From assembly GCF_004795915.1 (NCBI RefSeq), contig NZ_CP039253.1:496001-560000 (forward strand): 64,000 nucleotides of DNA, in the 5' to 3' direction. Of this stretch, positions 1-64,000 are shown piece after piece (the first letter of the stretch is position 1; every line of letters starts with the position of its first letter). The notes under the pieces are model-generated. The model was not told the origin of the DNA. It made no database searches and was given only the letters and a program-made list of their open reading frames with translations. A program made the position numbers and the translations under genes. The stretch is from Rhodococcus sp. PAMC28707. GTDB lineage: Bacteria; Actinomycetota; Actinomycetes; Mycobacteriales; Mycobacteriaceae.

Positions 1-467
1 GATCTGGACGAGCGTTCCAACACCACAATGCTTTCCGGTGCCAACCAACCGTTCGCCAGAAGTTCGACGAGCATCTGCGCAACCGCGGAATCGGCGATGG
101 CGTAGGGAGGGTCGGCCAACACGAGGTCGTAAGGGCGGTCGGGCTGGCTCGCCAACACCGCGGAGACCGGCGCACATCGAACGGACGCACCCGGCAGCCC
201 GATGCCGGCGGCGTTACCCCGAATCACCTCTGCCGCTCGCGGATCGGACTCCACCATCACGACAGTCGACGCACCGCGTGAAAGTGCTTCCAATCCCAGG
301 GCGCCCGACCCGGCATAGAGATCGAGCACGGCAGCGCCGTCGAGATCCAGACGCGAGTCCAACGAGCTGAACAACGCCTCGCGGACACGGTCCGATGTTG
401 GACGCGTGCCGCGAGGCGGGACTTTCAGGGTTCGGCCTCCTGCGATGCCTGCCACGATCCGGGTCAT
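1..467 (-). CDS. rsmD: 16S rRNA (guanine-N2)-methyltransferase RsmD, 3' end cut off by the window
   Basis: The family methylates G966 of 16S rRNA during 30S subunit assembly, using S-adenosylmethionine. Translating from the ATG at 467 gives MTRIVAGIAGGRTL, then the SAM-binding motif VLDLYAGSGALGLEAL and the catalytic ADPPY motif typical of N2-guanine methyltransferases. About 155 codons are present. The C-terminus lies before base 1, so the gene is partial. It follows pyc after a 57-base gap on the same strand, matching the pca-Rv2966c order of M. tuberculosis, and is probably co-transcribed with pyc. Confidence 0.9.
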   Translation of the reverse strand, partial: MTRIVAGIAGGRTLKVPPRGTRPTSDRVREALFSSLDSRLDLDGAAVLDLYAGSGALGLEALSRGASTVVMVESDPRAAEVIRGNAAGIGLPGASVRCAPVSAVLASQPDRPYDLVLADPPYAIADSAVAQMLVELLANGWLAPESIVVLERSSR

Positions 468-524
468 CTACAGAAGGTTACTCAGGGTGGAGTTCCTCTT
501 TGCCGCCGTGTTCGCCGGACCAGA

Positions 525-3500
525 TCAATCGTTCACCGAAGCGCCTTCGCCGCTGCCGATCACGACGAGTAGATCCCCACCCTCGACCTGCTGAACACCG
601 CCGATAGCCAGGCGACTGACCTTCCCGCCCTTCGATGCCGTGATCGCGGCCTCCATCTTCATCGCTTCGATCGTGGCAACCGTCTCTCCCACCGAGATCT
701 CATCGCCCACGGCCACTGCCAACGTCACCACACCGGCAAACGGTGCCGGAACATGACCGGAATTGGACCGATCCGCTTTCTCGATCGTCGGCGCCTCACT
801 GGAAATCGAACGATCCCGCACCGACACCGGACGCAACTGACCGTTCAGAATGCACATCACCGTGCGCATCCCCCGCTCATCGGCATCGGAAATAGCCTCC
901 AACCCGATCAGCAACTCCACGCCCTTCTCGAGCCGAACACGATGCTCATCGCCCTGACGCAGACCATAGAAAAACTGATTCGCCGACAACCGCGAGGTAT
1001 CACCGTACTTTTCCCGATGCTCCGCCAACTCCGCAGTAGGACCCGGAAAGAGCAACCGGTTCAACATCTCCCGACGCGTCGCCGACGTCCCATCGAGACT
1101 GCGCCCCTCCTCCACGGTCAGCTCCGTCTCGGGCTTGGCTTCACTTCGACCCTCCAAAGCCTTCGAACGCAAAGGCTCCGGCCATCCACCAGCAGGCGTT
1201 CCGAGATCACCACGCAAAAAACCGATCACCGAATCAGGGATATCGAACTTTCCAGGATTCTCCGCGAACTCCTCAGCCGACGCATCAGCCCCGACCAAGG
1301 CCAGCGCAAGATCGCCGACCACCTTCGAACTCGGCGTCACCTTCACCAAACGCCCCAACATCCGATCCGCAGCAGCGTAATTCGCTTCCACGGTCTCGAA
1401 CTTGTCACCCAAACCTAATGCGATCGCCTGCTGACGAAGATTCGATAGCTGCCCACCCGGAATCTCATGGGTATACACCCGACCCGTCGGAGCCATCAAA
1501 CCCGACTCGAACGGCGCATACACCTTCCGCAACGCCTCCCAGTACGGCTCCAAATCGCACACCGTCGACAGATCCAGACCAGTATCGCGCTCGGTGTGCG
1601 CAGCAGCAGCCACGATCGCCGACAACGCAGGCTGGCTCGTCGTACCTGCCATCGATGCACTCGCACCGTCGACGGCATCAGCGCCCGCCTCCCACGCCGC
1701 CAGATACGTCGCCAACTGACCGCCCGGAGTGTCGTGGGTGTGCACATGCACCGGCAAATCGAAATTGCTCCGCAACGCCGTCACCAACGTCCGCGCGGCA
1801 GGGGCACGCAACAACCCGGCCATATCCTTGATCGCCAGCACATGAGCGCCCGCATCGACGATCTGCTCCGCCAACTTCAGGTAGTAGTCGAGCGTGTACA
1901 GCGTCTCGTTCGGATTCGACAGATCCCCGGTGTAGCTCAGCGCCACCTCCGCAATGGCAGTCCCCGTCTCACGAACCGCATCGATCGCCGGACGCATCTG
2001 ATCGACATTGTTGAGCGCATCGAAGATACGGAAGATGTCGATACCCGTCTCCGTCGCCTCCGCAACGAAGCTGCGCGTCACCTTCTCCGGATACGGGGTG
2101 TAACCCACCGTATTACGGCCACGCAGCAACATCTGCAACGCAACATTGGGTACCGCCTCACGCAACGCCGCCAACCGCTCCCACGGATCCTCGTGCAGGA
2201 AGCGCAGTGCCACATCGTATGTCGCCCCGCCCCAACATTCGATCGAGAGCAACTCCGGCGTCGTACGCGCCACATACGGCGCCACCATCAACAACCCGGA
2301 CGTGCGAACCCGGGTCGCGAGCAACGACTGATGTGCATCCCGAAATGTCGTATCGGTGACCGCGAGCGCTTTCCGATTGCGCAGATCCCGAGCGAAACCC
2401 TCCGGTCCCAACGCCAACAAGCGCTGCCTACTGCCGTCGGGAATCGGCGCCGAGAAATCGACGTCGGGAAGCTTGTCGTGCGGGTACACCGGCGACGGAC
2501 GCTCCCCGTGCGGCTTGTTGACCGTCACATCCGCCAGATACGTCAAAATCTTCGTCCCGCGGTCACCGGAGGTACGCGAGGTCAGCAGCTGCGGACGCTC
2601 CTCGATGAACGAGGTCGTCACCCTCCCCGCAGTGAAATCCGGATCGACCAGAACTGCCTGCAGAAACGGGATATTCGTTGCCACGCCACGAATACGGAAC
2701 TCCGCCACCGCGCGACGCGCACGCGCAATCGCGGTATCGAAATCTCTGCCTCTACACGTCAACTTCACCAGCATCGAATCGAAGTAGGCTCCCACTTCGG
2801 CGCCGAGTGTCGTGCCACCATCCAACCGCACACCGGCACCACCCGGGGTGCGGTACGCGGTGATGCGGCCGGTGTCGGGACGGAAACCATTCGAGGGATC
2901 CTCGGTGGTGATGCGGCATTGCAATGCCGCCCCACGCAACACGATGTTCTCCTGAGCCAACCCCAGATCGGCGAGGGACTCCCCCGAGGCAATACGCAAC
3001 TGCGACTGCACCAAATCGACGTCGGTGACCTCTTCGGTCACCGTATGCTCGACCTGGATACGCGGATTCATCTCGATGAACACATGATTGCCCCGAGTGT
3101 CGAGAAGGAACTCCACCGTCCCAGCACACGAGTACCCGATCTCCTTCGCGAAAGCGACCGCATCGGCGCACATCCGATCACGAAGCTCCGCAGGCAGATT
3201 CGGCGCAGGGGCCATCTCGATGACCTTCTGATGACGCCGCTGCAGAGAACAATCCCGCTCGAACAGGTGCACCACGTTGCCCTGCCCATCGGCGAGGATC
3301 TGCACCTCGATGTGCCGCGGATCGATGACCGCCTGCTCCAAGAACACCGTCGCGTCACCGAACGCCGACTCCGCCTCACGCGCCGCCGCCTCGATCGATT
3401 CGCGCAACTGCGCCGGCTCGGACACCCGGCGCATACCCCTGCCGCCGCCGCCGGCCACTGCCTTCACGAACAACGGGAAGGTCATCGTTTCCGAAGCCGC

Positions 3501-3935
3501 TACCAATTCTTCGACGTCCGCAGACGGCTCCGAGGACGCCAACACCGGCAAACCGGCACGCTTTGCCGCAGCAATCGCGCGGGCCTTGTTGCCCGTCAAC
3601 TCGAGCACCTCGGCCGAAGGCCCGACGAACGTGATGCCCGCCGCCGCGCACGCAGCAGCAAGATCCGGATTCTCCGACAAGAACCCGTACCCCGGGTACA
3701 CCGCATCGGCACCGCTGCGCTGTGCTGCAGCGACGATCTCCTTCACCGACAGATACGCGCGGACGGGGTGGCCCTTCTCCCCGATCTCGTACGCCTCGTC
3801 CGCCTTCGTCCGGTGAACCGAATTGCGGTCCTCGAACGGAAAGACAGCCACAGTAGCGGCGCCCAACTCGTACGACGCACGAAATGCACGGATAGCAATC
3901 TCGCCACGATTGGCAACCAACACTTTGGAGAACAT
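525..3935 (-). CDS. pyc: Pyruvate carboxylase
   Basis: A biotin-dependent anaplerotic enzyme that makes oxaloacetate from pyruvate, bicarbonate and ATP in the cytoplasm. The 1136 residues hold all three parts of a one-chain enzyme. The N-terminal biotin carboxylase starts MFSKVLVANRGEIAIRAF and has the ATP-grasp glycine loop GGGGRG near residues 162-167. The central carboxyltransferase has DTTFRDAHQS and the metal-site motif HVHTHDTPG. The C-terminal biotinyl domain has EAMKMEA, with the biotin lysine near residue 1093. The length is normal for the family. It stands alone upstream of rsmD, with a 90-base gap to recG. The coding sequence is intact. Confidence 0.98.
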   Translation of the reverse strand: MFSKVLVANRGEIAIRAFRASYELGAATVAVFPFEDRNSVHRTKADEAYEIGEKGHPVRAYLSVKEIVAAAQRSGADAVYPGYGFLSENPDLAAACAAAGITFVGPSAEVLELTGNKARAIAAAKRAGLPVLASSEPSADVEELVAASETMTFPLFVKAVAGGGGRGMRRVSEPAQLRESIEAAAREAESAFGDATVFLEQAVIDPRHIEVQILADGQGNVVHLFERDCSLQRRHQKVIEMAPAPNLPAELRDRMCADAVAFAKEIGYSCAGTVEFLLDTRGNHVFIEMNPRIQVEHTVTEEVTDVDLVQSQLRIASGESLADLGLAQENIVLRGAALQCRITTEDPSNGFRPDTGRITAYRTPGGAGVRLDGGTTLGAEVGAYFDSMLVKLTCRGRDFDTAIARARRAVAEFRIRGVATNIPFLQAVLVDPDFTAGRVTTSFIEERPQLLTSRTSGDRGTKILTYLADVTVNKPHGERPSPVYPHDKLPDVDFSAPIPDGSRQRLLALGPEGFARDLRNRKALAVTDTTFRDAHQSLLATRVRTSGLLMVAPYVARTTPELLSIECWGGATYDVALRFLHEDPWERLAALREAVPNVALQMLLRGRNTVGYTPYPEKVTRSFVAEATETGIDIFRIFDALNNVDQMRPAIDAVRETGTAIAEVALSYTGDLSNPNETLYTLDYYLKLAEQIVDAGAHVLAIKDMAGLLRAPAARTLVTALRSNFDLPVHVHTHDTPGGQLATYLAAWEAGADAVDGASASMAGTTSQPALSAIVAAAAHTERDTGLDLSTVCDLEPYWEALRKVYAPFESGLMAPTGRVYTHEIPGGQLSNLRQQAIALGLGDKFETVEANYAAADRMLGRLVKVTPSSKVVGDLALALVGADASAEEFAENPGKFDIPDSVIGFLRGDLGTPAGGWPEPLRSKALEGRSEAKPETELTVEEGRSLDGTSATRREMLNRLLFPGPTAELAEHREKYGDTSRLSANQFFYGLRQGDEHRVRLEKGVELLIGLEAISDADERGMRTVMCILNGQLRPVSVRDRSISSEAPTIEKADRSNSGHVPAPFAGVVTLAVAVGDEISVGETVATIEAMKMEAAITASKGGKVSRLAIGGVQQVEGGDLLVVIGSGEGASVND

Positions 3936-4025
3936 GCGCTAAACCTACCGCCGACAAGTCCACCAGCAGCGTCCGCCATCTCGAGATATGAGATAGTTCG
4001 GCGTCTTAAACGGTGCAGAGACCCG

Positions 4026-6356
4026 TCAGGACTTCTCCAGATAGTCGATACGGTCCGATCGCCAAGCGGATTTCATCATCGACGCGACGCCAGGATGATC
4101 CGCCATCGTCGGATCCGACTCGAACAACGCCCTTGCGCATGCATGGGCGTCGGCGATCACGTCTTCGTCGTCGATGAGTGAGAGCAGGCGAAGGCTGGTG
4201 ACGGTCCCCGATTGTGCTGAGCCGAGCACATCGCCCTCACGGCGCGTAGTGAGATCGAGTTTGGCCAACTCGAATCCGTCATTGGTCGCGGCCACCGCCG
4301 TCAAACGCGAGAACGAAGCACCCATCGGACTGAGTTGGCTGATCATGATGCACAGACCCTGGTGACCGCCACGGCCGATGCGACCCCGTAGCTGATGTAA
4401 CTGGCTGGTTCCGAACCGATCTGCGTCGACGATCACCATGACCGTGGCATTCGGCACGTCGACGCCGACCTCGACCACAGTCGTGCACACCAACACATCG
4501 ATCTCGCCTGCCGTGAAGTCCTGCATCGAGGCGTCCTTCTCCTCCGCGGGCATCCGGCCGTGCAGCATCCCGACACGGAGATCGGCGAACGGGCCACCGG
4601 TGAGCATGTCGTACATCTCGAGTGCAGATTTGGTCTCGGGCAGTGCGCGATCGTCTTCGTGTCCGGCTGCACGTGTTCGTGGCCGCTTCCCGGTACCCTC
4701 CGCGTCGTCGTCACCGATCCGAGAACAGACAACGTACGCCTGCCGGCCTGCGCCGACTTCCTCACGAATGCGTTCCCACGCACGATCGACCCAACTCGGC
4801 TTCTGCGTTGCGGGAACCACGCTGGTCTTGATCGGTGCGCGCCCGCGCGGGAGCTCGGCGAGAATGGACGTCTCGAGATCACCCAGTGAGGCCATGGCAA
4901 TGGTCCGCGGAATAGGAGTTGCCGTCATCACGAGCAGGTGGGGACTTCTGTTGTTACGCGCCTTGGATCTGAGCGCATCCCGTTGTTCGACACCGAACCT
5001 GTGCTGTTCGTCGATGACTACCATGCCGAGGTCCATGAACTCGACCCGATCTTGGATGAGCGCGTGCGTCCCGATCACGATTCCGGCGTCTCCGGTAATT
5101 GCATCCAGCAGCGCTGTCCGCTTGGCCGCCGTCGACATGGAACCGGTCAGCAGGGCGACCTTGGTGGCGAGCTCGTGGGATCCGAGTTCACCGGCGGCCG
5201 CCAACGAGCCCAGCATCGCCGAGATGGATCGCGCGTGCTGCGACGCAAGTACCTCGGTAGGGGCCAACAGAGCACATTGATGTCCCGAATCGATCACCTG
5301 CAGCATCGCCCGTAGGGCAACCACTGTCTTACCCGATCCGACTTCACCCTGTAGCAATCGCGACATCGGATGTCCCTGCGACAAGTCCGCAGAGATTTCC
5401 GCCGCCACCGTCAACTGCCCTGCTGTCAGTGTGAACGGAAGTCGACGCTCGAACTCCGCTGCAATCCCGTCCACACGCGGCGAACATTCGGGCGCCACCC
5501 TGCTCGACGCATTCTGTCTGCGCGCTGCCAGCACGAGTTGCACTGCAAGCGCTTCATCGAACTTCAGACGTGCTCGCGCCTGGTCCTTTTCGTCCGCGGA
5601 GTCCGGAAAGTGGATCCAACGCAGTGCGGTGTCGAGGTCCACCAATCCCCGCTCCGAGCGCACCTCCGGCGGAAGTGGGTCCTCGACGGTGTCCAACTGG
5701 TCGAGAACTTGACGGACGCAACGCATGAACGTCCAACTCTCCACGTCCTTCGCCGCGGGATAGATCGGAACGAATGTGCGCTCGAACACCGTCATGTCGA
5801 CACTGCCGGACGAATCCAGCGAGCCACGCGCCAACCCTGCCAACGATCCACCACCCACGACCCGACCTTCGGTGAGTACCGCACCGTCATCCTCGTCCCC
5901 ACCGAGCATCACGTAACTCGGGTGGGTCAGATTCCATCGCCTGCCGAAATACTTGACCTTGCCCGAGAACATTCCACGCTTACCGGGGGTGAGGACATGC
6001 TTGAGCTTGTGGGGGCTGAAAAACGTCGCATCGATCTGCTGGTCTTCCGCGGCGAGGGAGACAGCGAGAAACTGCCCTTTGCGCGCCTTCATCGTTCGCA
6101 ACGTTGCCGATGCGATCGTCGCGACGATGGTGATGTGCTCGCCCTCCGGCGGTTCCTTTTCGCTCAGTTCGGCGCCCTGCGTCATGTAACGGTGAGGGTA
6201 GTACCGCAAGAGATCCTCGACGGTCTCGAGCGCGAACAATTCCGCCAGGGGCCCGGCCACCTTGTCGCCGAAAACCCCGTCGAGCCGATCCGCGAGTGCC
6301 ACCATCTCGATTGTCGTCCTTACCCTCTCGATCCGGTTCTCGTGCGAAGTTCTCAT
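4026..6356 (-). CDS. recG: ATP-dependent DNA helicase RecG
   Basis: A superfamily 2 helicase that remodels stalled forks and Holliday junctions. Visible parts are an N-terminal wedge/OB region, Walker A GEVGSGKTVVAL, the DEQH box (VVIDEQHRFGVEQR), the motif III TATPIPRT and the C-terminal QLRGRIGRGGHQG. The start is uncertain. The ATG at 6356 overlaps the stop of the upstream DAK2 gene by four bases (ATGA), which suggests translational coupling. Family members usually begin close to the internal MVALADRLD, at 6305, which has AAGGA 11 bases upstream. The first is annotated because of the coupling. A glycine- and alanine-rich insertion (about residues 165-185) and an Arg-rich linker after motif III are visible and may be lineage-specific. 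Confidence 0.95.
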   Translation of the reverse strand: MRTSHENRIERVRTTIEMVALADRLDGVFGDKVAGPLAELFALETVEDLLRYYPHRYMTQGAELSEKEPPEGEHITIVATIASATLRTMKARKGQFLAVSLAAEDQQIDATFFSPHKLKHVLTPGKRGMFSGKVKYFGRRWNLTHPSYVMLGGDEDDGAVLTEGRVVGGGSLAGLARGSLDSSGSVDMTVFERTFVPIYPAAKDVESWTFMRCVRQVLDQLDTVEDPLPPEVRSERGLVDLDTALRWIHFPDSADEKDQARARLKFDEALAVQLVLAARRQNASSRVAPECSPRVDGIAAEFERRLPFTLTAGQLTVAAEISADLSQGHPMSRLLQGEVGSGKTVVALRAMLQVIDSGHQCALLAPTEVLASQHARSISAMLGSLAAAGELGSHELATKVALLTGSMSTAAKRTALLDAITGDAGIVIGTHALIQDRVEFMDLGMVVIDEQHRFGVEQRDALRSKARNNRSPHLLVMTATPIPRTIAMASLGDLETSILAELPRGRAPIKTSVVPATQKPSWVDRAWERIREEVGAGRQAYVVCSRIGDDDAEGTGKRPRTRAAGHEDDRALPETKSALEMYDMLTGGPFADLRVGMLHGRMPAEEKDASMQDFTAGEIDVLVCTTVVEVGVDVPNATVMVIVDADRFGTSQLHQLRGRIGRGGHQGLCIMISQLSPMGASFSRLTAVAATNDGFELAKLDLTTRREGDVLGSAQSGTVTSLRLLSLIDDEDVIADAHACARALFESDPTMADHPGVASMMKSAWRSDRIDYLEKS

Positions 6357-8020
6357 TCCACGCCGAGTTGAGCCATGTCTCCTGGCTGCCCTCCGCGATA
6401 GGTGACGAACTCCACGACGGGATAATGCTCGGCGACGTACTCGGCCAACCGCTGACCGAATTCGTCGTCTGCGGACTCCCCCAGAAGCATGGTCACCATC
6501 TCACCACCCGCCGACAACAATTGATCGAGCAGGTTACATCCGGCGGTGATCGCGTCGGACCCGATAACCACCACTTCCCGCCCGACCAAACCGAGGCCGT
6601 CACCGGGTTCACATGTCCCGACCCATGTCAGGGCGCGCCCCTCGGCGATTCGGACCGAAGCCCACCGGGTCCCGGCCGCCGCTTCGGACATCGTGAATGC
6701 GTCGTCCACTCCTTCTTTGGTCGGGTCGTGGACGGCGAGTGCCGCCAGGCCTTGAACCATCGACGAGGACGGAAGCATCAAGACGTCCTTGCCTGCGTTG
6801 CGTGAAGCGACGCTGACGGCTACCAATTCCTGGGCGGACAATGCCCCGTTCGGCAGGACGAGGACCTCCGTGTGCCTGGATCCGACGATCGCCGCGCACA
6901 ACTGTGTGGGTCCTATCTCTGTTGTGTCGCAACGAAGTACGTGTGCGCCCTCGGCAAGGTACAGCTGCTCGGCACCCGCACCTGCCACCACCGCCAATAT
7001 CTCTCGACCGAAAATTTCCCCACCGTCGTCCGGAGTCGACGCCGCCGTGTCACAGCCCTCCCCTGCGCCGAAGGCTGCAATGCGCACACCATGTATCCGC
7101 CCGGCACCTATGCCTATGTCGACGGCCAGGCCGGCATTTGCCGTGTGAACATGAGCGGACCACGAACCGTTGCCGTCACCGGCTACGACCACCGAATCAC
7201 CGATCTCTGTCAGCGCTCGCCGCAACTCGATCGCAGCGGCGTCGTCGATATCGGAAAGCTGATAGAGAACCTCGTATCCGACGATCGCCTCTCCTACCTG
7301 CACCGAATCGAGGCGATTGTTCGATCTCGGCATCACGGCTCGACTGGTCTCGGTCGTCACGTGCCGGTGGTAGCGCTGTCTCGGCGGCGGCTCGCTTCCG
7401 GTCACGACACCACAGAGCGCGTCGAGCATCACGAGAAGGCCGAGTGCGCCTGCATCGACGACTCCTGCTGCTCGAAGAGCCGGCAGTTGGTGGCGGGTGC
7501 GGTCGAGTGCCACGGCAGCCGATTCAGCTGCGCAGCGCGCCACTGCTGCGATATCGCACGGCTGATCGAGGCTGGCGACCGCGCGTGCCGAACTGCCCAG
7601 CACGCTGACGATCGTCCCGTCCACCGGAACGCTCACTACGTCGACGACGAGGTCGGCCGCCCGAACCAGTGCACGGGCGAGCGCGGCTCCATCGAACTCA
7701 CCGTTGGCCGCAACCTCTGCAACGGCACGCAGCAATTGAGACACGATCACCCCGGAATTGCCCCGCGCACCGGCTATGGAGCCTTGTGCCAGCGCTGCCG
7801 CAACGGCAGCGATATCGGCGTCCGCGCCTGCCTTGCGCATCGACTCCACCGCTGCACGAATGGTGAACACGAGATTGGTGCCGGTATCGGAGTCTGCGAT
7901 CGGGAAGACATTCAGTTCGTTGATCTCGTCGCATCGCGCAGTGAGGCCGTCGACACATCTGTAGGCCCACAGCCGAATCTCCTCGACCCCGATAGAGGAC
8001 GTGGGACTGCCGACGGCCAT
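6353..8020 (-). CDS. DAK2-domain protein (FakA/YloV-like kinase subunit)
   Basis: The N-terminus carries a DhaL/DAK2 nucleotide-binding domain. The signature LNVFPIADSDTGTNL holds the Mg-binding aspartates (most homologues read DGDTGTN), followed by GARGNSGVIVSQLL. A long second half resembles the FakA/YloV C-terminal region. FakA phosphorylates fatty acids held by FakB, but no fakB lies nearby, so the substrate is unknown. I chose the ATG at 8020 (MAVGSPTSSIGVEE, 555 residues). The frame stays open to 8110, but that stretch does not look like the family. In M. tuberculosis the corresponding genes are Rv2974c and Rv2975c; here it is one intact frame. It overlaps recG by four bases and diverges from rpmB. 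Confidence 0.85.
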   Translation of the reverse strand: MAVGSPTSSIGVEEIRLWAYRCVDGLTARCDEINELNVFPIADSDTGTNLVFTIRAAVESMRKAGADADIAAVAAALAQGSIAGARGNSGVIVSQLLRAVAEVAANGEFDGAALARALVRAADLVVDVVSVPVDGTIVSVLGSSARAVASLDQPCDIAAVARCAAESAAVALDRTRHQLPALRAAGVVDAGALGLLVMLDALCGVVTGSEPPPRQRYHRHVTTETSRAVMPRSNNRLDSVQVGEAIVGYEVLYQLSDIDDAAAIELRRALTEIGDSVVVAGDGNGSWSAHVHTANAGLAVDIGIGAGRIHGVRIAAFGAGEGCDTAASTPDDGGEIFGREILAVVAGAGAEQLYLAEGAHVLRCDTTEIGPTQLCAAIVGSRHTEVLVLPNGALSAQELVAVSVASRNAGKDVLMLPSSSMVQGLAALAVHDPTKEGVDDAFTMSEAAAGTRWASVRIAEGRALTWVGTCEPGDGLGLVGREVVVIGSDAITAGCNLLDQLLSAGGEMVTMLLGESADDEFGQRLAEYVAEHYPVVEFVTYRGGQPGDMAQLGVE

Positions 8021-8217
8021 GGACTTCTCGCCGTGCTCGACCACGTCCACCACCTGTTCGCCCCCAGTTCGTGCTGAAAGAACCGAAATACATTTGGCTG
8101 AGCCGACCACGTTCCATGACCCAGCTTCTTCAGACGAGTCAGCCTAGACTCGAGCACCTGCAGGCGCAGGTCGGCACTCCGTCGAGCGTCTGTCATGGCG
8201 TGGCCTCTGGACGCGGT

Positions 8218-8247
8218 TTGGCGAATTAGCGCTACGCCCGCTAATCT
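8218..8247 (+). promoter_or_regulatory. Candidate sigma-A promoter for rpmB
   Basis: TTGGCG at 8218-8223 and TAATCT at 8242-8247 are separated by 18 bases, a good match to actinobacterial housekeeping promoters. It reads toward rpmB, giving a leader of about 95 bases before the ATG at 8349. It lies in the intergenic region shared with the divergent DAK2 gene. Assigned by eye only. Confidence 0.5.
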
Positions 8248-8348
8248 TGCAGGGTTGCCCGGTGTGGTTCGGCGGATTGTGTGCTGAAGTTATTCGGAGC
8301 AACCGCCCGCACGTTAATGATCAATCATCTATCAAGGAGTTCGCGACT

Positions 8349-8540
8349 ATGGCTGCCGTCTGCGACGTATGCGCCAAAGGGCCCGGCTTCGGTAAGTCGG
8401 TCTCGCACTCGCACCGACGGACCAACCGTCGTTGGAACCCGAACATTCAGACCGTTCATGCACAGGTTGCCCCCGGCAACAACAAGCGCATGAACGTCTG
8501 CACGTCCTGCCTCAAGGCAGGCAAGGTGGTTCGGGGCTGA
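8349..8540 (+). CDS. rpmB: 50S ribosomal protein L28, zinc-binding form
   Basis: A 63-residue large-subunit ribosomal protein. It begins MAAVCDVCAKGPGFG and has the L28 signature HRRTNRRWNPNIQTV. Cys5/Cys8 and Cys51/Cys54 form two CxxC pairs, so this is the C-plus paralogue that binds zinc. Many actinobacteria also carry a Cys-minus copy expressed under zinc starvation, and none is seen here. The start is fixed by AAGGAG at 8334-8339, nine bases before the ATG. It is monocistronic, between a good promoter and a very strong hairpin. The position matches rpmB1 beside the DAK2 gene in M. tuberculosis. Confidence 0.97.
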   Translation: MAAVCDVCAKGPGFGKSVSHSHRRTNRRWNPNIQTVHAQVAPGNNKRMNVCTSCLKAGKVVRG

Positions 8541-8560
8541 CTTTCGCCCACGAGACTCGA

Positions 8561-8597
8561 CTATGGCCTCACTGCTCTCGGAGCAGTGAGGCCATAG
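8561..8597 (+). terminator. Intrinsic terminator after rpmB
   Basis: A perfect 17-base-pair stem, CTATGGCCTCACTGCTC pairing with GAGCAGTGAGGCCATAG, closes a three-base TCG loop. It is followed by TTGTCTTT. It lies 20 bases past the rpmB stop codon and separates rpmB from the next plus-strand gene. Confidence 0.85.
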
Positions 8598-8699
8598 TTG
8601 TCTTTCGACCACAGCAGCTGGGCAAGGTTGTCCTCGCGATCGCTTCTCGTCGTCAGGGCACCGTCGATGCCGACCAATGCGGCCGGATACAGTGCGATT

Positions 8700-9488
8700 G
8701 TGACGAACTTCGAAAGCACGAATCATGTAGAACTGGTTGACGGGGTCCTGAAGATCATCGTGTCGACCGATGCCGCGGGCACCTCGCTCAGTGGCGATGC
8801 CATGACCGAAGGGGCTGCGGCACTTCGGTCTGTGAACGCAGGTGATCTCCGCGTCGGCTGCGTTCTTCTCGTCGGTACCGGCGCCAATTTCTGCGCGGGC
8901 GGCAATGTGCGAGCCTTCGCTTCAGCGGACGATCGCGGAAGTTACGTTCGCGCCGTGGCCGACGGCTTCCATGCCTTCGTCCTGGAACTGGCGGCGACGA
9001 CCGTTCCCGTCGTCGCCGGTGTGCACGGATGGGCAGCAGGCGCAGGGATGAGTTTGGTTTGTCACGCCGATGTCGCCATCGGCGGGCGTGCAACCAAGAT
9101 GCGTCCGGCTTACCCAGGAATCGGTTTCACCCCGGATGGCGGGCTGACCTGGACGTTGCCTCGCATCGTGGGTTCGGTCAGAGCACGTGACATTCTCCTG
9201 AACGACTCGATCCTCAACGGCGAAGAGGCCGTGCGACTCGGATTACTGAGCCGGCTCGTCGGCGACGACATCATCGTGAGCGAGGCCGAGCGGTTGGCTC
9301 GAGCGTTCGCCGCCGGACCGACGTCGGCTTACCGCGGCGCGAAAGAGTTGCTGGCGCACTCGGAGCACCGGACTCTGGCCGAGCAATTGGAGGCAGAGGC
9401 CGTGTCGATCTCCGCGGCAGCGGTAGGACCGACGGGCCGCGAGGGTGTCGATGCTTTCGTCGAGAAGCGTCGACCTGATTTTTCCTGA
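8700..9488 (+). CDS. Enoyl-CoA hydratase/isomerase family protein
   Basis: A crotonase-fold protein that probably hydrates or isomerises an enoyl-CoA in fatty-acid or aromatic degradation. It shows the oxyanion-hole motif GTGANFCAGGNVRAF and the second conserved block GWAAGAGMSLVCHADVA. It reads GFTPDGGLTWTLPR where many hydratases carry the second catalytic glutamate. The aspartate there is more like PaaG/isomerase members. From the GTG at 8700 it is 262 residues, the usual size. TACAGT at 8688-8693 sits six bases before this GTG, so a leaderless message is possible. ATG at 8667 is an alternative start. It has no obvious pathway partners here. I recall no gene at this place in the M. tuberculosis block. 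Confidence 0.85.
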   Translation: MTNFESTNHVELVDGVLKIIVSTDAAGTSLSGDAMTEGAAALRSVNAGDLRVGCVLLVGTGANFCAGGNVRAFASADDRGSYVRAVADGFHAFVLELAATTVPVVAGVHGWAAGAGMSLVCHADVAIGGRATKMRPAYPGIGFTPDGGLTWTLPRIVGSVRARDILLNDSILNGEEAVRLGLLSRLVGDDIIVSEAERLARAFAAGPTSAYRGAKELLAHSEHRTLAEQLEAEAVSISAAAVGPTGREGVDAFVEKRRPDFS

Positions 9489-9499
9489 CTCGCACACAG

Positions 9500-10192
9500 T
9501 CAGGGAAGACGCCAGTCGATAGGCTCGTATCCGTCGGCGGTCAGTAGCTCATTGGTGCGACTGAACGGCTTGGTGCCGAAGAATCCTCGCGACGCCGACA
9601 ACGGTGACGGATGCACGGACTCGATGATGGGAGTGAGTCCCAGCATGGGTTTGAGAGTGGCCGCGTCGCGGCCCCACAAGATAGCGACGAGTCCCGACGG
9701 CCTTTCTGCTTCCTCACGCTCTACGAGCGCTCGAATCGCCTGCTCGGTCACCGCTTCCCACCCTTTTTTGCGGTGCGAAGCGGCGACCCCTGGTTCGACG
9801 GTGAGGACTCTGTTGAGGAGGAGCACCCCTTGGTCGGCCCACGGGGTGAGGTCTCCGTTCGATGGCGTCGGAAATCCGAGATCGTTCGAATATTCCTTGA
9901 AGATGTTGGCGAGGCTCCGTGGCACCGGTCGAACGTCGGGAGCAACCGAGAAGCTCAGTCCTACAGCGTGGCCGGGTGTCGGGTACGGATCCTGGCCGAC
10001 GATGAGAACACGGGCATTCGCGAACGGCCGTGCGAAAGCGCGCAGCACGTTCTCACCGGACGGTAAATAAGTGCGTCCCTCGGTGATTTCGTCTCGAAGG
10101 AAGTCCCCCATTGCCGAGATCCGGTCTTCCACAGGTGCAAGTGCTGTGGCCCAACCGCTTTCGACGATATCGGTGAGTGGCATACCGTTCAT
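9500..10192 (-). CDS. ung: Uracil-DNA glycosylase, family 1
   Basis: Removes uracil from DNA as the first step of base-excision repair. The 230-residue protein carries the family 1 water-activating loop [16 protein letters not shown], a [15 protein letters not shown] block, and the [13 protein letters not shown] loop with the catalytic histidine. It ends close to the convergent hydratase gene (11 bases between stops). Its ATG overlaps the stop of the upstream gamma-carbonic-anhydrase-like gene by four bases, so the two are probably translationally coupled. A second in-frame ATG lies at codon 4. It corresponds to Rv2976c by position. Confidence 0.97.
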
Positions 10193-10722
10193 AAGTCCAA
10201 CCGCCGAAGCGAGTCACGGTAGTAGGTGGCATTCGCCGCGTACATTTTGACGTTGATGTCGAGGTGACCGAGCGGAACCTCATATCCCTCGCGGACTTTC
10301 GCGGGTACCCCCAGAGCCATGCTCCGCTCTGGAACTACGAATCCGAACGGAACCACTGCGCCGGCGCCGACGATCGAACCGGCACCGATCGTCGAGCCGT
10401 TGAGGACCACCGAACCGGAAGCGATCAGGCAATCGTCACCGATGATTGCGCCTTCCACGTGAGCGTTGTGTCCGAGAACGCAGTTCGATCCGATCACGGT
10501 CGGGTGGATCGGCGTGCAGTGCACGACCGTTCCGTCCTGCACATTGGTATATGCGCCGACCGAAATCGTTCCGTAGTCACCGCGAAGGACTGCTCCTGGC
10601 CAGAGAGACGAGCCTGCGGCCAGTGTCACAGCTCCGATGACCACAGCGTCAGGATGCACGTAGGCGTCGGGATGTATCTGTGGTTCACGGTCGCCGAGCG
10701 CGTAGATTGCCATGTCCTGCAA
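10189..10722 (-). CDS. Gamma-carbonic-anhydrase-like hexapeptide-repeat protein
   Basis: The 177 residues are mostly a left-handed beta-helix of hexapeptide repeats (for example [20 protein letters not shown]), ending in a short helix. The histidines of VVHCT and LGHNAHVEG sit where gamma-class carbonic anhydrases and related proteins bind metal, so CO2 hydration is possible. Many such proteins lack proven activity, and some act as acyl- or CoA-binding proteins. ATG at 10713 (codon 4) is an alternative start. It overlaps ung by four bases and follows thiL after a 66-base gap, so all three may be one transcript. Confidence 0.85.
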
Positions 10723-10788
10723 CTTACATGTCTTCGAACTCGGCCGACCTGCGTGAAGGCGCCGACGGTGGCGGAGTCCACTCGACTG

Positions 10789-11763
10789 TCAGGTCGAGAA
10801 ACTCGACCATCCGTTCCCGCCCGAGAACTTCCGCCCGTCGACGGTGACCCCGGCGCCCTCGCGGACCCAACCGATCCGAATCCACCCGTCGGGGAGCGAG
10901 GCATCCGCTGGGAAGGTGCCTGCGAACGAGTGATCCTCTCCTCCGGTGAGAGCCCAGTCGAGCGCGGACGAACCGAGATCGTGTGCGGCGTCGACGATCT
11001 CGTCATCCAGGGTGATCGATTCACTGTGGAGATCGATGGCGACCGAGGATGCCTCGGCGATATGATCGAGATCGGCGATCAACCCGTCGGACACATCGGT
11101 CAAAGATGTGGCACCACTGACCGCGGCGGAGATCCCCTGAAGATAGTCGGGTTGTGGAGCGCAATGTAATTCCACGAGGCTGTGATGACGGGCCGATCCC
11201 GCGAGAAGCACAGCGAGACCCCCTGCCGACCAACCCAACCGTCCGCTAACGGCAACGACGTCGCCCGGTTCCGCCCCGGACCGCAGGATCGGAGACCTTC
11301 CGCCGAGGTCGCCGAGCGCCGTGATCGAAATCACCAAGCTGTCACTCTGTACGAGGTCACCACCTACGATTCCCGCGCCTGCGCGGCTTGCCTCCCGCCA
11401 TAGCCCTTCGTTGATGCCATCCGTGACGAAAAGGGGCGTGTCGGCCGGACACCCCAGAGCAACGAGAAATCCGGTGCACCGCGCTCCCATCGCTGCGATG
11501 TCCGCACCGTTCTGTGCGATCGCCTTCCGGCCGATATCGACCGGGCTGGACCAGTCCAGACGAAAGTGCCTGCCCTGCACCAACATATCCGTGGTCACGA
11601 CGACCCTGCCATCCGATGCGGCGACAACGGCAGCGTCGTCGCCCGGACCCAGGATCGAGTCGGCGGTCTGCACGCGCCCGCGAGTGGCGCGGTCTATAAC
11701 CGCGAATTCGCCGATCTCCGCAACGGTTCGCTTCCGGACTTCGACACGATCTTCGTCGTCGAT
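10789..11763 (-). CDS. thiL: Thiamine-monophosphate kinase with a probable ATC start codon
   Basis: Phosphorylates thiamine monophosphate to the active cofactor thiamine diphosphate. The ATP/Mg motifs ILGPGDDAAVV, NGADIAAMGA, GGDLVQSD and SLTDVSDGL are present, and the C-terminal GGEDH is intact. The first ordinary start is a GTG at 11673, but it falls after the conserved N-terminal TVAEIGEFAVID, which is encoded upstream in the same frame. Between that motif and the in-frame TGA at about 11821-11823 there is no ATG, GTG or TTG. A perfect AGGAGG lies six bases before the ATC at 11761-11763, giving 324 residues, about the length of E. coli ThiL. I therefore annotate an ATC start. A start-codon mutation or sequencing error is the alternative. 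Confidence 0.85.
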   Translation of the reverse strand: MDDEDRVEVRKRTVAEIGEFAVIDRATRGRVQTADSILGPGDDAAVVAASDGRVVVTTDMLVQGRHFRLDWSSPVDIGRKAIAQNGADIAAMGARCTGFLVALGCPADTPLFVTDGINEGLWREASRAGAGIVGGDLVQSDSLVISITALGDLGGRSPILRSGAEPGDVVAVSGRLGWSAGGLAVLLAGSARHHSLVELHCAPQPDYLQGISAAVSGATSLTDVSDGLIADLDHIAEASSVAIDLHSESITLDDEIVDAAHDLGSSALDWALTGGEDHSFAGTFPADASLPDGWIRIGWVREGAGVTVDGRKFSGGNGWSSFST

Positions 11764-11962
11764 GATCTTCCTCCTACGAATCTGGCGAGGCAGGCTTGCC
11801 GCCGACCTCTGCGGTACCTTTCAGCTGCGGCCGAGCAGCGGCCTGAATACTTTCGACGCGCGCAAGAAACCACCGCGACACTACCTCGGTATCACGGTGG
11901 GGGATTCAGGACGGGCCGATCACCCGTAAGCTGAGCCGTCGACTGTCCGACAACGACTCCTG

Positions 11963-12556
11963 ATGACACCGAGGACGATGAATACCGACGATCACGCGCC
12001 CGAACCCACCCCCGAGCCCGACAAACGCCATCCCGCGGTAGTCGCGACCGCGATCGCACTTCCGGTGGCCCTGCTGGTCGGGTTCATCGTGGCTGCGGTG
12101 TCGATATCCGGAACCTCGACGCGGGCACCCGAGGCCCTTGGGCCGGTCGATGCTCCTGCAGCAGACAGTGCCGACTGCAACGCACTCGTCGATGCCTTAC
12201 CAACATCACTCGGCGACTACGAGAGCGTCGAGCTCGCCGATCCGGCACCGCTCGCAACCCGAGCATGGGCGCTCGACGACGACACATCCGAGCCCGTGGT
12301 CTTGCGGTGCGGCCTGAACCGCCCCGACGGATTCGATGTCGCAGCCCCTTTGCAGGTGGTCAACGGAGTTCAATGGTTCGAAGTCTCCGGCGCCGACTCG
12401 GGCATCGAGGCGAGCACGTGGTTCGCAGTAGATCGCCCGGTGTACGTGGCGCTGACCGTGCCGAACGGGTCCGGACCCACGCCGCTGCAGGATGCCTCCA
12501 CTGCGATTTCGAACTCACTCGCGCAGGCACCTCTCGATCCGGCCCCACTTCGGTAG
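11963..12556 (+). CDS. DUF3515-family membrane-anchored protein
   Basis: A 197-residue protein of unknown function. A short charged N-terminus is followed by one membrane segment at about residues 24-49, then an exported domain of about 145 residues. Two cysteines (in ADCNALVDAL and VVLRCGLN) could form a disulfide. DUF3515 genes sit between ddl and thiL across the Mycobacteriales (Rv2980 in M. tuberculosis), which supports the call by position. The start may be the ATG at 11963 or the one at 11978, and neither has a clear ribosome-binding site. It converges on ddl with nine bases between the stop codons. Confidence 0.8.
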   Translation: MTPRTMNTDDHAPEPTPEPDKRHPAVVATAIALPVALLVGFIVAAVSISGTSTRAPEALGPVDAPAADSADCNALVDALPTSLGDYESVELADPAPLATRAWALDDDTSEPVVLRCGLNRPDGFDVAAPLQVVNGVQWFEVSGADSGIEASTWFAVDRPVYVALTVPNGSGPTPLQDASTAISNSLAQAPLDPAPLR

Positions 12557-12565
12557 GTAGCCGAC

Positions 12566-13672
12566 CTATCTCAACCCGGTGCCGCGCGCTAGTGCGGTCT
12601 GGATGAGGGTGTCGATCAGCGTTCCATAATCGACGCCGGTCGCGTTCCACATCTTCGGGAACATCGAAATCGAGGTGAATCCGGGCATCGTGTTGATCTC
12701 GTTGATCACCGGTCCGTCATCTGTGACGAAGAAGTCGACGCGGGCCAGACCTTGGCAGTCCAAAGCCCGGAATGCGTCGACTGCTGCAGCGCGAATGGAC
12801 GCACTGATGTCCTCGGCCAGAAGTGCCGGAACGTCGAATTCACACACGTTGTCCAGGTACTTGCTGTCGAAGTCGTAGAACGTGTGATCGTCGGCTAGGG
12901 CGTCGGGCATTCTGATTTCCGCCACGACGCTTGCTCGGATGGATCCATCCGGAAACTCGAGGACTCCGCACTCGACTTCACGTCCGTGAATTGCGGCTTC
13001 CACGATCACCTTCGGATCATGTCGGCGAGCCTCTGCCACCGCAGCCGGAAGTTGGTCCCATGCGACGATTCTCGTGATACCGATCGACGATCCCCCACGC
13101 GCCGGCTTGACGAACGCAGGCAGGCCCAGCGACTCCTGTTGGTCGACCGTCAGCGCGTCGGCGCCTCGTCTGAGCACGATCTGCTTGCCGACCGGCAGCC
13201 CCTCCGATGCCAGTAGCTTCTTGGTGAACTCCTTGTCCATGCCTGCGGCGCTGGCGAACACTCCGGGCCCGACGTAGGGAATGGTGGCGAGTTCGAGGAG
13301 TCCCTGTAGCGTGCCGTCCTCGCCGTACGGGCCGTGCAGAATGGGAAACACGACGTCCACCGACGCCAAGATTTTTCCTGCATCCTCTTCACCCAGACCG
13401 ATGATGGCGCCGCGCCGGGTTGGATCCGCTGTCAACGCCAGAGCCGTACCGTTCTTGTCCACCGACGGCAGGGACCGTCCGTGGATGGCAAGTTCGTCGA
13501 CGTCGGTGGCACCGAGAACCCATGCACCATCGGTGGTGATACCGATGGGAATCACGTCGTATCGTTCACGGTCGATGTTGTCGAGCACGCTACCTGCGGA
13601 TACGCAGGAAACGGCGTGCTCGCTGCTCCGACCACCGAAGATCAGGGCGACTCTGGTACGAGGATTGCTCAC
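12566..13672 (-). CDS. ddl: D-alanine--D-alanine ligase
   Basis: Makes the D-Ala-D-Ala dipeptide for peptidoglycan in the cytoplasm with ATP. The 368 residues show the N-terminal [16 protein letters not shown], the [16 protein letters not shown] block that binds the first D-alanine, the ATP-grasp loop [11 protein letters not shown], and the C-terminal metal-binding [15 protein letters not shown]. The length is normal for the long actinobacterial form. It lies 52 bases downstream of gpsA on the same strand, as ddlA-gpsA do in M. tuberculosis, so co-transcription is likely. Confidence 0.97.
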
Positions 13673-13724
13673 GGCGAAACCGTACCGTCACCCCGAAGAG
13701 GGGCCTCGATGTGGCCCGTCGACG

Positions 13725-14723
13725 TTACTCGGGCTTGATCCGACGGCCGAGCAGATGACCCACTGCATCAGGGACCGACAGTCCGCTGTGGCACACGCGG
13801 TGCACCGCGTCGGTCAGCGGCATCTCGACGTCGTAACTCTCCGCCAGAGCCCGCACCGAGGTGCAGGACTTGACGCCTTCGGCGACCTGACCGTGGGCTG
13901 CCGCCTGGGCACTCTCCATCGACCCACCGACGCCCAGCCGTTCCCCGAAGGATCGATTTCGTGACAGCGACGACGAACAGGTCGCCACCAGATCACCGAC
14001 GCCTGCCAAGCCTGCAAGGGTGGCGGGTTTCGCCCCGAGCGCCGAGCCTAGTCTGATGATCTCGGCGAGACCGCGAGTCATGATCGAGGCGAGCGTGTTT
14101 TCGCCGTACCCGACTCCGCTGGCCATGCCGCACGCCAACGCGATCACATTCTTGCACGCACCACCGATTTCGACCCCGATGACGTCCGAATTAGTGTATG
14201 GCCTGAAATATCCAGTTGCACAAGACTTTTGAACCTCGAGAGCGCGCCTGGAGTCTGAGCATGCAATAACGGTGGCAGCCGGCTGCCCCTCGGCGATCGG
14301 CCGAGCGAGATTCGGGCCGGACAACGCTGCGATTCGGCTCGGATCGGCTCCGGTCACCTGACTGATGACCTGACTCATGCGTAGCAATGTCCCGGTCTCG
14401 ATCCCCTTCGCAAGACTGAGCAAGGTTGCGTCGGCTGGAATCGAGTCGGTCCACACGGCGAGATTGTCCCGAAGCGACTGTGACGGTACGGCGAGAACGA
14501 CGATGTCCGCACCGTCCAGTGCACGGCCTGGATCACTCGTCGCCGAGATCGAGGGTGGCAAGGTGATTCCCGCAAGATAGTCCGTGTTCTCGTGACTATC
14601 GTTGATCGACTCGGCCAACTCAGGACGTCTGGCCCACATCGTGACGTCGGTGCCTGCGTCCGCGAGCACTTTCGCGAATGCGGTTCCCCACGATCCAGAA
14701 CCGAGTACCGCTGCTTTGGTCAT
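13725..14723 (-). CDS. gpsA: Glycerol-3-phosphate dehydrogenase (NAD(P)+)
   Basis: Reduces dihydroxyacetone phosphate to sn-glycerol 3-phosphate for phospholipid synthesis. The 332 residues begin with a Rossmann fold, [19 protein letters not shown]. They continue with [11 protein letters not shown], the SLAKGIE loop that includes a conserved lysine, and the substrate-site block [15 protein letters not shown]. The start is the ATG at 14723. It diverges from fbiD across about 120 bases and precedes ddl. Confidence 0.97.
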
Positions 14724-14845
14724 CGAACGCCACCTTCTTTGATCGCCAAGAAATCATGTGGACCACGCCGGACCACAGTATCTGTCCGAGGCGTTGCCGA
14801 GGCCGAACTCCACTGATACTCGAGTCGCTGACAGAATGGACCGTC

Positions 14846-15496
14846 ATGGGAAGAGCGCACGTGGTGATTGCCGTCAGGGACCTGGTTACCGCCAAGTCTC
14901 GGTTGGCCGACTCGTTCACCGCTGCCGATCGTGCACGGCTCGTCGTGGCGATGCTTCGCGATACGGCGGAGGCCGCGCGGGCCGTCGACTCGGTCGTCGG
15001 GATCACCGTGGTGACTCCTGATCCCGCAGTTGCAGAGATTGCCGAGAGCATGGGTGCGCGCGTTGCGCAGGAGCCGTGGAGCAATCCTTCCGGGGACTCG
15101 TCCACACGTCTCAACTTTGCCTTCTCCACTGCTGCATCGGCTATCCGAGCGCAGGATGGACTCGATATCGTCGCACTCCAAGCCGATTTGCCCGCCCTGC
15201 GCAGCGAGGAATTGGCGCAGGCGTATGCACGTGCTCGACCCAATGGCCGCTCCTTGGTCAGTGACCATCATGGGACCGGCACAGCGGCATTGATCCTGAA
15301 GGGCACTTCGGGTCGTTTCGACCCACTGTTCGGCCCGGAATCAGCGCAACGTCATCAAGATTCCGGTGCGCTCGACCTCGACGGCCACTGGCCAGGACTG
15401 CGTCTGGACGTCGATACGATCTCCGACGTTCGGCTCGCTTTCGAACTGGGTGTGGGTCGCGCAACGACGGAAGTGCTGCACTCGCTCGGCTGGTGA
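14846..15496 (+). CDS. fbiD: Phosphoenolpyruvate/2-phospho-L-lactate guanylyltransferase (coenzyme F420 synthesis)
   Basis: Activates a three-carbon phosphoacid with GTP at the start of coenzyme F420 assembly. The mycobacterial enzyme (Rv2983, FbiD) uses phosphoenolpyruvate; archaeal CofC uses 2-phospholactate. The 216-residue protein begins VVIAVRDLVTAKSRLAD, as the family does. It also shows the nucleotidyltransferase block DIVALQADLPALR and HHGTGTAALIL. The ATG at 14846 was chosen over an upstream in-frame ATG because the family signature begins just after it. It sits between gpsA and ppk1, as in M. tuberculosis. Its presence implies an F420-using organism. Confidence 0.92.
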   Translation: MGRAHVVIAVRDLVTAKSRLADSFTAADRARLVVAMLRDTAEAARAVDSVVGITVVTPDPAVAEIAESMGARVAQEPWSNPSGDSSTRLNFAFSTAASAIRAQDGLDIVALQADLPALRSEELAQAYARARPNGRSLVSDHHGTGTAALILKGTSGRFDPLFGPESAQRHQDSGALDLDGHWPGLRLDVDTISDVRLAFELGVGRATTEVLHSLGW

Positions 15497-15556
15497 CGTA
15501 TCGCCGACGAACTAGACCCGGACAATTCACCGATCCGAGTTTCACAGTCCACCCGA

Positions 15557-17794
15557 ATGGGGGATGATCGGACGGTGAGCAACAGTGAAGGACCAGCCGC
15601 CGCCGCCGGATCGTCAGAGTCCGACGGCAGCACCGACACAGTGCAGTCGAGTGCACTACCGACGAACCCGACGCCAGGTAATCCCACATCGCTTCCCGCG
15701 ACTACTGCGCTCGATTCCCTGGACGCCGCGGACGCACTGCCCGAGAACCGGTACCTGAACCGGGAATTGAGCTGGCTCGACTTCAACTCCCGCGTCCTCG
15801 CGCTCGCGGAGGATTCATCTCTCCCGCTTCTGGAGCGAGCGAAGTTCCTCGCCATCTTCGCGTCCAATCTGGACGAGTTCTACATGGTGCGAGTTGCGGG
15901 CTTGAAGCGCCGCGACGAGACAGGATTGTCGGTCCGCTCCGCGGACGGTCTCACACCGCGTGAACAATTGGCTCTGATCGGCGAGCGCACTCAACAGCTC
16001 GCACACCGCCATGCTCGCGTCCTCCTCGACGCCATACTCCCCGAACTGACTTCCGAAGGCATTGCGATCATCCGTTGGTCCGATCTCGATGCGGACGAGA
16101 GGGAGCGTCTGTCCGGTTATTTCCACGAACAAGTGTTTCCGGTCCTCACCCCGCTCGCCGTCGACCCGGCTCACCCGTTCCCCTACATCAGCGGGTTGAG
16201 CCTCAATCTTGCTGTGACAGTGAAGGACTACGCCACCTCGGGTGAGCACTTCGCGCGCGTCAAGGTACCGGACAATGTCGATCGTTTCGTTCGAGTACGA
16301 CGCGGCGACGGCAGCCATCGCATCGATGCCTTTCTGTCGATGGAGGAAGTGATCTCCGCACATCTCGATGTGTTGTTCCCTGGTATGGACGTGGTGGAAA
16401 GCCACGCCTTCCGCATCACTCGCAACGCCGACTTCGAGGTAGAGGAAGATCGCGACGAGGATCTCCTCCAAGCATTGGAGCGCGAACTCGCGCGTCGCAG
16501 ATTCGGCTCTCCCGTTCGACTCGAGATCGCAGACGACATGACCGAGCACATGCTCGAATTGCTGCTGCGCGAGTTGGACGTCGACCCCAGTGACGTGATT
16601 CAGGTTCCAGGCTTGCTCGACCTCTCGTGCCTGTGGCAGGTATACGGCGTGGACCGGCCGAACCTCAAGGATGCGCCTTTCGTCCCTGCAACGCATCCAG
16701 CGTTCGGGGAACGTGAAACACCCAAAAGTGTCTTCTCCACCCTTCGCGACGGGGACGTATTGGTGCATCACCCATACGATTCTTTCTCCACCAGCATTCA
16801 GCGCTTCATCGAGCAGGCCGCGGCCGACCCTCAGGTTCTCGCCATCAAGCAAACTCTGTATCGAACATCCGGTGACTCCCCCATCGTCAACGCTCTCGTC
16901 GATGCCGCAGGCGCGGGCAAGCAGGTGGTGGCACTCGTGGAGATCAAGGCGCGATTCGACGAGCAAGCCAACATCGAATGGGCACGCAAGCTCGAAAAGG
17001 CAGGGGTCCATGTCGTGTATGGGCTCGTAGGGCTGAAAACGCACTGCAAGACGTGCTTGGTGGTTCGCCGCGAAGGCTCTGTGATCAGACGGTACTGCCA
17101 CATCGGAACCGGTAACTACAACCCGAAGACCGCTCGAATCTACGAGGACGTGGGCTTGTTGACCTCCTCGCCCGAGATCGGCGCCGATCTCACGGATCTG
17201 TTCAACTCTTTGACGGGGTACTCGCGAAAGACCAGTTATCGCAACCTCCTCGTTGCTCCCTACGGAGTGCGCCGGGGCATCGTGGAACGTATCGAAGGCG
17301 AGATCGAGCGCAAGCTGGCGGGCGGCGAGGCGGGAATTCGGCTCAAGGCCAACGCCCTCGTCGACGAGCAAGTCATCGATGCGCTCTATCGCGCATCAGC
17401 GGCGGGTGTCTCGGTTCAGGTCGTCGTACGCGGAATCTGCGCACTGAAGCCTGGCGTGCCCGGTCTGAGTGAGAACATCGAAGTACGTTCCATTCTCGGT
17501 AGATTCCTCGAGCACTCGCGCGTACTGAATTTTCGGGGTGCCGATGAGTTCTGGATCGGAAGCGCGGACATGATGCACCGAAATCTCGACCGTCGCGTCG
17601 AAGTCATGGCGCAGGTGAAGGATCCACGCCTGACCCATCAGCTGGACGAAATTTTCGAGTCTGCTCTGGATCCGACAACTCGTTGCTGGGAACTGAGAGC
17701 GGACGGCGGATGGGCGGCGTCCCCCGCCCATGGCGAGAAGGTCCGTGAACACCAACAGGAATTGATGCGTAGTCGTCGAAACCAGGCTTCGTAA
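15557..17794 (+). CDS. ppk1: Polyphosphate kinase 1
   Basis: Polymerises the ATP gamma-phosphate into inorganic polyphosphate, reversibly. After a low-complexity Ala/Ser/Pro N-terminus of about 55 residues come the PPK1 domains: [31 protein letters not shown]; then [24 protein letters not shown]; and the catalytic [21 protein letters not shown], whose histidine is autophosphorylated. A second conserved histidine lies in [10 protein letters not shown]. The length (745 residues) matches mycobacterial Ppk1. The start could be the ATG at 15557 or the GTG at 15575, which has GGGGGA upstream. Its TAA shares one base with the ATG of the next gene, so the pair is coupled. Confidence 0.97.
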
Positions 17795-18729
17795 TGGCAA
17801 GCCGCAGCACGCCACTGCCTGACGACATCTTTGCCGCCGGGGCGGTTCTGTGGCAGAAATCTCAGGGCGTGAACGGGGAGATCAGCGTCGCACTCGTTCA
17901 CCGGCCGAAGTACGACGACTGGTCTTTTCCGAAAGGAAAGATCGATCCAGGAGAGACTGCGGTGGTGGCGGCCGTTCGCGAGGTCGAGGAGGAGACCGGG
18001 TTCGCCGCACGCTTCGGGCGATATCTGTCGAAGGTCACATATCCCGTTCCCGGGCATAGACGGATGAAGAAGGTCGACTACTGGGCGGCAGAAGCGTACG
18101 ACGGCAAGTTCGAACCGAACGACGAAGTCGACGAGCTCCGCTGGGTTTCACCGACCGAAGCATCGGAAGAGCTGTCTTACCCGATGGATCGGAAGATTCT
18201 CCGTAGATTTCTCGAGAAGCCGCCCAACACCGACACCGTCCTTCTCGTCAGACATGGGCGCGCTGGGCGACGCTCACGTTACAAAGGCGACGACACATTG
18301 CGGCCGCTGGACAAGGTCGGACAATCTCAGGCCGACGCGCTGGTGGCTCAGCTCTTGGCATTCGGAGCCGACCGCGTCCACTCTGCCGACAGACGCCGTT
18401 GTGTTCAGACAGTGCAACCTTTGGCCGATCGGCTCGGCGAAGAGATCATCTTGGAGCCGCTGCTCTCCGAGGAGGGCTACTGGGAGGATCCCGCGGGTGC
18501 GCGCGAGCGTGCACGTGCGATCGCGTCGGCGGGTGGTGTCCGAGCGATATGCAGCCAGGGGAAGGTCATCCCGGATCTGTTGCAGTCGTGGGCCGATGAG
18601 GACGGCGTGAAACTCCCGCCGAACCGGAACCGCAAGGGCAGCGTCTGGGTACTCTCACTCCACGGTGGTCGGTTGATTGCGGCAGACCACCTTGCCAGTC
18701 CATTACCGGTGGTTCCGGCCGTGGACTGA
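17794..18729 (+). CDS. mutT1: MutT1-like Nudix hydrolase fused to a histidine phosphatase domain
   Basis: The 311 residues contain a Nudix domain with the box GKIDPGETAVVAAVREVEEETG at about 48-69. A histidine-phosphatase-like domain follows, with LLVRHGRAG at about 151-158. This is the layout of mycobacterial MutT1 (Rv2985), which sanitises 8-oxo-guanine nucleotides and hydrolyses diadenosine polyphosphates. The exact substrates here are inferred. The ATG overlaps the ppk1 stop by one base (TAATG), so translation is coupled. A functional link to ppk1 through nucleotide or polyphosphate pools is plausible, and the same neighbours occur in M. tuberculosis. Confidence 0.92.
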   Translation: MASRSTPLPDDIFAAGAVLWQKSQGVNGEISVALVHRPKYDDWSFPKGKIDPGETAVVAAVREVEEETGFAARFGRYLSKVTYPVPGHRRMKKVDYWAAEAYDGKFEPNDEVDELRWVSPTEASEELSYPMDRKILRRFLEKPPNTDTVLLVRHGRAGRRSRYKGDDTLRPLDKVGQSQADALVAQLLAFGADRVHSADRRRCVQTVQPLADRLGEEIILEPLLSEEGYWEDPAGARERARAIASAGGVRAICSQGKVIPDLLQSWADEDGVKLPPNRNRKGSVWVLSLHGGRLIAADHLASPLPVVPAVD

Positions 18730-18749
18730 ACCAGTAGATCTTCACACAC

Positions 18750-18790
18750 GAAAGCAGGGCCCAGGCAGTGTCTGCCTGGGCCCTGCTTTC
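18750..18790. terminator. Bidirectional hairpin between convergent mutT1 and hupB
   Basis: A perfect 19-base-pair stem (GAAAGCAGGGCCCAGGCAG and its complement) with a three-base TGT loop lies between the stop codons of two converging genes. No long T-run follows on either side, but the stem is very stable. It probably insulates both transcripts. Confidence 0.8.
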
Positions 18791-18819
18791 TGTCCGTTCG
18801 TCGATTACCGAATCGAGAA

Positions 18820-19524
18820 CTACTTGCGAGCTGCGCGCTTTACCGGGGCCTTCTTTGCCGCGGTCTTCTTCGCTGCAGTCTTGGCCGGAGCCTTCTTCGC
18901 TGCAGCAGTGGTCGTAGCCTTCTTCGCTGCAGTCTTGGCCGGAGCCTTCTTCGCTGCAGCAGTGGTCGTGGCCTTCTTGGCCGGCGCCTTCGCGGGAGCC
19001 TTCTTGGCCACTGTCTTACGTGCTGCCGTCTTGGCGGGAGCTGCCTTCTTCGCGACGGTCTTGGCTGGCGCTGTCTTCTTTGCGACGGTCTTGACCGGTG
19101 CCGCCTTCTTGGCCGCGGCAGTGGTCTTGCGTGCCGTGGTCTTGACTGCGGCCTTCTTGGCGGCCGTCTTCTTCGCTGCGGCCGTCTTCTTCACTGGCGC
19201 CGAAGCGGATCCACGCTTTACTGCGGGTCCGGTTGCGGGAAGTTTCTGTCCGCCGGCGATCACTGCCTTGAACTGAGCGCCCGGACGGAATGCGGGGACA
19301 TTGGTCGGCTTTACGCGAACCGTCTCACCGGTGCGCGGGTTGCGGGCGACACGCGCCGCACGACGACGCTGCTCGAAGACGCCGAAACCAGTGATGGTTA
19401 CGCTCTCGCCACGATGGACCGCACGCACGATGGTGTCGACGATGTTCTCGACAGCCTCTGTGGCGCTCCGCCTATCCGACCCCAACTTCTCGGTCAGGGC
19501 GTCAATCAGCTCTGCCTTGTTCAT
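18820..19524 (-). CDS. hupB: HupB-type nucleoid protein HU with long Lys/Ala tail
   Basis: A histone-like protein that compacts the chromosome. Residues 1 to about 90 are a standard HU domain ([51 protein letters not shown]). Residues from about 100 to 234 are a disordered basic tail of KKAPAK/KKTAAK-like units, as in mycobacterial HupB, which adds DNA affinity. The start is the ATG at 19522-19524, preceded by GGAGG at a six-base spacing. A nearby in-frame start 15 bases upstream is less likely. The tail includes an exact-length 54-base tandem duplication. It lies between mutT1 and leuD, as in M. tuberculosis. Confidence 0.97.
18867..18974 (-). repeat. 54-base tandem repeat in the hupB tail
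   Basis: Copies at 18867-18920 and 18921-18974 match at 53 of 54 bases, the one difference being silent third-position A/G. Each encodes 18 residues of the Lys/Ala tail ([18 protein letters not shown] pattern). The near identity points to recent duplication or slippage, so copy number may vary between strains. Confidence 0.85.
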
Positions 19525-19672
19525 GGAATTCCTCCGCAATATTGTGGTCCATCGTCGGACCGACTACTACAACGGTAAACCCCAAGTCGTCAAGAGTCTA
19601 TGCGCCACGCCATTTCTCATCGGGTGTCGCGCAATGTGGCAGGGCCGCAAAGCGTGTCGGAACCCTCCCCCG

Positions 19673-20290
19673 TCACCCTTCCAAAGGTTCTTCGATACGG
19701 GCCGGAAGCGTCGCAGGTTTCCATGAAGGCCTTGACTTTTCGTACTCGGAGATAGCCTCTACCTGGCGTAATGTCAGTCCGATGTCATCCAGACCTTCCA
19801 GCAGACGCCATCGCGTGTAGTCGTCAATGGCAAAGCGCACCACCAAGGTTCCGGCCGTTATGGTCTTCGATTCGAGATCGACAAGAATTTCCAGACCGGG
19901 CTGTTCCTCGAGAACTTTCCAGATCAATTCCACGTCGCTCTGCTCGACTTCTGCCGCGAGAAGCCCAGCCTTTCCAGCGTTCCCACGAAAGATGTCGGCG
20001 AAACGAGATGCGATGACGACCCGAAATCCGAAGTCCGATAGCGCCCACACTGCATGCTCGCGGGAAGATCCAGTTCCGAAGTCGGGGCCGGCAACGAGGA
20101 CCGAACCTCGGTCGTAAGGGCTCACATTGAGAATGAATTCCGGGTCGTTACGCCATGCAGCGAAGAGTCCGTCTTCGAAACCGGTGCGCGTCACCCGCTT
20201 CAGGTACTCCGCTGGAATGATCTGGTCGGTGTCGACGTTCGAACGGCGCAGAGGCACGCCGATTCCTTGGTGGCGGATAAAGGCTTCCAT
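19673..20290 (-). CDS. leuD: 3-isopropylmalate dehydratase small subunit
   Basis: Small subunit of isopropylmalate isomerase, the second step of leucine synthesis, acting with LeuC. The 205-residue protein has [21 protein letters not shown] and the swivel-domain loop [17 protein letters not shown], whose arginine contacts substrate. The length is normal. It lies 50 bases downstream of leuC on the same strand and is surely co-transcribed with it. Its C-terminal end is followed by about 150 bases before hupB, with no strong hairpin seen. Confidence 0.97.
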
Positions 20291-20340
20291 CGAAAAATCT
20301 CCTACGTTTGACGAACGATCAGGCGGCTCGAGCGAAAGAA

Positions 20341-21765
20341 CTAATCAAGATCGGCCGGAGACGACAGCGTCCCTCGGACCGCGGTGGCAGCCGCGACCAA
20401 TGGCGAGACAAGGTGCGTACGGCTGCCTTTGCCTTGCCGACCCTCGAAATTTCGATTGGATGTCGACGCCGATCGCTCCCCTACAGCCAATTGATCGGGG
20501 TTCATTCCCAGGCACATCGAGCATCCCGCTTGGCGCCACTCGGCTCCTGCGGCAGTGAAGATGTCGCCGAGACCTTCCTTTTCGGCCTGGGCGCGCACCC
20601 GCATCGATCCGGGCACCACGAGCATGCGCACCCCCTTCGCCACCGTCCGCCCTTCCAGGACTCCCGCGACGGCACGCAGATCTTCGATTCGTCCGTTCGT
20701 GCACGAACCGACGAACACTGTGTCGATCGACACCTCCCGAAGTGGCGTCCCTGCTTCGAGACCCATGTACGCCAACGCCTTCTCGGCCGAGAGCTTTTCT
20801 CCCTCGTCGGTCATATCGGCCGGGTTCGGCACCCGATCTGCCAGTGGCGCACCCTGACCGGGGTTCGTACCCCACGTGACGAACGGAGTGAGACTGGAAG
20901 CATCGATGTGGACTTCGTTGTCGAAGACTGCGTCCGCGTCCGTTGCGAGTTCCTCCCACGCCGAAACAGCGGCGTCCCAGTCGCTTCCCTGCGGGGCATG
21001 CGGCCGGCCTTTGATGTACTCGTACGTGATCTCGTCGGGTGCGATCATCCCGGCACGCGCACCTGCCTCGATCGACATGTTGCAGATGGTCATTCGAGCT
21101 TCCATCGAAAGCTTTCGAATGGCTTCGCCGCGGTACTCGAGTATGTACCCCTGCCCGCCACCCGTCCCGATCTTGGCGATGACGGCCAGAATCAAATCCT
21201 TACTCGTCACCCCGGGCGCCAATTCACCGTCCACGGTTATCGCCATCGTCTTGAACGGCCTCAGCGACAGAGTCTGCGTGGCCATCACATGCTCGACCTC
21301 GCTGGTTCCGATTCCCATCGCGATCGCCCCGAATGCACCGTGGGTAGAGGTATGACTGTCTCCGCAGACAACTGTCATACCCGGCTGCGTCAGACCGAGT
21401 TGAGGTCCGATGATGTGCACGATTCCTTGATCGAGATCGCCCATGGGGTACAGGCGAACTCCGAATTCTTCACAGTTCCTACGAAGAGTGTCGACCTGGG
21501 TACGTGAGACGAGATCCGCGATCGGCGCAAAAATATCGGCCGTCGGGACGTTGTGATCCTCGGTTGCAATGGTGAGATCCGGTCGACGCAGCGGCCGATC
21601 GGCCAGGCGAAGACCGTCGAACGCTTGCGGACTCGTCACCTCGTGAACGAGGTGGAGATCGATGAAGATGAGATCGGGCTCCCGCGAGCCCCCTTCGCCG
21701 CCGCCTCGAACGACGACGTGCTGATCCCATACCTTCTCTGCCAGAGTGCGTGCTGTGCCGGCCAT
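20341..21765 (-). CDS. leuC: 3-isopropylmalate dehydratase large subunit
   Basis: Catalytic iron-sulfur subunit of isopropylmalate isomerase. Three cluster cysteines are visible, one in [14 protein letters not shown] and two in GCSMCLGMN. Other family blocks are [31 protein letters not shown] and [10 protein letters not shown] chose the ATG at 21765 ([18 protein letters not shown], 474 residues); GGTGG lies five bases upstream. A GTG four codons further out is possible. It diverges from an IclR-type regulator across 152 bases, and homologues of that regulator control leuCD in other actinobacteria. Confidence 0.97.
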
Positions 21766-21917
21766 CAATGCCACCAACCTTTTCCTGATGTGTGTCGCGC
21801 CGGTGGACTACGGGCTGGCCCACGTCGCGCTATCGCACCGACATCACGTATCTCCCGCCGCGAGCGAGCACCTTCGACAGTGTGCATTCCCACGATGCGA
21901 GACGCTAGTATCGGTCT
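21766..21917. promoter_or_regulatory. leuC / IclR-regulator divergent control region with a candidate operator
   Basis: The 152-base gap between divergent leuC and the regulator should hold both promoters. TAGTAT at 21906-21911 is a good -10 for the regulator and lies six bases before its ATG at 21918, so that message may be leaderless. An inverted repeat, GCAT-7-ATGC (21884-21898), overlaps where its -35 should be and is a candidate site for the IclR protein. The operator call is by eye and weak. Confidence 0.35.
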
Positions 21918-22619
21918 ATGAGACAGCATAGCGGCATCGGCGTTCTGGACAAAGCAATGGGGGTTCTCCATGCGGTTGCCGCGGAACCCTGCACGCTCAG
22001 TGATCTCTGCATAAGAACCGGACTCCCCCGCGCCACCGCACATCGCCTGGCCGTCGGTCTCGAAGTCCACAGGCTCCTCGCGCGTGACGCGCACGGGCTC
22101 TTCCGGCCCGGGCCGGGCCTGGCCGAACTTGCGGCCACTGCCACCGATGCATTGCTCGACGCAGCAGCATCCGTCCTTCCGCGGTTGCGCGAGATCACGG
22201 GCGAAAGCGTGCAAATCTACCGGCGCGAGGGCACCGTACGGGTTTGCGTCGCCTCGATGGAACCGCCGACAGGTCTGCGCGATACGGTTCTCGTCGGTGC
22301 CCGCCTTCCCATGTCAGCAGGCTCCGGCGCGAAAGTTCTACTCGCTTGGGCCGATCAACAGACCCAACGCACCGTTCTGCCGGATGCAGAATTCGGGGAA
22401 CGTGTGCTGATCGAAGTCCGCAGGCGGGGTTGGGCTCAGAGTGCCGGGGAACGTGAGCCAGGAGTCGCCAGCGTCGCAGCTCCGGTTCGAGATGCGGCAG
22501 GAAATGTCATCGCCGCTGTATCGGTCTCAGGACCCATCGACCGAATCGGCCGTCGACCCGGCGCGCGTTGGGCCGCAGATCTGCTCGCTGCTGCCGAGGC
22601 GATACACAAACGGCTCTGA
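21918..22619 (+). CDS. ndgR: IclR-family regulator of leucine biosynthesis (NdgR/LtbR-like)
   Basis: A 233-residue transcription factor. It has an N-terminal winged helix-turn-helix at about residues 8-65 (VLHAVAAEPCTLSDLCIRTGLPRATAHRLA) and a C-terminal IclR effector-binding domain (RLPMSAGSGAKVLLAWA; APVRDAAGNVIAAVSVSGP). In Corynebacterium (LtbR) and Streptomyces (NdgR) the gene divergent from leuCD represses or tunes leucine genes, and Rv2989 holds the same place in M. tuberculosis. The same role is inferred here. No ribosome-binding site precedes the ATG, which fits leaderless translation. Confidence 0.88.
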   Translation: MRQHSGIGVLDKAMGVLHAVAAEPCTLSDLCIRTGLPRATAHRLAVGLEVHRLLARDAHGLFRPGPGLAELAATATDALLDAAASVLPRLREITGESVQIYRREGTVRVCVASMEPPTGLRDTVLVGARLPMSAGSGAKVLLAWADQQTQRTVLPDAEFGERVLIEVRRRGWAQSAGEREPGVASVAAPVRDAAGNVIAAVSVSGPIDRIGRRPGARWAADLLAAAEAIHKRL

Positions 22620-22671
22620 CACGAACAGATTCGGAATCTACGATCCTCGATACCCCGTTCTCTGATAAGCA

Positions 22672-23175
22672 ATGAGCGTGGGAACCAATCAGCGCGCGCA
22701 GATAACAATGACCGACGTCGAAATCGCGACGTTCATCGAGAGAAGTCGAGTTGCGACTCTCGCCACCATCGGAGCCGATGGACAGCCTCACCTAGTAGCG
22801 ATGTGGTATGGCGTCATCGACGGCGAGGTGTGGTTCGAGACCAAGGCGAAGTCCCAGAAGGCCGTCAACATTCGTCGTGACTCACGGATCACGGTGCTCG
22901 TCGAGGACGGCAACACCTATGACACTCTCCGCGGCGTCTCCTTCGAAGGGACAGCGGAGATACTCGACGACCCTGAGTCGATCTCTGCAGTGGGCATAAG
23001 TGTGTGGGATCGCTACACCGGGCCCTATTCGGAACAGGTGCGTCCGATGGTGGAGCAGATGATGAACAAGCGGATTGCAGTCAGGGTCGTCGTCGACCGC
23101 ACACGCTCGTGGGATCACCGCAAGCTCGGCCTGCCCGCCATTCCACTGGGTGGATCCACGGCCGAACACGTATAG
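22672..23175 (+). CDS. PPOX-class split-barrel oxidoreductase, probably flavin- or F420-binding
   Basis: A 167-residue protein with the pyridoxamine-phosphate-oxidase-like split barrel: RVATLATIGADGQPHLVAMWYGV, EVWFETKAKSQKAVNIRRDSRITVLVEDG and SFEGTAEILDD. Actinobacterial members at this locus (Rv2991) belong to the flavin/deazaflavin oxidoreductases. F420 binding is plausible because fbiD is nearby, but the cofactor cannot be read from sequence. It lies 52 bases after the IclR gene on the same strand. Confidence 0.8.
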   Translation: MSVGTNQRAQITMTDVEIATFIERSRVATLATIGADGQPHLVAMWYGVIDGEVWFETKAKSQKAVNIRRDSRITVLVEDGNTYDTLRGVSFEGTAEILDDPESISAVGISVWDRYTGPYSEQVRPMVEQMMNKRIAVRVVVDRTRSWDHRKLGLPAIPLGGSTAEHV

Positions 23176-23259
23176 CGGGTGAGAGCGGAGACAGAGGCGG
23201 CAATCTCCGCTCTCATTCTGCGGTACCTTTTTCTCGTCACCGACGTGCAAGGAGCGATC

Positions 23260-23427
23260 ATGACAGAACCCAGCAAAGAAGACACGAAGAAGAAGTTTCG
23301 CGAGGCCCTGGAAAAGAAGAATCACAAGTCGGCTACCGCGGTCGAGCACAAGGATGGCGGACCGAAGGTGAACAACGCCCACGGCCCCGCCGATCATCAG
23401 CGGATGTTCCGACGCAAGAGCGTCTAG
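23260..23427 (+). CDS. Small DUF5302-type protein
   Basis: A 55-residue, very hydrophilic, lysine-rich protein beginning MTEPSKEDTKKKFREAL and ending DHQRMFRRKSV. It resembles DUF5302, a small family widespread in actinobacteria with no known function. The start is well set by AAGGAG just upstream of the ATG at 23260. It has no membrane segment or cysteine. A strong terminator follows 33 bases after the stop. Confidence 0.75.
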   Translation: MTEPSKEDTKKKFREALEKKNHKSATAVEHKDGGPKVNNAHGPADHQRMFRRKSV

Positions 23428-23460
23428 GTTCGCAAACGTAGACCCGCTTGCACAGAACGA

Positions 23461-23497
23461 AAACACCCTCTCACCGAACCGGTGAGAGGGTGTTTTG
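23461..23497. terminator. Strong bidirectional intrinsic terminator
   Basis: AAAACACCCTCTCACCG pairs perfectly with CGGTGAGAGGGTGTTTT around an AAC loop (17 base pairs). The arms end in A- and T-runs, so it can act for the small plus-strand gene and for the minus-strand tRNA-Glu transcript that ends at 23506. Confidence 0.85.
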
Positions 23498-23505
23498 TTC
23501 GTTGT

Positions 23506-23578
23506 AGCCCCGACGGGATTCGAACCCGCGCTACCGCCTTGAGAGGGCGGCGTCCTAGGCCGCTAGACGACGGGGCCA
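23506..23578 (-). tRNA. tRNA-Glu (anticodon CTC)
   Basis: A 73-base cloverleaf on the minus strand: acceptor GGCCCCG/CGGGGCT, D arm GTCT...GGAC, anticodon stem CCGCC/GGCGG with loop CTCTCAA (anticodon CTC), and T arm GCGGG-TTCGAAT-CCCGT. G1-T72 and G49-T65 are wobble pairs. CCA is not encoded. It sits next to tRNA-Gln and near gltX, as in M. tuberculosis. Confidence 0.96.
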
Positions 23579-23701
23579 GGAACTTCATCGATTGCAACCA
23601 CACTTCGGTTGCAATCACATTCAACTGTGTACAACCAGATGAAAGCTTAGCCAGCTTAACCGGCTGACGTTCGGCAACAAAATTCACCACCGAAACGCTT
23701 G

Positions 23702-23773
23702 CTGGGGTACCAGGACTCGAACCTAGAATGGCGGTACCAGAAACCGCTGTGTTGCCAATTACACCATACCCCA
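23702..23773 (-). tRNA. tRNA-Gln (anticodon CTG)
   Basis: A 72-base cloverleaf on the minus strand with acceptor TGGGGTA/TACCCCA, anticodon stem GCGGT/ACCGC and loop TTCTGGT (anticodon CTG). The T loop is TTCGAGT and the discriminator is G. CCA is not encoded. With gltX and gatABC in the same window, this tRNA is probably charged by the transamidation route. Confidence 0.96.
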
Positions 23774-23968
23774 ATGACCTTCGACGACATCCACACAACC
23801 AACATGTGCACTGCGTTCTGGGCCGGAATAGAGACTATCAAAGGACACCCGGGTTTCTCCAAATCGGCTGGTCAGAGTCTCGAACTACGCGCCGGAGCGA
23901 CCTCTGGACCCGCGGGGACGACCTCGAAGGTCCTAGCGGACACTCGATCTTGTGATCAGCGACGGTAG

Positions 23969-25510
23969 ATGCGAGTGAAAGTTGTCGTAGTGCCGACGGG
24001 CACCGTTCATCACCTCTTCCCCACCGACGACGACGGACACCTGTCCGGGCAGCGAGAAGAATGCACCGACCTCGCTGCGTCCGTGCACCGAATCGAAACC
24101 GCTGATCGTCCCAGATGGATCTGGGAGTCCACTGCGCGCACCTATGGCCCGCTGCTGGAGGCAGGGGTACGCGTCGACCGCTGTCACGACCTTTCCCTCG
24201 TGGAAGGAATCCTCGCCGTCCGCCGCGGTGAGGTCCCCCCACCCACGACCGCGCCCGAAGACGACCGACCGGGGTTGTTCGACGCATACGCTTATCCGAG
24301 CTCCGAATCGATCCTCGACTTGCATCGTCGGCACGTAGCAGAAAGTGTGACATCGACCGGCCTGCGACTCTTGTTCGCTGCAGAATCCGCGGGGGCACTC
24401 GCCGCGGCGGAGATGAGTCACGCCGGTTTGCCATTCTCTGCCGACGCACACGATCGATACCTCGAGAAGATGCTCGGCCGACGCCCTCGCGACGGAGACT
24501 TGCCGCCCTCGATCATCGAGCTCGAATCCGAGATCAGCGCGGTGTTCGGGCGCAGAGTCAATCCGAGTTCACACCTGGAGGTAATCGCCGCTTTCGCCCG
24601 GGAAGACATCGAACTGACCTCGACGCGTGCTCACATTCTCAGCGCCGTCGATCACCCGGCAGTTCCGCTGTTGCTTCGCCACCGGGATCTGTCGAAGTTG
24701 TTCAGTACCAACGGATGGGCATGGTCGAAGGCATGGGTTCGGCAGGACCGATTTCGCCCCGTCTATGTACCCGGTGCGGTGGTGTCCGGTCGATGGGCCA
24801 GTCGCGGGGGTGGCGGACTTCAAATTCCGAAACCCCTGCGCACCAGCGTGATAGCGGAGCCCGACCACGATTTCGTTATCGCCGACGCTGGACAACTGGA
24901 GCCACGGATTTTGGCTGCGATGTCGGCCGATCCCGCAATGACCGAGGCTGCCGGTACCGAAGATCTGTACGCCCCCGTCGCACAGGCGGCCTTCGGCGGC
25001 GACCGAAACAAAGCGAAAGTTGCCATCCTCGGAGTCTTGTACGGCGCCACCTCAGGCGAGTCGCGGTCCCTTCTGGCCTTGCTACGCCGCAGGTTCCCCG
25101 AGGCCGTCGAGTACGTCGAGCGGGCCGCTCGGAGCGGTGAACGCGGGGAGGTCGTCCATTCATGGCTCGGGCGCGCGTGTCCGCAACCGTCGGCCGAGTG
25201 GTGGGCGCACGGCGATGCACATGCGCGCGGGCGATTCACCAGAAACTTTCTCGTGCAGGCAACCGCTTCGGAATGGGCAGTATGCCTGTTGGCCGAGTTA
25301 CGAAAGAGGCTGGCAGCCGAACCAGGGTCCGGCGAACTCGTCTTCTTTCAACACGACGAGGTAGTCGTGCACAGTCGCGACTGCGTCACAGCTCGCCGAC
25401 ACATCGAAGATGCAGCGCTCAGCGCCACACGGCTTCTCTTCGGCGACACCGCAGTTCGATTTCCGATGGATGTCGCGGTCAGATCTAGCTACGCCGATCC
25501 GGAGGATTGA
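23969..25510 (+). CDS. Family-A DNA polymerase-like protein (bifunctional 3'-5' exonuclease/polymerase annotation type)
   Basis: A 513-residue protein whose C-terminal half carries the Pol I polymerase motifs in order: motif A, DAGQLEPRILA, with Asp306; motif B, RNKAKVAILGVLYGA, with Arg346, Lys350 and Tyr358; RNFLVQATASEW; and motif C, QHDEVVVHS, with Asp463-Glu464. The N-terminal 230 residues correspond to the 3'-5' exonuclease region, but I do not see its DEDD acidic motifs, so proofreading is probably lost. Motif A departs from the usual DYSQIELR. It is not the main Pol I, which is about 900 residues. It follows two tRNA genes and its 3' end overlaps yihY by 22 bases. Confidence 0.82.
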   Translation: MRVKVVVVPTGTVHHLFPTDDDGHLSGQREECTDLAASVHRIETADRPRWIWESTARTYGPLLEAGVRVDRCHDLSLVEGILAVRRGEVPPPTTAPEDDRPGLFDAYAYPSSESILDLHRRHVAESVTSTGLRLLFAAESAGALAAAEMSHAGLPFSADAHDRYLEKMLGRRPRDGDLPPSIIELESEISAVFGRRVNPSSHLEVIAAFAREDIELTSTRAHILSAVDHPAVPLLLRHRDLSKLFSTNGWAWSKAWVRQDRFRPVYVPGAVVSGRWASRGGGGLQIPKPLRTSVIAEPDHDFVIADAGQLEPRILAAMSADPAMTEAAGTEDLYAPVAQAAFGGDRNKAKVAILGVLYGATSGESRSLLALLRRRFPEAVEYVERAARSGERGEVVHSWLGRACPQPSAEWWAHGDAHARGRFTRNFLVQATASEWAVCLLAELRKRLAAEPGSGELVFFQHDEVVVHSRDCVTARRHIEDAALSATRLLFGDTAVRFPMDVAVRSSYADPED

Positions 25511-26481
25511 GATTCTTCCTCGGATCCATGACCGTCGAAGGTCACCTCGATCTCCTCGAACCCCTTGCTGCGTTGTGCTTCCGCTTGCCCGGTATAGGTG
25601 AGACGGTCGCCCTCGGTAAGGATAACATCGTCGGTGAACGGCGTCAGAAGTGAACGGGGATAGAGCTTTTCCACCCTAACCACATCGATCTCGACGGCGA
25701 AGACGATGAGGACCGAAGCGATGTACATGAACGCCAGAAGTCCGATCACTACCGCGAATACCCCATTGGTGATCGACGCTCGGCCCACGACATATCTGAT
25801 GTACACACCGCCGAATGTCTGCAGAATCTGCCAGAGAACCCCAGCCACGATCGCCCCCGGAAGCACGTTCGAGATCGACAAGTCGCGGGCCGTCGCCAGC
25901 CGGAAAGCGACGGTGAAGACGATGATGTTGAGAAGAATGGACGCAATCAGCACCACACTGCCGTTGATGCTGCCGAAGACACCGGCAGAACTGGCAACGT
26001 TGACGGCAGTGATAGCCAGGACGGCGACCCCGACCGTGCTGAGTAGCGCAAGCCCGCGTACTCGTGAACGAATCGGGTTCGGGCGAAGGTTCTTCGGTAC
26101 TGCCCACGCAACATTCATCGCATTCTGAACGGCTACCGCGACCCCGAGCCCGCCGTAGAGCGAACCCAGGACACCGATGATCAGACCGAGAGTTCCGCCA
26201 CCGATCTTGTCCGGTTCGCCGACCTCGTCACCGATGATGGGAATCTGACTCAGTGCCGAATCCAAGATCTGTTGCTGCAGCTGCGGGTTACCGGCCAACA
26301 CGATTCCTAGGATCGTCGATCCGAGCAACAGCAACGGAAAGAGCGACAGAAATGCGTAGTAGGCGATCAGAGCAGCGAGATAGCCGCCCTGATCGTCCAC
26401 GAACTTGTAGATCACCGCCAGCGGGAAGCCGAGGACCGGGTGGCGACGCTGAACTCGGTCCACCCGTGCGGCGACAGACAC
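25489..26481 (-). CDS. YihY/BrkB-family inner membrane protein
   Basis: A 330-residue membrane protein with about six transmembrane segments. The N-terminal GYLAALIAYYAFLSLFPLLLL is typical of YihY (formerly called RNase BN in error), and VAVAVQNAMNVAWAVPKNLR follows. The C-terminal 60 residues are hydrophilic and acidic. The function is unknown, with an envelope role suggested for relatives. It lies 16 bases downstream of gltX on the same strand and may share its transcript. Its last 22 bases overlap the convergent polymerase-like gene. Confidence 0.88.
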   Translation of the reverse strand: MSVAARVDRVQRRHPVLGFPLAVIYKFVDDQGGYLAALIAYYAFLSLFPLLLLGSTILGIVLAGNPQLQQQILDSALSQIPIIGDEVGEPDKIGGGTLGLIIGVLGSLYGGLGVAVAVQNAMNVAWAVPKNLRPNPIRSRVRGLALLSTVGVAVLAITAVNVASSAGVFGSINGSVVLIASILLNIIVFTVAFRLATARDLSISNVLPGAIVAGVLWQILQTFGGVYIRYVVGRASITNGVFAVVIGLLAFMYIASVLIVFAVEIDVVRVEKLYPRSLLTPFTDDVILTEGDRLTYTGQAEAQRSKGFEEIEVTFDGHGSEEESQSSGSA

Positions 26482-26497
26482 CTGGTTACCGCGCCGA

Positions 26498-27970
26498 TCA
26501 GCCGATGGAGGCGCGCGCAGCGCCGAGTCGCGCGAGCGTCTTCTCGCGCCCGAGGAGTTCCATCGACTCGTACAGTGGCGGAGAGATGTGTGATCCGGTC
26601 ACCGCGACGCGGACCGGTGCAAAAGCCTTGCGCGGCTTGAGTTCCAAGCCGTCGATCAGTGCCGCTTTGAGCGTCGCCTCCAGATCTGCTGTGCGCCAGG
26701 AAGACAACTCTGTCAATGCTGTGATCGTCGCGTCGAGAACGGGTCCGGCATCGGCAGTCAGATTCTTCGCCGCTGCCGCTGGGTCTATTCCGAAGTCGCT
26801 GTCGGCGACGTAGAGGAACTTCAGCAGTCCCCAGGCGTCCGACAACACCACGATGCGTGTCTGCACGAGATCGGCGGCCACGGCAAACTGCTCCTCGTCG
26901 ACCTGCTCGGGCAAATGTCCCTGCTCGGTCAGGAACGTACGCAGTCGCGCTGCGAAATCCGCAGGCTCGAGCAGCCGAATGTGCTCGGCATTGATGGCAT
27001 CGGCCTTCTTCTGGTCGAATCGAGCCGGGTTGGAGTTCACGGTGGAGATGTCGAACGCCGCCACCATCTCGTCGAGCGAGAAGACGTCATGGTCGTCGGA
27101 AATGCCCCAGCCGAGAAGCGCCAAATAGTTCAGCAGTCCCTCGGGCACGAATCCGCGGTCACGGTGGATGAAGAGATTGGATTCGGGATCGCGCTTGGAC
27201 AGCTTCTTGTTTCCCGCACCCATCACGAACGGCAGGTGGCCGAATTCTGGTGTGCTGTCCGCGACACCGATCCGGATGAGCGCCTCGTACAACGCCAACT
27301 GACGCGGGGTCGAGGACAGCAGGTCCTCTCCGCGAAGCACGTGCGTGATCTTCATCAGCGCGTCGTCCACCGGATTCACCAACGTGTACAACGGAATCCC
27401 GTTACCTCGGGTGAGAGCAAAGTCCGGCACCGTGCCGGCTTTGAAAGTCGTCTCCCCACGGACGAGGTCCGTCCACGACAGATCGTGATCGGGCATACGC
27501 AACCGAACGACGGGGCTGCGGCCTTCGTCGCGAAACTTCTGTCGCTGCTCGTCGGTCAGATCCCGATCGAAGTTGTCATAACCCAACTTGGGGTCCCGCC
27601 CGGCGGCCTTGTGGCGGGTCTCGACCTCCTCGGGGGTCGAAAAGGAGTGGTACGCCTCCCCCGCTTCGAGCAGCTGTCGGACTACATCGAGATGTTGATC
27701 ACGCCGTAGCGACTGTCGATACGGTTCGTACGGCCCACCGACCTCCGGGCCCTCGTCCCAGGTGAGCCCGAGCCATCGCAGTGCGTCGAGGATCGCCGCA
27801 TACGAGTCTTCGGAATCACGTGCTGCATCGGTGTCCTCGATGCGAAAGACGAAAGCACCACCATGATGGCGCGCGAACGCCCAGTTGAACAGTGCCGTGC
27901 GGATCAAGCCCACGTGCGGGGTGCCGGTCGGTGACGGACAGAATCGGACTCGTACTTCGTTGGAGGTCAT
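26498..27970 (-). CDS. gltX: Glutamyl-tRNA synthetase (probably non-discriminating)
   Basis: A class I synthetase of 490 residues. It has the HIGH-type motif [12 protein letters not shown] at residues 11-22, [10 protein letters not shown], and the KMSKS-type KKLSKRD near 255-261. It charges tRNA-Glu. Because the window also encodes GatCAB and tRNA-Gln, and because mycobacteria and relatives lack GlnRS, it probably also mischarges tRNA-Gln with glutamate. That is established for the group and inferred here. It lies 36 bases after the FAH-family gene, as Rv2993c and Rv2992c do. Confidence 0.97.
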
Positions 27971-28006
27971 AGCTCGCTCGCGTTCGAGGGGAAGGTGAAA
28001 GGATCG

Positions 28007-28780
28007 TCAGTTCTTGGCGGCGACGGGGTTGGTCAGCGTGCCGATGCCCTCGACGGTGACCGACACCGACTGGCCCGCAATGATCGGACCGACGCCCTCG
28101 GGGGTACCGGTGAGAATAACGTCGCCGGGCAGCAGGGTCATGACGGCCGAGACCCACTCGATGATCTCAGGGATGTCGTGCAGCAGCAACGACGTCCTAC
28201 TGCGTTGTTTCACCTCGCCGTCGACCTCGGTCGTGATTTCGAGGTCGGAGGCGTCGAGCGAGGTCTCGATCCAAGGCCCGAGCGGGCAGAACGTGTCGTG
28301 ACCCTTGGCCCTGGTCCATTGACCGTCGTGCCGTTGATGGTCGCGAGCAGATACGTCGTTCGCAACGGTATAACCCAGGACCACATCGAGAGCTTTGGCT
28401 GCAGGCACGTCCTTGCACGGACGCCCGATCACGATAGCCAGTTCGCCTTCGTAGTGAACCTCGTTCGAGGTCGCCGGCAACATGATGGGCGCTCCCGGCC
28501 CGACGATCGAGGTGTTCGGCTTGATGAAGATAACGGGATCCTTGGGAGCCTCCCCGCCCATCTCGGCTACATGTGCGGCGTAGTTCTTTCCGATCGCTAT
28601 GACTTTGCTGGCGAGGATCGGCGCGAGCAGACGAACGTCGGCCAGCGGCCACGAACGACCCGTGAAAGTCGGCGTGCCGAAGGGATGTTCGGCAATCTCC
28701 TTGGCGGTGCGTTCATCACCCTCTCCCTCGATACTCACGAATGCCACACCATCAGGACTTGCAATTCGACCCAGACGCAT
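28007..28780 (-). CDS. Fumarylacetoacetate-hydrolase-family protein
   Basis: A 257-residue protein of the FAH fold. Family members hydrolyse or decarboxylate oxo-acids such as acylpyruvates, or isomerise catechol-pathway intermediates. Visible blocks are VIAIGKNYAAHVAEMGG, PVIFIKPNTSIVGPG, the metal-binding VHYEGELAIVIGR, TVANDVSARDHQ and GDVILTGTPEGVGPI. The substrate cannot be told. It is the first gene of a probable operon with gltX and yihY. The MFS transporter gene diverges from it across about 134 bases. Confidence 0.9.
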   Translation of the reverse strand: MRLGRIASPDGVAFVSIEGEGDERTAKEIAEHPFGTPTFTGRSWPLADVRLLAPILASKVIAIGKNYAAHVAEMGGEAPKDPVIFIKPNTSIVGPGAPIMLPATSNEVHYEGELAIVIGRPCKDVPAAKALDVVLGYTVANDVSARDHQRHDGQWTRAKGHDTFCPLGPWIETSLDASDLEITTEVDGEVKQRSRTSLLLHDIPEIIEWVSAVMTLLPGDVILTGTPEGVGPIIAGQSVSVTVEGIGTLTNPVAAKN

Positions 28781-28914
28781 GTCGAAAGTCTATCGACCTT
28801 CTATTTCGCGGCGTCCATGCCGTCCGATGCAGCGCGCGCTACGGGTGTAACGTCGCTTCTGGATTTCAGATACCAAGATCTGGAGTCCATATAGTGGGAA
28901 CCAGGAATGAGGCC

Positions 28915-30111
28915 ATGACTGCAACAGCTCGCGCGCTCGACACCGACAGCGCCCGAAAGTGGTTCATGCTCGCGCTCGGAATGCTCGCGCAGACTTCAGG
29001 CGCGGTGTTCATCAACGGAGCTGCTTTTCTCATTCCGACTCTGCACGAGGACCGCGGGTTGAGCCTGCCCAGTGCTGGACTGCTCGTCGCGATGCCGACG
29101 GTGGGGATCATGCTCACGCTGATCGCGTGGGGCATGCTCGTCGACCGCATCGGTGAACGCCTCGTACTCGCTCTCGGGCTCGGCCTCACTGCGGCTGCCA
29201 GCTTCGCAGCGTTTTTCACCACCTCGTTCGCAATGCTCGGCCTGTGCCTGCTGATCGGCGGAATGGCGGCAGCCAGCGCAAACAGCGCGTCTGGACGCGT
29301 CGTCGTGGGATGGTTCCCGCCCCAGCGACGCGGCCTCGCCATGGGTATCCGCCAGATGTCGGTACCACTGGGCGTCGCCATCGCCGCACTGTCGATACCA
29401 CCCATCGCGCGAGACCACGGGGTCTCGGCTGCCCTGTTGGTCCCCGCAATCATCTGCACACTGGGAGCCGTGCTGTGCCTGGCCGTCGTGGATCCCCCAC
29501 GCCCGACGCGAGCCGATGCCGCCGAACAGGGACTACTTGCCAACCCGTACCGGGCCAGTTCTCAACTCTGGCGGATTCATTCCACCTCGATCCTGCTGGT
29601 GGTACCTCAATACGTCGTGTGGACCTATGCGCTCGTCTGGCTCATGACCGATCGCGAGTGGTCGGCAGCCTCGGCAGGCATCTTGGTGACCGTCACCCAA
29701 ATCCTTGGAGCGTTCGGTCGAATGGGAGTCGGCGCACTATCGGACCGTGTCGGAAGCCGAATGCGTCCGTTGCGATGGGTCGCACTCTCGACGACCGTGA
29801 GCATGCTCGCGCTCGCAGTCACCGACTGGCTGGACTCCCCCATCTCCATCGCGCTGCTGGTCGTGGCCTCGATCGTCACCGTCGCACCGAACGGGTTGGC
29901 ATTCACTGCCGTTGCCGAGTTCTCGGGATCCTATTGGAGCGGGCGCGCCCTCGGCGTCCAGAACACCGGGCAGTACATCGCGGCGTCGCTCGTACCACCG
30001 GCCTTCGGCGCCCTCGCCGCAGTGAGCTTTCCGCTGGCATTCCTGGCGTCGGCCGTCTTCCCTGCCCTGTCCGTCCCCGTCATCCCCGACGATCACGAGA
30101 GCAACCAGTAG
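28915..30111 (+). CDS. Major facilitator superfamily transporter
   Basis: A 398-residue protein with about 12 hydrophobic segments. It shows the MFS loop 2-3 motif as LVDRIGERLVLALGLGL, a repeat of it in the second half (GALSDRVGSRMRPL), and a long charged central loop (residues about 188-215). The substrate is unknown. Rv2994, at the same place in M. tuberculosis, is also an uncharacterised MFS protein. The ATG at 28915 was chosen because the upstream in-frame sequence does not look like protein. AGGA lies about 10 bases upstream. Confidence 0.88.
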   Translation: MTATARALDTDSARKWFMLALGMLAQTSGAVFINGAAFLIPTLHEDRGLSLPSAGLLVAMPTVGIMLTLIAWGMLVDRIGERLVLALGLGLTAAASFAAFFTTSFAMLGLCLLIGGMAAASANSASGRVVVGWFPPQRRGLAMGIRQMSVPLGVAIAALSIPPIARDHGVSAALLVPAIICTLGAVLCLAVVDPPRPTRADAAEQGLLANPYRASSQLWRIHSTSILLVVPQYVVWTYALVWLMTDREWSAASAGILVTVTQILGAFGRMGVGALSDRVGSRMRPLRWVALSTTVSMLALAVTDWLDSPISIALLVVASIVTVAPNGLAFTAVAEFSGSYWSGRALGVQNTGQYIAASLVPPAFGALAAVSFPLAFLASAVFPALSVPVIPDDHESNQ

Positions 30112-30125
30112 AGACCCATAAGCAA

Positions 30126-30171
30126 CGAATGCCCCCCACTGCACCCACCAGGTGCACGTGAGAGGCATTCG
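30126..30171. terminator. Candidate bidirectional terminator between the MFS gene and leuB
   Basis: CGAATGCC (30126-30133) pairs with GGCATTCG (30164-30171), and an inner TGCACC/GGTGCA stem lies within it. It sits between the stops of two convergent genes. There is no clear T-run. Confidence 0.5.
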
Positions 30172-30189
30172 ATGCACTCAGTAAGAGAT

Positions 30190-31200
30190 TTACAGCTTGG
30201 CAGCGATCCGGTCGCCGATTTCTGCGGTGGTCGCAGTCGAGGATCCACGGGAAGCGAGGTCTGCAGCAACTGCAGCTTCGACTCGTGCTGCGTTGACGGA
30301 GTCGCCAAGATGCGACAAAAGTAGCGACACCGACAGAATTGCTGCCGTTGGATCCGCTTTGCCTTGCCCTGCGATATCCGGGGCACTGCCGTGGACCGGC
30401 TCGAACATCGACGGGTTGGTGCCCGTCGCATCGATGTTTCCGCTGGCTGCCAGGCCGATGCCGCCGCTGACGGCAGCGGAGAGGTCTGTGACGATGTCAC
30501 CGAAAAGATTGTCGGTGACGATGACGTCGAACCGACCCGGGTCGGTGACGAGGTGAATCATCGCGGCATCGATGTGCTGGTAGGCGACCTCGACGTCAGC
30601 GAATTCCTTGGAGACTTCATCCACCGTCCGCGCCCAGAGACTGCCGGCGAACGCGAGCACGTTGGTCTTGTGCAGCAACGTGAGGTGTTTGCGACGTCCG
30701 AGCGCACGGGCGAACGCGTCGCGAACGACACGCTCGACACCGAAGCGAGTATTGACGCTCACCTCGGTCGCAACCTCGTGCGGTGTGTTCACCCGCAGTG
30801 CTCCACCATTGCCGGTGTACGGCCCTTCGGTTCCCTCGCGTACGACGAGCACGTCGATTTCCTTGTTACCTGCGAGCGGTCCGGTAACCCCGGGGTACAA
30901 CTTCGCGGGACGAATATTGACGTGATGATCGAGCGCGAACCGTGCATTGAGCAACAGGCCACGTTCGAGGATTCCACTGGGAACCGACGGGTCGCCGATG
31001 GCACCCAAGAGAATTGCGTCGTGTCCGCGAATCTCTTCCAGGACCGAACCGGGAAGAAGCTCGCCGGTCGCGTTGTAGCGGCGGGCACCGAGGTCGTATT
31101 CGGTCTTCTCGACGCCGGGTACGACGATGTCCAGCACCTTCAATGCCTGTTCGACGACCTCAGGGCCGATTCCATCTCCAGCGATGACGGCGAGCTTCAT
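30190..31200 (-). CDS. leuB: 3-isopropylmalate dehydrogenase
   Basis: Third step of leucine synthesis: NAD-dependent oxidative decarboxylation of 3-isopropylmalate. The 336 residues begin [15 protein letters not shown] and include [46 protein letters not shown] and the metal-site [19 protein letters not shown]. The ATG at 31200 is preceded by GAGGAG four bases away. It lies 43 bases downstream of serA on the same strand, the same pair as Rv2996c-Rv2995c. Confidence 0.97.
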
Positions 31201-31243
31201 TGAACTCCTCGTTCTGTGTAATGCATTCGGGATGAGACGGTGC

Positions 31244-32839
31244 TCAGGACAGGTCGACGAGTTCGATCGTCGATGCGCCGACCGCGGCGGCGATGCTTGC
31301 GCACAGTTCCGACGGCACGTCCTTGTCGACGCGGAGCAGGATCGTGGCGCCTTCACCCTCGGTGTCCTGGCTGAGCGCTGCGGCCTGGATGTCGATTCCG
31401 GCGTCACCGAGCAATGTGCCGATGCGGCCGAGGCTGCCGGGCTGATCTGCGTAGTTGACGATCAGGTTCTTGCCCTCGGCCCGGAGGTCGAAGTTGCGGC
31501 CGTTGATGTTGACGATCTTCTCGACCTGCTTGGTGCCGGTGAGTGTGCCTGCGACGTTGAGGACGGTTCCGTCGCCGTATACGGCGCGAATGTCGACGAC
31601 GCTGCGATGGTTCTCACTCTCGGGTGCCTTGGTGACCTCGGCGGTGACCCCGCGCTCCTCGGCGAGTGACGGAGCGTTGACGAAGGTGACCGAGTCCTCG
31701 ATGACAGCGGAGAACAGGCCGCGCAGTGCCGACAGCTTGAGGATCTCGACATCTTCGGCAGCGAGCTCGCCGCGCACGTCGACCGACAACGAGGAAGGCA
31801 GTTCTTCGGAGAGCGCGCCGAGAAGTACACCCTGCTTGCGGACGATCTCGAGCCATGGCGACACCTCTTCGCCGACTGCGCCGCCCTTGACGTTGACTGC
31901 GTCGGGAACGAATTCACCTGCGAGAGCAAGCAATACAGACTTCGCGACGTCGGTGCCCGCACGGTCCTGAGCTTCGGTGGTCGATGCTCCGAGGTGGGGG
32001 GTGACGACGGCCTGCGGCAGCTCGAACAGCGGGCTGTCGGTGCATGGCTCGGACGCGTAGACGTCGATTCCGGCAGCGAACACGTGGCCGCTGGTGATGG
32101 CGTCGGCGAGCGCCTGCTCGTCGACCAGACCGCCGCGGGCGGCGTTGACGACGATGACACCCGGCTTGGTCTTCGCGAGGGCTTCCTTGCCGATGATGCC
32201 CTTGGTTTCGGGTGTCTTCGGAAGGTGCACGGAGAACATGTCGGCGCGTGTCAGCAATTCATCGAGGCTGACGAGCTCGATTCCGAGCTGGGCAGCGCGA
32301 GCAGCGGAGACGTACGGGTCGTACGCGATGACATGCGTCTCGAAGGCAGCCATGCGCTGAGCGAACAGCTGGCCGATACGGCCGAGCCCGACGACTCCCA
32401 CCGTCTTGCCGAAGATTTCGACACCGTTGAACTTGCTGCGCTTCCACTCGTGCTGACGCAGTGTCGCGTCGGCAGCAGGGATCTGGCGAGCAGCGGACAG
32501 CAACAGCGTCACAGCGTGCTCGGCAGCAGTGTGGATATTCGACGTCGGGGCATTGACCACGAGGACACCACGCTCGGTGGCGGCAGGCACGTCGACGTTG
32601 TCGAGGCCGACGCCCGCGCGAGCGACGATCTTGAGTTTCGTGCCGGCGGCGAGAACCTCGGCGTCGACCGTGGTGGCGGATCGGACGAGGATGGCGTCGG
32701 CTTCGGGGACTGCCGCGAGAAGTGCGGGGCGATCCGGGCCGTCGACCCAACGGACCTCTACGCCGTCGCCGAGTGCCTCGACTGTGGACTGCGCAAGTTT
32801 ATCGGCGATCAGAACGACAGGACGGCCTGGCTGACTCAC
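31244..32839 (-). CDS. serA: D-3-phosphoglycerate dehydrogenase
   Basis: First step of serine synthesis. The 531 residues match the long actinobacterial form. They contain a substrate/NAD core ([32 protein letters not shown]; catalytic histidine in [14 protein letters not shown]), then an intervening domain, and a C-terminal ACT domain ([29 protein letters not shown]) through which mycobacterial SerA senses serine. It lies upstream of leuB and about 200 bases past ilvC, with a hairpin in between, so it probably has its own promoter. Confidence 0.97.
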
Positions 32840-32962
32840 GTGAAGAACTCCCTATGTCATCGCAAATGATGCTGTCGATCGGAATGAAGAATGGCGTGGT
32901 GCGGCACAAGTTTAGATGCCGAGGTGGGGCGCATCGGTGTCGCCCTCACGACCCGGGCAGAA

Positions 32963-33000
32963 GGGCGCCCTCACGCACTGGTCAGTGCGTGGGGCGCCCC
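32963..33000 (-). terminator. Probable terminator after ilvC
   Basis: GGGCGCCCTCACGCACTG and CAGTGCGTGGGGCGCCC form a stem of about 17 base pairs with one bulge and a two-base loop. It lies 40 bases past the ilvC stop. On the minus strand a short TTCT follows, so the T-run is poor. Confidence 0.6.
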
Positions 33001-33039
33001 TCTCGTCAAGCAGGTACTACCGAACGAATTCGGCTGCGA

Positions 33040-34056
<1,017 letters not shown>

Positions 34057-34103
34057 TTACTACCTTTCCTCTTGGGTTTTACGCTAGTTCGTCACTGCGG
34101 TCG

Positions 34104-34607
34104 CTAGCGCGACGCGGTGATCGATTTCGGTCCACGTCCGACGGCAACGACTCCCGACTGGACTATTTCTCGAATTCCATAGGGGTCCAACATCTTGAGC
34201 AACGCATCGAGTTTCGACCTCGTACCCGTTGCTTCGACCGTGACCGCCTCGGGCGACACGTCGATAACCTTGGCGCGGAACAGGTTCACGGTCTCGATGA
34301 CTTCGCTACGCACGCTCGAATCGGCTCGAACCTTGATCAGGACCAGTTCGCGGGCCACCGAAGAATCGTCGTCCTGCTCGACGATCTTGATGACGTTGAT
34401 GAGCTTGTTCAGCTGCTTGGTCACCTGTTCCAGCGGGAACTCGTCGACAGTGACCACGATCGTCATCCGCGAGATCTCGGGGATCTCCGTCCCACCTACG
34501 GCGAGCGAGGAGATGTTGAATCCGCGTCGCGAGAACAATGCCGCGACTCGGGCGAGGACGCCTGGCTTGTCCTCGACGAGAACGCTGAGGGTGTGGCTCG
34601 TGCTCAC
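34104..34607 (-). CDS. ilvN: Acetolactate synthase small (regulatory) subunit
   Basis: A 167-residue regulatory subunit. Its N-terminal ACT domain ([28 protein letters not shown]) binds valine for feedback control of IlvB, and the C-terminal half is typical of the family. Its start overlaps the ilvB stop by four bases (34604-34607), so the subunits are translationally coupled, as expected for a complex. Confidence 0.98.
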
Positions 34608-36553
34608 TTGTCGGTGCCTTTCGCTTCGCCGTGCGCCTGCTCGCGTGCCATAGCTTCTTCGATCACGGCAGGCTCGGCGCCCGTTGCCTCGTCATCGTCG
34701 AACAATGGCCGAATTCCGCGGGCAGCCATGATCTCGTCGTTTCCGGTGCCTGCTGCGACCATCGGCCACACCTGCGCGTCGGCACCGACGATGAAGTCGA
34801 TGACAACCGGACGGTCGTTGATCGCACGAGCCTGAGCGATGACGTCCTCGACATCCTCTTCTCGCTCGCACCGCAGTCCGACACACCCGAGCGCTTCGGC
34901 GAGCATGACGAAGTCCGGGATGCGCTTGGCGCCGTGCGTACCCAGGTTCGTGTTGGAGTACCGCTCCTCGTAGAACAAGGTCTGCCACTGTCGCACCATG
35001 CCCAGGTTGCCGTTGTTGATCACAGCAACCTTGATGGGGATACCTTCGACTGCGCAGGTAGCGAGTTCCTGATTGGTCATCTGGAAGCAGCCGTCACCGT
35101 CGATCGCCCACACCTCGGCGTCGGGTAATCCCATCTTGGCGCCCATCGCGGCGGGCACCGCGTAACCCATGGTTCCGAGTCCGCCCGAGTTCAGCCACGT
35201 GCGCGGCTTCTCGTACTTGATGAACTGGGCGGCCCACATCTGATGCTGGCCCACTCCCGCGCAGTAGATCGCATCCGGTCCGGCGATTCTACCGACCGAG
35301 GAGATCACGAATTCCGGCGACATCGCACCGTCGGTCGGACGGTCGTAGCTCAACGGGTAGGTGTTGCGGATGTCATCGAGATAGACCCACCAGTCCGCGA
35401 GATCGAGCGTCGTTCCGGTGGCTCGGTCCGCGCGGATGGCCTCGATGAGTTCGGTGATGACCTCTTTGCAGTCACCCACGATCGGGACGTCCGCGTAGCG
35501 GTTCTTACCGATCTCGGCCGGATCGATGTCGGCGTGGATGACCTTGGCATTGGTGGCGAACGTGGACAACTGCCCGGTGACGCGGTCGTCGAAGCGCGCG
35601 CCGAGAGTGATGAGTAGATCACTGCGCTGCAGCGCAGCGACCGCAGCGACTGTCCCGTGCATTCCGGGCATGCCGAGATTGAGCTGATGGCTGTCCGGGA
35701 ACGCTCCCCTGGCCATGAGCGTCGTGACGACGGGTATCCCGGTCAGCTCGGCGAGCTCGAGCAGTTCGGCGGAGCTGTTGGACTTGATGACGCCGCCGCC
35801 GACGTAGAGGACCGGCTGCTTGGCATCGGCGATGAAGCGCGCCGCCTCGCGAACCTGCTTCCCGTGCGGCTTGGTGACCGGTCGGTAGCCGGGCAGACGC
35901 ATCTCCGGCGGCCACGAGAAGGTGGTCTGCGCCTGGAGCACATCTTTCGGGATATCGACGAGCACAGCACCGGGACGCCCCGAGGCAGCGAGGTAGAACG
36001 CCTCGGCCATGATGCGCGGGATATCGGCGCCGTCGGTGATCAGGAAGTTGTGCTTGGTCACCGGCATCGTGATGCCCGAGATGTCGGCTTCCTGGAAACC
36101 ATCGGTACCGATGAGCGATCGGGCGACCTGACCGGTGATCGCAACGATCGGAACCGAGTCCATCTGAGCGTCGGCGAGCGGAGTGACAAGGTTGGTCGCT
36201 CCAGGACCGGACGTCGCCATGCATACGCCGACACGGCCGGTGGCTTGCGCGTATCCGGTCGCGGCATGTCCGGCGCCTTGCTCATGGCGAACCAGAACGT
36301 GTCGAACCTTCTTCGAATCGAAGAGTGGGTCGTAGACGGGAAGTACTGCTCCTCCCGGAATGCCGAACACGGTGTCGACATCGAGTTCTTCGAGCGCTCG
36401 GACGACGGACTGTGCGCCGGTCACTTTCTCGGGCGCTACATGACGACGTGATCCGTCATTGGAGCCGGCCGTCGGCGTTTCGGACGTCGACGAGCTGTTG
36501 ACTGTGCCCGACTTACGAGTCGTGGGCCCTGGGCGTGCGGTTGGTGCGCTCAC
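34604..36553 (-). CDS. ilvB: Acetolactate synthase large (catalytic) subunit
   Basis: A thiamine-diphosphate enzyme that condenses pyruvate with pyruvate or 2-oxobutyrate. The catalytic glutamate lies in [16 protein letters not shown], and the ThDP motif is [32 protein letters not shown] place the start at the GTG at 36553 (649 residues): it has GAGGAAG five bases upstream and gives an [10 protein letters not shown]-terminus like other actinobacterial IlvB proteins. The frame stays open upstream to 36757, but that stretch holds a transcription terminator and a separate leader peptide, so it should not be counted as protein. First gene of ilvBNC. Confidence 0.97.
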
Positions 36554-36599
36554 TGCTGCTTCCTCAGGATTTTCGAGTTCTGGGCGATCTCTGGGCAAG

Positions 36600-36633
36600 A
36601 AAAAACCCCCGTCAGCAGTAGCTGTACGAGGGT
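36600..36633 (-). terminator. Attenuator terminator in the ilvBNC leader
   Basis: On the minus strand ACCCTCGT-A-CAGC-TACT-GCTG-ACGGGGGT forms a 12-base-pair hairpin with one bulged A and one T-G wobble, followed at once by six Ts. It lies 30 bases after the leader-peptide stop and 46 bases before the ilvB start. A strong terminator upstream of the structural genes is the mark of attenuation. Confidence 0.85.
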
Positions 36634-36663
36634 GGCGCGTCGATGCGAGTTTGAACAACCGGC

Positions 36664-36711
36664 TCAGGCGTTGACGCGCCGGCCGATTACGAGTATCCAA
36701 TTCCGCTTCAC
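36664..36711 (-). CDS. ilvL: ilvBNC leader peptide
   Basis: A 15-codon frame starting at GTG reads [15 protein letters not shown] and then TGA. It contains consecutive Ile-Leu-Val-Ile plus a later Val, the three amino acids whose supply the ilv genes control. A ribosome starved of any of them should stall here. The stop codon lies inside a potential hairpin (CCGGC...GCCGG). GGCGCGTC within the frame (36673-36680) is exactly complementary to GACGCGCC (36634-36641), which abuts the terminator, so alternative foldings exist. The GTG lies seven bases after a -10 element, so it may be translated from a leaderless message. An ilvBNC leader peptide is known in Corynebacterium glutamicum; this one differs in sequence. 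Confidence 0.8.
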
Positions 36712-36718
36712 GTGCTCG

Positions 36719-36748
36719 ACGGTAGGCGCGCGCATAGGGAAGAGTCAA
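36719..36748 (-). promoter_or_regulatory. Candidate ilvBNC promoter
   Basis: On the minus strand TTGACT (36748-36743) and TACCGT (36724-36719) are 18 bases apart, near consensus for actinobacteria. Transcription would begin at about 36711-36712, the first base of the leader-peptide GTG. It lies in the region shared with the divergent PH-domain gene. Confidence 0.6.
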
Positions 36749-36808
36749 ACTCGTCACGACGCAATCCCATTATGTGAGATCGCGCAGTTGCAATGCGAGG
36801 ATGAAGGG

Positions 36809-37312
36809 GTGTCATCCTCACAGCAGTCCGAACCACCGGACTCATCATCCCACACCCCCGATCCGTCTCCGCAGGTCATCCGACTCCCCAAGCTCGCGTT
36901 GGTGGGCGTTGTCCTTCTTCTGTTCGGCGTGTCGTTCCCGGCAGCGAGTTGGCCCGCCGTGTTCGGCTGGCTGTTCCTCGTTCCCGTGGCGGTCGCCATC
37001 TGGGTTCTCCGAGTCCGCACGACCGTCAGCGAGCAGGGCCTCGCAGTGCGTCGGATCGTGGGTTCGGAGTTCATCGAATGGGACCGAGTTCGAGGAATTC
37101 ACTTCCCCGACCGTCGCTGGGCCCGCGTTGTCCTGACCGACAAGACCGAGAAGTCACTACCCCTCGTCCGGTTCGATCGACTACCCCAGTTGGCGGCCGC
37201 AAGCGGTGGACGAATCACCGACCCCTACGCCTCGGCCCGAGCCGACGCCGCGCAAGATGCCGAACATCCCGACGAGGCCCCGGAGATCGCTCCAGAGACA
37301 GACCCTTCCTAG
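36809..37312 (+). CDS. PH-domain membrane protein (CFP6-like)
   Basis: A 167-residue protein with a hydrophilic Ser/Pro-rich N-terminus (about 25 residues) and two membrane segments at about 27-44 and 49-67. A small bacterial PH-like domain follows (TVSEQGLAVRRIVGSEFIEWDRVRGIHF...RWARVVLTDKTEKSLPLVRF), with an acidic tail. The gene divergent from ilvB in M. tuberculosis (Rv3004, low-molecular-weight antigen CFP-6) has the same form. The function is unknown. The GTG at 36809 follows GAGGA. The upstream in-frame sequence lies inside the ilvB control region and was rejected. Confidence 0.8.
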   Translation: MSSSQQSEPPDSSSHTPDPSPQVIRLPKLALVGVVLLLFGVSFPAASWPAVFGWLFLVPVAVAIWVLRVRTTVSEQGLAVRRIVGSEFIEWDRVRGIHFPDRRWARVVLTDKTEKSLPLVRFDRLPQLAAASGGRITDPYASARADAAQDAEHPDEAPEIAPETDPS

Positions 37313-37368
37313 CGCGGGAGTAATCTCGACGGCGCGATAATCCGCTCCGAGATTGAGGAATCGAAAGC

Positions 37369-39210
37369 ATGCCCCCGCTACGGTCACGAGTAACCACTGT
37401 CGGACGCAACGCTGCGGGTGCGCGCTCGCTGTGGCGCGCAACAGGAATGACGGACTCCGACTTCGGCAAACCGATCGTGGCGATCGCCAATTCCTACACG
37501 CAGTTCGTGCCCGGCCACGTACATCTGAAGAACGTCGGTGAGATCGTCGCGGACGCCATCCGTGCCGCAGGCGGAGTGCCCCGCGAATTTCACACCATCG
37601 CCGTCGACGACGGAATCGCGATGGGTCACGGCGGCATGTTGTATTCGCTGCCGAGCCGCGAGATCATCGCCGATTCCGTCGAATACATGGCCAACGCGCA
37701 CACCGCCGACGCACTCGTCTGCATCTCGAACTGCGACAAAATCACCCCGGGCATGCTCAATGCAGCCATGCGCCTCAACATTCCGGCAGTCTTCGTCTCC
37801 GGCGGGCCGATGGAGGCCGGCAAGGCCGTCGTCGTCGATGGCGTCGCACAGGCTCCGACGGACCTGATCACCGCCATCTCGGCATCGGCCAACGACGCCG
37901 TGTCCGAGGACGGACTCGACGAGATCGAGCGCAGCGCCTGCCCGACCTGTGGATCCTGCTCGGGGATGTTCACTGCCAATTCGATGAACTGCCTCACCGA
38001 GGCGCTCGGCCTCGCTCTGCCCGGAAACGGTTCGACGCTGGCCACGCACTCGGCGCGGCGCGCGCTGTTCACCCGTGCCGGAACCACCATCGTCGAAGCG
38101 GCACTCAAGTATTACCGCGACGAGGACTCCTCCGTTCTTCCCCGCAATATCGCCACTCCGGCGGCGTTCCGAAACGCGATGGCTCTCGACGTGGCGATGG
38201 GCGGATCGACCAACACCGTTCTGCATACGCTCGCTGCTGCGCAGGAAGGCGAGGTCGACTTCGATTTGGACACCATCGACGACATCAGCCGCAAGGTGCC
38301 TTGTCTGGCAACGGTCTCCCCCAACTCGGACTACCACATGGAGGACGTACACCGGGCGGGCGGAATTCCGGCGTTGCTCGGCGAACTGCGACGTGCAGGG
38401 CTTCTCGAAACCGAAGTATCCACCGTCCACACCAAGAGTTTCGAAGATTGGCTCGACACCTGGGACATTCGCTCCGGTGCAGCCTCGGACGAGGCGATCG
38501 AGCTGTTCCACGCCGCGCCGGGTGGAGTACGCACAGTCGAACCGTTCTCGACCGACAACCGATGGTATTCGCTCGATACCGACGCGGCCGGAGGATGTAT
38601 TCGTGACAAGGAACACGCTTACACCGTCGAGGGCGGCCTGGTCGTTCTACGCGGAAATGTCGCACTCGACGGCGCAATCCTGAAAACCGCGGGGATCGAG
38701 GAAGAGCTGTTCACTTTCCAGGGCCCCGCGCTGGTCGTCGAGTCGCAGGAAGAGGCGGTCTCGGCGATCCTCCAGAAGAAGATCAAGGCAGGAGATGTCC
38801 TCGTCGTACGTTACGAAGGTCCCAAGGGCGGCCCGGGAATGCAGGAGATGCTGCACCCGACCGCATTCCTGAAGGGAGCCGGACTCGGCAAGGTCTGTGC
38901 ATTGATCACCGACGGAAGATTTTCCGGCGGAACATCCGGCTTGTCCATCGGACACATCTCTCCAGAGGCAGCGGCCGGAGGCGTCATCGGTCTCGTTCAG
39001 GATGGGGACCAGGTACGCATCGACGTCGCCGCGCGCACACTGGAAATACTCGTCGGCGCAGAGGTTCTCGAAGAGCGACGAGAGAAAATGGATGCGTCCG
39101 AACGGCCTTGGCAGCCGGTGGACCGGCAACGAACGGTCACCACTGCATTGCGCGCCTACGCGGCCCTGGCCACTTCCGCAGACAAGGGCGCCGTTCGATA
39201 CGTCCCCTGA
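37369..39210 (+). CDS. ilvD: Dihydroxy-acid dehydratase
   Basis: Third common step of valine and isoleucine synthesis, an iron-sulfur dehydratase. Cluster cysteines are visible in [12 protein letters not shown] and [19 protein letters not shown]. Other blocks are [33 protein letters not shown] and [20 protein letters not shown]. The 613 residues fit the family, and the ATG at 37369 gives the usual N-terminus. In M. tuberculosis ilvD (Rv0189c) is far from ilvBNC. Here it lies under 1 kb away, on the other side of the PH-domain gene. Confidence 0.97.
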
Positions 39211-39221
39211 GTACTGAAAAA

Positions 39222-39270
39222 ACAGTGAAGGGCCCGGTTGCGCTCGATGCGCACCCGGGCCCTTCACTGT
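39222..39270. terminator. Shared terminator between ilvD and the DoxX gene
   Basis: ACAGTGAAGGGCCCGG pairs perfectly with CCGGGCCCTTCACTGT (16 base pairs), with an inner TGCGC/GCGCA stem. Read on the minus strand it is followed by TTTTTT, so it is a classical intrinsic terminator for the DoxX gene. The stem also closes the ilvD transcript. Confidence 0.85.
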
Positions 39271-39278
39271 GGGAAGAG

Positions 39279-40247
39279 CTACTGGACCAGTGGATTGGCA
39301 CCGTTCAAGAAAATCCACAGGCACACGCCGCCTGCGATGCCGAGTACGAGCGCGATGAACGAGCCGAAGCGCGGACGCGTTGCCCAGCCTCGACGACCGT
39401 CGAAAGCGATCTTGCCCGGGCCGGTCAAAATGATCGCCGCCGCTGCAACACCGAGCAAGGTTTCGTATTCCACGCCATCCGGCGCGAAGAATGCGAGGCC
39501 AGGCTCCGCAGCCTGCTTGAAGCACCACGCGTTGATGGCGACAGCGAGTACCGCAGCCCCGGCGAACGGCGTCGCCAAGCCCAGGATCAGTAGCGCACCA
39601 CCGGCCGTCTCACCGACTGCACCGGCGATGGCCAACAGATTGGCCTGCTCGTAGCCGGAGTCCTCGAGAAGAGTGCGAAATCCGTCGAGACCCGGACCGT
39701 TCCACAGGCCGATGAGCTTCTGCAGCCCGTGGACCAGGAAAATTCCGCCTACCGCCAGCCTGAGTAGGAGCAACCCGAGATCTGTCGTTCCTCTTCGCGC
39801 GGGGATCTCGACGGTTTCGGTCCGAGTGATCGGCTCGGGGACGGGCGCGGCCACCTCGGCGGCTCCACGCCCACGAGTGTTGGCGGCTGGCGTTTCGATG
39901 AACTCCGTCGGCTGCTCCGAGTAGGAACCGGCGCCGTATCGCGAATCCGGGGCGATCGGCTCATCGTATTTGGACGGCTGAAACGACGGTATCTGCTCGG
40001 TCGGATACGACCCCGAGCCTCGCTCGCCGAAGTCCAGGTCCTCATCGGTACGCGGCATCCGATCCGATCCGCTGCGGTTCGAGCCACTGCGGTCCAATCC
40101 ACTGCTACCGGGGCCAGCGGATGTCTCGGGCGGGGTCGGGGTCGACCGAGTCGTCGGCGTCAGCTGTTCGGTCGGTTGGTCGTACGGGCTCGGCGCCGGT
40201 TCGTAGCCGGTGTCGGTTGCGTCGGAGTCACGAGGCTTGTCGGTCAC
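39279..40247 (-). CDS. DoxX-family membrane protein with a long disordered N-terminus
   Basis: About 322 residues from the GTG at 40247. The first 180 or so are Pro/Ser/Thr/Asp-rich and probably disordered (SGLDRSGSNRSGSDRMPRT, EQPTEFIETPAANTRGRG). The last 140 are a DoxX domain with four membrane segments (LRLAVGGIFLVHGLQKLIGLWNG; NLLAIAGAVGETAGGALLILGLATP). DoxX proteins occur in redox and stress membrane complexes in mycobacteria, and the role here is unknown. The tail repeats short acidic/Tyr-containing stretches. An upstream TTG/ATG extension overlaps the next gene's promoter region and was not used. Confidence 0.8.
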   Translation of the reverse strand: MTDKPRDSDATDTGYEPAPSPYDQPTEQLTPTTRSTPTPPETSAGPGSSGLDRSGSNRSGSDRMPRTDEDLDFGERGSGSYPTEQIPSFQPSKYDEPIAPDSRYGAGSYSEQPTEFIETPAANTRGRGAAEVAAPVPEPITRTETVEIPARRGTTDLGLLLLRLAVGGIFLVHGLQKLIGLWNGPGLDGFRTLLEDSGYEQANLLAIAGAVGETAGGALLILGLATPFAGAAVLAVAINAWCFKQAAEPGLAFFAPDGVEYETLLGVAAAAIILTGPGKIAFDGRRGWATRPRFGSFIALVLGIAGGVCLWIFLNGANPLVQ

Positions 40248-40359
40248 GCGCTCAACACTAGATCGCCGCGTCGCCGATCCAGGCTCATTCGACTCCGCGC
40301 GGCGGCACAATTGCGGCCGCCTGACGATGGACCCTTCGCTTTTGAGTACCCTTCAGACG

Positions 40360-41484
40360 ATGAGGCCGACCCGAACTGCAGCAGCCATCCTCGCGGTGAC
40401 GGCAGTGATCGTGACCGGATGTGCGCGGTTCGACGAGTCGGCCACGACACCCTTCAGCCCGGAACCGTCGTTCGGTGCCGCGGAGATAAACCCGGTGGAT
40501 CCCGATGCACCCCCGACGTCGACTCAACCCGGCGGGCAGGCGCCGCCCGCGGGGCCTTGCGTGGACCCAGACCCCAACGTCGTCGCCACCTGTTTGGACT
40601 CGACCGGCGGTCTCGTGGTGTTGCCGGGCGGGATGTCCGCCTTGGTGGCCGAGCGTCGCACAGGACGCATCATGCAGGTGACTGCGGGGCAGTCTCCGAT
40701 CCAGATCGCACAGATCGACGTCGACCCCCAAGGCGACGGAGGACTTCTCGATCTCGCCCTATCCCCTACCTACACCGAGGACGGGCTGATCTACGCCTAC
40801 ATCACTACCGATTCGGACAACCGCGTCGTACGAATCGCAGTCGGCGACACACCCAAGGCGGTCCTCACCGGCATTCCAAAAGGAAGCCAAGGCAATCGCG
40901 GTGCCCTCGACTTCTACAGCCCGAACCAACTGCTCGTCCTGACCGGAGACGCGGGAAACCCCTCTGCGGCAACGAATCCCGCGTCGTTGGCCGGGAAGCT
41001 TCTACGTGTCGAGTCCCTCACACCGTCGGCGACGCAGCCCGCGCCTCAGGTCGCGCTCAGCGGAATCGGAACAGCAGGAGACGTGTGCCTGGACCCGGCG
41101 GGCAGCATCTGGGTCACCGATCGCACAGCCGTCGAGGATCGACTACAGCGCATCGATCCGCTCGGTACGGTGATCTCGCCGGTCTGGACGTGGCCCGACC
41201 GCCCCGGCGTCGCGGGATGCGCGGCTGGACCCGGAACCGTAGCGGTGTCACTGACCACCGCCCGCGCGATGGCAGTACTCGCCACCGATCAGGACACCGG
41301 CTCGGTCACCGCGGCTCCGACACTGCTCGTTCAGGATCGATACGGCCAACTCAACGGCGCGGCACTTGCTCCGGACGGTCAGATCTGGGCCGGCACCGTC
41401 AACAAGAACGGCGACGCCCCCGGCCCCAACGACGATCGAGTAGTCAAGATTCCCATTCCGGCAGGCGGCGGCGGGTTCGACTAG
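40360..41484 (+). CDS. Lipoprotein, glucose/sorbosone dehydrogenase-like beta-propeller
   Basis: 374 residues starting at the ATG at 40360. The signal peptide RPTRTAAAILAVTAVIVTGC ends in a lipobox with Cys21, so the protein is exported and lipid-anchored. The rest is a beta-propeller similar to PQQ-type glucose/sorbosone dehydrogenases (QGDGGLLDLALSPTYTEDGLIYAYITTDSDNRVVRI; QGNRGALDFYSPNQLLVLTGDAGN). Whether it is an active PQQ enzyme is unclear. It diverges from the DoxX gene across about 110 bases. Confidence 0.85.
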   Translation: MRPTRTAAAILAVTAVIVTGCARFDESATTPFSPEPSFGAAEINPVDPDAPPTSTQPGGQAPPAGPCVDPDPNVVATCLDSTGGLVVLPGGMSALVAERRTGRIMQVTAGQSPIQIAQIDVDPQGDGGLLDLALSPTYTEDGLIYAYITTDSDNRVVRIAVGDTPKAVLTGIPKGSQGNRGALDFYSPNQLLVLTGDAGNPSAATNPASLAGKLLRVESLTPSATQPAPQVALSGIGTAGDVCLDPAGSIWVTDRTAVEDRLQRIDPLGTVISPVWTWPDRPGVAGCAAGPGTVAVSLTTARAMAVLATDQDTGSVTAAPTLLVQDRYGQLNGAALAPDGQIWAGTVNKNGDAPGPNDDRVVKIPIPAGGGGFD

Positions 41485-41628
41485 CACTCTTCCTGTGCGC
41501 GCTGTTCAATGCGGCAGTCCACATCGAGGTGCGCGGGCATCGAGGACGTTCGCTTTCAACGGTAATCTGATCGCCATCCTGGGATCGTGATGCGAACCGT
41601 TCCGCGACCGTAATAATGGTCGGCAGGG

Positions 41629-42105
41629 CTATCCGTTCGCCTCGTACGTCCAGTCCAGCTGGCCGTTGACGATGCTCGGGCGCCACACTTCCGCGAATTT
41701 GCCGCCGGTGTCGAGAGCATCTGCTAGATCGGTGAGCATGGCGCTCAGGGAGATCCATTGCGGTCCACGATCGTAGGCACCCACTTTCTCGAACTCGCTC
41801 ACACAGCCACGCAATGGCCCTGGTCTGGAATCGACAAAAAGAAAGTAGCCGTCGAGCCCCGCAAACGGAACGAACTCTGGTAACCAGGTGCCCGCCGGAT
41901 CCCCCGCGTTGCTTCCGCCCTGTTCTGCCTCATCGACATCAACCGTACTGACGTACACGGTTCGAGATCGGCCGCGCCACCAGTTCGAGTTCAACGCGTC
42001 TCGAACGCCGGCTACCGACTCTGGACGCGGCGAAGGGGACCGCAGCGCTGTGACCGATATCCTGACTCGATGGCGAGAATGACATCGCTCGACAGGTGGG
42101 TGCAT
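41629..42105 (-). CDS. SMI1/KNR4 (SUKH)-like protein, probably 5'-truncated
   Basis: The C-terminal two-thirds look like a SUKH/SMI1-KNR4 domain: TWLPEFVPFAGLDGYFLFVDSRPGPLRGCVSEFEKVG, then GPQWISLSAMLTDLADALDTG. SUKH proteins are often immunity proteins of contact-dependent toxins, but also occur alone. The usual N-terminal part of the fold is missing. The only ATG (42105) overlaps the divergent membrane-protein gene by 36 bases, and a TTG at 41994 is the next option. It may be a remnant. No toxin gene is seen nearby. Confidence 0.4.
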   Translation of the reverse strand: MHPPVERCHSRHRVRISVTALRSPSPRPESVAGVRDALNSNWWRGRSRTVYVSTVDVDEAEQGGSNAGDPAGTWLPEFVPFAGLDGYFLFVDSRPGPLRGCVSEFEKVGAYDRGPQWISLSAMLTDLADALDTGGKFAEVWRPSIVNGQLDWTYEANG

Positions 42106-42705
42106 CGGCAGCTGACGGGCGAGCGGACACGGGCGAAGCCACCCGGTCGAATACTGCTCTTCATCGTGACGGCCGCCGTCGCGGTATGGGTCTGCGTCAA
42201 ACGAAATTGGTGGCCGTCGCCGTTCGCCGCACACACCTGGGCCGACCCACTGCTGGCCCACCTAGTCGTACTTGTGGTTTTGGCCGTCACTGGGCTGGTG
42301 TGGGCGATCCGAACCCTCTACGTGCTCGGCCGCGACCGACGTTGGTCCTGGTGGATACTTCCTGCGCCCGTCGTCGTCTCTGCTGCCGTTGCGTTCGTGG
42401 CGTGGGGGCCAGGCACGACCTTCCTCGACAAGCGCAGCGAGTTCGAGGCAATCGCCGTCGACATCCGGGAGAACCCCGGCACGTCCCGCGATGAGTTCGA
42501 GATCGGTCCTTTCGATATCAGTCGCGCGCGAGGCGGCCCGTCGGGTGAGGTCTATTTCGTCGACAATTCGACCGTCTTTTTCAGCTTTACGAGCGGGTGG
42601 GTGTACTCACCTGATCATGAACCGGGCGGCCTGGGCGATGTCGATTTCTCTTCCACTCACCTCGACGGCCCTTGGTACCGATACGAATCGGTATACCGAG
42701 ACTGA
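42070..42705 (+). CDS. Membrane protein of unknown function
   Basis: A 211-residue protein not recognised by me. After a basic N-terminus come three hydrophobic segments at about residues 28-43, 59-80 and 95-113. A soluble C-terminal domain of about 95 residues follows, rich in Phe, Asp and Gly (VYFVDNSTVFFSFTSGWVYSPDHEPGG). The start is the ATG at 42070 or the one at 42079, overlapping the divergent SUKH-like frame. Coding is supported by the clean topology and normal codon use. It is part of the gene-poor accessory stretch. Confidence 0.6.
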   Translation: MARMTSLDRWVHRQLTGERTRAKPPGRILLFIVTAAVAVWVCVKRNWWPSPFAAHTWADPLLAHLVVLVVLAVTGLVWAIRTLYVLGRDRRWSWWILPAPVVVSAAVAFVAWGPGTTFLDKRSEFEAIAVDIRENPGTSRDEFEIGPFDISRARGGPSGEVYFVDNSTVFFSFTSGWVYSPDHEPGGLGDVDFSSTHLDGPWYRYESVYRD

Positions 42706-43461
42706 TCTGCCGCATTCCGCAGTAGTGAGAAGGTACGAAGGGAATCGTCATAAGAAAGCCAGCTGCGCATCGTCGACAGGACTACGACCGGCGCTCGCCG
42801 CGCGGGTCGTCACCGCCGGCCGATGTCGAGCTGGGACCTGGAGGGCGGCAACGTGCTTCGGGCCGAGTTTTGCGACCGCCAGGCGTGTCAATTCATTCCG
42901 CACGCGAGATCTTTCTTGGTCGCGGGCACGCCAAATGCAGTGTCTCGCTCATTCCACGCCGACCCCCATGTACGCGATCCGGGCACCGGTGCCGCCGTTG
43001 TTCGATCAGTCAGCCGGTCGAGCAGTTGATCCATCCTGTCCATCAGACGGTCGGCGAGCTCGTTCAGCACACGATCGGTTACCGGAGTTACACCCACATC
43101 GGCGCTTTCACTCACACGGCGACAGCGTGGAGGCAGACACCGACACGTTTTCGCCGAACTCGCTGAGCACACAACCAGTGTCGCGGCCACTGCGATGCTC
43201 AGATCGATCGCTACGATCGGCGAATGCCGTTTGACGAGGGGTTGTCCGATTGACGAGTTTATTCTGCGGAACAAGCCGTCGGTTCAGACGAAGTCCTCGT
43301 CGATAGCCTGACCGCCAGCTCCTGGTGGCTGGCAGTCCCACTTTCCGAACACCCCGCCCATCGAAATTGTAGGGGTGGATCTGAGAACCGACATCTCAAT
43401 CTCAAGGAATCTTTCGCTAGTCCGTGGGGGCATCCGCGGACTAGCATGTCCCCAGTATCTG
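42706..43461. other. About 750 bases with no convincing gene
   Basis: Short frames occur on both strands. The most protein-like is a minus-strand frame at 42888-43274 from a TTG, with a hydrophobic stretch (AIDLSIAVAATLVVCSASSA) followed by a helical VLNELADRLMDRMDQLLDRLTDR. It has no ribosome-binding site or family I recognise. A GTG at 43375 could extend the following gene upstream. I see no RNA, repeat or mobile-element signature. Confidence 0.4.
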
Positions 43462-44445
43462 ATGAATGAGCACATGATTGAGGACAAGACCCCCTCCGAG
43501 ATCGCGACAATAATTCGCAACAAAGAAGATATTGATCTCGATCGAATGCGCGACTACTTGACAACCGTCTACGGAACCGACCGCACGCCGTCATTAGGGC
43601 GGGGGCCTTCGATCGAAGCACGCAGCGTCGAACTCGACGACGTGACGGTCAAAGTTTTCGTCACGACCTCAGATCCATTCTTTCTGGGAACCTTCGACCG
43701 CGCAGCTGGTACACGAATGGTGACGGTTGCGGTCCACGCACGATTGAATGGCACCGGTGAAGAACGCCGAGGTCATCCACCCCCAGCAGTGGTCCTACCG
43801 GTCCGCGAACAGACCGCATGGACCCGCGCCGTCCTCGGAGACTTGGCTGACTACTCATACCGACTACTCAGCGACAGAGCGCAGTTACGGCCCCTCCCAG
43901 CACTCTTTCTCGTGTTCGCAGATATTGCCGCCCCACGGCTGGCCCCCAGCGACTTCCGGTGGCTTTTCCTCTGTGGAGGGCGCCGCGCCTACCCCGAGAA
44001 AGTCGTCCCTGAAAATCAGGAACTGCTCGCCCACCTCAGGCGACACGGTGACATCGTCAACTCCGACCTGGTAGCTCGCCCATTGGCGGCCGAGCCCTCG
44101 GTGTGGGCGCACGAGTTCATTTCCACACTGACATCCACTTTCGCCGATGAACTCGGACGGATGGGAAATAGCCGGTGGTTCACAATCGATGAAGTGGCCC
44201 TCCACGGCCTGTCACGAGTGACTGTTCGTTACACCTGGCATCTGGTAGCCGGTGACAAGGCATACGGCTTCGACATCGACCTCGCGGGAGTACGCGCCGA
44301 ACAGCTCCGAAAGTTCGATGACGGCCGAGCGCAAAGACCTGCGCGCACCATCGGTGCCACACTGTTCAATCAACCCGTGTTCCGGTCACCGAAAGAGATC
44401 GACGGAGTTACCTGGGTGCAATTCGGTCGCAACCACGAGGGCTAG
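43462..44445 (+). CDS. Unknown protein, orphan
   Basis: A 327-residue soluble protein that I cannot assign to a family. It begins MNEHMIEDKTPSEIATIIRN. The middle has a mixed alpha/beta pattern (VTVKVFVTTSDPFFLGTFD; LFLVFADIAAPRLAPSDFRWLFLCGG), and it ends with RVTVRYTWHLVAGDKAYGFDIDLAGVRAEQLRKF. There is no signal peptide or membrane segment. The first codons are noticeably A/T-rich compared with the neighbourhood, which may mean recent transfer. The start is unsure: ATG at 43462 or GTG at 43375, neither with a strong ribosome-binding site. Confidence 0.6.
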   Translation: MNEHMIEDKTPSEIATIIRNKEDIDLDRMRDYLTTVYGTDRTPSLGRGPSIEARSVELDDVTVKVFVTTSDPFFLGTFDRAAGTRMVTVAVHARLNGTGEERRGHPPPAVVLPVREQTAWTRAVLGDLADYSYRLLSDRAQLRPLPALFLVFADIAAPRLAPSDFRWLFLCGGRRAYPEKVVPENQELLAHLRRHGDIVNSDLVARPLAAEPSVWAHEFISTLTSTFADELGRMGNSRWFTIDEVALHGLSRVTVRYTWHLVAGDKAYGFDIDLAGVRAEQLRKFDDGRAQRPARTIGATLFNQPVFRSPKEIDGVTWVQFGRNHEG

Positions 44446-44767
44446 AACTGCAGACGCCGCCGCCTCATGGCTGGCGCAAGTACCCAGGAACGCGAGTCCG
44501 TTTGTGCAGGAGGTCTTTTGCGCTACCACTCTGCACCGTCCGGCAGAACTCGCATCGCCCGCCTGATGAACACCCAATGGGCCCCATCCCAGAAACGCTC
44601 GTTGTGGTGGCAGGTCCGACTGACCCAGCGCGACCGGATCGAATTAGTAAAGCCAGCACCGGGGTGAATGAGGGAGCTAAGCCACTGATCGATAAACAGA
44701 ATCAGAATTCTTCATGCTCGGACTGCGAATAGCTGCCACGGTCGAGTGTCTGACGACGTTCCGGCGT
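44446..44767. other. 322-base gap with no convincing gene
   Basis: It lies between convergent genes. Two short overlapping plus-strand frames (44467-44667 and 44502-44732) are not recognisable and lack ribosome-binding sites. No strong hairpin was seen. Confidence 0.4.
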
Positions 44768-45529
44768 TCAGGCAAAAGGGTCTGCAACCGGCATTGGGTT
44801 GAGGGTGTCACTATCCCATGTAACCCTTTGAGTCGGGTCCACCCGTAGTGCCTCCAGCGCAGGGTTGTCGACGAGCTTTTCGACGCACTCGTTCGACGCG
44901 CCCACGTAGGTGGTCATGAGGTCGATATCAGTTGCCACGCACCAGCTTCGGTCGTCCGGCCACCACAAGTGTGCGCTCATCCCGAACGGGAACTGCTTAC
45001 CAGCGCCGAACTGGACGTCCGCGTGATCGATATCGCCCGAGAACAGAATCATGTCCCGGGCCGGCATCGGTAGGCGCGGATAGTTCGATGGCGCCTCGAT
45101 GTGGCCGGAACCTTCCCAGTGCGCGAACCAACACTGCGAGGGTGTTCGCGTGAAATCGCGGAGAGTGTCCGCCAAGGCCCGTGCTGTATCCGCAGGCAGT
45201 GATCCTTGCTCAGGGGGACCGTCCCACAAACCTTCCTGTTCGGACATCTGCCAGCTTCCCACGATGGACCCCCATTCCATCGCAGGGTGCGCGACGCGGT
45301 GGTTCGCGCGGGCCACCGTTCTCCAGTGCACGGGGTAGCCGTCCAACGTGCTGGCGGGGTGGAAGATACGGGCATACGCCGAGAAGACTGGCGGTACCAG
45401 CGCTGCAACAGTGTGATTGAAGCCAGGCGTGTTCTCGATGATCCAGGTTGCTGCGCCGATGTCGGTAGCGCGTCGGAGCCCGCGCTCGTCCCAGTCTTGA
45501 CTGTCTGTTGTTGCCGGATCCCACGTCAT
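44768..45529 (-). CDS. Conserved actinobacterial protein of unknown function
   Basis: A 253-residue soluble protein. It starts MTWDPATTDSQDWDERGLRRATD and contains well-formed conserved-looking blocks: WIIENTPGFNHTVAALVPPVFSAYARIFHPA, HPAMEWGSIVG, WFAHWEGSG and LWWPDDRSWCVATDIDLMTTYVGAS. I recall similar hypothetical proteins in other actinobacteria, but no function. It is tryptophan-rich, with no membrane segment. It converges on the orphan gene to its left and diverges from the lipoprotein to its right. Confidence 0.75.
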   Translation of the reverse strand: MTWDPATTDSQDWDERGLRRATDIGAATWIIENTPGFNHTVAALVPPVFSAYARIFHPASTLDGYPVHWRTVARANHRVAHPAMEWGSIVGSWQMSEQEGLWDGPPEQGSLPADTARALADTLRDFTRTPSQCWFAHWEGSGHIEAPSNYPRLPMPARDMILFSGDIDHADVQFGAGKQFPFGMSAHLWWPDDRSWCVATDIDLMTTYVGASNECVEKLVDNPALEALRVDPTQRVTWDSDTLNPMPVADPFA

Positions 45530-45714
45530 GGCATCACTACATCATCTATGCCGAGTCGGCGGGACGTACACCCCTGAAGGCATGGCTATTTGTGCACCTG
45601 AACGGAGAAATGCCACTGTGATTGGCGGATACGCAGTCTTCGAAAGTGCACCATTCCCGAGCTAAGGTTTCGTTCATGAACTAACTCGCGGACCACCGGA
45701 CGCGACGGATTTCG

Positions 45715-46299
45715 TTGTGCAAGAACCGCGCGCACGTATCGATTGCTGCGGCGGTTGCCGCTGCCATCGCGACGCTCACCGGATGCACAGCCGCTGACGG
45801 TTCGAACGGGACGGACATGTCGATATCGACGCCCATGCTGACGGCCACGACGGATCCTGAGCCCGTCGAGTCGACGGACACCAACGTTGCTGACCCCAGT
45901 ACTGATGTGCGCGCGGTCGATCCGGCCTCGCTGTCCGCTGACGGATACGGAATAGCGTGGGTGTCGCCGTCGGGCAACATCTGGTGCCGCATCTCCGAAG
46001 GAACCTATGGTTCCGGATGCCAAGCCCGCGATGCACCTGTTCCGGACGGAGCGAACTGCGTCAATCCCACCTTCACCGTCGAACAGTTGAGCAAGGGCTT
46101 CTTCCTGCATCCGGACAGCGTGGAGCCATCGTGCTTCAACCAGGGTGTATTCACGACCGAACACCCGACAGTCTTGGAGTACGGCCAGTCCGTCACTACC
46201 GGTGGATACACCTGTGTGTCCCGCCGGAGCGGCATGGGATGCACCACCGACAACGGTCACGGCTTCGAACTGTCCACCGAATCAGCACCCTGGTACTGA
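45715..46299 (+). CDS. Lipoprotein with a cysteine-rich secreted domain (DUF6636-like)
   Basis: 194 residues from a TTG. No ATG or GTG lies in frame before the signal sequence. AHVSIAAAVAAAIATLTGC is a signal peptide ending in a lipobox. After a Thr/Asp-rich linker of about 50 residues comes a domain with six or more cysteines, SPSGNIWCRI, GSGCQARD, GANCVNP, PSCFNQG, YTCVSR and MGCTTDNGHGFELS. This resembles small exported actinobacterial domains such as DUF6636. The disulfide-rich form suggests an extracellular role, with the function unknown. Confidence 0.65.
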   Translation: MCKNRAHVSIAAAVAAAIATLTGCTAADGSNGTDMSISTPMLTATTDPEPVESTDTNVADPSTDVRAVDPASLSADGYGIAWVSPSGNIWCRISEGTYGSGCQARDAPVPDGANCVNPTFTVEQLSKGFFLHPDSVEPSCFNQGVFTTEHPTVLEYGQSVTTGGYTCVSRRSGMGCTTDNGHGFELSTESAPWY

Positions 46300-46401
46300 C
46301 CGCTAGCAATCGGTGTACATCAGCTCGGTAACGACGGCACGACCGCCGAGCACCTCAGAACCTGGCCCGCATGATCGCCGACGCCGCCCACGTCGATGGC
46401 T

Positions 46402-47616
46402 TCAGGAGGGTTCTCGGGGGTGTACATCGTGAGGTGACTGGTCGAGCTTCGGAGGATCCGAGGCGAGGAGGGTCGCGATCAGCGGGAGCACCAACACTGT
46501 AATCGCGCCTGCAGCAACGAGTATCGAGGCACTGGCCGTGGACATCTCCCCCGCGTCGACCGCTACACCGGTGACCGCGACGATGAGTGGCAGGCCGGTC
46601 GTCGCGTAGAGCGCGACGCGGAACTGCTCACGGGTGGTGAAATTCTCCTGTCGATCCAACCTGGTTGCGATGAAAACCGGAACACCCCGAATCAGGACGA
46701 GAAGAGCCAGAAACGCAAGGAGAATGCCAGGTTCCGCGAGCACCGCACCGATGTCGATCGACATTCCCGAGGTCACGAAAAAGACCGGGATGAGGAACCC
46801 GAATGCCAAGCCCTCGAGTTTGGTTTCGAGCTGCTCGTCGCCGCTCGGTACGACCCGGCGCAGAATGAACCCGGCGGCGAAGGCACCGAGGATGATGTCG
46901 AGCCCGAAGATCGTCGCGATGGCGGTCAACGTGATGAGCAGCAGCATCGTAAGGCGGACCGTCGTCTGTGCGGTGGTGCCGGCGCCTCGCCGAATCACCG
47001 CCAGTAGATCGGAACCTTCACGGAGCAATCGCGCAGGGATGAAGCCGACAGCAACGGCTGCAGCGACGAACAGCGCGAGAATCAGGATCGACTTCAGGTC
47101 ACCGCGCGAACCGAGCAGAACGGCCATCGCGATCACCGGACCGAGCTCGCCGATCGCGCCGTGATTGATCACGGTGCGTCCAAGCGGTGTGTTCTGAAGA
47201 CCACCGTCCTTGAGGATCGGCAGTAATGTCCCGAGCGCCGTCGAGGTCAATGCGATGGCCACCGCTATTTCCGCGGTAGCCATACCCGTTTGTCCAAGCA
47301 GAAATACCGCCCCGAATGCTGCGGCGAGGCTGAACAACCACGTAACCAGCGCTCGACGGCCCCCTCGCCCCGTAATTTCCGAGATATCGATCTCGAAACC
47401 TGCGAGAAGAAACAACATGCCAAGGCCGAGCTCGCGAAGCAAGTCCACTTCGGTGCCGTCGACGGCGAGGCCGAAAACGTTCGGGCCCACCAGCATTCCG
47501 AACACCAACAGTAAAACGACTTCCGGCAGTAATCGCCGCGGCACGAACCCTGCGGCGAGCGGCGCGAGCACCGCGATCAGTGAGATCCAGAAGAGCGATG
47601 CACCCGCCGACGGCAT
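46402..47616 (-). CDS. Cation:proton antiporter, CPA2 family
   Basis: A 404-residue membrane protein with about 12 transmembrane segments, similar to the KefB/GerN-type exchangers. Blocks include VVLLLVFGMLVGPNVFGLAVDG, GMLFLLAGFEIDISEI (the conserved acidic membrane residue), AIALTSTALGTLLPILKDGG, DIILGAFAAGFILRR and IPVFFVTSGMSIDIG. It has no C-terminal RCK domain, so it is the short form. The ion (K+ or Na+) cannot be told. It lies 14 bases after gatB on the same strand, so read-through is likely. Confidence 0.88.
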   Translation of the reverse strand: MPSAGASLFWISLIAVLAPLAAGFVPRRLLPEVVLLLVFGMLVGPNVFGLAVDGTEVDLLRELGLGMLFLLAGFEIDISEITGRGGRRALVTWLFSLAAAFGAVFLLGQTGMATAEIAVAIALTSTALGTLLPILKDGGLQNTPLGRTVINHGAIGELGPVIAMAVLLGSRGDLKSILILALFVAAAVAVGFIPARLLREGSDLLAVIRRGAGTTAQTTVRLTMLLLITLTAIATIFGLDIILGAFAAGFILRRVVPSGDEQLETKLEGLAFGFLIPVFFVTSGMSIDIGAVLAEPGILLAFLALLVLIRGVPVFIATRLDRQENFTTREQFRVALYATTGLPLIVAVTGVAVDAGEMSTASASILVAAGAITVLVLPLIATLLASDPPKLDQSPHDVHPREPS

Positions 47617-47630
47617 GGGCCGACTCTAAC

Positions 47631-49136
47631 TCAGCTGCAGGCTTGAAGTACCAGTTCCTTCACCCGAGCCGCATCGGCCTGGCCCCGAGTCGCTTTCATC
47701 ACAGCGCCCACGATCGCACCAGCAGCCTGCACCTTGCCGCTGCGAATTTTGTCAGCGACACCGGGATTCGCTGCCAGAGCCTCGTCCACCGCTGCCTGAA
47801 GCTTCCCCTCGTCCTTCTCCATGACGAGGCCGCGGGCAGCCATGACTTCCGCAGGCTCACCTTCACCGGCCAGAACACCGTCGACGATCTGACGAGCACC
47901 GTTATTGTTGACCTTGCCGTCTTCGACCAGCGCGGCAACCTCGGCGACCTGAACGGGTGTGATCGCGAGTGCCCCCAATTCGATGCCGGCGATGTTGGCC
48001 TGTTGACTCAAGTAAGAGACCCACCACGAACGCGCGGCCTGCGGCGGTGCACCGGCGTCGACGGTCGCAGCCACGAGTTCGAGTGCGTCGGAATTGACGA
48101 GGTCCCGCATCTCTTCGTCGGAGACGCCCCAGTCGGCCTGGATCCTCGCACGGCGCAACCACGGCAACTCCGGAAGCGTGCCGCGCAGTTCCTCGACCCA
48201 CGCAGCATCCGGCGCGACGGGCGCCAAGTCGGGCTCGGGGAAGTACCGGTAGTCCTCGGCGGTCTCCTTCTTGCGCCCCTTGGTCGTTGTGCCATCCACT
48301 TCCTGGAAGTGACGTGTTTCCTGGGTGATCTCGCCACCAGCTACCAGCACGGCGGCTTGACGCCGCATCTCGTAACGGACGGCGACCTCGACGCTCTTGA
48401 GGGAGTTGACGTTCTTGGTCTCGGTGCGGGTGCCGAACTCGGTTGCCGTCTTCTCCATGAGCGATACGTTTGCGTCGCACCGGAGCGAGCCCTGATCCAT
48501 CCGGACGTCGGACACCTCGAGCGACTTCAGCAGATCGCGCAGCGCGGTCACGTACGCGCGAGCGACCTCTGGCGCGCGGGCACCGGTGCCGGTGATGGTC
48601 TTGGTGACGATCTCGACCAGCGGAACTCCGGCGCGGTTGTAGTCGAGCAGCGAGTGACTCGCCCCTTCGATCCGGCCGGTGGCGCCGCCGACGTGAGTGG
48701 ACTTTCCGGTGTCCTCTTCCATATGGGCACGCTCGATCTCGACGCGGAAGGTACTGCCGTCGTCGAGCAACACGTCGAGATAGCCCTCGGTCGCAATCGG
48801 CTCGTCGTACTGGGAGATCTGGTAGTTCTTGGGCTGATCCGGGTAAAAGTAGTTCTTACGCGCGAATCTTCCCCACGGCGTGATCGAGCAGTTCAAGGCC
48901 AGCCCGATGCGAATCGCTGATTCCACGGCCGCCTCGTTCACGACGGGCAACGCCCCTGGAAGACTCAGGCACACAGGACACACCTGAGTGTTCGGCTCGG
49001 CGCCGAACGCCGTCGGGCATCCGCAGAACATCTTGGTGGCTGTGCCCAACTCGACGTGGACCTCCATACCCAGTACGGGGTCGAAACGGGTCAGCACGTC
49101 GTCGTAATCGATCAGATCGACCATGGCAGCAGTCAT
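47631..49136 (-). CDS. gatB: Asp-tRNA(Asn)/Glu-tRNA(Gln) amidotransferase subunit B
   Basis: GatB binds the mischarged tRNA and activates it in the GatCAB complex. The 501 residues begin [32 protein letters not shown]. They include [40 protein letters not shown], and a C-terminal YqeY-like tail domain ending [14 protein letters not shown] chose the ATG at 49136. No ribosome-binding site precedes it, but TAAACT lies seven bases upstream (49144-49149), so a leaderless message fits. The frame stays open 14 codons further. It is separated from gatA and gatC by 6.5 kb. Confidence 0.96.
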
Positions 49137-49229
49137 GGACAGGAGTTTATGCGCTCGGAACATTGCGCGAGTAACCACGGGTGCCCATCGAGATCGGACA
49201 GTGAGGTATGAACAAGAACAGACGGCGCT

Positions 49230-50261
49230 CTAGCCGAAGAACGCCGCTGCATCGATGTACCGACTCTCGGGCACTCGCTTGAGTTGCTTGACCGCCTCGG
49301 CAAGCGATACGAGACCGATTTCTGTGCCTCTCGCGGAGACCATCTGGCCGAAATCACCTGCATGAGCAGCGTCTACTGCATTGACCCCGAATCTTGTCGC
49401 CAGCACCCGGTCGTATGGAGTGGGGGTGCCGCCGCGCTGCACGTGACCTAGAACAGTAGTACGCACTTCCTTGTTGATCCGACGCTCGATCTCCTGGCCC
49501 AGTTGGTGGGCAACTCCGGTGAACCTGACGTGTCCGAACTCGTCGATGCCGCCGTCGAGCAACGACATCGATCCTTCTTTCGGCTTGGCGCCCTCGGCGA
49601 CGACGCAGATGAAATGCGAATCACCGCGCTGAAAGCGTTTACGAACCAAATCGCAGACCTCGTCGACATCGAACGGATGCTCGGGTATGAGCGTCATGTG
49701 CGCGCCCGACGCCATCCCCGAGTGCAGGGCGATCCACCCAGCGTGACGGCCCATCACTTCCACGAGCATGACCCGCTGATGCGACTCCGCGGTGCTGTGC
49801 AGGCGGTCGATGGCGTCGGTGGCGATCGTCAGCGCGGTGTCGAACCCGAATGTGACATCGGTGCAGTCGATGTCGTTGTCGATGGTCTTCGGCACCCCGA
49901 CGACGGGTACGCCTTCCTCCGACAACCAGTGTGCGGCAGTCAAAGTGCCCTCCCCGCCGATCGGGATGAGAACATCGATTCCGTTGTCCTCGAGCGTTTC
50001 CTTGATTCTGTCGAGCCCGGCCCGAAGCACATCAGGATTGGTACGCGCCGTTCCGAGCATCGTGCCGCCCTTGGTCAGCAGCCGATCGTTCCGGTCGTCG
50101 TTGCGGAGTTGGACGCGCCGGTTCTCGAGCAGGCCGCGCCATCCGTCTTGAAATCCCACGACTGTCGATCCGTAGCGCGCATCTGCGGTGCGCACCACTG
50201 CTCTGATCACCGCATTGAGACCTGGGCAATCACCACCGCCGGTCAGAACTCCGATGCGCAT
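49230..50261 (-). CDS. pfkA: 6-phosphofructokinase
   Basis: Phosphorylates fructose 6-phosphate, the committing step of glycolysis. The 343 residues begin [22 protein letters not shown] and have the nucleotide-site [23 protein letters not shown] with the catalytic aspartate, [10 protein letters not shown] and [19 protein letters not shown], in place of the GGDGT of E. coli enzymes, is typical of the actinobacterial type. Phosphoryl-donor choice cannot be settled by eye. The ATG at 50261 follows a GA-rich ribosome-binding stretch. Confidence 0.95.
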
Positions 50262-50344
50262 AGCATTCTCGCCTCTCCTCGAATCCATACCGTCCACCGT
50301 AATCTTGCCGGTTCGTTTCCGCTTCGGCAGCACGATGGGCAACA

Positions 50345-51016
50345 TCAGCCGGGTGTGACGACTCCAGTTTCGTAGGCGAGCACGACTGCTTGGGCTCGAT
50401 CGCGCAAATGAAGCTTGCCGAGAACTTTGCCGACGTGAGTCTTGACGGTCTGCTCCGCCACGAAAAGCGATTCGGCAATTTCGACATTGGACAGGCCCTG
50501 CGCGATCAGTTCGAGGACCTCGCGTTCACGAGGTGTGAGGACGGCCAACTTCGCCGGCTGCGACCGCAGCGAACCACGCCTCTTGGTCACGTCCGCGATG
50601 AGCCGCCTCGTCACCGACGGCGCCAACAGAGCCTGACCGGCCGCGACGACGCGAACGCCGCGAATCAATTCCTCGGCAGGCGCATCCTTGAGCATGAATC
50701 CGCTCGCACCGATAGTTAGTGCCTCGTACACGTACTCGTCGATATCGAACGTCGTCAACATCAAGACACGCACCGGTGGGTGGTGCGAGCCGCGCAGGAT
50801 CGCCCGGGCGGCCTCCAGTCCGTTCATCTGCGGCATCCGCACATCCATCAATACGACGTCGGGTCTCAGACGTTCGACTTCGGTCACCGCAGTAGCGCCG
50901 TTGTCTGCGTCGCCGACGACGCTGATGTCGGACTGCGCGGCTAGAAGTGCGCCGAATCCTTGCCGAACCATGGCCTGATCGTCGGCGATGAAAACGGTGA
51001 TGGCCACAGGCGACAC
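50345..51016 (-). CDS. NarL/LuxR-type response regulator
   Basis: A 223-residue two-component regulator. The receiver domain holds the acceptor in [15 protein letters not shown]. The C-terminal LuxR helix-turn-helix is [43 protein letters not shown]. It is coupled to the kinase gene just upstream, with one base between the kinase stop and this ATG, so the two surely form a pair. Targets are unknown. The lipid-hydrolase cluster divergent from the kinase is a candidate. Confidence 0.93.
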
Positions 51017-51017
51017 C

Positions 51018-52268
51018 CTATGCCGACCTGTCTGCCGCTGGGGCGGTGACGCGTGGCGGCAACCGCGCGACTACCTCGAATCCGCCGTCGGGGAGAATTC
51101 TTGCATCCAACCACCCCGAGGCAGCCATCGCGCGATCGCGCATACCGCGCACACCATGTCCGCCGGTGCCCGATTCGATCACCGCAGGTCCTATGCCAGG
51201 TGCAGGTCCGTTGACGACCTCCATCGATACCGGATCCTGGTCGTAGGCAATCCGCACTCGAACTTCCGCCCCAGGGGCATGCCTGGCCACATTGGCCAGC
51301 GATTCCTGCACGATGCGGTACAGCGCAAGACCTGCGGCATCCGACATGACCGCCGGGTCTCCGGTCGATGTCCAGCGCAATCGGACCCCTGCGCGGAGGC
51401 TGCCTTCCAGCAGTGATTCGACGTCGGCCGCTCCGGGTTGCGGCGCATCCGCCGCTTGTTCCCCATCGCTTCGAAGTACCCCGAGCATTCCGCGTATTTC
51501 GTTGAGCGCCTCGCGTGCAGTGGCGCCGATCGCATCGAATTCCGCTGCGGCCGAGGGTGATACATCGTCGAGACGAAAGGGTGCGGTCTGGGCTTGCACA
51601 ACGACCAGTGACATGTGGTGGGCAACCACGTCGTGTAAGTCGCGTGCGATCTTGGCTTTCTCTTCCAGTACTGTCCGCCGTGTCCGCTCGAGATCATTTA
51701 CTTCCTCTTGCTTCGCCAGTTGCCGACGCGAGAGGATCAGCCAGCGGATCAGCAGGCCGAAGATGGTGATCGCCGTCAGGCCCACCGCCCAGCCGATCCC
51801 GTCGGATCCGGGCATGTCGGCAACGAACAGCAACACGGTCGACATCCAGGCGACCGCCACGATCGGCACTGCACATCGCAGGCTCACCGCGAACAGGAGA
51901 GTCAGCAAAACGATGATGTGCACGACCTGCCAGGGATACTCCCATCCCGGCTGCAGCGAAAACGCAACCGGGATGATCAATCCAGAGCCTGCCGAAACAG
52001 CCCATCCCAGTGCTGGATTCGTGCGGACCACGACAAACGGAAACGCAGCGAGCGCCGCGACGATCGGCATGATCGGGGCCGGAACCAGATGGGTGAGAGC
52101 GAGCGTCGGCCACGCCACCGCATAGAGAACGGCAGTGATCACCACGATCGCGATATCCACCAGCCGAATCGGACCGATATGGGAAACGACGCGCGCAACG
52201 GCGCCCGTCCGTGCGCCGTTCGTCCGGCGCGTTCTGAAGAGTATTTTTCTGCCCACAGGTGTGAACAC
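51018..52268 (-). CDS. NarL-partner sensor histidine kinase
   Basis: A 416-residue membrane kinase of the DesK/NarX class. The N-terminal half has about five transmembrane segments (residues about 35-180) with no large extracellular sensor. The dimerisation domain has the phospho-acceptor ARDLHDVVAHHMSLVVVQAQ. The HATPase domain has ALYRIVQESLANVARHAPGAEVRV and GHGVRGMRDRA. The start is a GTG at 52268 with AGGG six bases upstream. The membrane-only sensor suggests it senses a membrane property or small lipophilic signal. It diverges from the phospholipase-like gene across 155 bases. Confidence 0.92.
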   Translation of the reverse strand: MFTPVGRKILFRTRRTNGARTGAVARVVSHIGPIRLVDIAIVVITAVLYAVAWPTLALTHLVPAPIMPIVAALAAFPFVVVRTNPALGWAVSAGSGLIIPVAFSLQPGWEYPWQVVHIIVLLTLLFAVSLRCAVPIVAVAWMSTVLLFVADMPGSDGIGWAVGLTAITIFGLLIRWLILSRRQLAKQEEVNDLERTRRTVLEEKAKIARDLHDVVAHHMSLVVVQAQTAPFRLDDVSPSAAAEFDAIGATAREALNEIRGMLGVLRSDGEQAADAPQPGAADVESLLEGSLRAGVRLRWTSTGDPAVMSDAAGLALYRIVQESLANVARHAPGAEVRVRIAYDQDPVSMEVVNGPAPGIGPAVIESGTGGHGVRGMRDRAMAASGWLDARILPDGGFEVVARLPPRVTAPAADRSA

Positions 52269-52423
52269 TAAGAACCCTGACCCGAAAAGTCATCGTACTG
52301 AGGAGTGAGAAAGCACCAACCCCTAGGTATCAGCGCAACGTCGACGCTCATGTGTCGGTGTCGGGCAGAACCAGCACCGCAGGGCGACGACGCCTGGCAC
52401 GACCCGTTCATAGCGTCCTCACC

Positions 52424-53104
52424 ATGAAGCAAACGGCCGGGACGCCCAGCGAAACAAGACGAACGAACCACCTGGTTACGGTGGCGGCAGTGTGCGCAGC
52501 ACTGGCTGCGAGCGTGGCGTTCTCGGTCCCGGCGGCGAGTGCCGACGCTCCATCCGGATCGACGGTTGGCACCGAAACCACGATTGCCATCGAGGCACTG
52601 ACCATGCACGACGCAGCCGACGCGGCATCGAAAGTGCCGCCCGACTTCGTCGGCGACTTCGGTTACTCCCCTACCATCGAACATGACTTGCTGGTGAATC
52701 CCGGTGGGAGCTGCTCTTCGCCGATACCGCTGCCCGATGAGTTCGAATCTGCCTGTGCAGCGCATGATCTCGGCTACGATCTGCTACGACACGGCGCGAT
52801 TCACGGCAACAGGCTTCCCGCTTCTGCCCGACGAAGCCTCGATTCGATGCTCGCAGCAGATATGCATGCCGCGTGTGCACAGCGAACCGAGATTTTCTCT
52901 CGTGCAGTGTGCGACGGCATGGCCGAGGTTGCCGCATCCTCGGTTCGTTTGAACTCATGGCGTCAGCACGACGGGCCACCCATTCCGGAACCTGCACTAC
53001 CGTTCCTGCTTGCCGGCGCTGTCGTTACCGCACTGTCGGCCGCGGCGCTGGGTGCCTTGTCGCTCTATCCTTCTCGTCGCGCCTGCCAGACGGTGTCATC
53101 ATGA
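52424..53104 (+). CDS. Secreted prokaryotic phospholipase A2-like protein with C-terminal anchor
   Basis: 226 residues. A signal peptide at about 16-40 ends ASA before DAPS. The core has the bacterial PLA2 pattern: Cys97, then ESACAAHDLGYDLLRHG with Cys111, the catalytic pair His114-Asp115 and Tyr118, and further cysteines at 151 and 163 for disulfides. A membrane segment at about 191-213 with a short basic tail should tether it to the outer face of the membrane. Bacterial PLA2 proteins are usually free secreted enzymes of about 120-150 residues, so the tether is unusual. Its stop overlaps the next start (ATGA). Confidence 0.82.
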   Translation: MKQTAGTPSETRRTNHLVTVAAVCAALAASVAFSVPAASADAPSGSTVGTETTIAIEALTMHDAADAASKVPPDFVGDFGYSPTIEHDLLVNPGGSCSSPIPLPDEFESACAAHDLGYDLLRHGAIHGNRLPASARRSLDSMLAADMHAACAQRTEIFSRAVCDGMAEVAASSVRLNSWRQHDGPPIPEPALPFLLAGAVVTALSAAALGALSLYPSRRACQTVSS

Positions 53105-54498
53105 CCACGTCCGTCCGCCTGCGCCCCACTGCTGCACTTCGGACTGCTCCCGAGCCCCGACTCGCTGTTCCTCGCGTCACGACGTCGCTGATCGTCGGAG
53201 GAATGGTGGCTGCATCGCTTGCCCCGGGACTTCTGCCCAGGTTGCCGCTGACACAAGCACTGGTCACTGGAGTCCTGGCGGCCCTCGGCCTCGGACTGTC
53301 GGCCGGACTGCACCGATTTCTCCGCCGACTCGTGCCGATCGCCCCGCAGTGCGGAGCCCGAGCTGTGTCGGCTGCGGCAAGTGTTGTCTCGGTAGCTGTC
53401 GCAGGAGCTGTCGACGCGAGATGGCAGAGTTCCCTGCGCTCGTCCATGGGCATGCCTGCAGCAAGCCGGTTGCATTGGATCGAAGTACTGTGCGGTTCGG
53501 TCTCCGTCTCGGCGATTCTGATCGTGCTCTTTCTCGCGACCACTCGCGGATACCTACGCCTGGGAAGAGTGAAAACGATTGTCGTGCTGACAGTCTTTCT
53601 GCTCTGCTCCTACTTCATCGCGGTACCGATGGCCTTCTCCAGCCTTGCCGAACGGTCCGTTGTAGCGAATTCGCTCGTCGGGACTTCCCTGCCGATTCCG
53701 CAGTCGTCTACTCGGTCCGGCAGTGCCGCATCGCTGATCACCTGGAACGATCTAGGCCGTGAAGGCCGCATTTTCGCCGCGGGCGGAACCGATCTTTCGA
53801 CCGTACGCGCCTACATCGGAGTCCAAGCGTCGACCGACGTCGAAGCAGGCGCCGAGTTGGCAGTACGCGAACTCGACCGCGCAGGTGGATTCGACCGCTC
53901 GCACATCGTCGTCGCTGTACCGACCGGTTCCGGGTGGATCGACGAGAATGCCGTCACCGGACTAGAAACACGGTTCGACGGTGATGTCGCCACCGTTGCG
54001 GCCCAGTATTCATATGAACCCAGTTGGTCCACTTTCCTTTTCGCACAACCGCTGGCCGAGGCGTCCGCGACGGCATTGCTCGAGGCGGTATCGCGCCGTA
54101 TCGGCGAGGTACCGCTCGACGCGCGGCCGAACCTCTATCTCTACGGCCAAAGCCTCGGGGCAATCGGAGGCAGTTCGGCCGCAGCCGTACTCGAGGGAAC
54201 TACTACGCCGACCACACTGTGTGGAGCACTGTGGGCAGGCCCACCTGCCCATGAGGTTATCCCCGGAAACGCGAAAATGATGGCGAACACATCCGACCCG
54301 GTCATCTGGTGGTCCACCGCGCTCGTCGGATCGAAACCAGATCTGAGCTTCGCCCGTCGCGACGCGCCGATACCGCGATGGATACCGGTCGTCAGCTTCG
54401 TCCAGACGACAGTGGACCTGTTCTCCGCACTCGGCGTCCCTGCTGGGCACGGCCACCGATACGGCACCGACCAGGGAACCTCGATGCCCGGATGCTAA
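53101..54498 (+). CDS. Membrane-linked alpha/beta-hydrolase (Abhydrolase_9 type)
   Basis: 465 residues. The N-terminal half has about four transmembrane segments (residues about 28-45, 52-72, 128-147 and 158-178), matching the N-terminal domain of the Abhydrolase_9 family. The C-terminal half is the hydrolase, with the nucleophile elbow LYGQSLGAIGG (Ser351). The substrate is unknown; lipid or ester is likely given its partner. The ATG at 53101 overlaps the stop of the phospholipase-like gene by four bases, so the two are co-translated. Its own stop overlaps the convergent esterase gene by four bases. Confidence 0.85.
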   Translation: MTTSVRLRPTAALRTAPEPRLAVPRVTTSLIVGGMVAASLAPGLLPRLPLTQALVTGVLAALGLGLSAGLHRFLRRLVPIAPQCGARAVSAAASVVSVAVAGAVDARWQSSLRSSMGMPAASRLHWIEVLCGSVSVSAILIVLFLATTRGYLRLGRVKTIVVLTVFLLCSYFIAVPMAFSSLAERSVVANSLVGTSLPIPQSSTRSGSAASLITWNDLGREGRIFAAGGTDLSTVRAYIGVQASTDVEAGAELAVRELDRAGGFDRSHIVVAVPTGSGWIDENAVTGLETRFDGDVATVAAQYSYEPSWSTFLFAQPLAEASATALLEAVSRRIGEVPLDARPNLYLYGQSLGAIGGSSAAAVLEGTTTPTTLCGALWAGPPAHEVIPGNAKMMANTSDPVIWWSTALVGSKPDLSFARRDAPIPRWIPVVSFVQTTVDLFSALGVPAGHGHRYGTDQGTSMPGC

Positions 54499-55700
54499 GA
54501 GGTCAGCCCCATACGTGCTGCGAGCCAGTCCATTTCCGCTTCCAAAGCTGGTGCCCACACGTCCATCGAGTGCCCACCGGGAAGCTCGCGAAGATGTGCG
54601 TCGACTCCGGCTACCTTCGCTGCGGCGAAAGCACGTTCGGTCTGCGGTCGAAATTCGGTATCCCCGATGCCCACCACGAAGGCCCCTGCGCTGGAGCCGA
54701 AACAACGCTCGTCGAGAACCGTCAGCGGCGCCACGGAATCGAAGCGTCGCACCGATTCCTCACTGTTGTCGCCGAAAGCGGCCGCGATCGACTCCTCTCG
54801 CGTCCCTCGCCGCGGTTCGTCCTCACCCGAGATGTCGAGAAACGTCGGATACACGGCCGGTGCGAGGACCGCGGTCTGCAACGCGCAGGTTCCACCGTAG
54901 GAGTAACCGCCAATCGCCCAATCTCGCGGATCGGATGCCACCTGAAGATGTCCACGCACCCACGTCGGCAGGTCGACGGACAGGTAGGTGAAGGCGTTCC
55001 CGAGATCGGAATCCATGCACATGGGGTTCGCCTCGGTGTCACCGAGAGCGTCCGCGACCACCACGACCGGGGCGAGTCCGTTGTGGGCGGCGGCAAACGT
55101 ATCCATCGTGCGCGCGAGGTGGCCGCCGGCCAGCCAGTCGACTACGTGTCCCGGCTGGCCGGTCAGCAAGACCAGGACAGGCAGATCGGCACGGGGGTCC
55201 GACAAGTAAGCGGGAGGGAAGTAGATCGACGCTGGGCGTGCAAAGAAACCCGATGCGGTGCCGGGAATATCTGCTTCGATGACATTGCCATGATCGGGCA
55301 GGGGGTCGGACCGTCGCCACGCAATGGACTGTTGCCACGCATCCTCGAGTGGTCGGCTCTCGACCACGGCGGATGCCGGCTTCTCCAGCGCGGACAAGTC
55401 AGCCGCGACTACCGGTGGATGGCCCAGCGCCGCCGCCAGTGTGGGGTACTCCGCGGTGCGCACGTTCCATTGAGATGCAGTGGCCACGACGACGAGGACT
55501 GCGGCAGCGAGTCCGGCCGCACCGATCGCAGTATTTCCGGTGCGAACGAAACCGCTCCCTCCGCGACCGAGGCGAACCCACAGCACGACCGCCACCACCA
55601 TCACGGCCGTTATCGCCGCGACCGTCGCGATCGAGACGAACTGACCCTCGATAGGTAGATGAACCACGTCGTGCGCGAAACCACGCGGCCAAGACCCCAT
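54495..55700 (-). CDS. Membrane-anchored esterase of the mycolyltransferase (Ag85)-like family
   Basis: 401 residues. Two N-terminal membrane segments at about 22-43 and 56-76 are followed by an exported esterase domain: ASIYFPPAYLSDPRADLPVLVLLTG, then the elbow AIGGYSYGGTCAL with Ser267, and a C-terminal ELPGGHSMDVWAPAL with the likely catalytic histidine. This layout resembles membrane-anchored relatives of the Ag85 mycolyltransferases, which esterify mycolic acids to trehalose or arabinogalactan. Mycolyl transfer here is inferred, and it could be a plain esterase. It lies seven bases upstream of gatA's stop but on the same strand, so it may read into gatA's region only from the far side. 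Confidence 0.78.
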   Translation of the reverse strand: MGSWPRGFAHDVVHLPIEGQFVSIATVAAITAVMVVAVVLWVRLGRGGSGFVRTGNTAIGAAGLAAAVLVVVATASQWNVRTAEYPTLAAALGHPPVVAADLSALEKPASAVVESRPLEDAWQQSIAWRRSDPLPDHGNVIEADIPGTASGFFARPASIYFPPAYLSDPRADLPVLVLLTGQPGHVVDWLAGGHLARTMDTFAAAHNGLAPVVVVADALGDTEANPMCMDSDLGNAFTYLSVDLPTWVRGHLQVASDPRDWAIGGYSYGGTCALQTAVLAPAVYPTFLDISGEDEPRRGTREESIAAAFGDNSEESVRRFDSVAPLTVLDERCFGSSAGAFVVGIGDTEFRPQTERAFAAAKVAGVDAHLRELPGGHSMDVWAPALEAEMDWLAARMGLTS

Positions 55701-55707
55701 GATCGCG

Positions 55708-57180
55708 CTACTTCAGCGGGCCGCGAGCAACCTCGTACGCCGCACCGATCCGGTAGAGGCGATCGTCGGCGAATGCCGGTGCCATGATCTGCAAGCCGAC
55801 AGGCAGCCCATCCTCGACCGCCAGACCCGAAGGCACGGACATTGCACAGTGGCCGGCAAGGTTGGTCGGCAACGTGCACAGATCGTTGAGGTACATCGCG
55901 ATCGGATCGTTCACCTTGTCCCCCAACGGGAACGCTGTCGTCGGCGTCGTCGGAGACAGCAGGACGTCCACCTTCTCGTAGGCGGCGTCGAAGTCGCGCG
56001 CAATGAGCGTGCGGACCTTGAGCGCCTGGCCGTAATACTCGTCGTAGTAGCCGGCGGACAACGCGTAGGTACCGATCATGATGCGACGCTTGACTTCTGC
56101 GCCGAATCCTTCCGCGCGGGTGATGGCCATGACCTGATCGGCACTGTTACTTCCGTCGTCACCTGCGCGGGCCCCGTAACGCATACCGTCGAAACGGGCA
56201 AGGTTCGAGGACACCTCGGACGGCAGAATCAGGTAGTACGCGGCGAGGGCATGCACGAAATTGGGGCATGACACCTCGACCACCTCGGCACCGAGACCGG
56301 TCAAAGTTGCAACGGCGGCATCGAACGAGGAGATGACACCGGATTGATAACTGTCGGAGTGCAACTCCTTCACGACGCCGACGCGAACACCGGAAAGGTC
56401 CCCTCGGGCACCTTCGCGTGCTGCCGCAACGACCGACGGCACGACGGTGTCGACCGAGGTGGAATCGCGTGGATCGTGCCCGGCGATGACCTCGTGTAGC
56501 AAAGCGGTGTCCAGGACTGTGCGGCCGCAAGGGCCGCCCTGATCGAGTGAGGACGCGCAGGCGATGAGCCCGTAGCGAGACACCGTGCCGTACGTCGGCT
56601 TGGTGCCGACAGTGCCGGTAAGGGCAGCGGGCTGACGAATCGAACCGCCGGTGTCCGTGCCCATTGCGAGCGGGGCTTGGCACGAAGCCAGTGCCGCCGC
56701 GCTTCCGCCTCCGGAGCCACCTGGGATGCGTGTGGTGTCCCACGGGTTCTTGGTCGGCCCGTAGGCCGAGTTCTCGGTAGACGATCCCATCGCGAATTCG
56801 TCCATGTTGGTCTTGCCCAACAATGGGATACCCGCGGCCCGAAGCTTGGAGGTGACCGTCGAATCGTAGGGAGAGATCCATCCCTCGAGGATTTTCGACG
56901 CAGCCGTCGTCGGCATGTCGGTCGTGGTGAAGACGTCCTTCAGCGCAAGCGGCACCCCGGCGAGCGCGGATGCCGGCGCATTCCCGGCAGCGATGGAAGC
57001 ATCGACCTCCTTGGCGGACACCAATGCACCGGCTCCGGCGACATGAAGGAATGCGTGGAACTCGCCGTCGACCTTGTCGATACGGTCCAGGTGAGCCTGC
57101 GTCACCTCTACTGCCGAGACTTCACGAGAATGGATACGCGACGCCAGTTCGGAGGCGTCGAGGGCGGTCAGATCGGTCAT
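55708..57180 (-). CDS. gatA: Asp-tRNA(Asn)/Glu-tRNA(Gln) amidotransferase subunit A
   Basis: The amidase subunit that frees ammonia from glutamine for transamidation. The 490 residues carry the Ser-cisSer-Lys triad: the lysine in [22 protein letters not shown], then [30 protein letters not shown] and [16 protein letters not shown]. The length is normal. Its start overlaps the gatC stop by four bases, so the two are coupled. In M. tuberculosis pfkA and gatB follow directly; here 5.4 kb of other genes intervene. Confidence 0.97.
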
Positions 57181-57476
57181 TCGTTCTCTCCCAGAATCTG
57201 CGGGACGGCGAACCGATTTCCCTCTGCGTTGGGCGCACTCGACAACGCTTGCTCGGGGGTAAGGCCCGGCACGATCACGTCCGGTCGCGTCACGTTGGTG
57301 ATAGCACTGGGATTGGCCGTCGGTGGGACGTCGTCCGCTGCAACCTCCGCGACCGTCTTCACGTAGTGAAGAATCGAATCCAACTGGCCGGCGAACTCGT
57401 CCAGTTCGGCTTCGCTGAGAGCCAGCCGGGACAGCTGGGCGAGGTGAGCCACCTCGTCGCGGGAGATATCAGGCAC
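57177..57476 (-). CDS. gatC: Asp-tRNA(Asn)/Glu-tRNA(Gln) amidotransferase subunit C
   Basis: A small subunit that stabilises GatA-GatB. From the GTG at 57476 it is 99 residues, the family size: [22 protein letters not shown]..., with the C-terminal [27 protein letters not shown] lies about eight bases upstream and sets this start; the frame stays open further upstream but is Cys-rich and unlike GatC. First gene of gatCA, divergent from the ACT-protein gene across 274 bases. Confidence 0.95.
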
Positions 57477-57750
57477 CGCGTAGACCCCTTTCACACATGT
57501 CGAGTAGCAAGCCGCACAGGTACGCGACCGTGTGCAAGCGTAGTAGCTGACAGTCCGGGCGCTGCATTCAGCGTTCACTCTCCGCGGTATATGTCGTCCT
57601 GGTTACATGCGGGGCCGCAGTTCGACCTCATATCCACGACAATGCAAGGATTGCGCGCGGCGCTGTGCAGACGCGGCGCATCGGGTCGGTTGAGTTCGGA
57701 TAGCTGACGGCTCCGAACTCTTCCGCCACACGCCACCGAAAGGCTGCGAC

Positions 57751-58401
57751 ATGTCGTACCTGCTCCGCATCAAATTGCCCGATCGACCAGGCAGTCTCGG
57801 TGCACTGGCAGTCGCGCTGGGTTCCGTCGGCGCGGACATCCTGTCCCTCGATGTGATCGAACGGGGCGACGGCTACGCGGTGGACGACCTCGTCGTGGAA
57901 GTGGCGCCCGGTTCCCTGCCGGACACGTTGATCACTGCCTCGGAGAATGTGACCGGTGTCCGGGTCGACTCCATCAGGCCGTACACCGGAGTGCTGGACA
58001 CACACCGTGAACTAGAACTCATCGACCGCGTCGCAGCAGCGTCCGACGATCGACTTCAGGTACTGGTCGACGGCGCACCACGGGTATTGCGCGTCGGGTG
58101 GAGCGTTGTGATAGCGACGAACAAGCACGGATCGTTTCGAGTCGTCGGCAGTTCGGGCGCCCCCGAAACCCACGCCACCGAAATGCCGTGGATGCCGCTC
58201 ACACGTCCGGCAAGCCTCGACGGCGATGCCGATTGGGTCCCCAAGGTGTGGCGAGATATGGACACGACACTCGCTGCCGCGCCGCTGGGCTCGACCGGAA
58301 CAGTACTGATGCTCGGACGCCCCGGCGGTCCCGAGTTCAGGCCGTCGGAAGTAGCCCGCCTCGGATACCTGGCCGGCATTGTCGCCACCGTTCTGAATTA
58401 G
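57751..58401 (+). CDS. ACT-domain protein of unknown function
   Basis: 216 residues. The N-terminus is an ACT domain (LLRIKLPDRPGSLGALAVALGSVGADILSLDVIER), a fold that usually binds amino acids. The C-terminal 120 residues resemble a small GAF-like domain (VLVDGAPRVLRVGWSVVIATNKHGSFRVVGSSGAP). Rv3013, at the same place between gatC and ligA in M. tuberculosis, has the same form and no known function. A role sensing amino acids for GatCAB is a guess from position only. It converges on ligA with 11 bases between stops. Confidence 0.85.
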   Translation: MSYLLRIKLPDRPGSLGALAVALGSVGADILSLDVIERGDGYAVDDLVVEVAPGSLPDTLITASENVTGVRVDSIRPYTGVLDTHRELELIDRVAAASDDRLQVLVDGAPRVLRVGWSVVIATNKHGSFRVVGSSGAPETHATEMPWMPLTRPASLDGDADWVPKVWRDMDTTLAAAPLGSTGTVLMLGRPGGPEFRPSEVARLGYLAGIVATVLN

Positions 58402-58412
58402 ATCGGTCCGTC

Positions 58413-60572
<2,160 letters not shown>

Positions 60573-60620
60573 TTAACGGACCCCACCGACACCGTGAACG
60601 ACGTTGGCGCACCGAAAGCG

Positions 60621-61640
60621 CTACAGGGAGTCGGGCGCATCCTGAAAGGCGTCTGCGACGTCCTTCGCCAGAGCCAGTGCCGTGCGAGCCCAGTCGGGCG
60701 TCGCCTCCGCAAGACCGCACGCAGGCACCACGGAGATCTGTGTCGCGAGCACGGACCGCGGAAACCCGAGCCGGTCTACGAGCGTCACCGCAGGTGTCGC
60801 CACCTCACGCCACTTCGGTGTCCGATCCGGGGCGACACCGGGTACCAATCCCAACATCAGCGACTTTCCCGCCTGCAGAAACTCACCCACGGAATCGAGA
60901 TCGCGTGATTGCAGCATGGAAACGTCGATTGCCGCAGCCTGCGCAGCACTGCGACGAATCAACTCCAGCGGAGCGGCAGGAGCGCAACAGTGGACGACAA
61001 CCGGGAGGCCGATACCAGCGATGACGGTGTCGAGCAGATCCAGCGCGTCGGGCTCCGGCATGGCGCGCACCGAATCCAGCATCGTCACCCCACTCAGTGA
61101 ACCTTCCAGCACCGCAGGCAGACTCGGTTCGTCGAGCTGGACGACTACCTCGACGCCGAGGCGCGAGGATATCTCCGCACAGTGTTGCCGGACACCCTCT
61201 GCCAGCGATCCGGCGAAGTCGCGCACCGCGCCACGGTCGGTCAGCACGCGATGGGCCGACCGAAGCTCCACCTGCGCAGCCATGGTGAACGGGCCGGCGA
61301 CCTGAATTTTCAACCGGCGGTCAGAGGACGCGAAACCGCCCGTCTCCCACAGCTCTTCGAGAACGTCGAGATCCTCGCGCAGTAGGTCCGCAGCACGCCG
61401 TCCGGTGAGCGACTTACGCTGTGCGACACGATAACCCGAGGTTCGGACATCCAGCTCGACGTCCGCCATGATGGCACCCGTACGACCGATCATGTCGGCC
61501 CCGATGCCACGGGCGGGAAGTTCTACGAGATGAGGCAGAACCGGCAACTCCCCGAGGACGACGGCGCAGGCCTCACGAACGTCGACACCAGGCCACGATC
61601 CGATACCGGTCGAGAGGGAGCTGAAAACGCTCGCGGTCAC
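60621..61640 (-). CDS. MetE C-terminal-domain-like protein (Rv3015c type)
   Basis: 339 residues with the TIM barrel of the cobalamin-independent methionine synthase catalytic half: [42 protein letters not shown], and likely zinc ligands in [11 protein letters not shown] and [11 protein letters not shown]. It lacks the N-terminal half of MetE, so it is probably a methyltransferase or core MetE-like enzyme with another methyl donor, as proposed for related short forms. The GTG at 61640 overlaps the mnmA stop by four bases (GTGA), so it is coupled to mnmA. The order matches M. tuberculosis. Confidence 0.85.
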
Positions 61641-62728
61641 ACGTTCTCGGAACGAGTACCGGAGATCGTGGAGCTCCCGATTACGACGTCTCCCTCCATA
61701 TCCCGGCGATACAGAACGGCAGCCTGTCCCCGCGCAACGCCAGTGAGCGGTGCACGAAGAGTGATGTCCATGCCTCCGTCGGCGGTGGCCTCGGCTACGG
61801 CGTCGGTAAGACCGCCGTGCGCACGAACTTGCACGACGCACTCGATCGGCCCGATCGGCGCGGTTCCCTGTGTCCACACTGCGCGCTCACCGGCGATAGC
61901 CCACACATCCAGACGCGTCGCCGAACCTACGATCACGTTGCCGCTCTCGGCTTCGATCGCCGTCACGTAGCGCGGCTTCCCGTCTGCTGCAGGTCCCTCG
62001 ACACCCAGGCCCTTGCGCTGCCCGATGGTGAATCCATGTATTCCGTCGTGGTCGGCCAGCTCGGCGCCGGTGTCGGCGTCGACGACCTTGCCCGGCCTGA
62101 TTCCGATCGTGGCACCGAGGAAGGCTCTGGTGTCACCCGACGGAATGAAGCAGATGTCGTGGCTGTCCGGCTTGTCGGCGACAGCGAGTCCCCGCTCGGC
62201 CGCTTCGGCGCGGATCTCCGACTTCGGTGTGTCGCCGATCGGGAACATCGCGCGCGAGAGCTGGCTCTCGGTGAGAACGGCAAGTACGTACGACTGGTCC
62301 TTGTCGGCGTCGACCGCTCGACGCAGGACACCATCGTGCAATTGCGCATAGTGACCCGTTGCGACAGCGTCGAAGCCGAGTGCCAGTGCGCGGTCGGCCA
62401 GCGCGGAGAACTTGATTTTCTCGTTGCAGCGCAAGCAAGGATTGGGAGTCTCGCCCGCGGCATAGGATTCGATGAAATCGTCGATGACGTCTTCTTTGAA
62501 TCGGTCGGCGAAATCCCAGACGTAGAACGGGATACCTAGGACGTCTGCAGCGCGACGTGCGTCACCTGCGTCCTCTTTCGAACAGCACCCGCGTGAGCCT
62601 GTGCGAAGCGTCCCTGGCTCGCTGGACAACGCCAGGTGTACACCGACGACATCGTGTCCGTCGTCGACGGCCCGAGCCGCCGCCACCGCCGAATCGACTC
62701 CGCCACTCATTGCTGCCAAAACACGCAT
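61637..62728 (-). CDS. mnmA: tRNA-specific 2-thiouridylase
   Basis: Adds the 2-thio group to U34 of Glu, Gln and Lys tRNAs, with sulfur from a cysteine desulfurase. The 363 residues have the PP-loop [15 protein letters not shown], catalytic cysteines in [12 protein letters not shown] and [16 protein letters not shown], and [12 protein letters not shown]. Its ATG shares one base with the stop of the desulfurase gene (TGATG), and the MetE-like gene overlaps its end. The three form one tightly coupled operon, with the sulfur donor first. Confidence 0.97.
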
Positions 62729-63966
62729 CAGCGATGTCCTCCCCGAGCTCCTACGCTCGCAAGTCCCGCAGCGCGGGCACGTTCGATTACCTGAGGCAGC
62801 GCCGCCAGGAGGGCGTCGATGTCACTGTCGGAAGAACCGGCTCCCAACGAGAACCGCAACGACCCTCGCGCAGTCGACGGGTCCGCTCCCATCGCTATCA
62901 ACACATGACTGGCGCTTGCAACGCCTGCGGTGCACGCAGAACCCGTCGAGCATTCGATCCCGGCGGCGTCGAGCAACATCAACAGCGAATCGCCCTCGCA
63001 ACCAGGGAAGGTGAAATGTGCGATACCTGCCAAGCCACCTTCGCCTGCGGCACCGTTGACAATCACATCTGGATCGATCGCGCGGACCCCGGCGATCATA
63101 CGATCGCGCAGACGGGACAGCTCTTCGTGCTGCAGCTCACGATTGTCGACAGCTTCCCTCAGCGCAGCAGCCATGGCCACGATAGAGGCTGTGTCGTGGG
63201 TGCCCGATCGAACGTCACGTTCGTGGCCGCCACCGTGCAGCAGCGGAACGCAGGGGACGGTCCGGCCGAGTAGCAACGCTCCGACGCCCTGCGGGCCACC
63301 GAATTTGTGGGCCGCGATACTGAGCGCGGACAGCCCGCTGGCGGCGAAGTCGACCTGCAGATGCGGAACTGCCTGAATGGCGTCACTGTGCATCGGCACA
63401 TCGAATTCGCGAGCAACATTCGCGAGAGCTCGGATCGGCATGATGGTGCCGACTTCGTTGTTCGCCCACATGACGGTGACCAGCGCAGTCTCGCTCGCGG
63501 TTACGTCGAGTTCAGCGCGTAGTACGTCGGGATGCACGCACCCCGACTCGTCGACCGGAAGCCACGTCACCTGAGCGCCTTCGTGCGCGACGAGCCATTC
63601 CACAGCGTCGAGTACGGCGTGGTGCTCCACGGATGCGGCGATGATCCTGGTCCGACGGGAGTCTTCGTCGCGTCGGGCGGTGAAGATTCCCTTCACAGCG
63701 AGGTTGTCGCTTTCGGTGCCACCTGAGGTGAAGATCACTTCCGAAGGCCGCGCGCCGAGGTCTGCAGCGATCGATTCGCGCGACTCCTCGACACGGCGTC
63801 TGGCCGCACGACCCGAACCGTGCAAGGACGACGCGTTGCCGACTGTCGAGAAAGCAGCAGTCATCGCCTCGATCGCGGCGGCGGACATCGGTGTCGTCGC
63901 TGCGTGATCGAGGTAGACGGGAGGACTCGTCGAGTTGATAGCAGCCGAACTGCGGGCAGAGGGCAT
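62728..63966 (-). CDS. iscS: Cysteine desulfurase (IscS/NifS type)
   Basis: A PLP enzyme that takes sulfur from cysteine for tRNA thiolation and iron-sulfur clusters. The 412 residues begin with a 16-residue Ala/Ser-rich stretch and then [13 protein letters not shown]. The PLP lysine is in [17 protein letters not shown], and the active cysteine is in [13 protein letters not shown]. The start is the ATG at 63966, 34 bases from the window edge. Adjacent to mnmA, its likely first job is to feed sulfur to it. It matches Rv3025c. Confidence 0.96.
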
Positions 63967-64000
63967 AACGATTACCAGGATAGCGGGTCCTCGCCGTTGC

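Follow-up and report, generated by a model that had tools for sequence, protein, structure and literature searches.

The sequence ahead of ilvBNC in the window (the whole 64,000-nt stretch of Rhodococcus DNA analysed) is highly likely to be a ribosome-mediated transcription attenuator, orthologous to the IlvL attenuator of Corynebacterium glutamicum and the ilvB1 attenuator of Mycobacterium tuberculosis. A tiny peptide gene very probably lets the ribosome sense Ile, Leu and Val and switch the operon accordingly. The original prediction of a leader-peptide attenuator at this locus was upheld by comparison: the uORF with its sensor codons and its distance from the -10 box was conserved in the family, as were the terminator and the long-range helix, and the RNA parts carried compensatory changes.

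The ilvBNC leader of the window and its proposed operation

The elements of the locus are listed in the direction of transcription, with the basis of the assignment in brackets:

36765..36776, minus strand: operator-like block CACATAATGGGA, located 65 nt ahead of the start of the leader (motif near-matches in the family)
36743..36748, minus strand: -35 element TTGACT, with an 18-nt spacer to the -10 element (read from sequence; TTGAC kept in the genus and family loci displayed)
36719..36724, minus strand: -10 element TACCGT, ending 7 nt before the leader GTG
36664..36711, minus strand: putative leader peptide uORF, GTG start 36711-36709, UGA stop 36666-36664 (sequence and comparison)
36696-36685, minus strand: putative sensor codons AUA CUC GUA AUC in the leader uORF (sequence and comparison)
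36682..36688, minus strand: predicted hairpin H1 (anti-antiterminator), 5' arm AAUCGGC (swap test)
36673..36680, minus strand: predicted antiterminator H2, 5' arm GGCGCGUC, within the RRV codons (geometry, swap, covariation and inverted-repeat search)
36657..36663, minus strand: predicted hairpin H1, 3' arm GCCGGUU, directly past the stop codon (swap test)
36634..36641, minus strand: predicted antiterminator H2, 3' arm GACGCGCC, ending 1 nt ahead of the terminator CCCUCG (geometry, swap, covariation and inverted-repeat search)
36605..36633, minus strand: predicted intrinsic terminator hairpin H3, a 12-bp stem carrying a single bulged A (folding, covariation)
36600..36605, minus strand: run of six T, predicted 3' end of the short transcript (sequence)
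36559..36565, minus strand: Shine-Dalgarno-like GAGGAAG of ilvB, 5 nt before the ilvB GTG at 36553-36551 (sequence)
34604..36553, minus strand: ilvB, acetolactate synthase large subunit (NCBIfam NF005860, 1154.7 bits)
34104..34607, minus strand: ilvN, acetolactate synthase small subunit (NCBIfam NF008864)
33040..34053, minus strand: ilvC, ketol-acid reductoisomerase (NCBIfam NF004017)

The promoter hexamers with the GTG seven bases on, the Ile-Leu-Val-Ile run, the TGA, the helix, the terminator with its six Ts, and the GAGGAAG with the ilvB GTG had all been claimed beforehand and were present on the minus strand at the places listed. The UGA, which had been placed within a potential hairpin, lies between the two arms of H1, and the complementarity claimed next to the terminator is that of 36680-36673 with GACGCGCC. 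As in IlvL-type leaders, a short uORF with consecutive Ile, Leu and Val codons stands ahead of ilvB, and an intrinsic terminator lies between the two. The H2 helix was also recovered by a blind inverted-repeat search, with 13-nt arms at 36634-36646 and 36668-36680 that were 85% complementary. The window leader was no more stable than shuffled sequences (z -0.83), and both its promoter and its terminator were missed by a simple consensus scan, presumably owing to the imperfect hexamers and the bulge in the stem; the case therefore rests on comparison.

In the seven window ORFs counted (four of them identified genes), the sensor codon GTA makes up 7.5% of the Val codons and the sensor codon ATA 4% of the Ile codons. 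An upstream in-frame ATG at 36735 was rejected as the leader start because it sits between the promoter hexamers and is missing in four of the related loci (L012, L013, L020 and L030). The CTCGTA common to the sensor codons and the terminator was likewise dropped as a conserved repeat, the terminator also having CTCGAA and CTCGCA. The divergent ilvD lies upstream. Between ilvB and ilvD a further divergent ORF (36632-37312, plus strand) encodes a bacterial PH domain (PF10756), and translation of it probably starts a good way inside the ORF as delimited here.

In the proposed mechanism the RNA would start at or next to the GTG at 36711-36709, with leaderless translation of the uORF. H1 would be formed by the IG codons paired with the RNA past the stop codon. 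With charged Ile, Leu and Val tRNAs plentiful, the ribosome would reach the stop codon and cover the 5' arm of H2, so that H3 could form and transcription would end near 36600. With one of the charged tRNAs in short supply the ribosome would stall at AUA-CUC-GUA-AUC, whereupon the 5' arm of H2 would emerge just past its leading edge and pair with the arm abutting the terminator; H3 would then be disfavoured and ilvBNC transcribed. The weakest point of this scheme is the way in which H2 would block H3, because the two helices hardly overlap.

Conservation, ribosome geometry and RNA pairing

A match to ilvB was obtained in all 37 genus genomes searched, and 36 of the loci were read. ATACTCGTAATC was present in 30 of these and CTCGTAATC in all 36, the other six keeping CTCGTAATC with a changed first sensor codon (CTC in three, TTC in two, TTG in one). 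The alignment across Rhodococcus that had been proposed as a check kept the sensor codons, CTC-GTA-ATC in 36/36 and the leading ATA in 30/36. The 30 best-matching genus loci were near-identical from the -35 box through the T run, with ATA-CTC-GTA-ATC invariant, and in one species (L020) the GTG start of the leader was replaced by ATG. At the level of sequence comparison, this genus-wide conservation of the sensor confirmed that the leader in the window is more than a chance observation.

The family set comprised 109 ilvB loci (the 30 genus loci plus 20 and 59 further ones), taken from the matches listed and not at random. With a rule that required TANNNT 6–9 nt before an RTG, a leader uORF was found in 106 of the 109 loci read and in 23 of the 24 genera read (the family search covered 31 genera), the distance from the -10 box to the RTG being 7 nt in 92 leaders, 8 nt in 10 and 6 nt in four. 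The codons CTC-GTA were kept in 105/106 leaders, and the start codon was GTG in 95 and ATG in 11. The rule was unmet at three of the 109 loci (L077, L082 and L104): L077 retained both H2 arms with a degenerate sensor, and L104, the sole ilvB locus of genus g3 (presumably Corynebacterium) read in this set, had no such leader. A terminator pattern matched in 16 of the 101 genomes of g3, but the letters matched resembled an ilvB terminator in L245 and L249 alone; L245 was read.

The same promoter-leader arrangement was found, among the matches listed in a pattern scan, in named records of Mycobacterium, Mycolicibacterium, Mycobacteroides and Gordonia. These named ilvB loci were obtained with the pattern CTCGTAGTAAT, and in 116 of the 121 mycobacterial and Gordonia matches listed TANNNT preceded the chosen start by 7–9 nt; of the five without it, L130, L182 and L216 were in other contexts and L196 and L206 were at the edge of the locus. 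A promoter-start-sensor pattern with a permitted gap of 4–14 nt from the -10 box to the RTG matched in 228 of the 297 genomes of genus g29, which is Mycobacterium to judge by its named relatives; a few of the listed matches were off-target.

The leading edge of a ribosome lies 10 nt beyond the A-site codon in E. coli footprints, and this value was applied in the geometry test. With a ribosome positioned at the first of the sensor codons, three quarters or more of the H2 arm was exposed in 218 of 219 ilvB leaders and in 70 of the 76 scored cimA leaders (see below), a set in which an Ile was required and starts with a -10 box were preferred. With the ribosome on the stop codon, at least half of the arm was masked in all 144 short-tail ilvB leaders and at least three quarters in all 76 cimA leaders. 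The remaining 75 of the 219 ilvB leaders were mycobacterial long-tail leaders, in which, with one exception, a stop-bound ribosome masked neither H2 arm by half because the stop is too far downstream. In long-tail leaders (e.g., L096 and L098) the uORF runs past the usual stop, and a GCGCG-CGCGC hairpin lies inside the ORF in 73 of the 75; this hairpin could sequester the same H2 arm. By this measure a stalled ribosome would leave the antiterminator exposed and one at the stop codon would mask it, with the long-tail relatives excepted on masking.

Covariation was scored on 71 leaders, retained from the 219 ilvB leaders after near-duplicates were dropped. The proportion of paired cells was 85.9% overall versus 82.6% in shuffled alignments, and the covariation score was higher than in any of the 500 shuffles or the six slid registers. 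Paired cells reached 96.1% in the terminator H3 (two two-sided pairs), 87.9% in H2 (four) and 62.1% in H1 in the MAFFT register (five). Two-sided changes included the H2 pairs 54-129 (CG/UG/UA) and 56-127 (AU/UA/GC/CG) and the terminator pair 145-163. The count of further pair types was unremarkable, being reached by 33 of the 500 shuffles, and the count of 11 two-sided pairs was matched by the -1 register. When own arms were compared with swapped ones, none of 500 swaps equalled H1 (42 distinct arm pairs from 54 of the 71 leaders, those with the stop close behind the arm); the corresponding figures were 0/2000 for the inner extension of H2 and 9/2000 for its outer part, where the signal was weaker. 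This wide alignment supports H1 and H2 separately as putative elements of the leader.

In all 218 leaders scored, H2 ended within -3 to +2 nt of the C that opens the terminator stem; the partner arm was sought up to 8 nt inside the stem, and for one leader, L048, no helix was obtained. In the window H2 stops 1 nt short of the terminator CCC, and all that is left is a possible GG:CC pair across an internal loop. L115, L127, L141 and similar mycobacterial loci have a 17-bp H2 that overlaps the terminator CCC by 2–3 nt, and a 17-bp helix that extends into the CCC is present in some Mycolicibacterium. In RNAfold predictions with the 5' arm exposed, H2 coexisted with H3 in 7 of the 7 leaders folded, so that equilibrium energies do not make the two exclusive; with both hairpins retained in the folds, a kinetic or steric block is the probable one.

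Alternative explanations and known systems

The CACATAATGGGA block presumably resembles the LtbR/NdgR-type operator motif. With up to two mismatches to CAYATARTGRGA, such a block was present at -85 to -60 in 79 of the 106 family loci and 20 of the 23 leader-bearing genera (absent from g13, g28 and g29), and the reversed motif gave 0/106. This would fit a constitutive premature terminator behind a fortuitous uORF, with the real control exerted at the promoter by an IclR-type regulator bound to the block, and sensor-codon changes in S. coelicolor ilvB reported to be without effect (PMC1262725) point in the same direction. Codon-level conservation, the covariation of H2 and the geometry argue against such a scheme, as does g29, which keeps the leader yet has no block, making it very unlikely. 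Promoter control may nevertheless act beside the attenuator, both layers coexisting. Still less probable is direct sensing of a ligand or a tRNA by the RNA, through a T-box or a riboswitch for ppGpp or a metabolite, the uORF then being incidental. The leader is indeed structured and conserved, and ppGpp riboswitches control ilvB in some Firmicutes (PMC10272879), but neither the window leader (E up to 1) nor nine related loci (E up to 0.1) matched any Rfam family, riboswitches and T-boxes included, the conservation follows codons, with GTG exchanged for ATG at the start in the proportion given above, and the sensor residues vary with the gene served. Binding of ppGpp was tested and not seen for the C. 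ulcerans RNA (PMC10272879).

Attenuation through ilvB translation or Rho, instead of through an intrinsic hairpin, has a parallel in the mycobacterial cysteine leaders without obvious terminators (PMC1262725). It is the least probable of the alternatives, given the conserved and highly paired 12-bp hairpin with U6 in the family, and the abundant short transcript that ends inside the M. tuberculosis ilvB1 leader, where removal of the terminator matters (PMC13236596). Ribosome-mediated transcription attenuation remains the preferred reading.

Attenuation of ilvB in C. glutamicum and M. tuberculosis and the leaderless IlvL of S. lividans are covered together by PMC1262725, PMC10272879, PMC11857589, PMC13236596, PMC4633059, PMC4974804, PMC11133741 and PMC8079986. 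The attenuation of ilvBNC in C. glutamicum, to which the original prediction had referred, is described by a three-hairpin model (PMC11857589), and the window leader shares with it a 15-residue uORF with branched-chain amino acid codons and a predicted anti-antiterminator, antiterminator and terminator; the predicted transcription start at or next to the leader start codon would agree as well. Its peptide does differ in sequence from that of C. glutamicum, as predicted. Leaderless translation, which had been proposed as a further peculiarity, is no departure, because transcription in C. glutamicum starts one nt from the leader ATG (PMC11857589) and S. lividans IlvL is reported as a leaderless transcript (PMC8079986). 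In C. glutamicum the valine codons and the start codon matter (earlier work cited in PMC11857589), and the study gives a similar low-barrier picture in which a GCC triplet is shared by antiterminator and terminator, unlike H2 of the window with its end one nt before CCC. The terminator 5' arm CCCUCG is common to the window and the g3 relative L245 (presumably Corynebacterium).

The M. tuberculosis ilvB1 attenuator likewise has a branched-chain amino acid uORF and an intrinsic terminator ahead of the same operon; its sensor is LVVI by the published description, versus ILVI in the window, and the change of LVVI to AAAA abolishes induction (PMC13236596). S. lividans IlvL (MRTRILVLGKRVG) shares the LV-x-GxRV pattern but, unlike the window peptide, has 13 residues (PMC8079986). 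The ilvB-II motif, an ilvB leader with uORF and terminator, is also similar and was defined on Corynebacterium only (PMC10272879). Judged from its sequence, the window attenuator is an ordinary, very well conserved member of the known IlvL type. Leaderless polycysteine attenuators of mycobacteria were reportedly described by Canestrari in 2020; they have a leaderless sensor uORF of the kind proposed here, but one that senses cysteine. They have been described as translation attenuation (PMC13236596).

A probable wider actinobacterial family and its cimA branch

When the search was widened beyond the family, R1, a covariance model built on ilvB leaders, had matches in 110 of the 200 order genomes (the window's own family accounting for 30) and in 116 of the 246 class genomes, where some coincided with cimA-type matches. 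In other families of the order the ilvB uORF was as short as 8–10 codons (VAQLLVIS, VRMLLVIV), and in five such leaders (L296, L297, L299, L302 and L317) the stop ran into the antiterminator arm (TAGCGCG).

Some R1 matches stood ahead of cimA instead of ilvB and had isoleucine sensors; cimA encodes citramalate synthase, the enzyme with which the citramalate route to isoleucine begins. TIGR00977 was the best family for the four downstream fragments tested, with scores below the cut-off because the fragments were cut; a TIGR00977 match above the cut-off was present in 150 of the 200 genomes of the order. In many actinobacterial families cimA is thus preceded by the architecture of the ilvB leader, with a putative sensor for isoleucine. 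The loci behind this observation were:

L291, L306, L308, L311, L315, L320-L369, L370-L399 and L411-L430: cimA loci, except L422 and L424, which are ilvB

At 50 loci found via the cimA protein, a rule that required one Ile and favoured starts with a -10 box identified a leader at 34, and five further leaders were visible by eye. A stricter detector called 29 of the 50, one apparently spurious, against 1/50 on the reverse strand and 3, 4 and 4 of 50 in shuffled sequences. With no residue rule (only -10 spacing, stop position and helix) a uORF was called at 22 of the 50 loci, and it contained Ile in 22 and Ile-Ile in 21. A second covariance model, R2, built on cimA leaders and with covariation in H2, matched in 171 of the 246 class genomes, representing 84 of 103 genera. 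Among 50 R2 matches whose downstream DNA was read, 48 preceded cimA (three by eye) and two preceded ilvB. When the 50 protein-found regions were combined with 47 regions found by R2, a model trained on Ile leaders, geometry called 45 of the 97 (genome G612 included twice) and none of the 97 on the reverse strand; these 45 leaders contained Ile in 45, Ile-Ile in 44 and Leu-Val or Val-Leu in five. Of 81 cimA leaders, 60 had a [TC]ANNNT box 6–9 nt ahead of the start selected and 21 had none; in this set starts with a -10 box were preferred, and Ile was present in 81/81 by construction, because the rule required it. No leader was found at the cimA loci of family f4 (4/4) or at several of those of f2 and f9, and the window's own genome gave no R2 match and only a weak cimA family match (2.0e-15).

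The sensor tracks the downstream gene, with Leu-Val plus for ilvB and Ile-Ile for cimA. These leaders quite probably form one class-wide leaderless attenuator family, in which a change of sensor codons would re-address a single RNA switch, to ilvB with Leu-Val plus and to cimA with Ile-Ile(-Ile), the latter in uORFs as short as eight codons; the shared switch would consist of a GCGCG arm over or next to the stop and a partner arm flush with the terminator. The cimA branch appears undescribed: no cimA attenuator was found among the open-licence papers searched, nor in the S. lividans passages of PMC8079986, where cimA does not occur, and no paper had a Rhodococcus ilvB leader in its title, both absences being provisional because the search covered open-licence literature only.

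Through this leader the genus of the window joins a control system that has been tied to the drug vulnerability of the tuberculosis bacterium (PMC13236596) and, in Corynebacterium, to the production of valine (PMC11857589). H1 and H2, which according to the C. glutamicum study a comparison within Corynebacterium could not tell apart (PMC11857589), each gain support of their own from the wide alignment, and the cimA branch amounts to a natural codon-swap experiment, in which the switch is unchanged and the sensor and the gene are different. Interest attaches to this wide alignment and to the isoleucine-sensing cimA branch.
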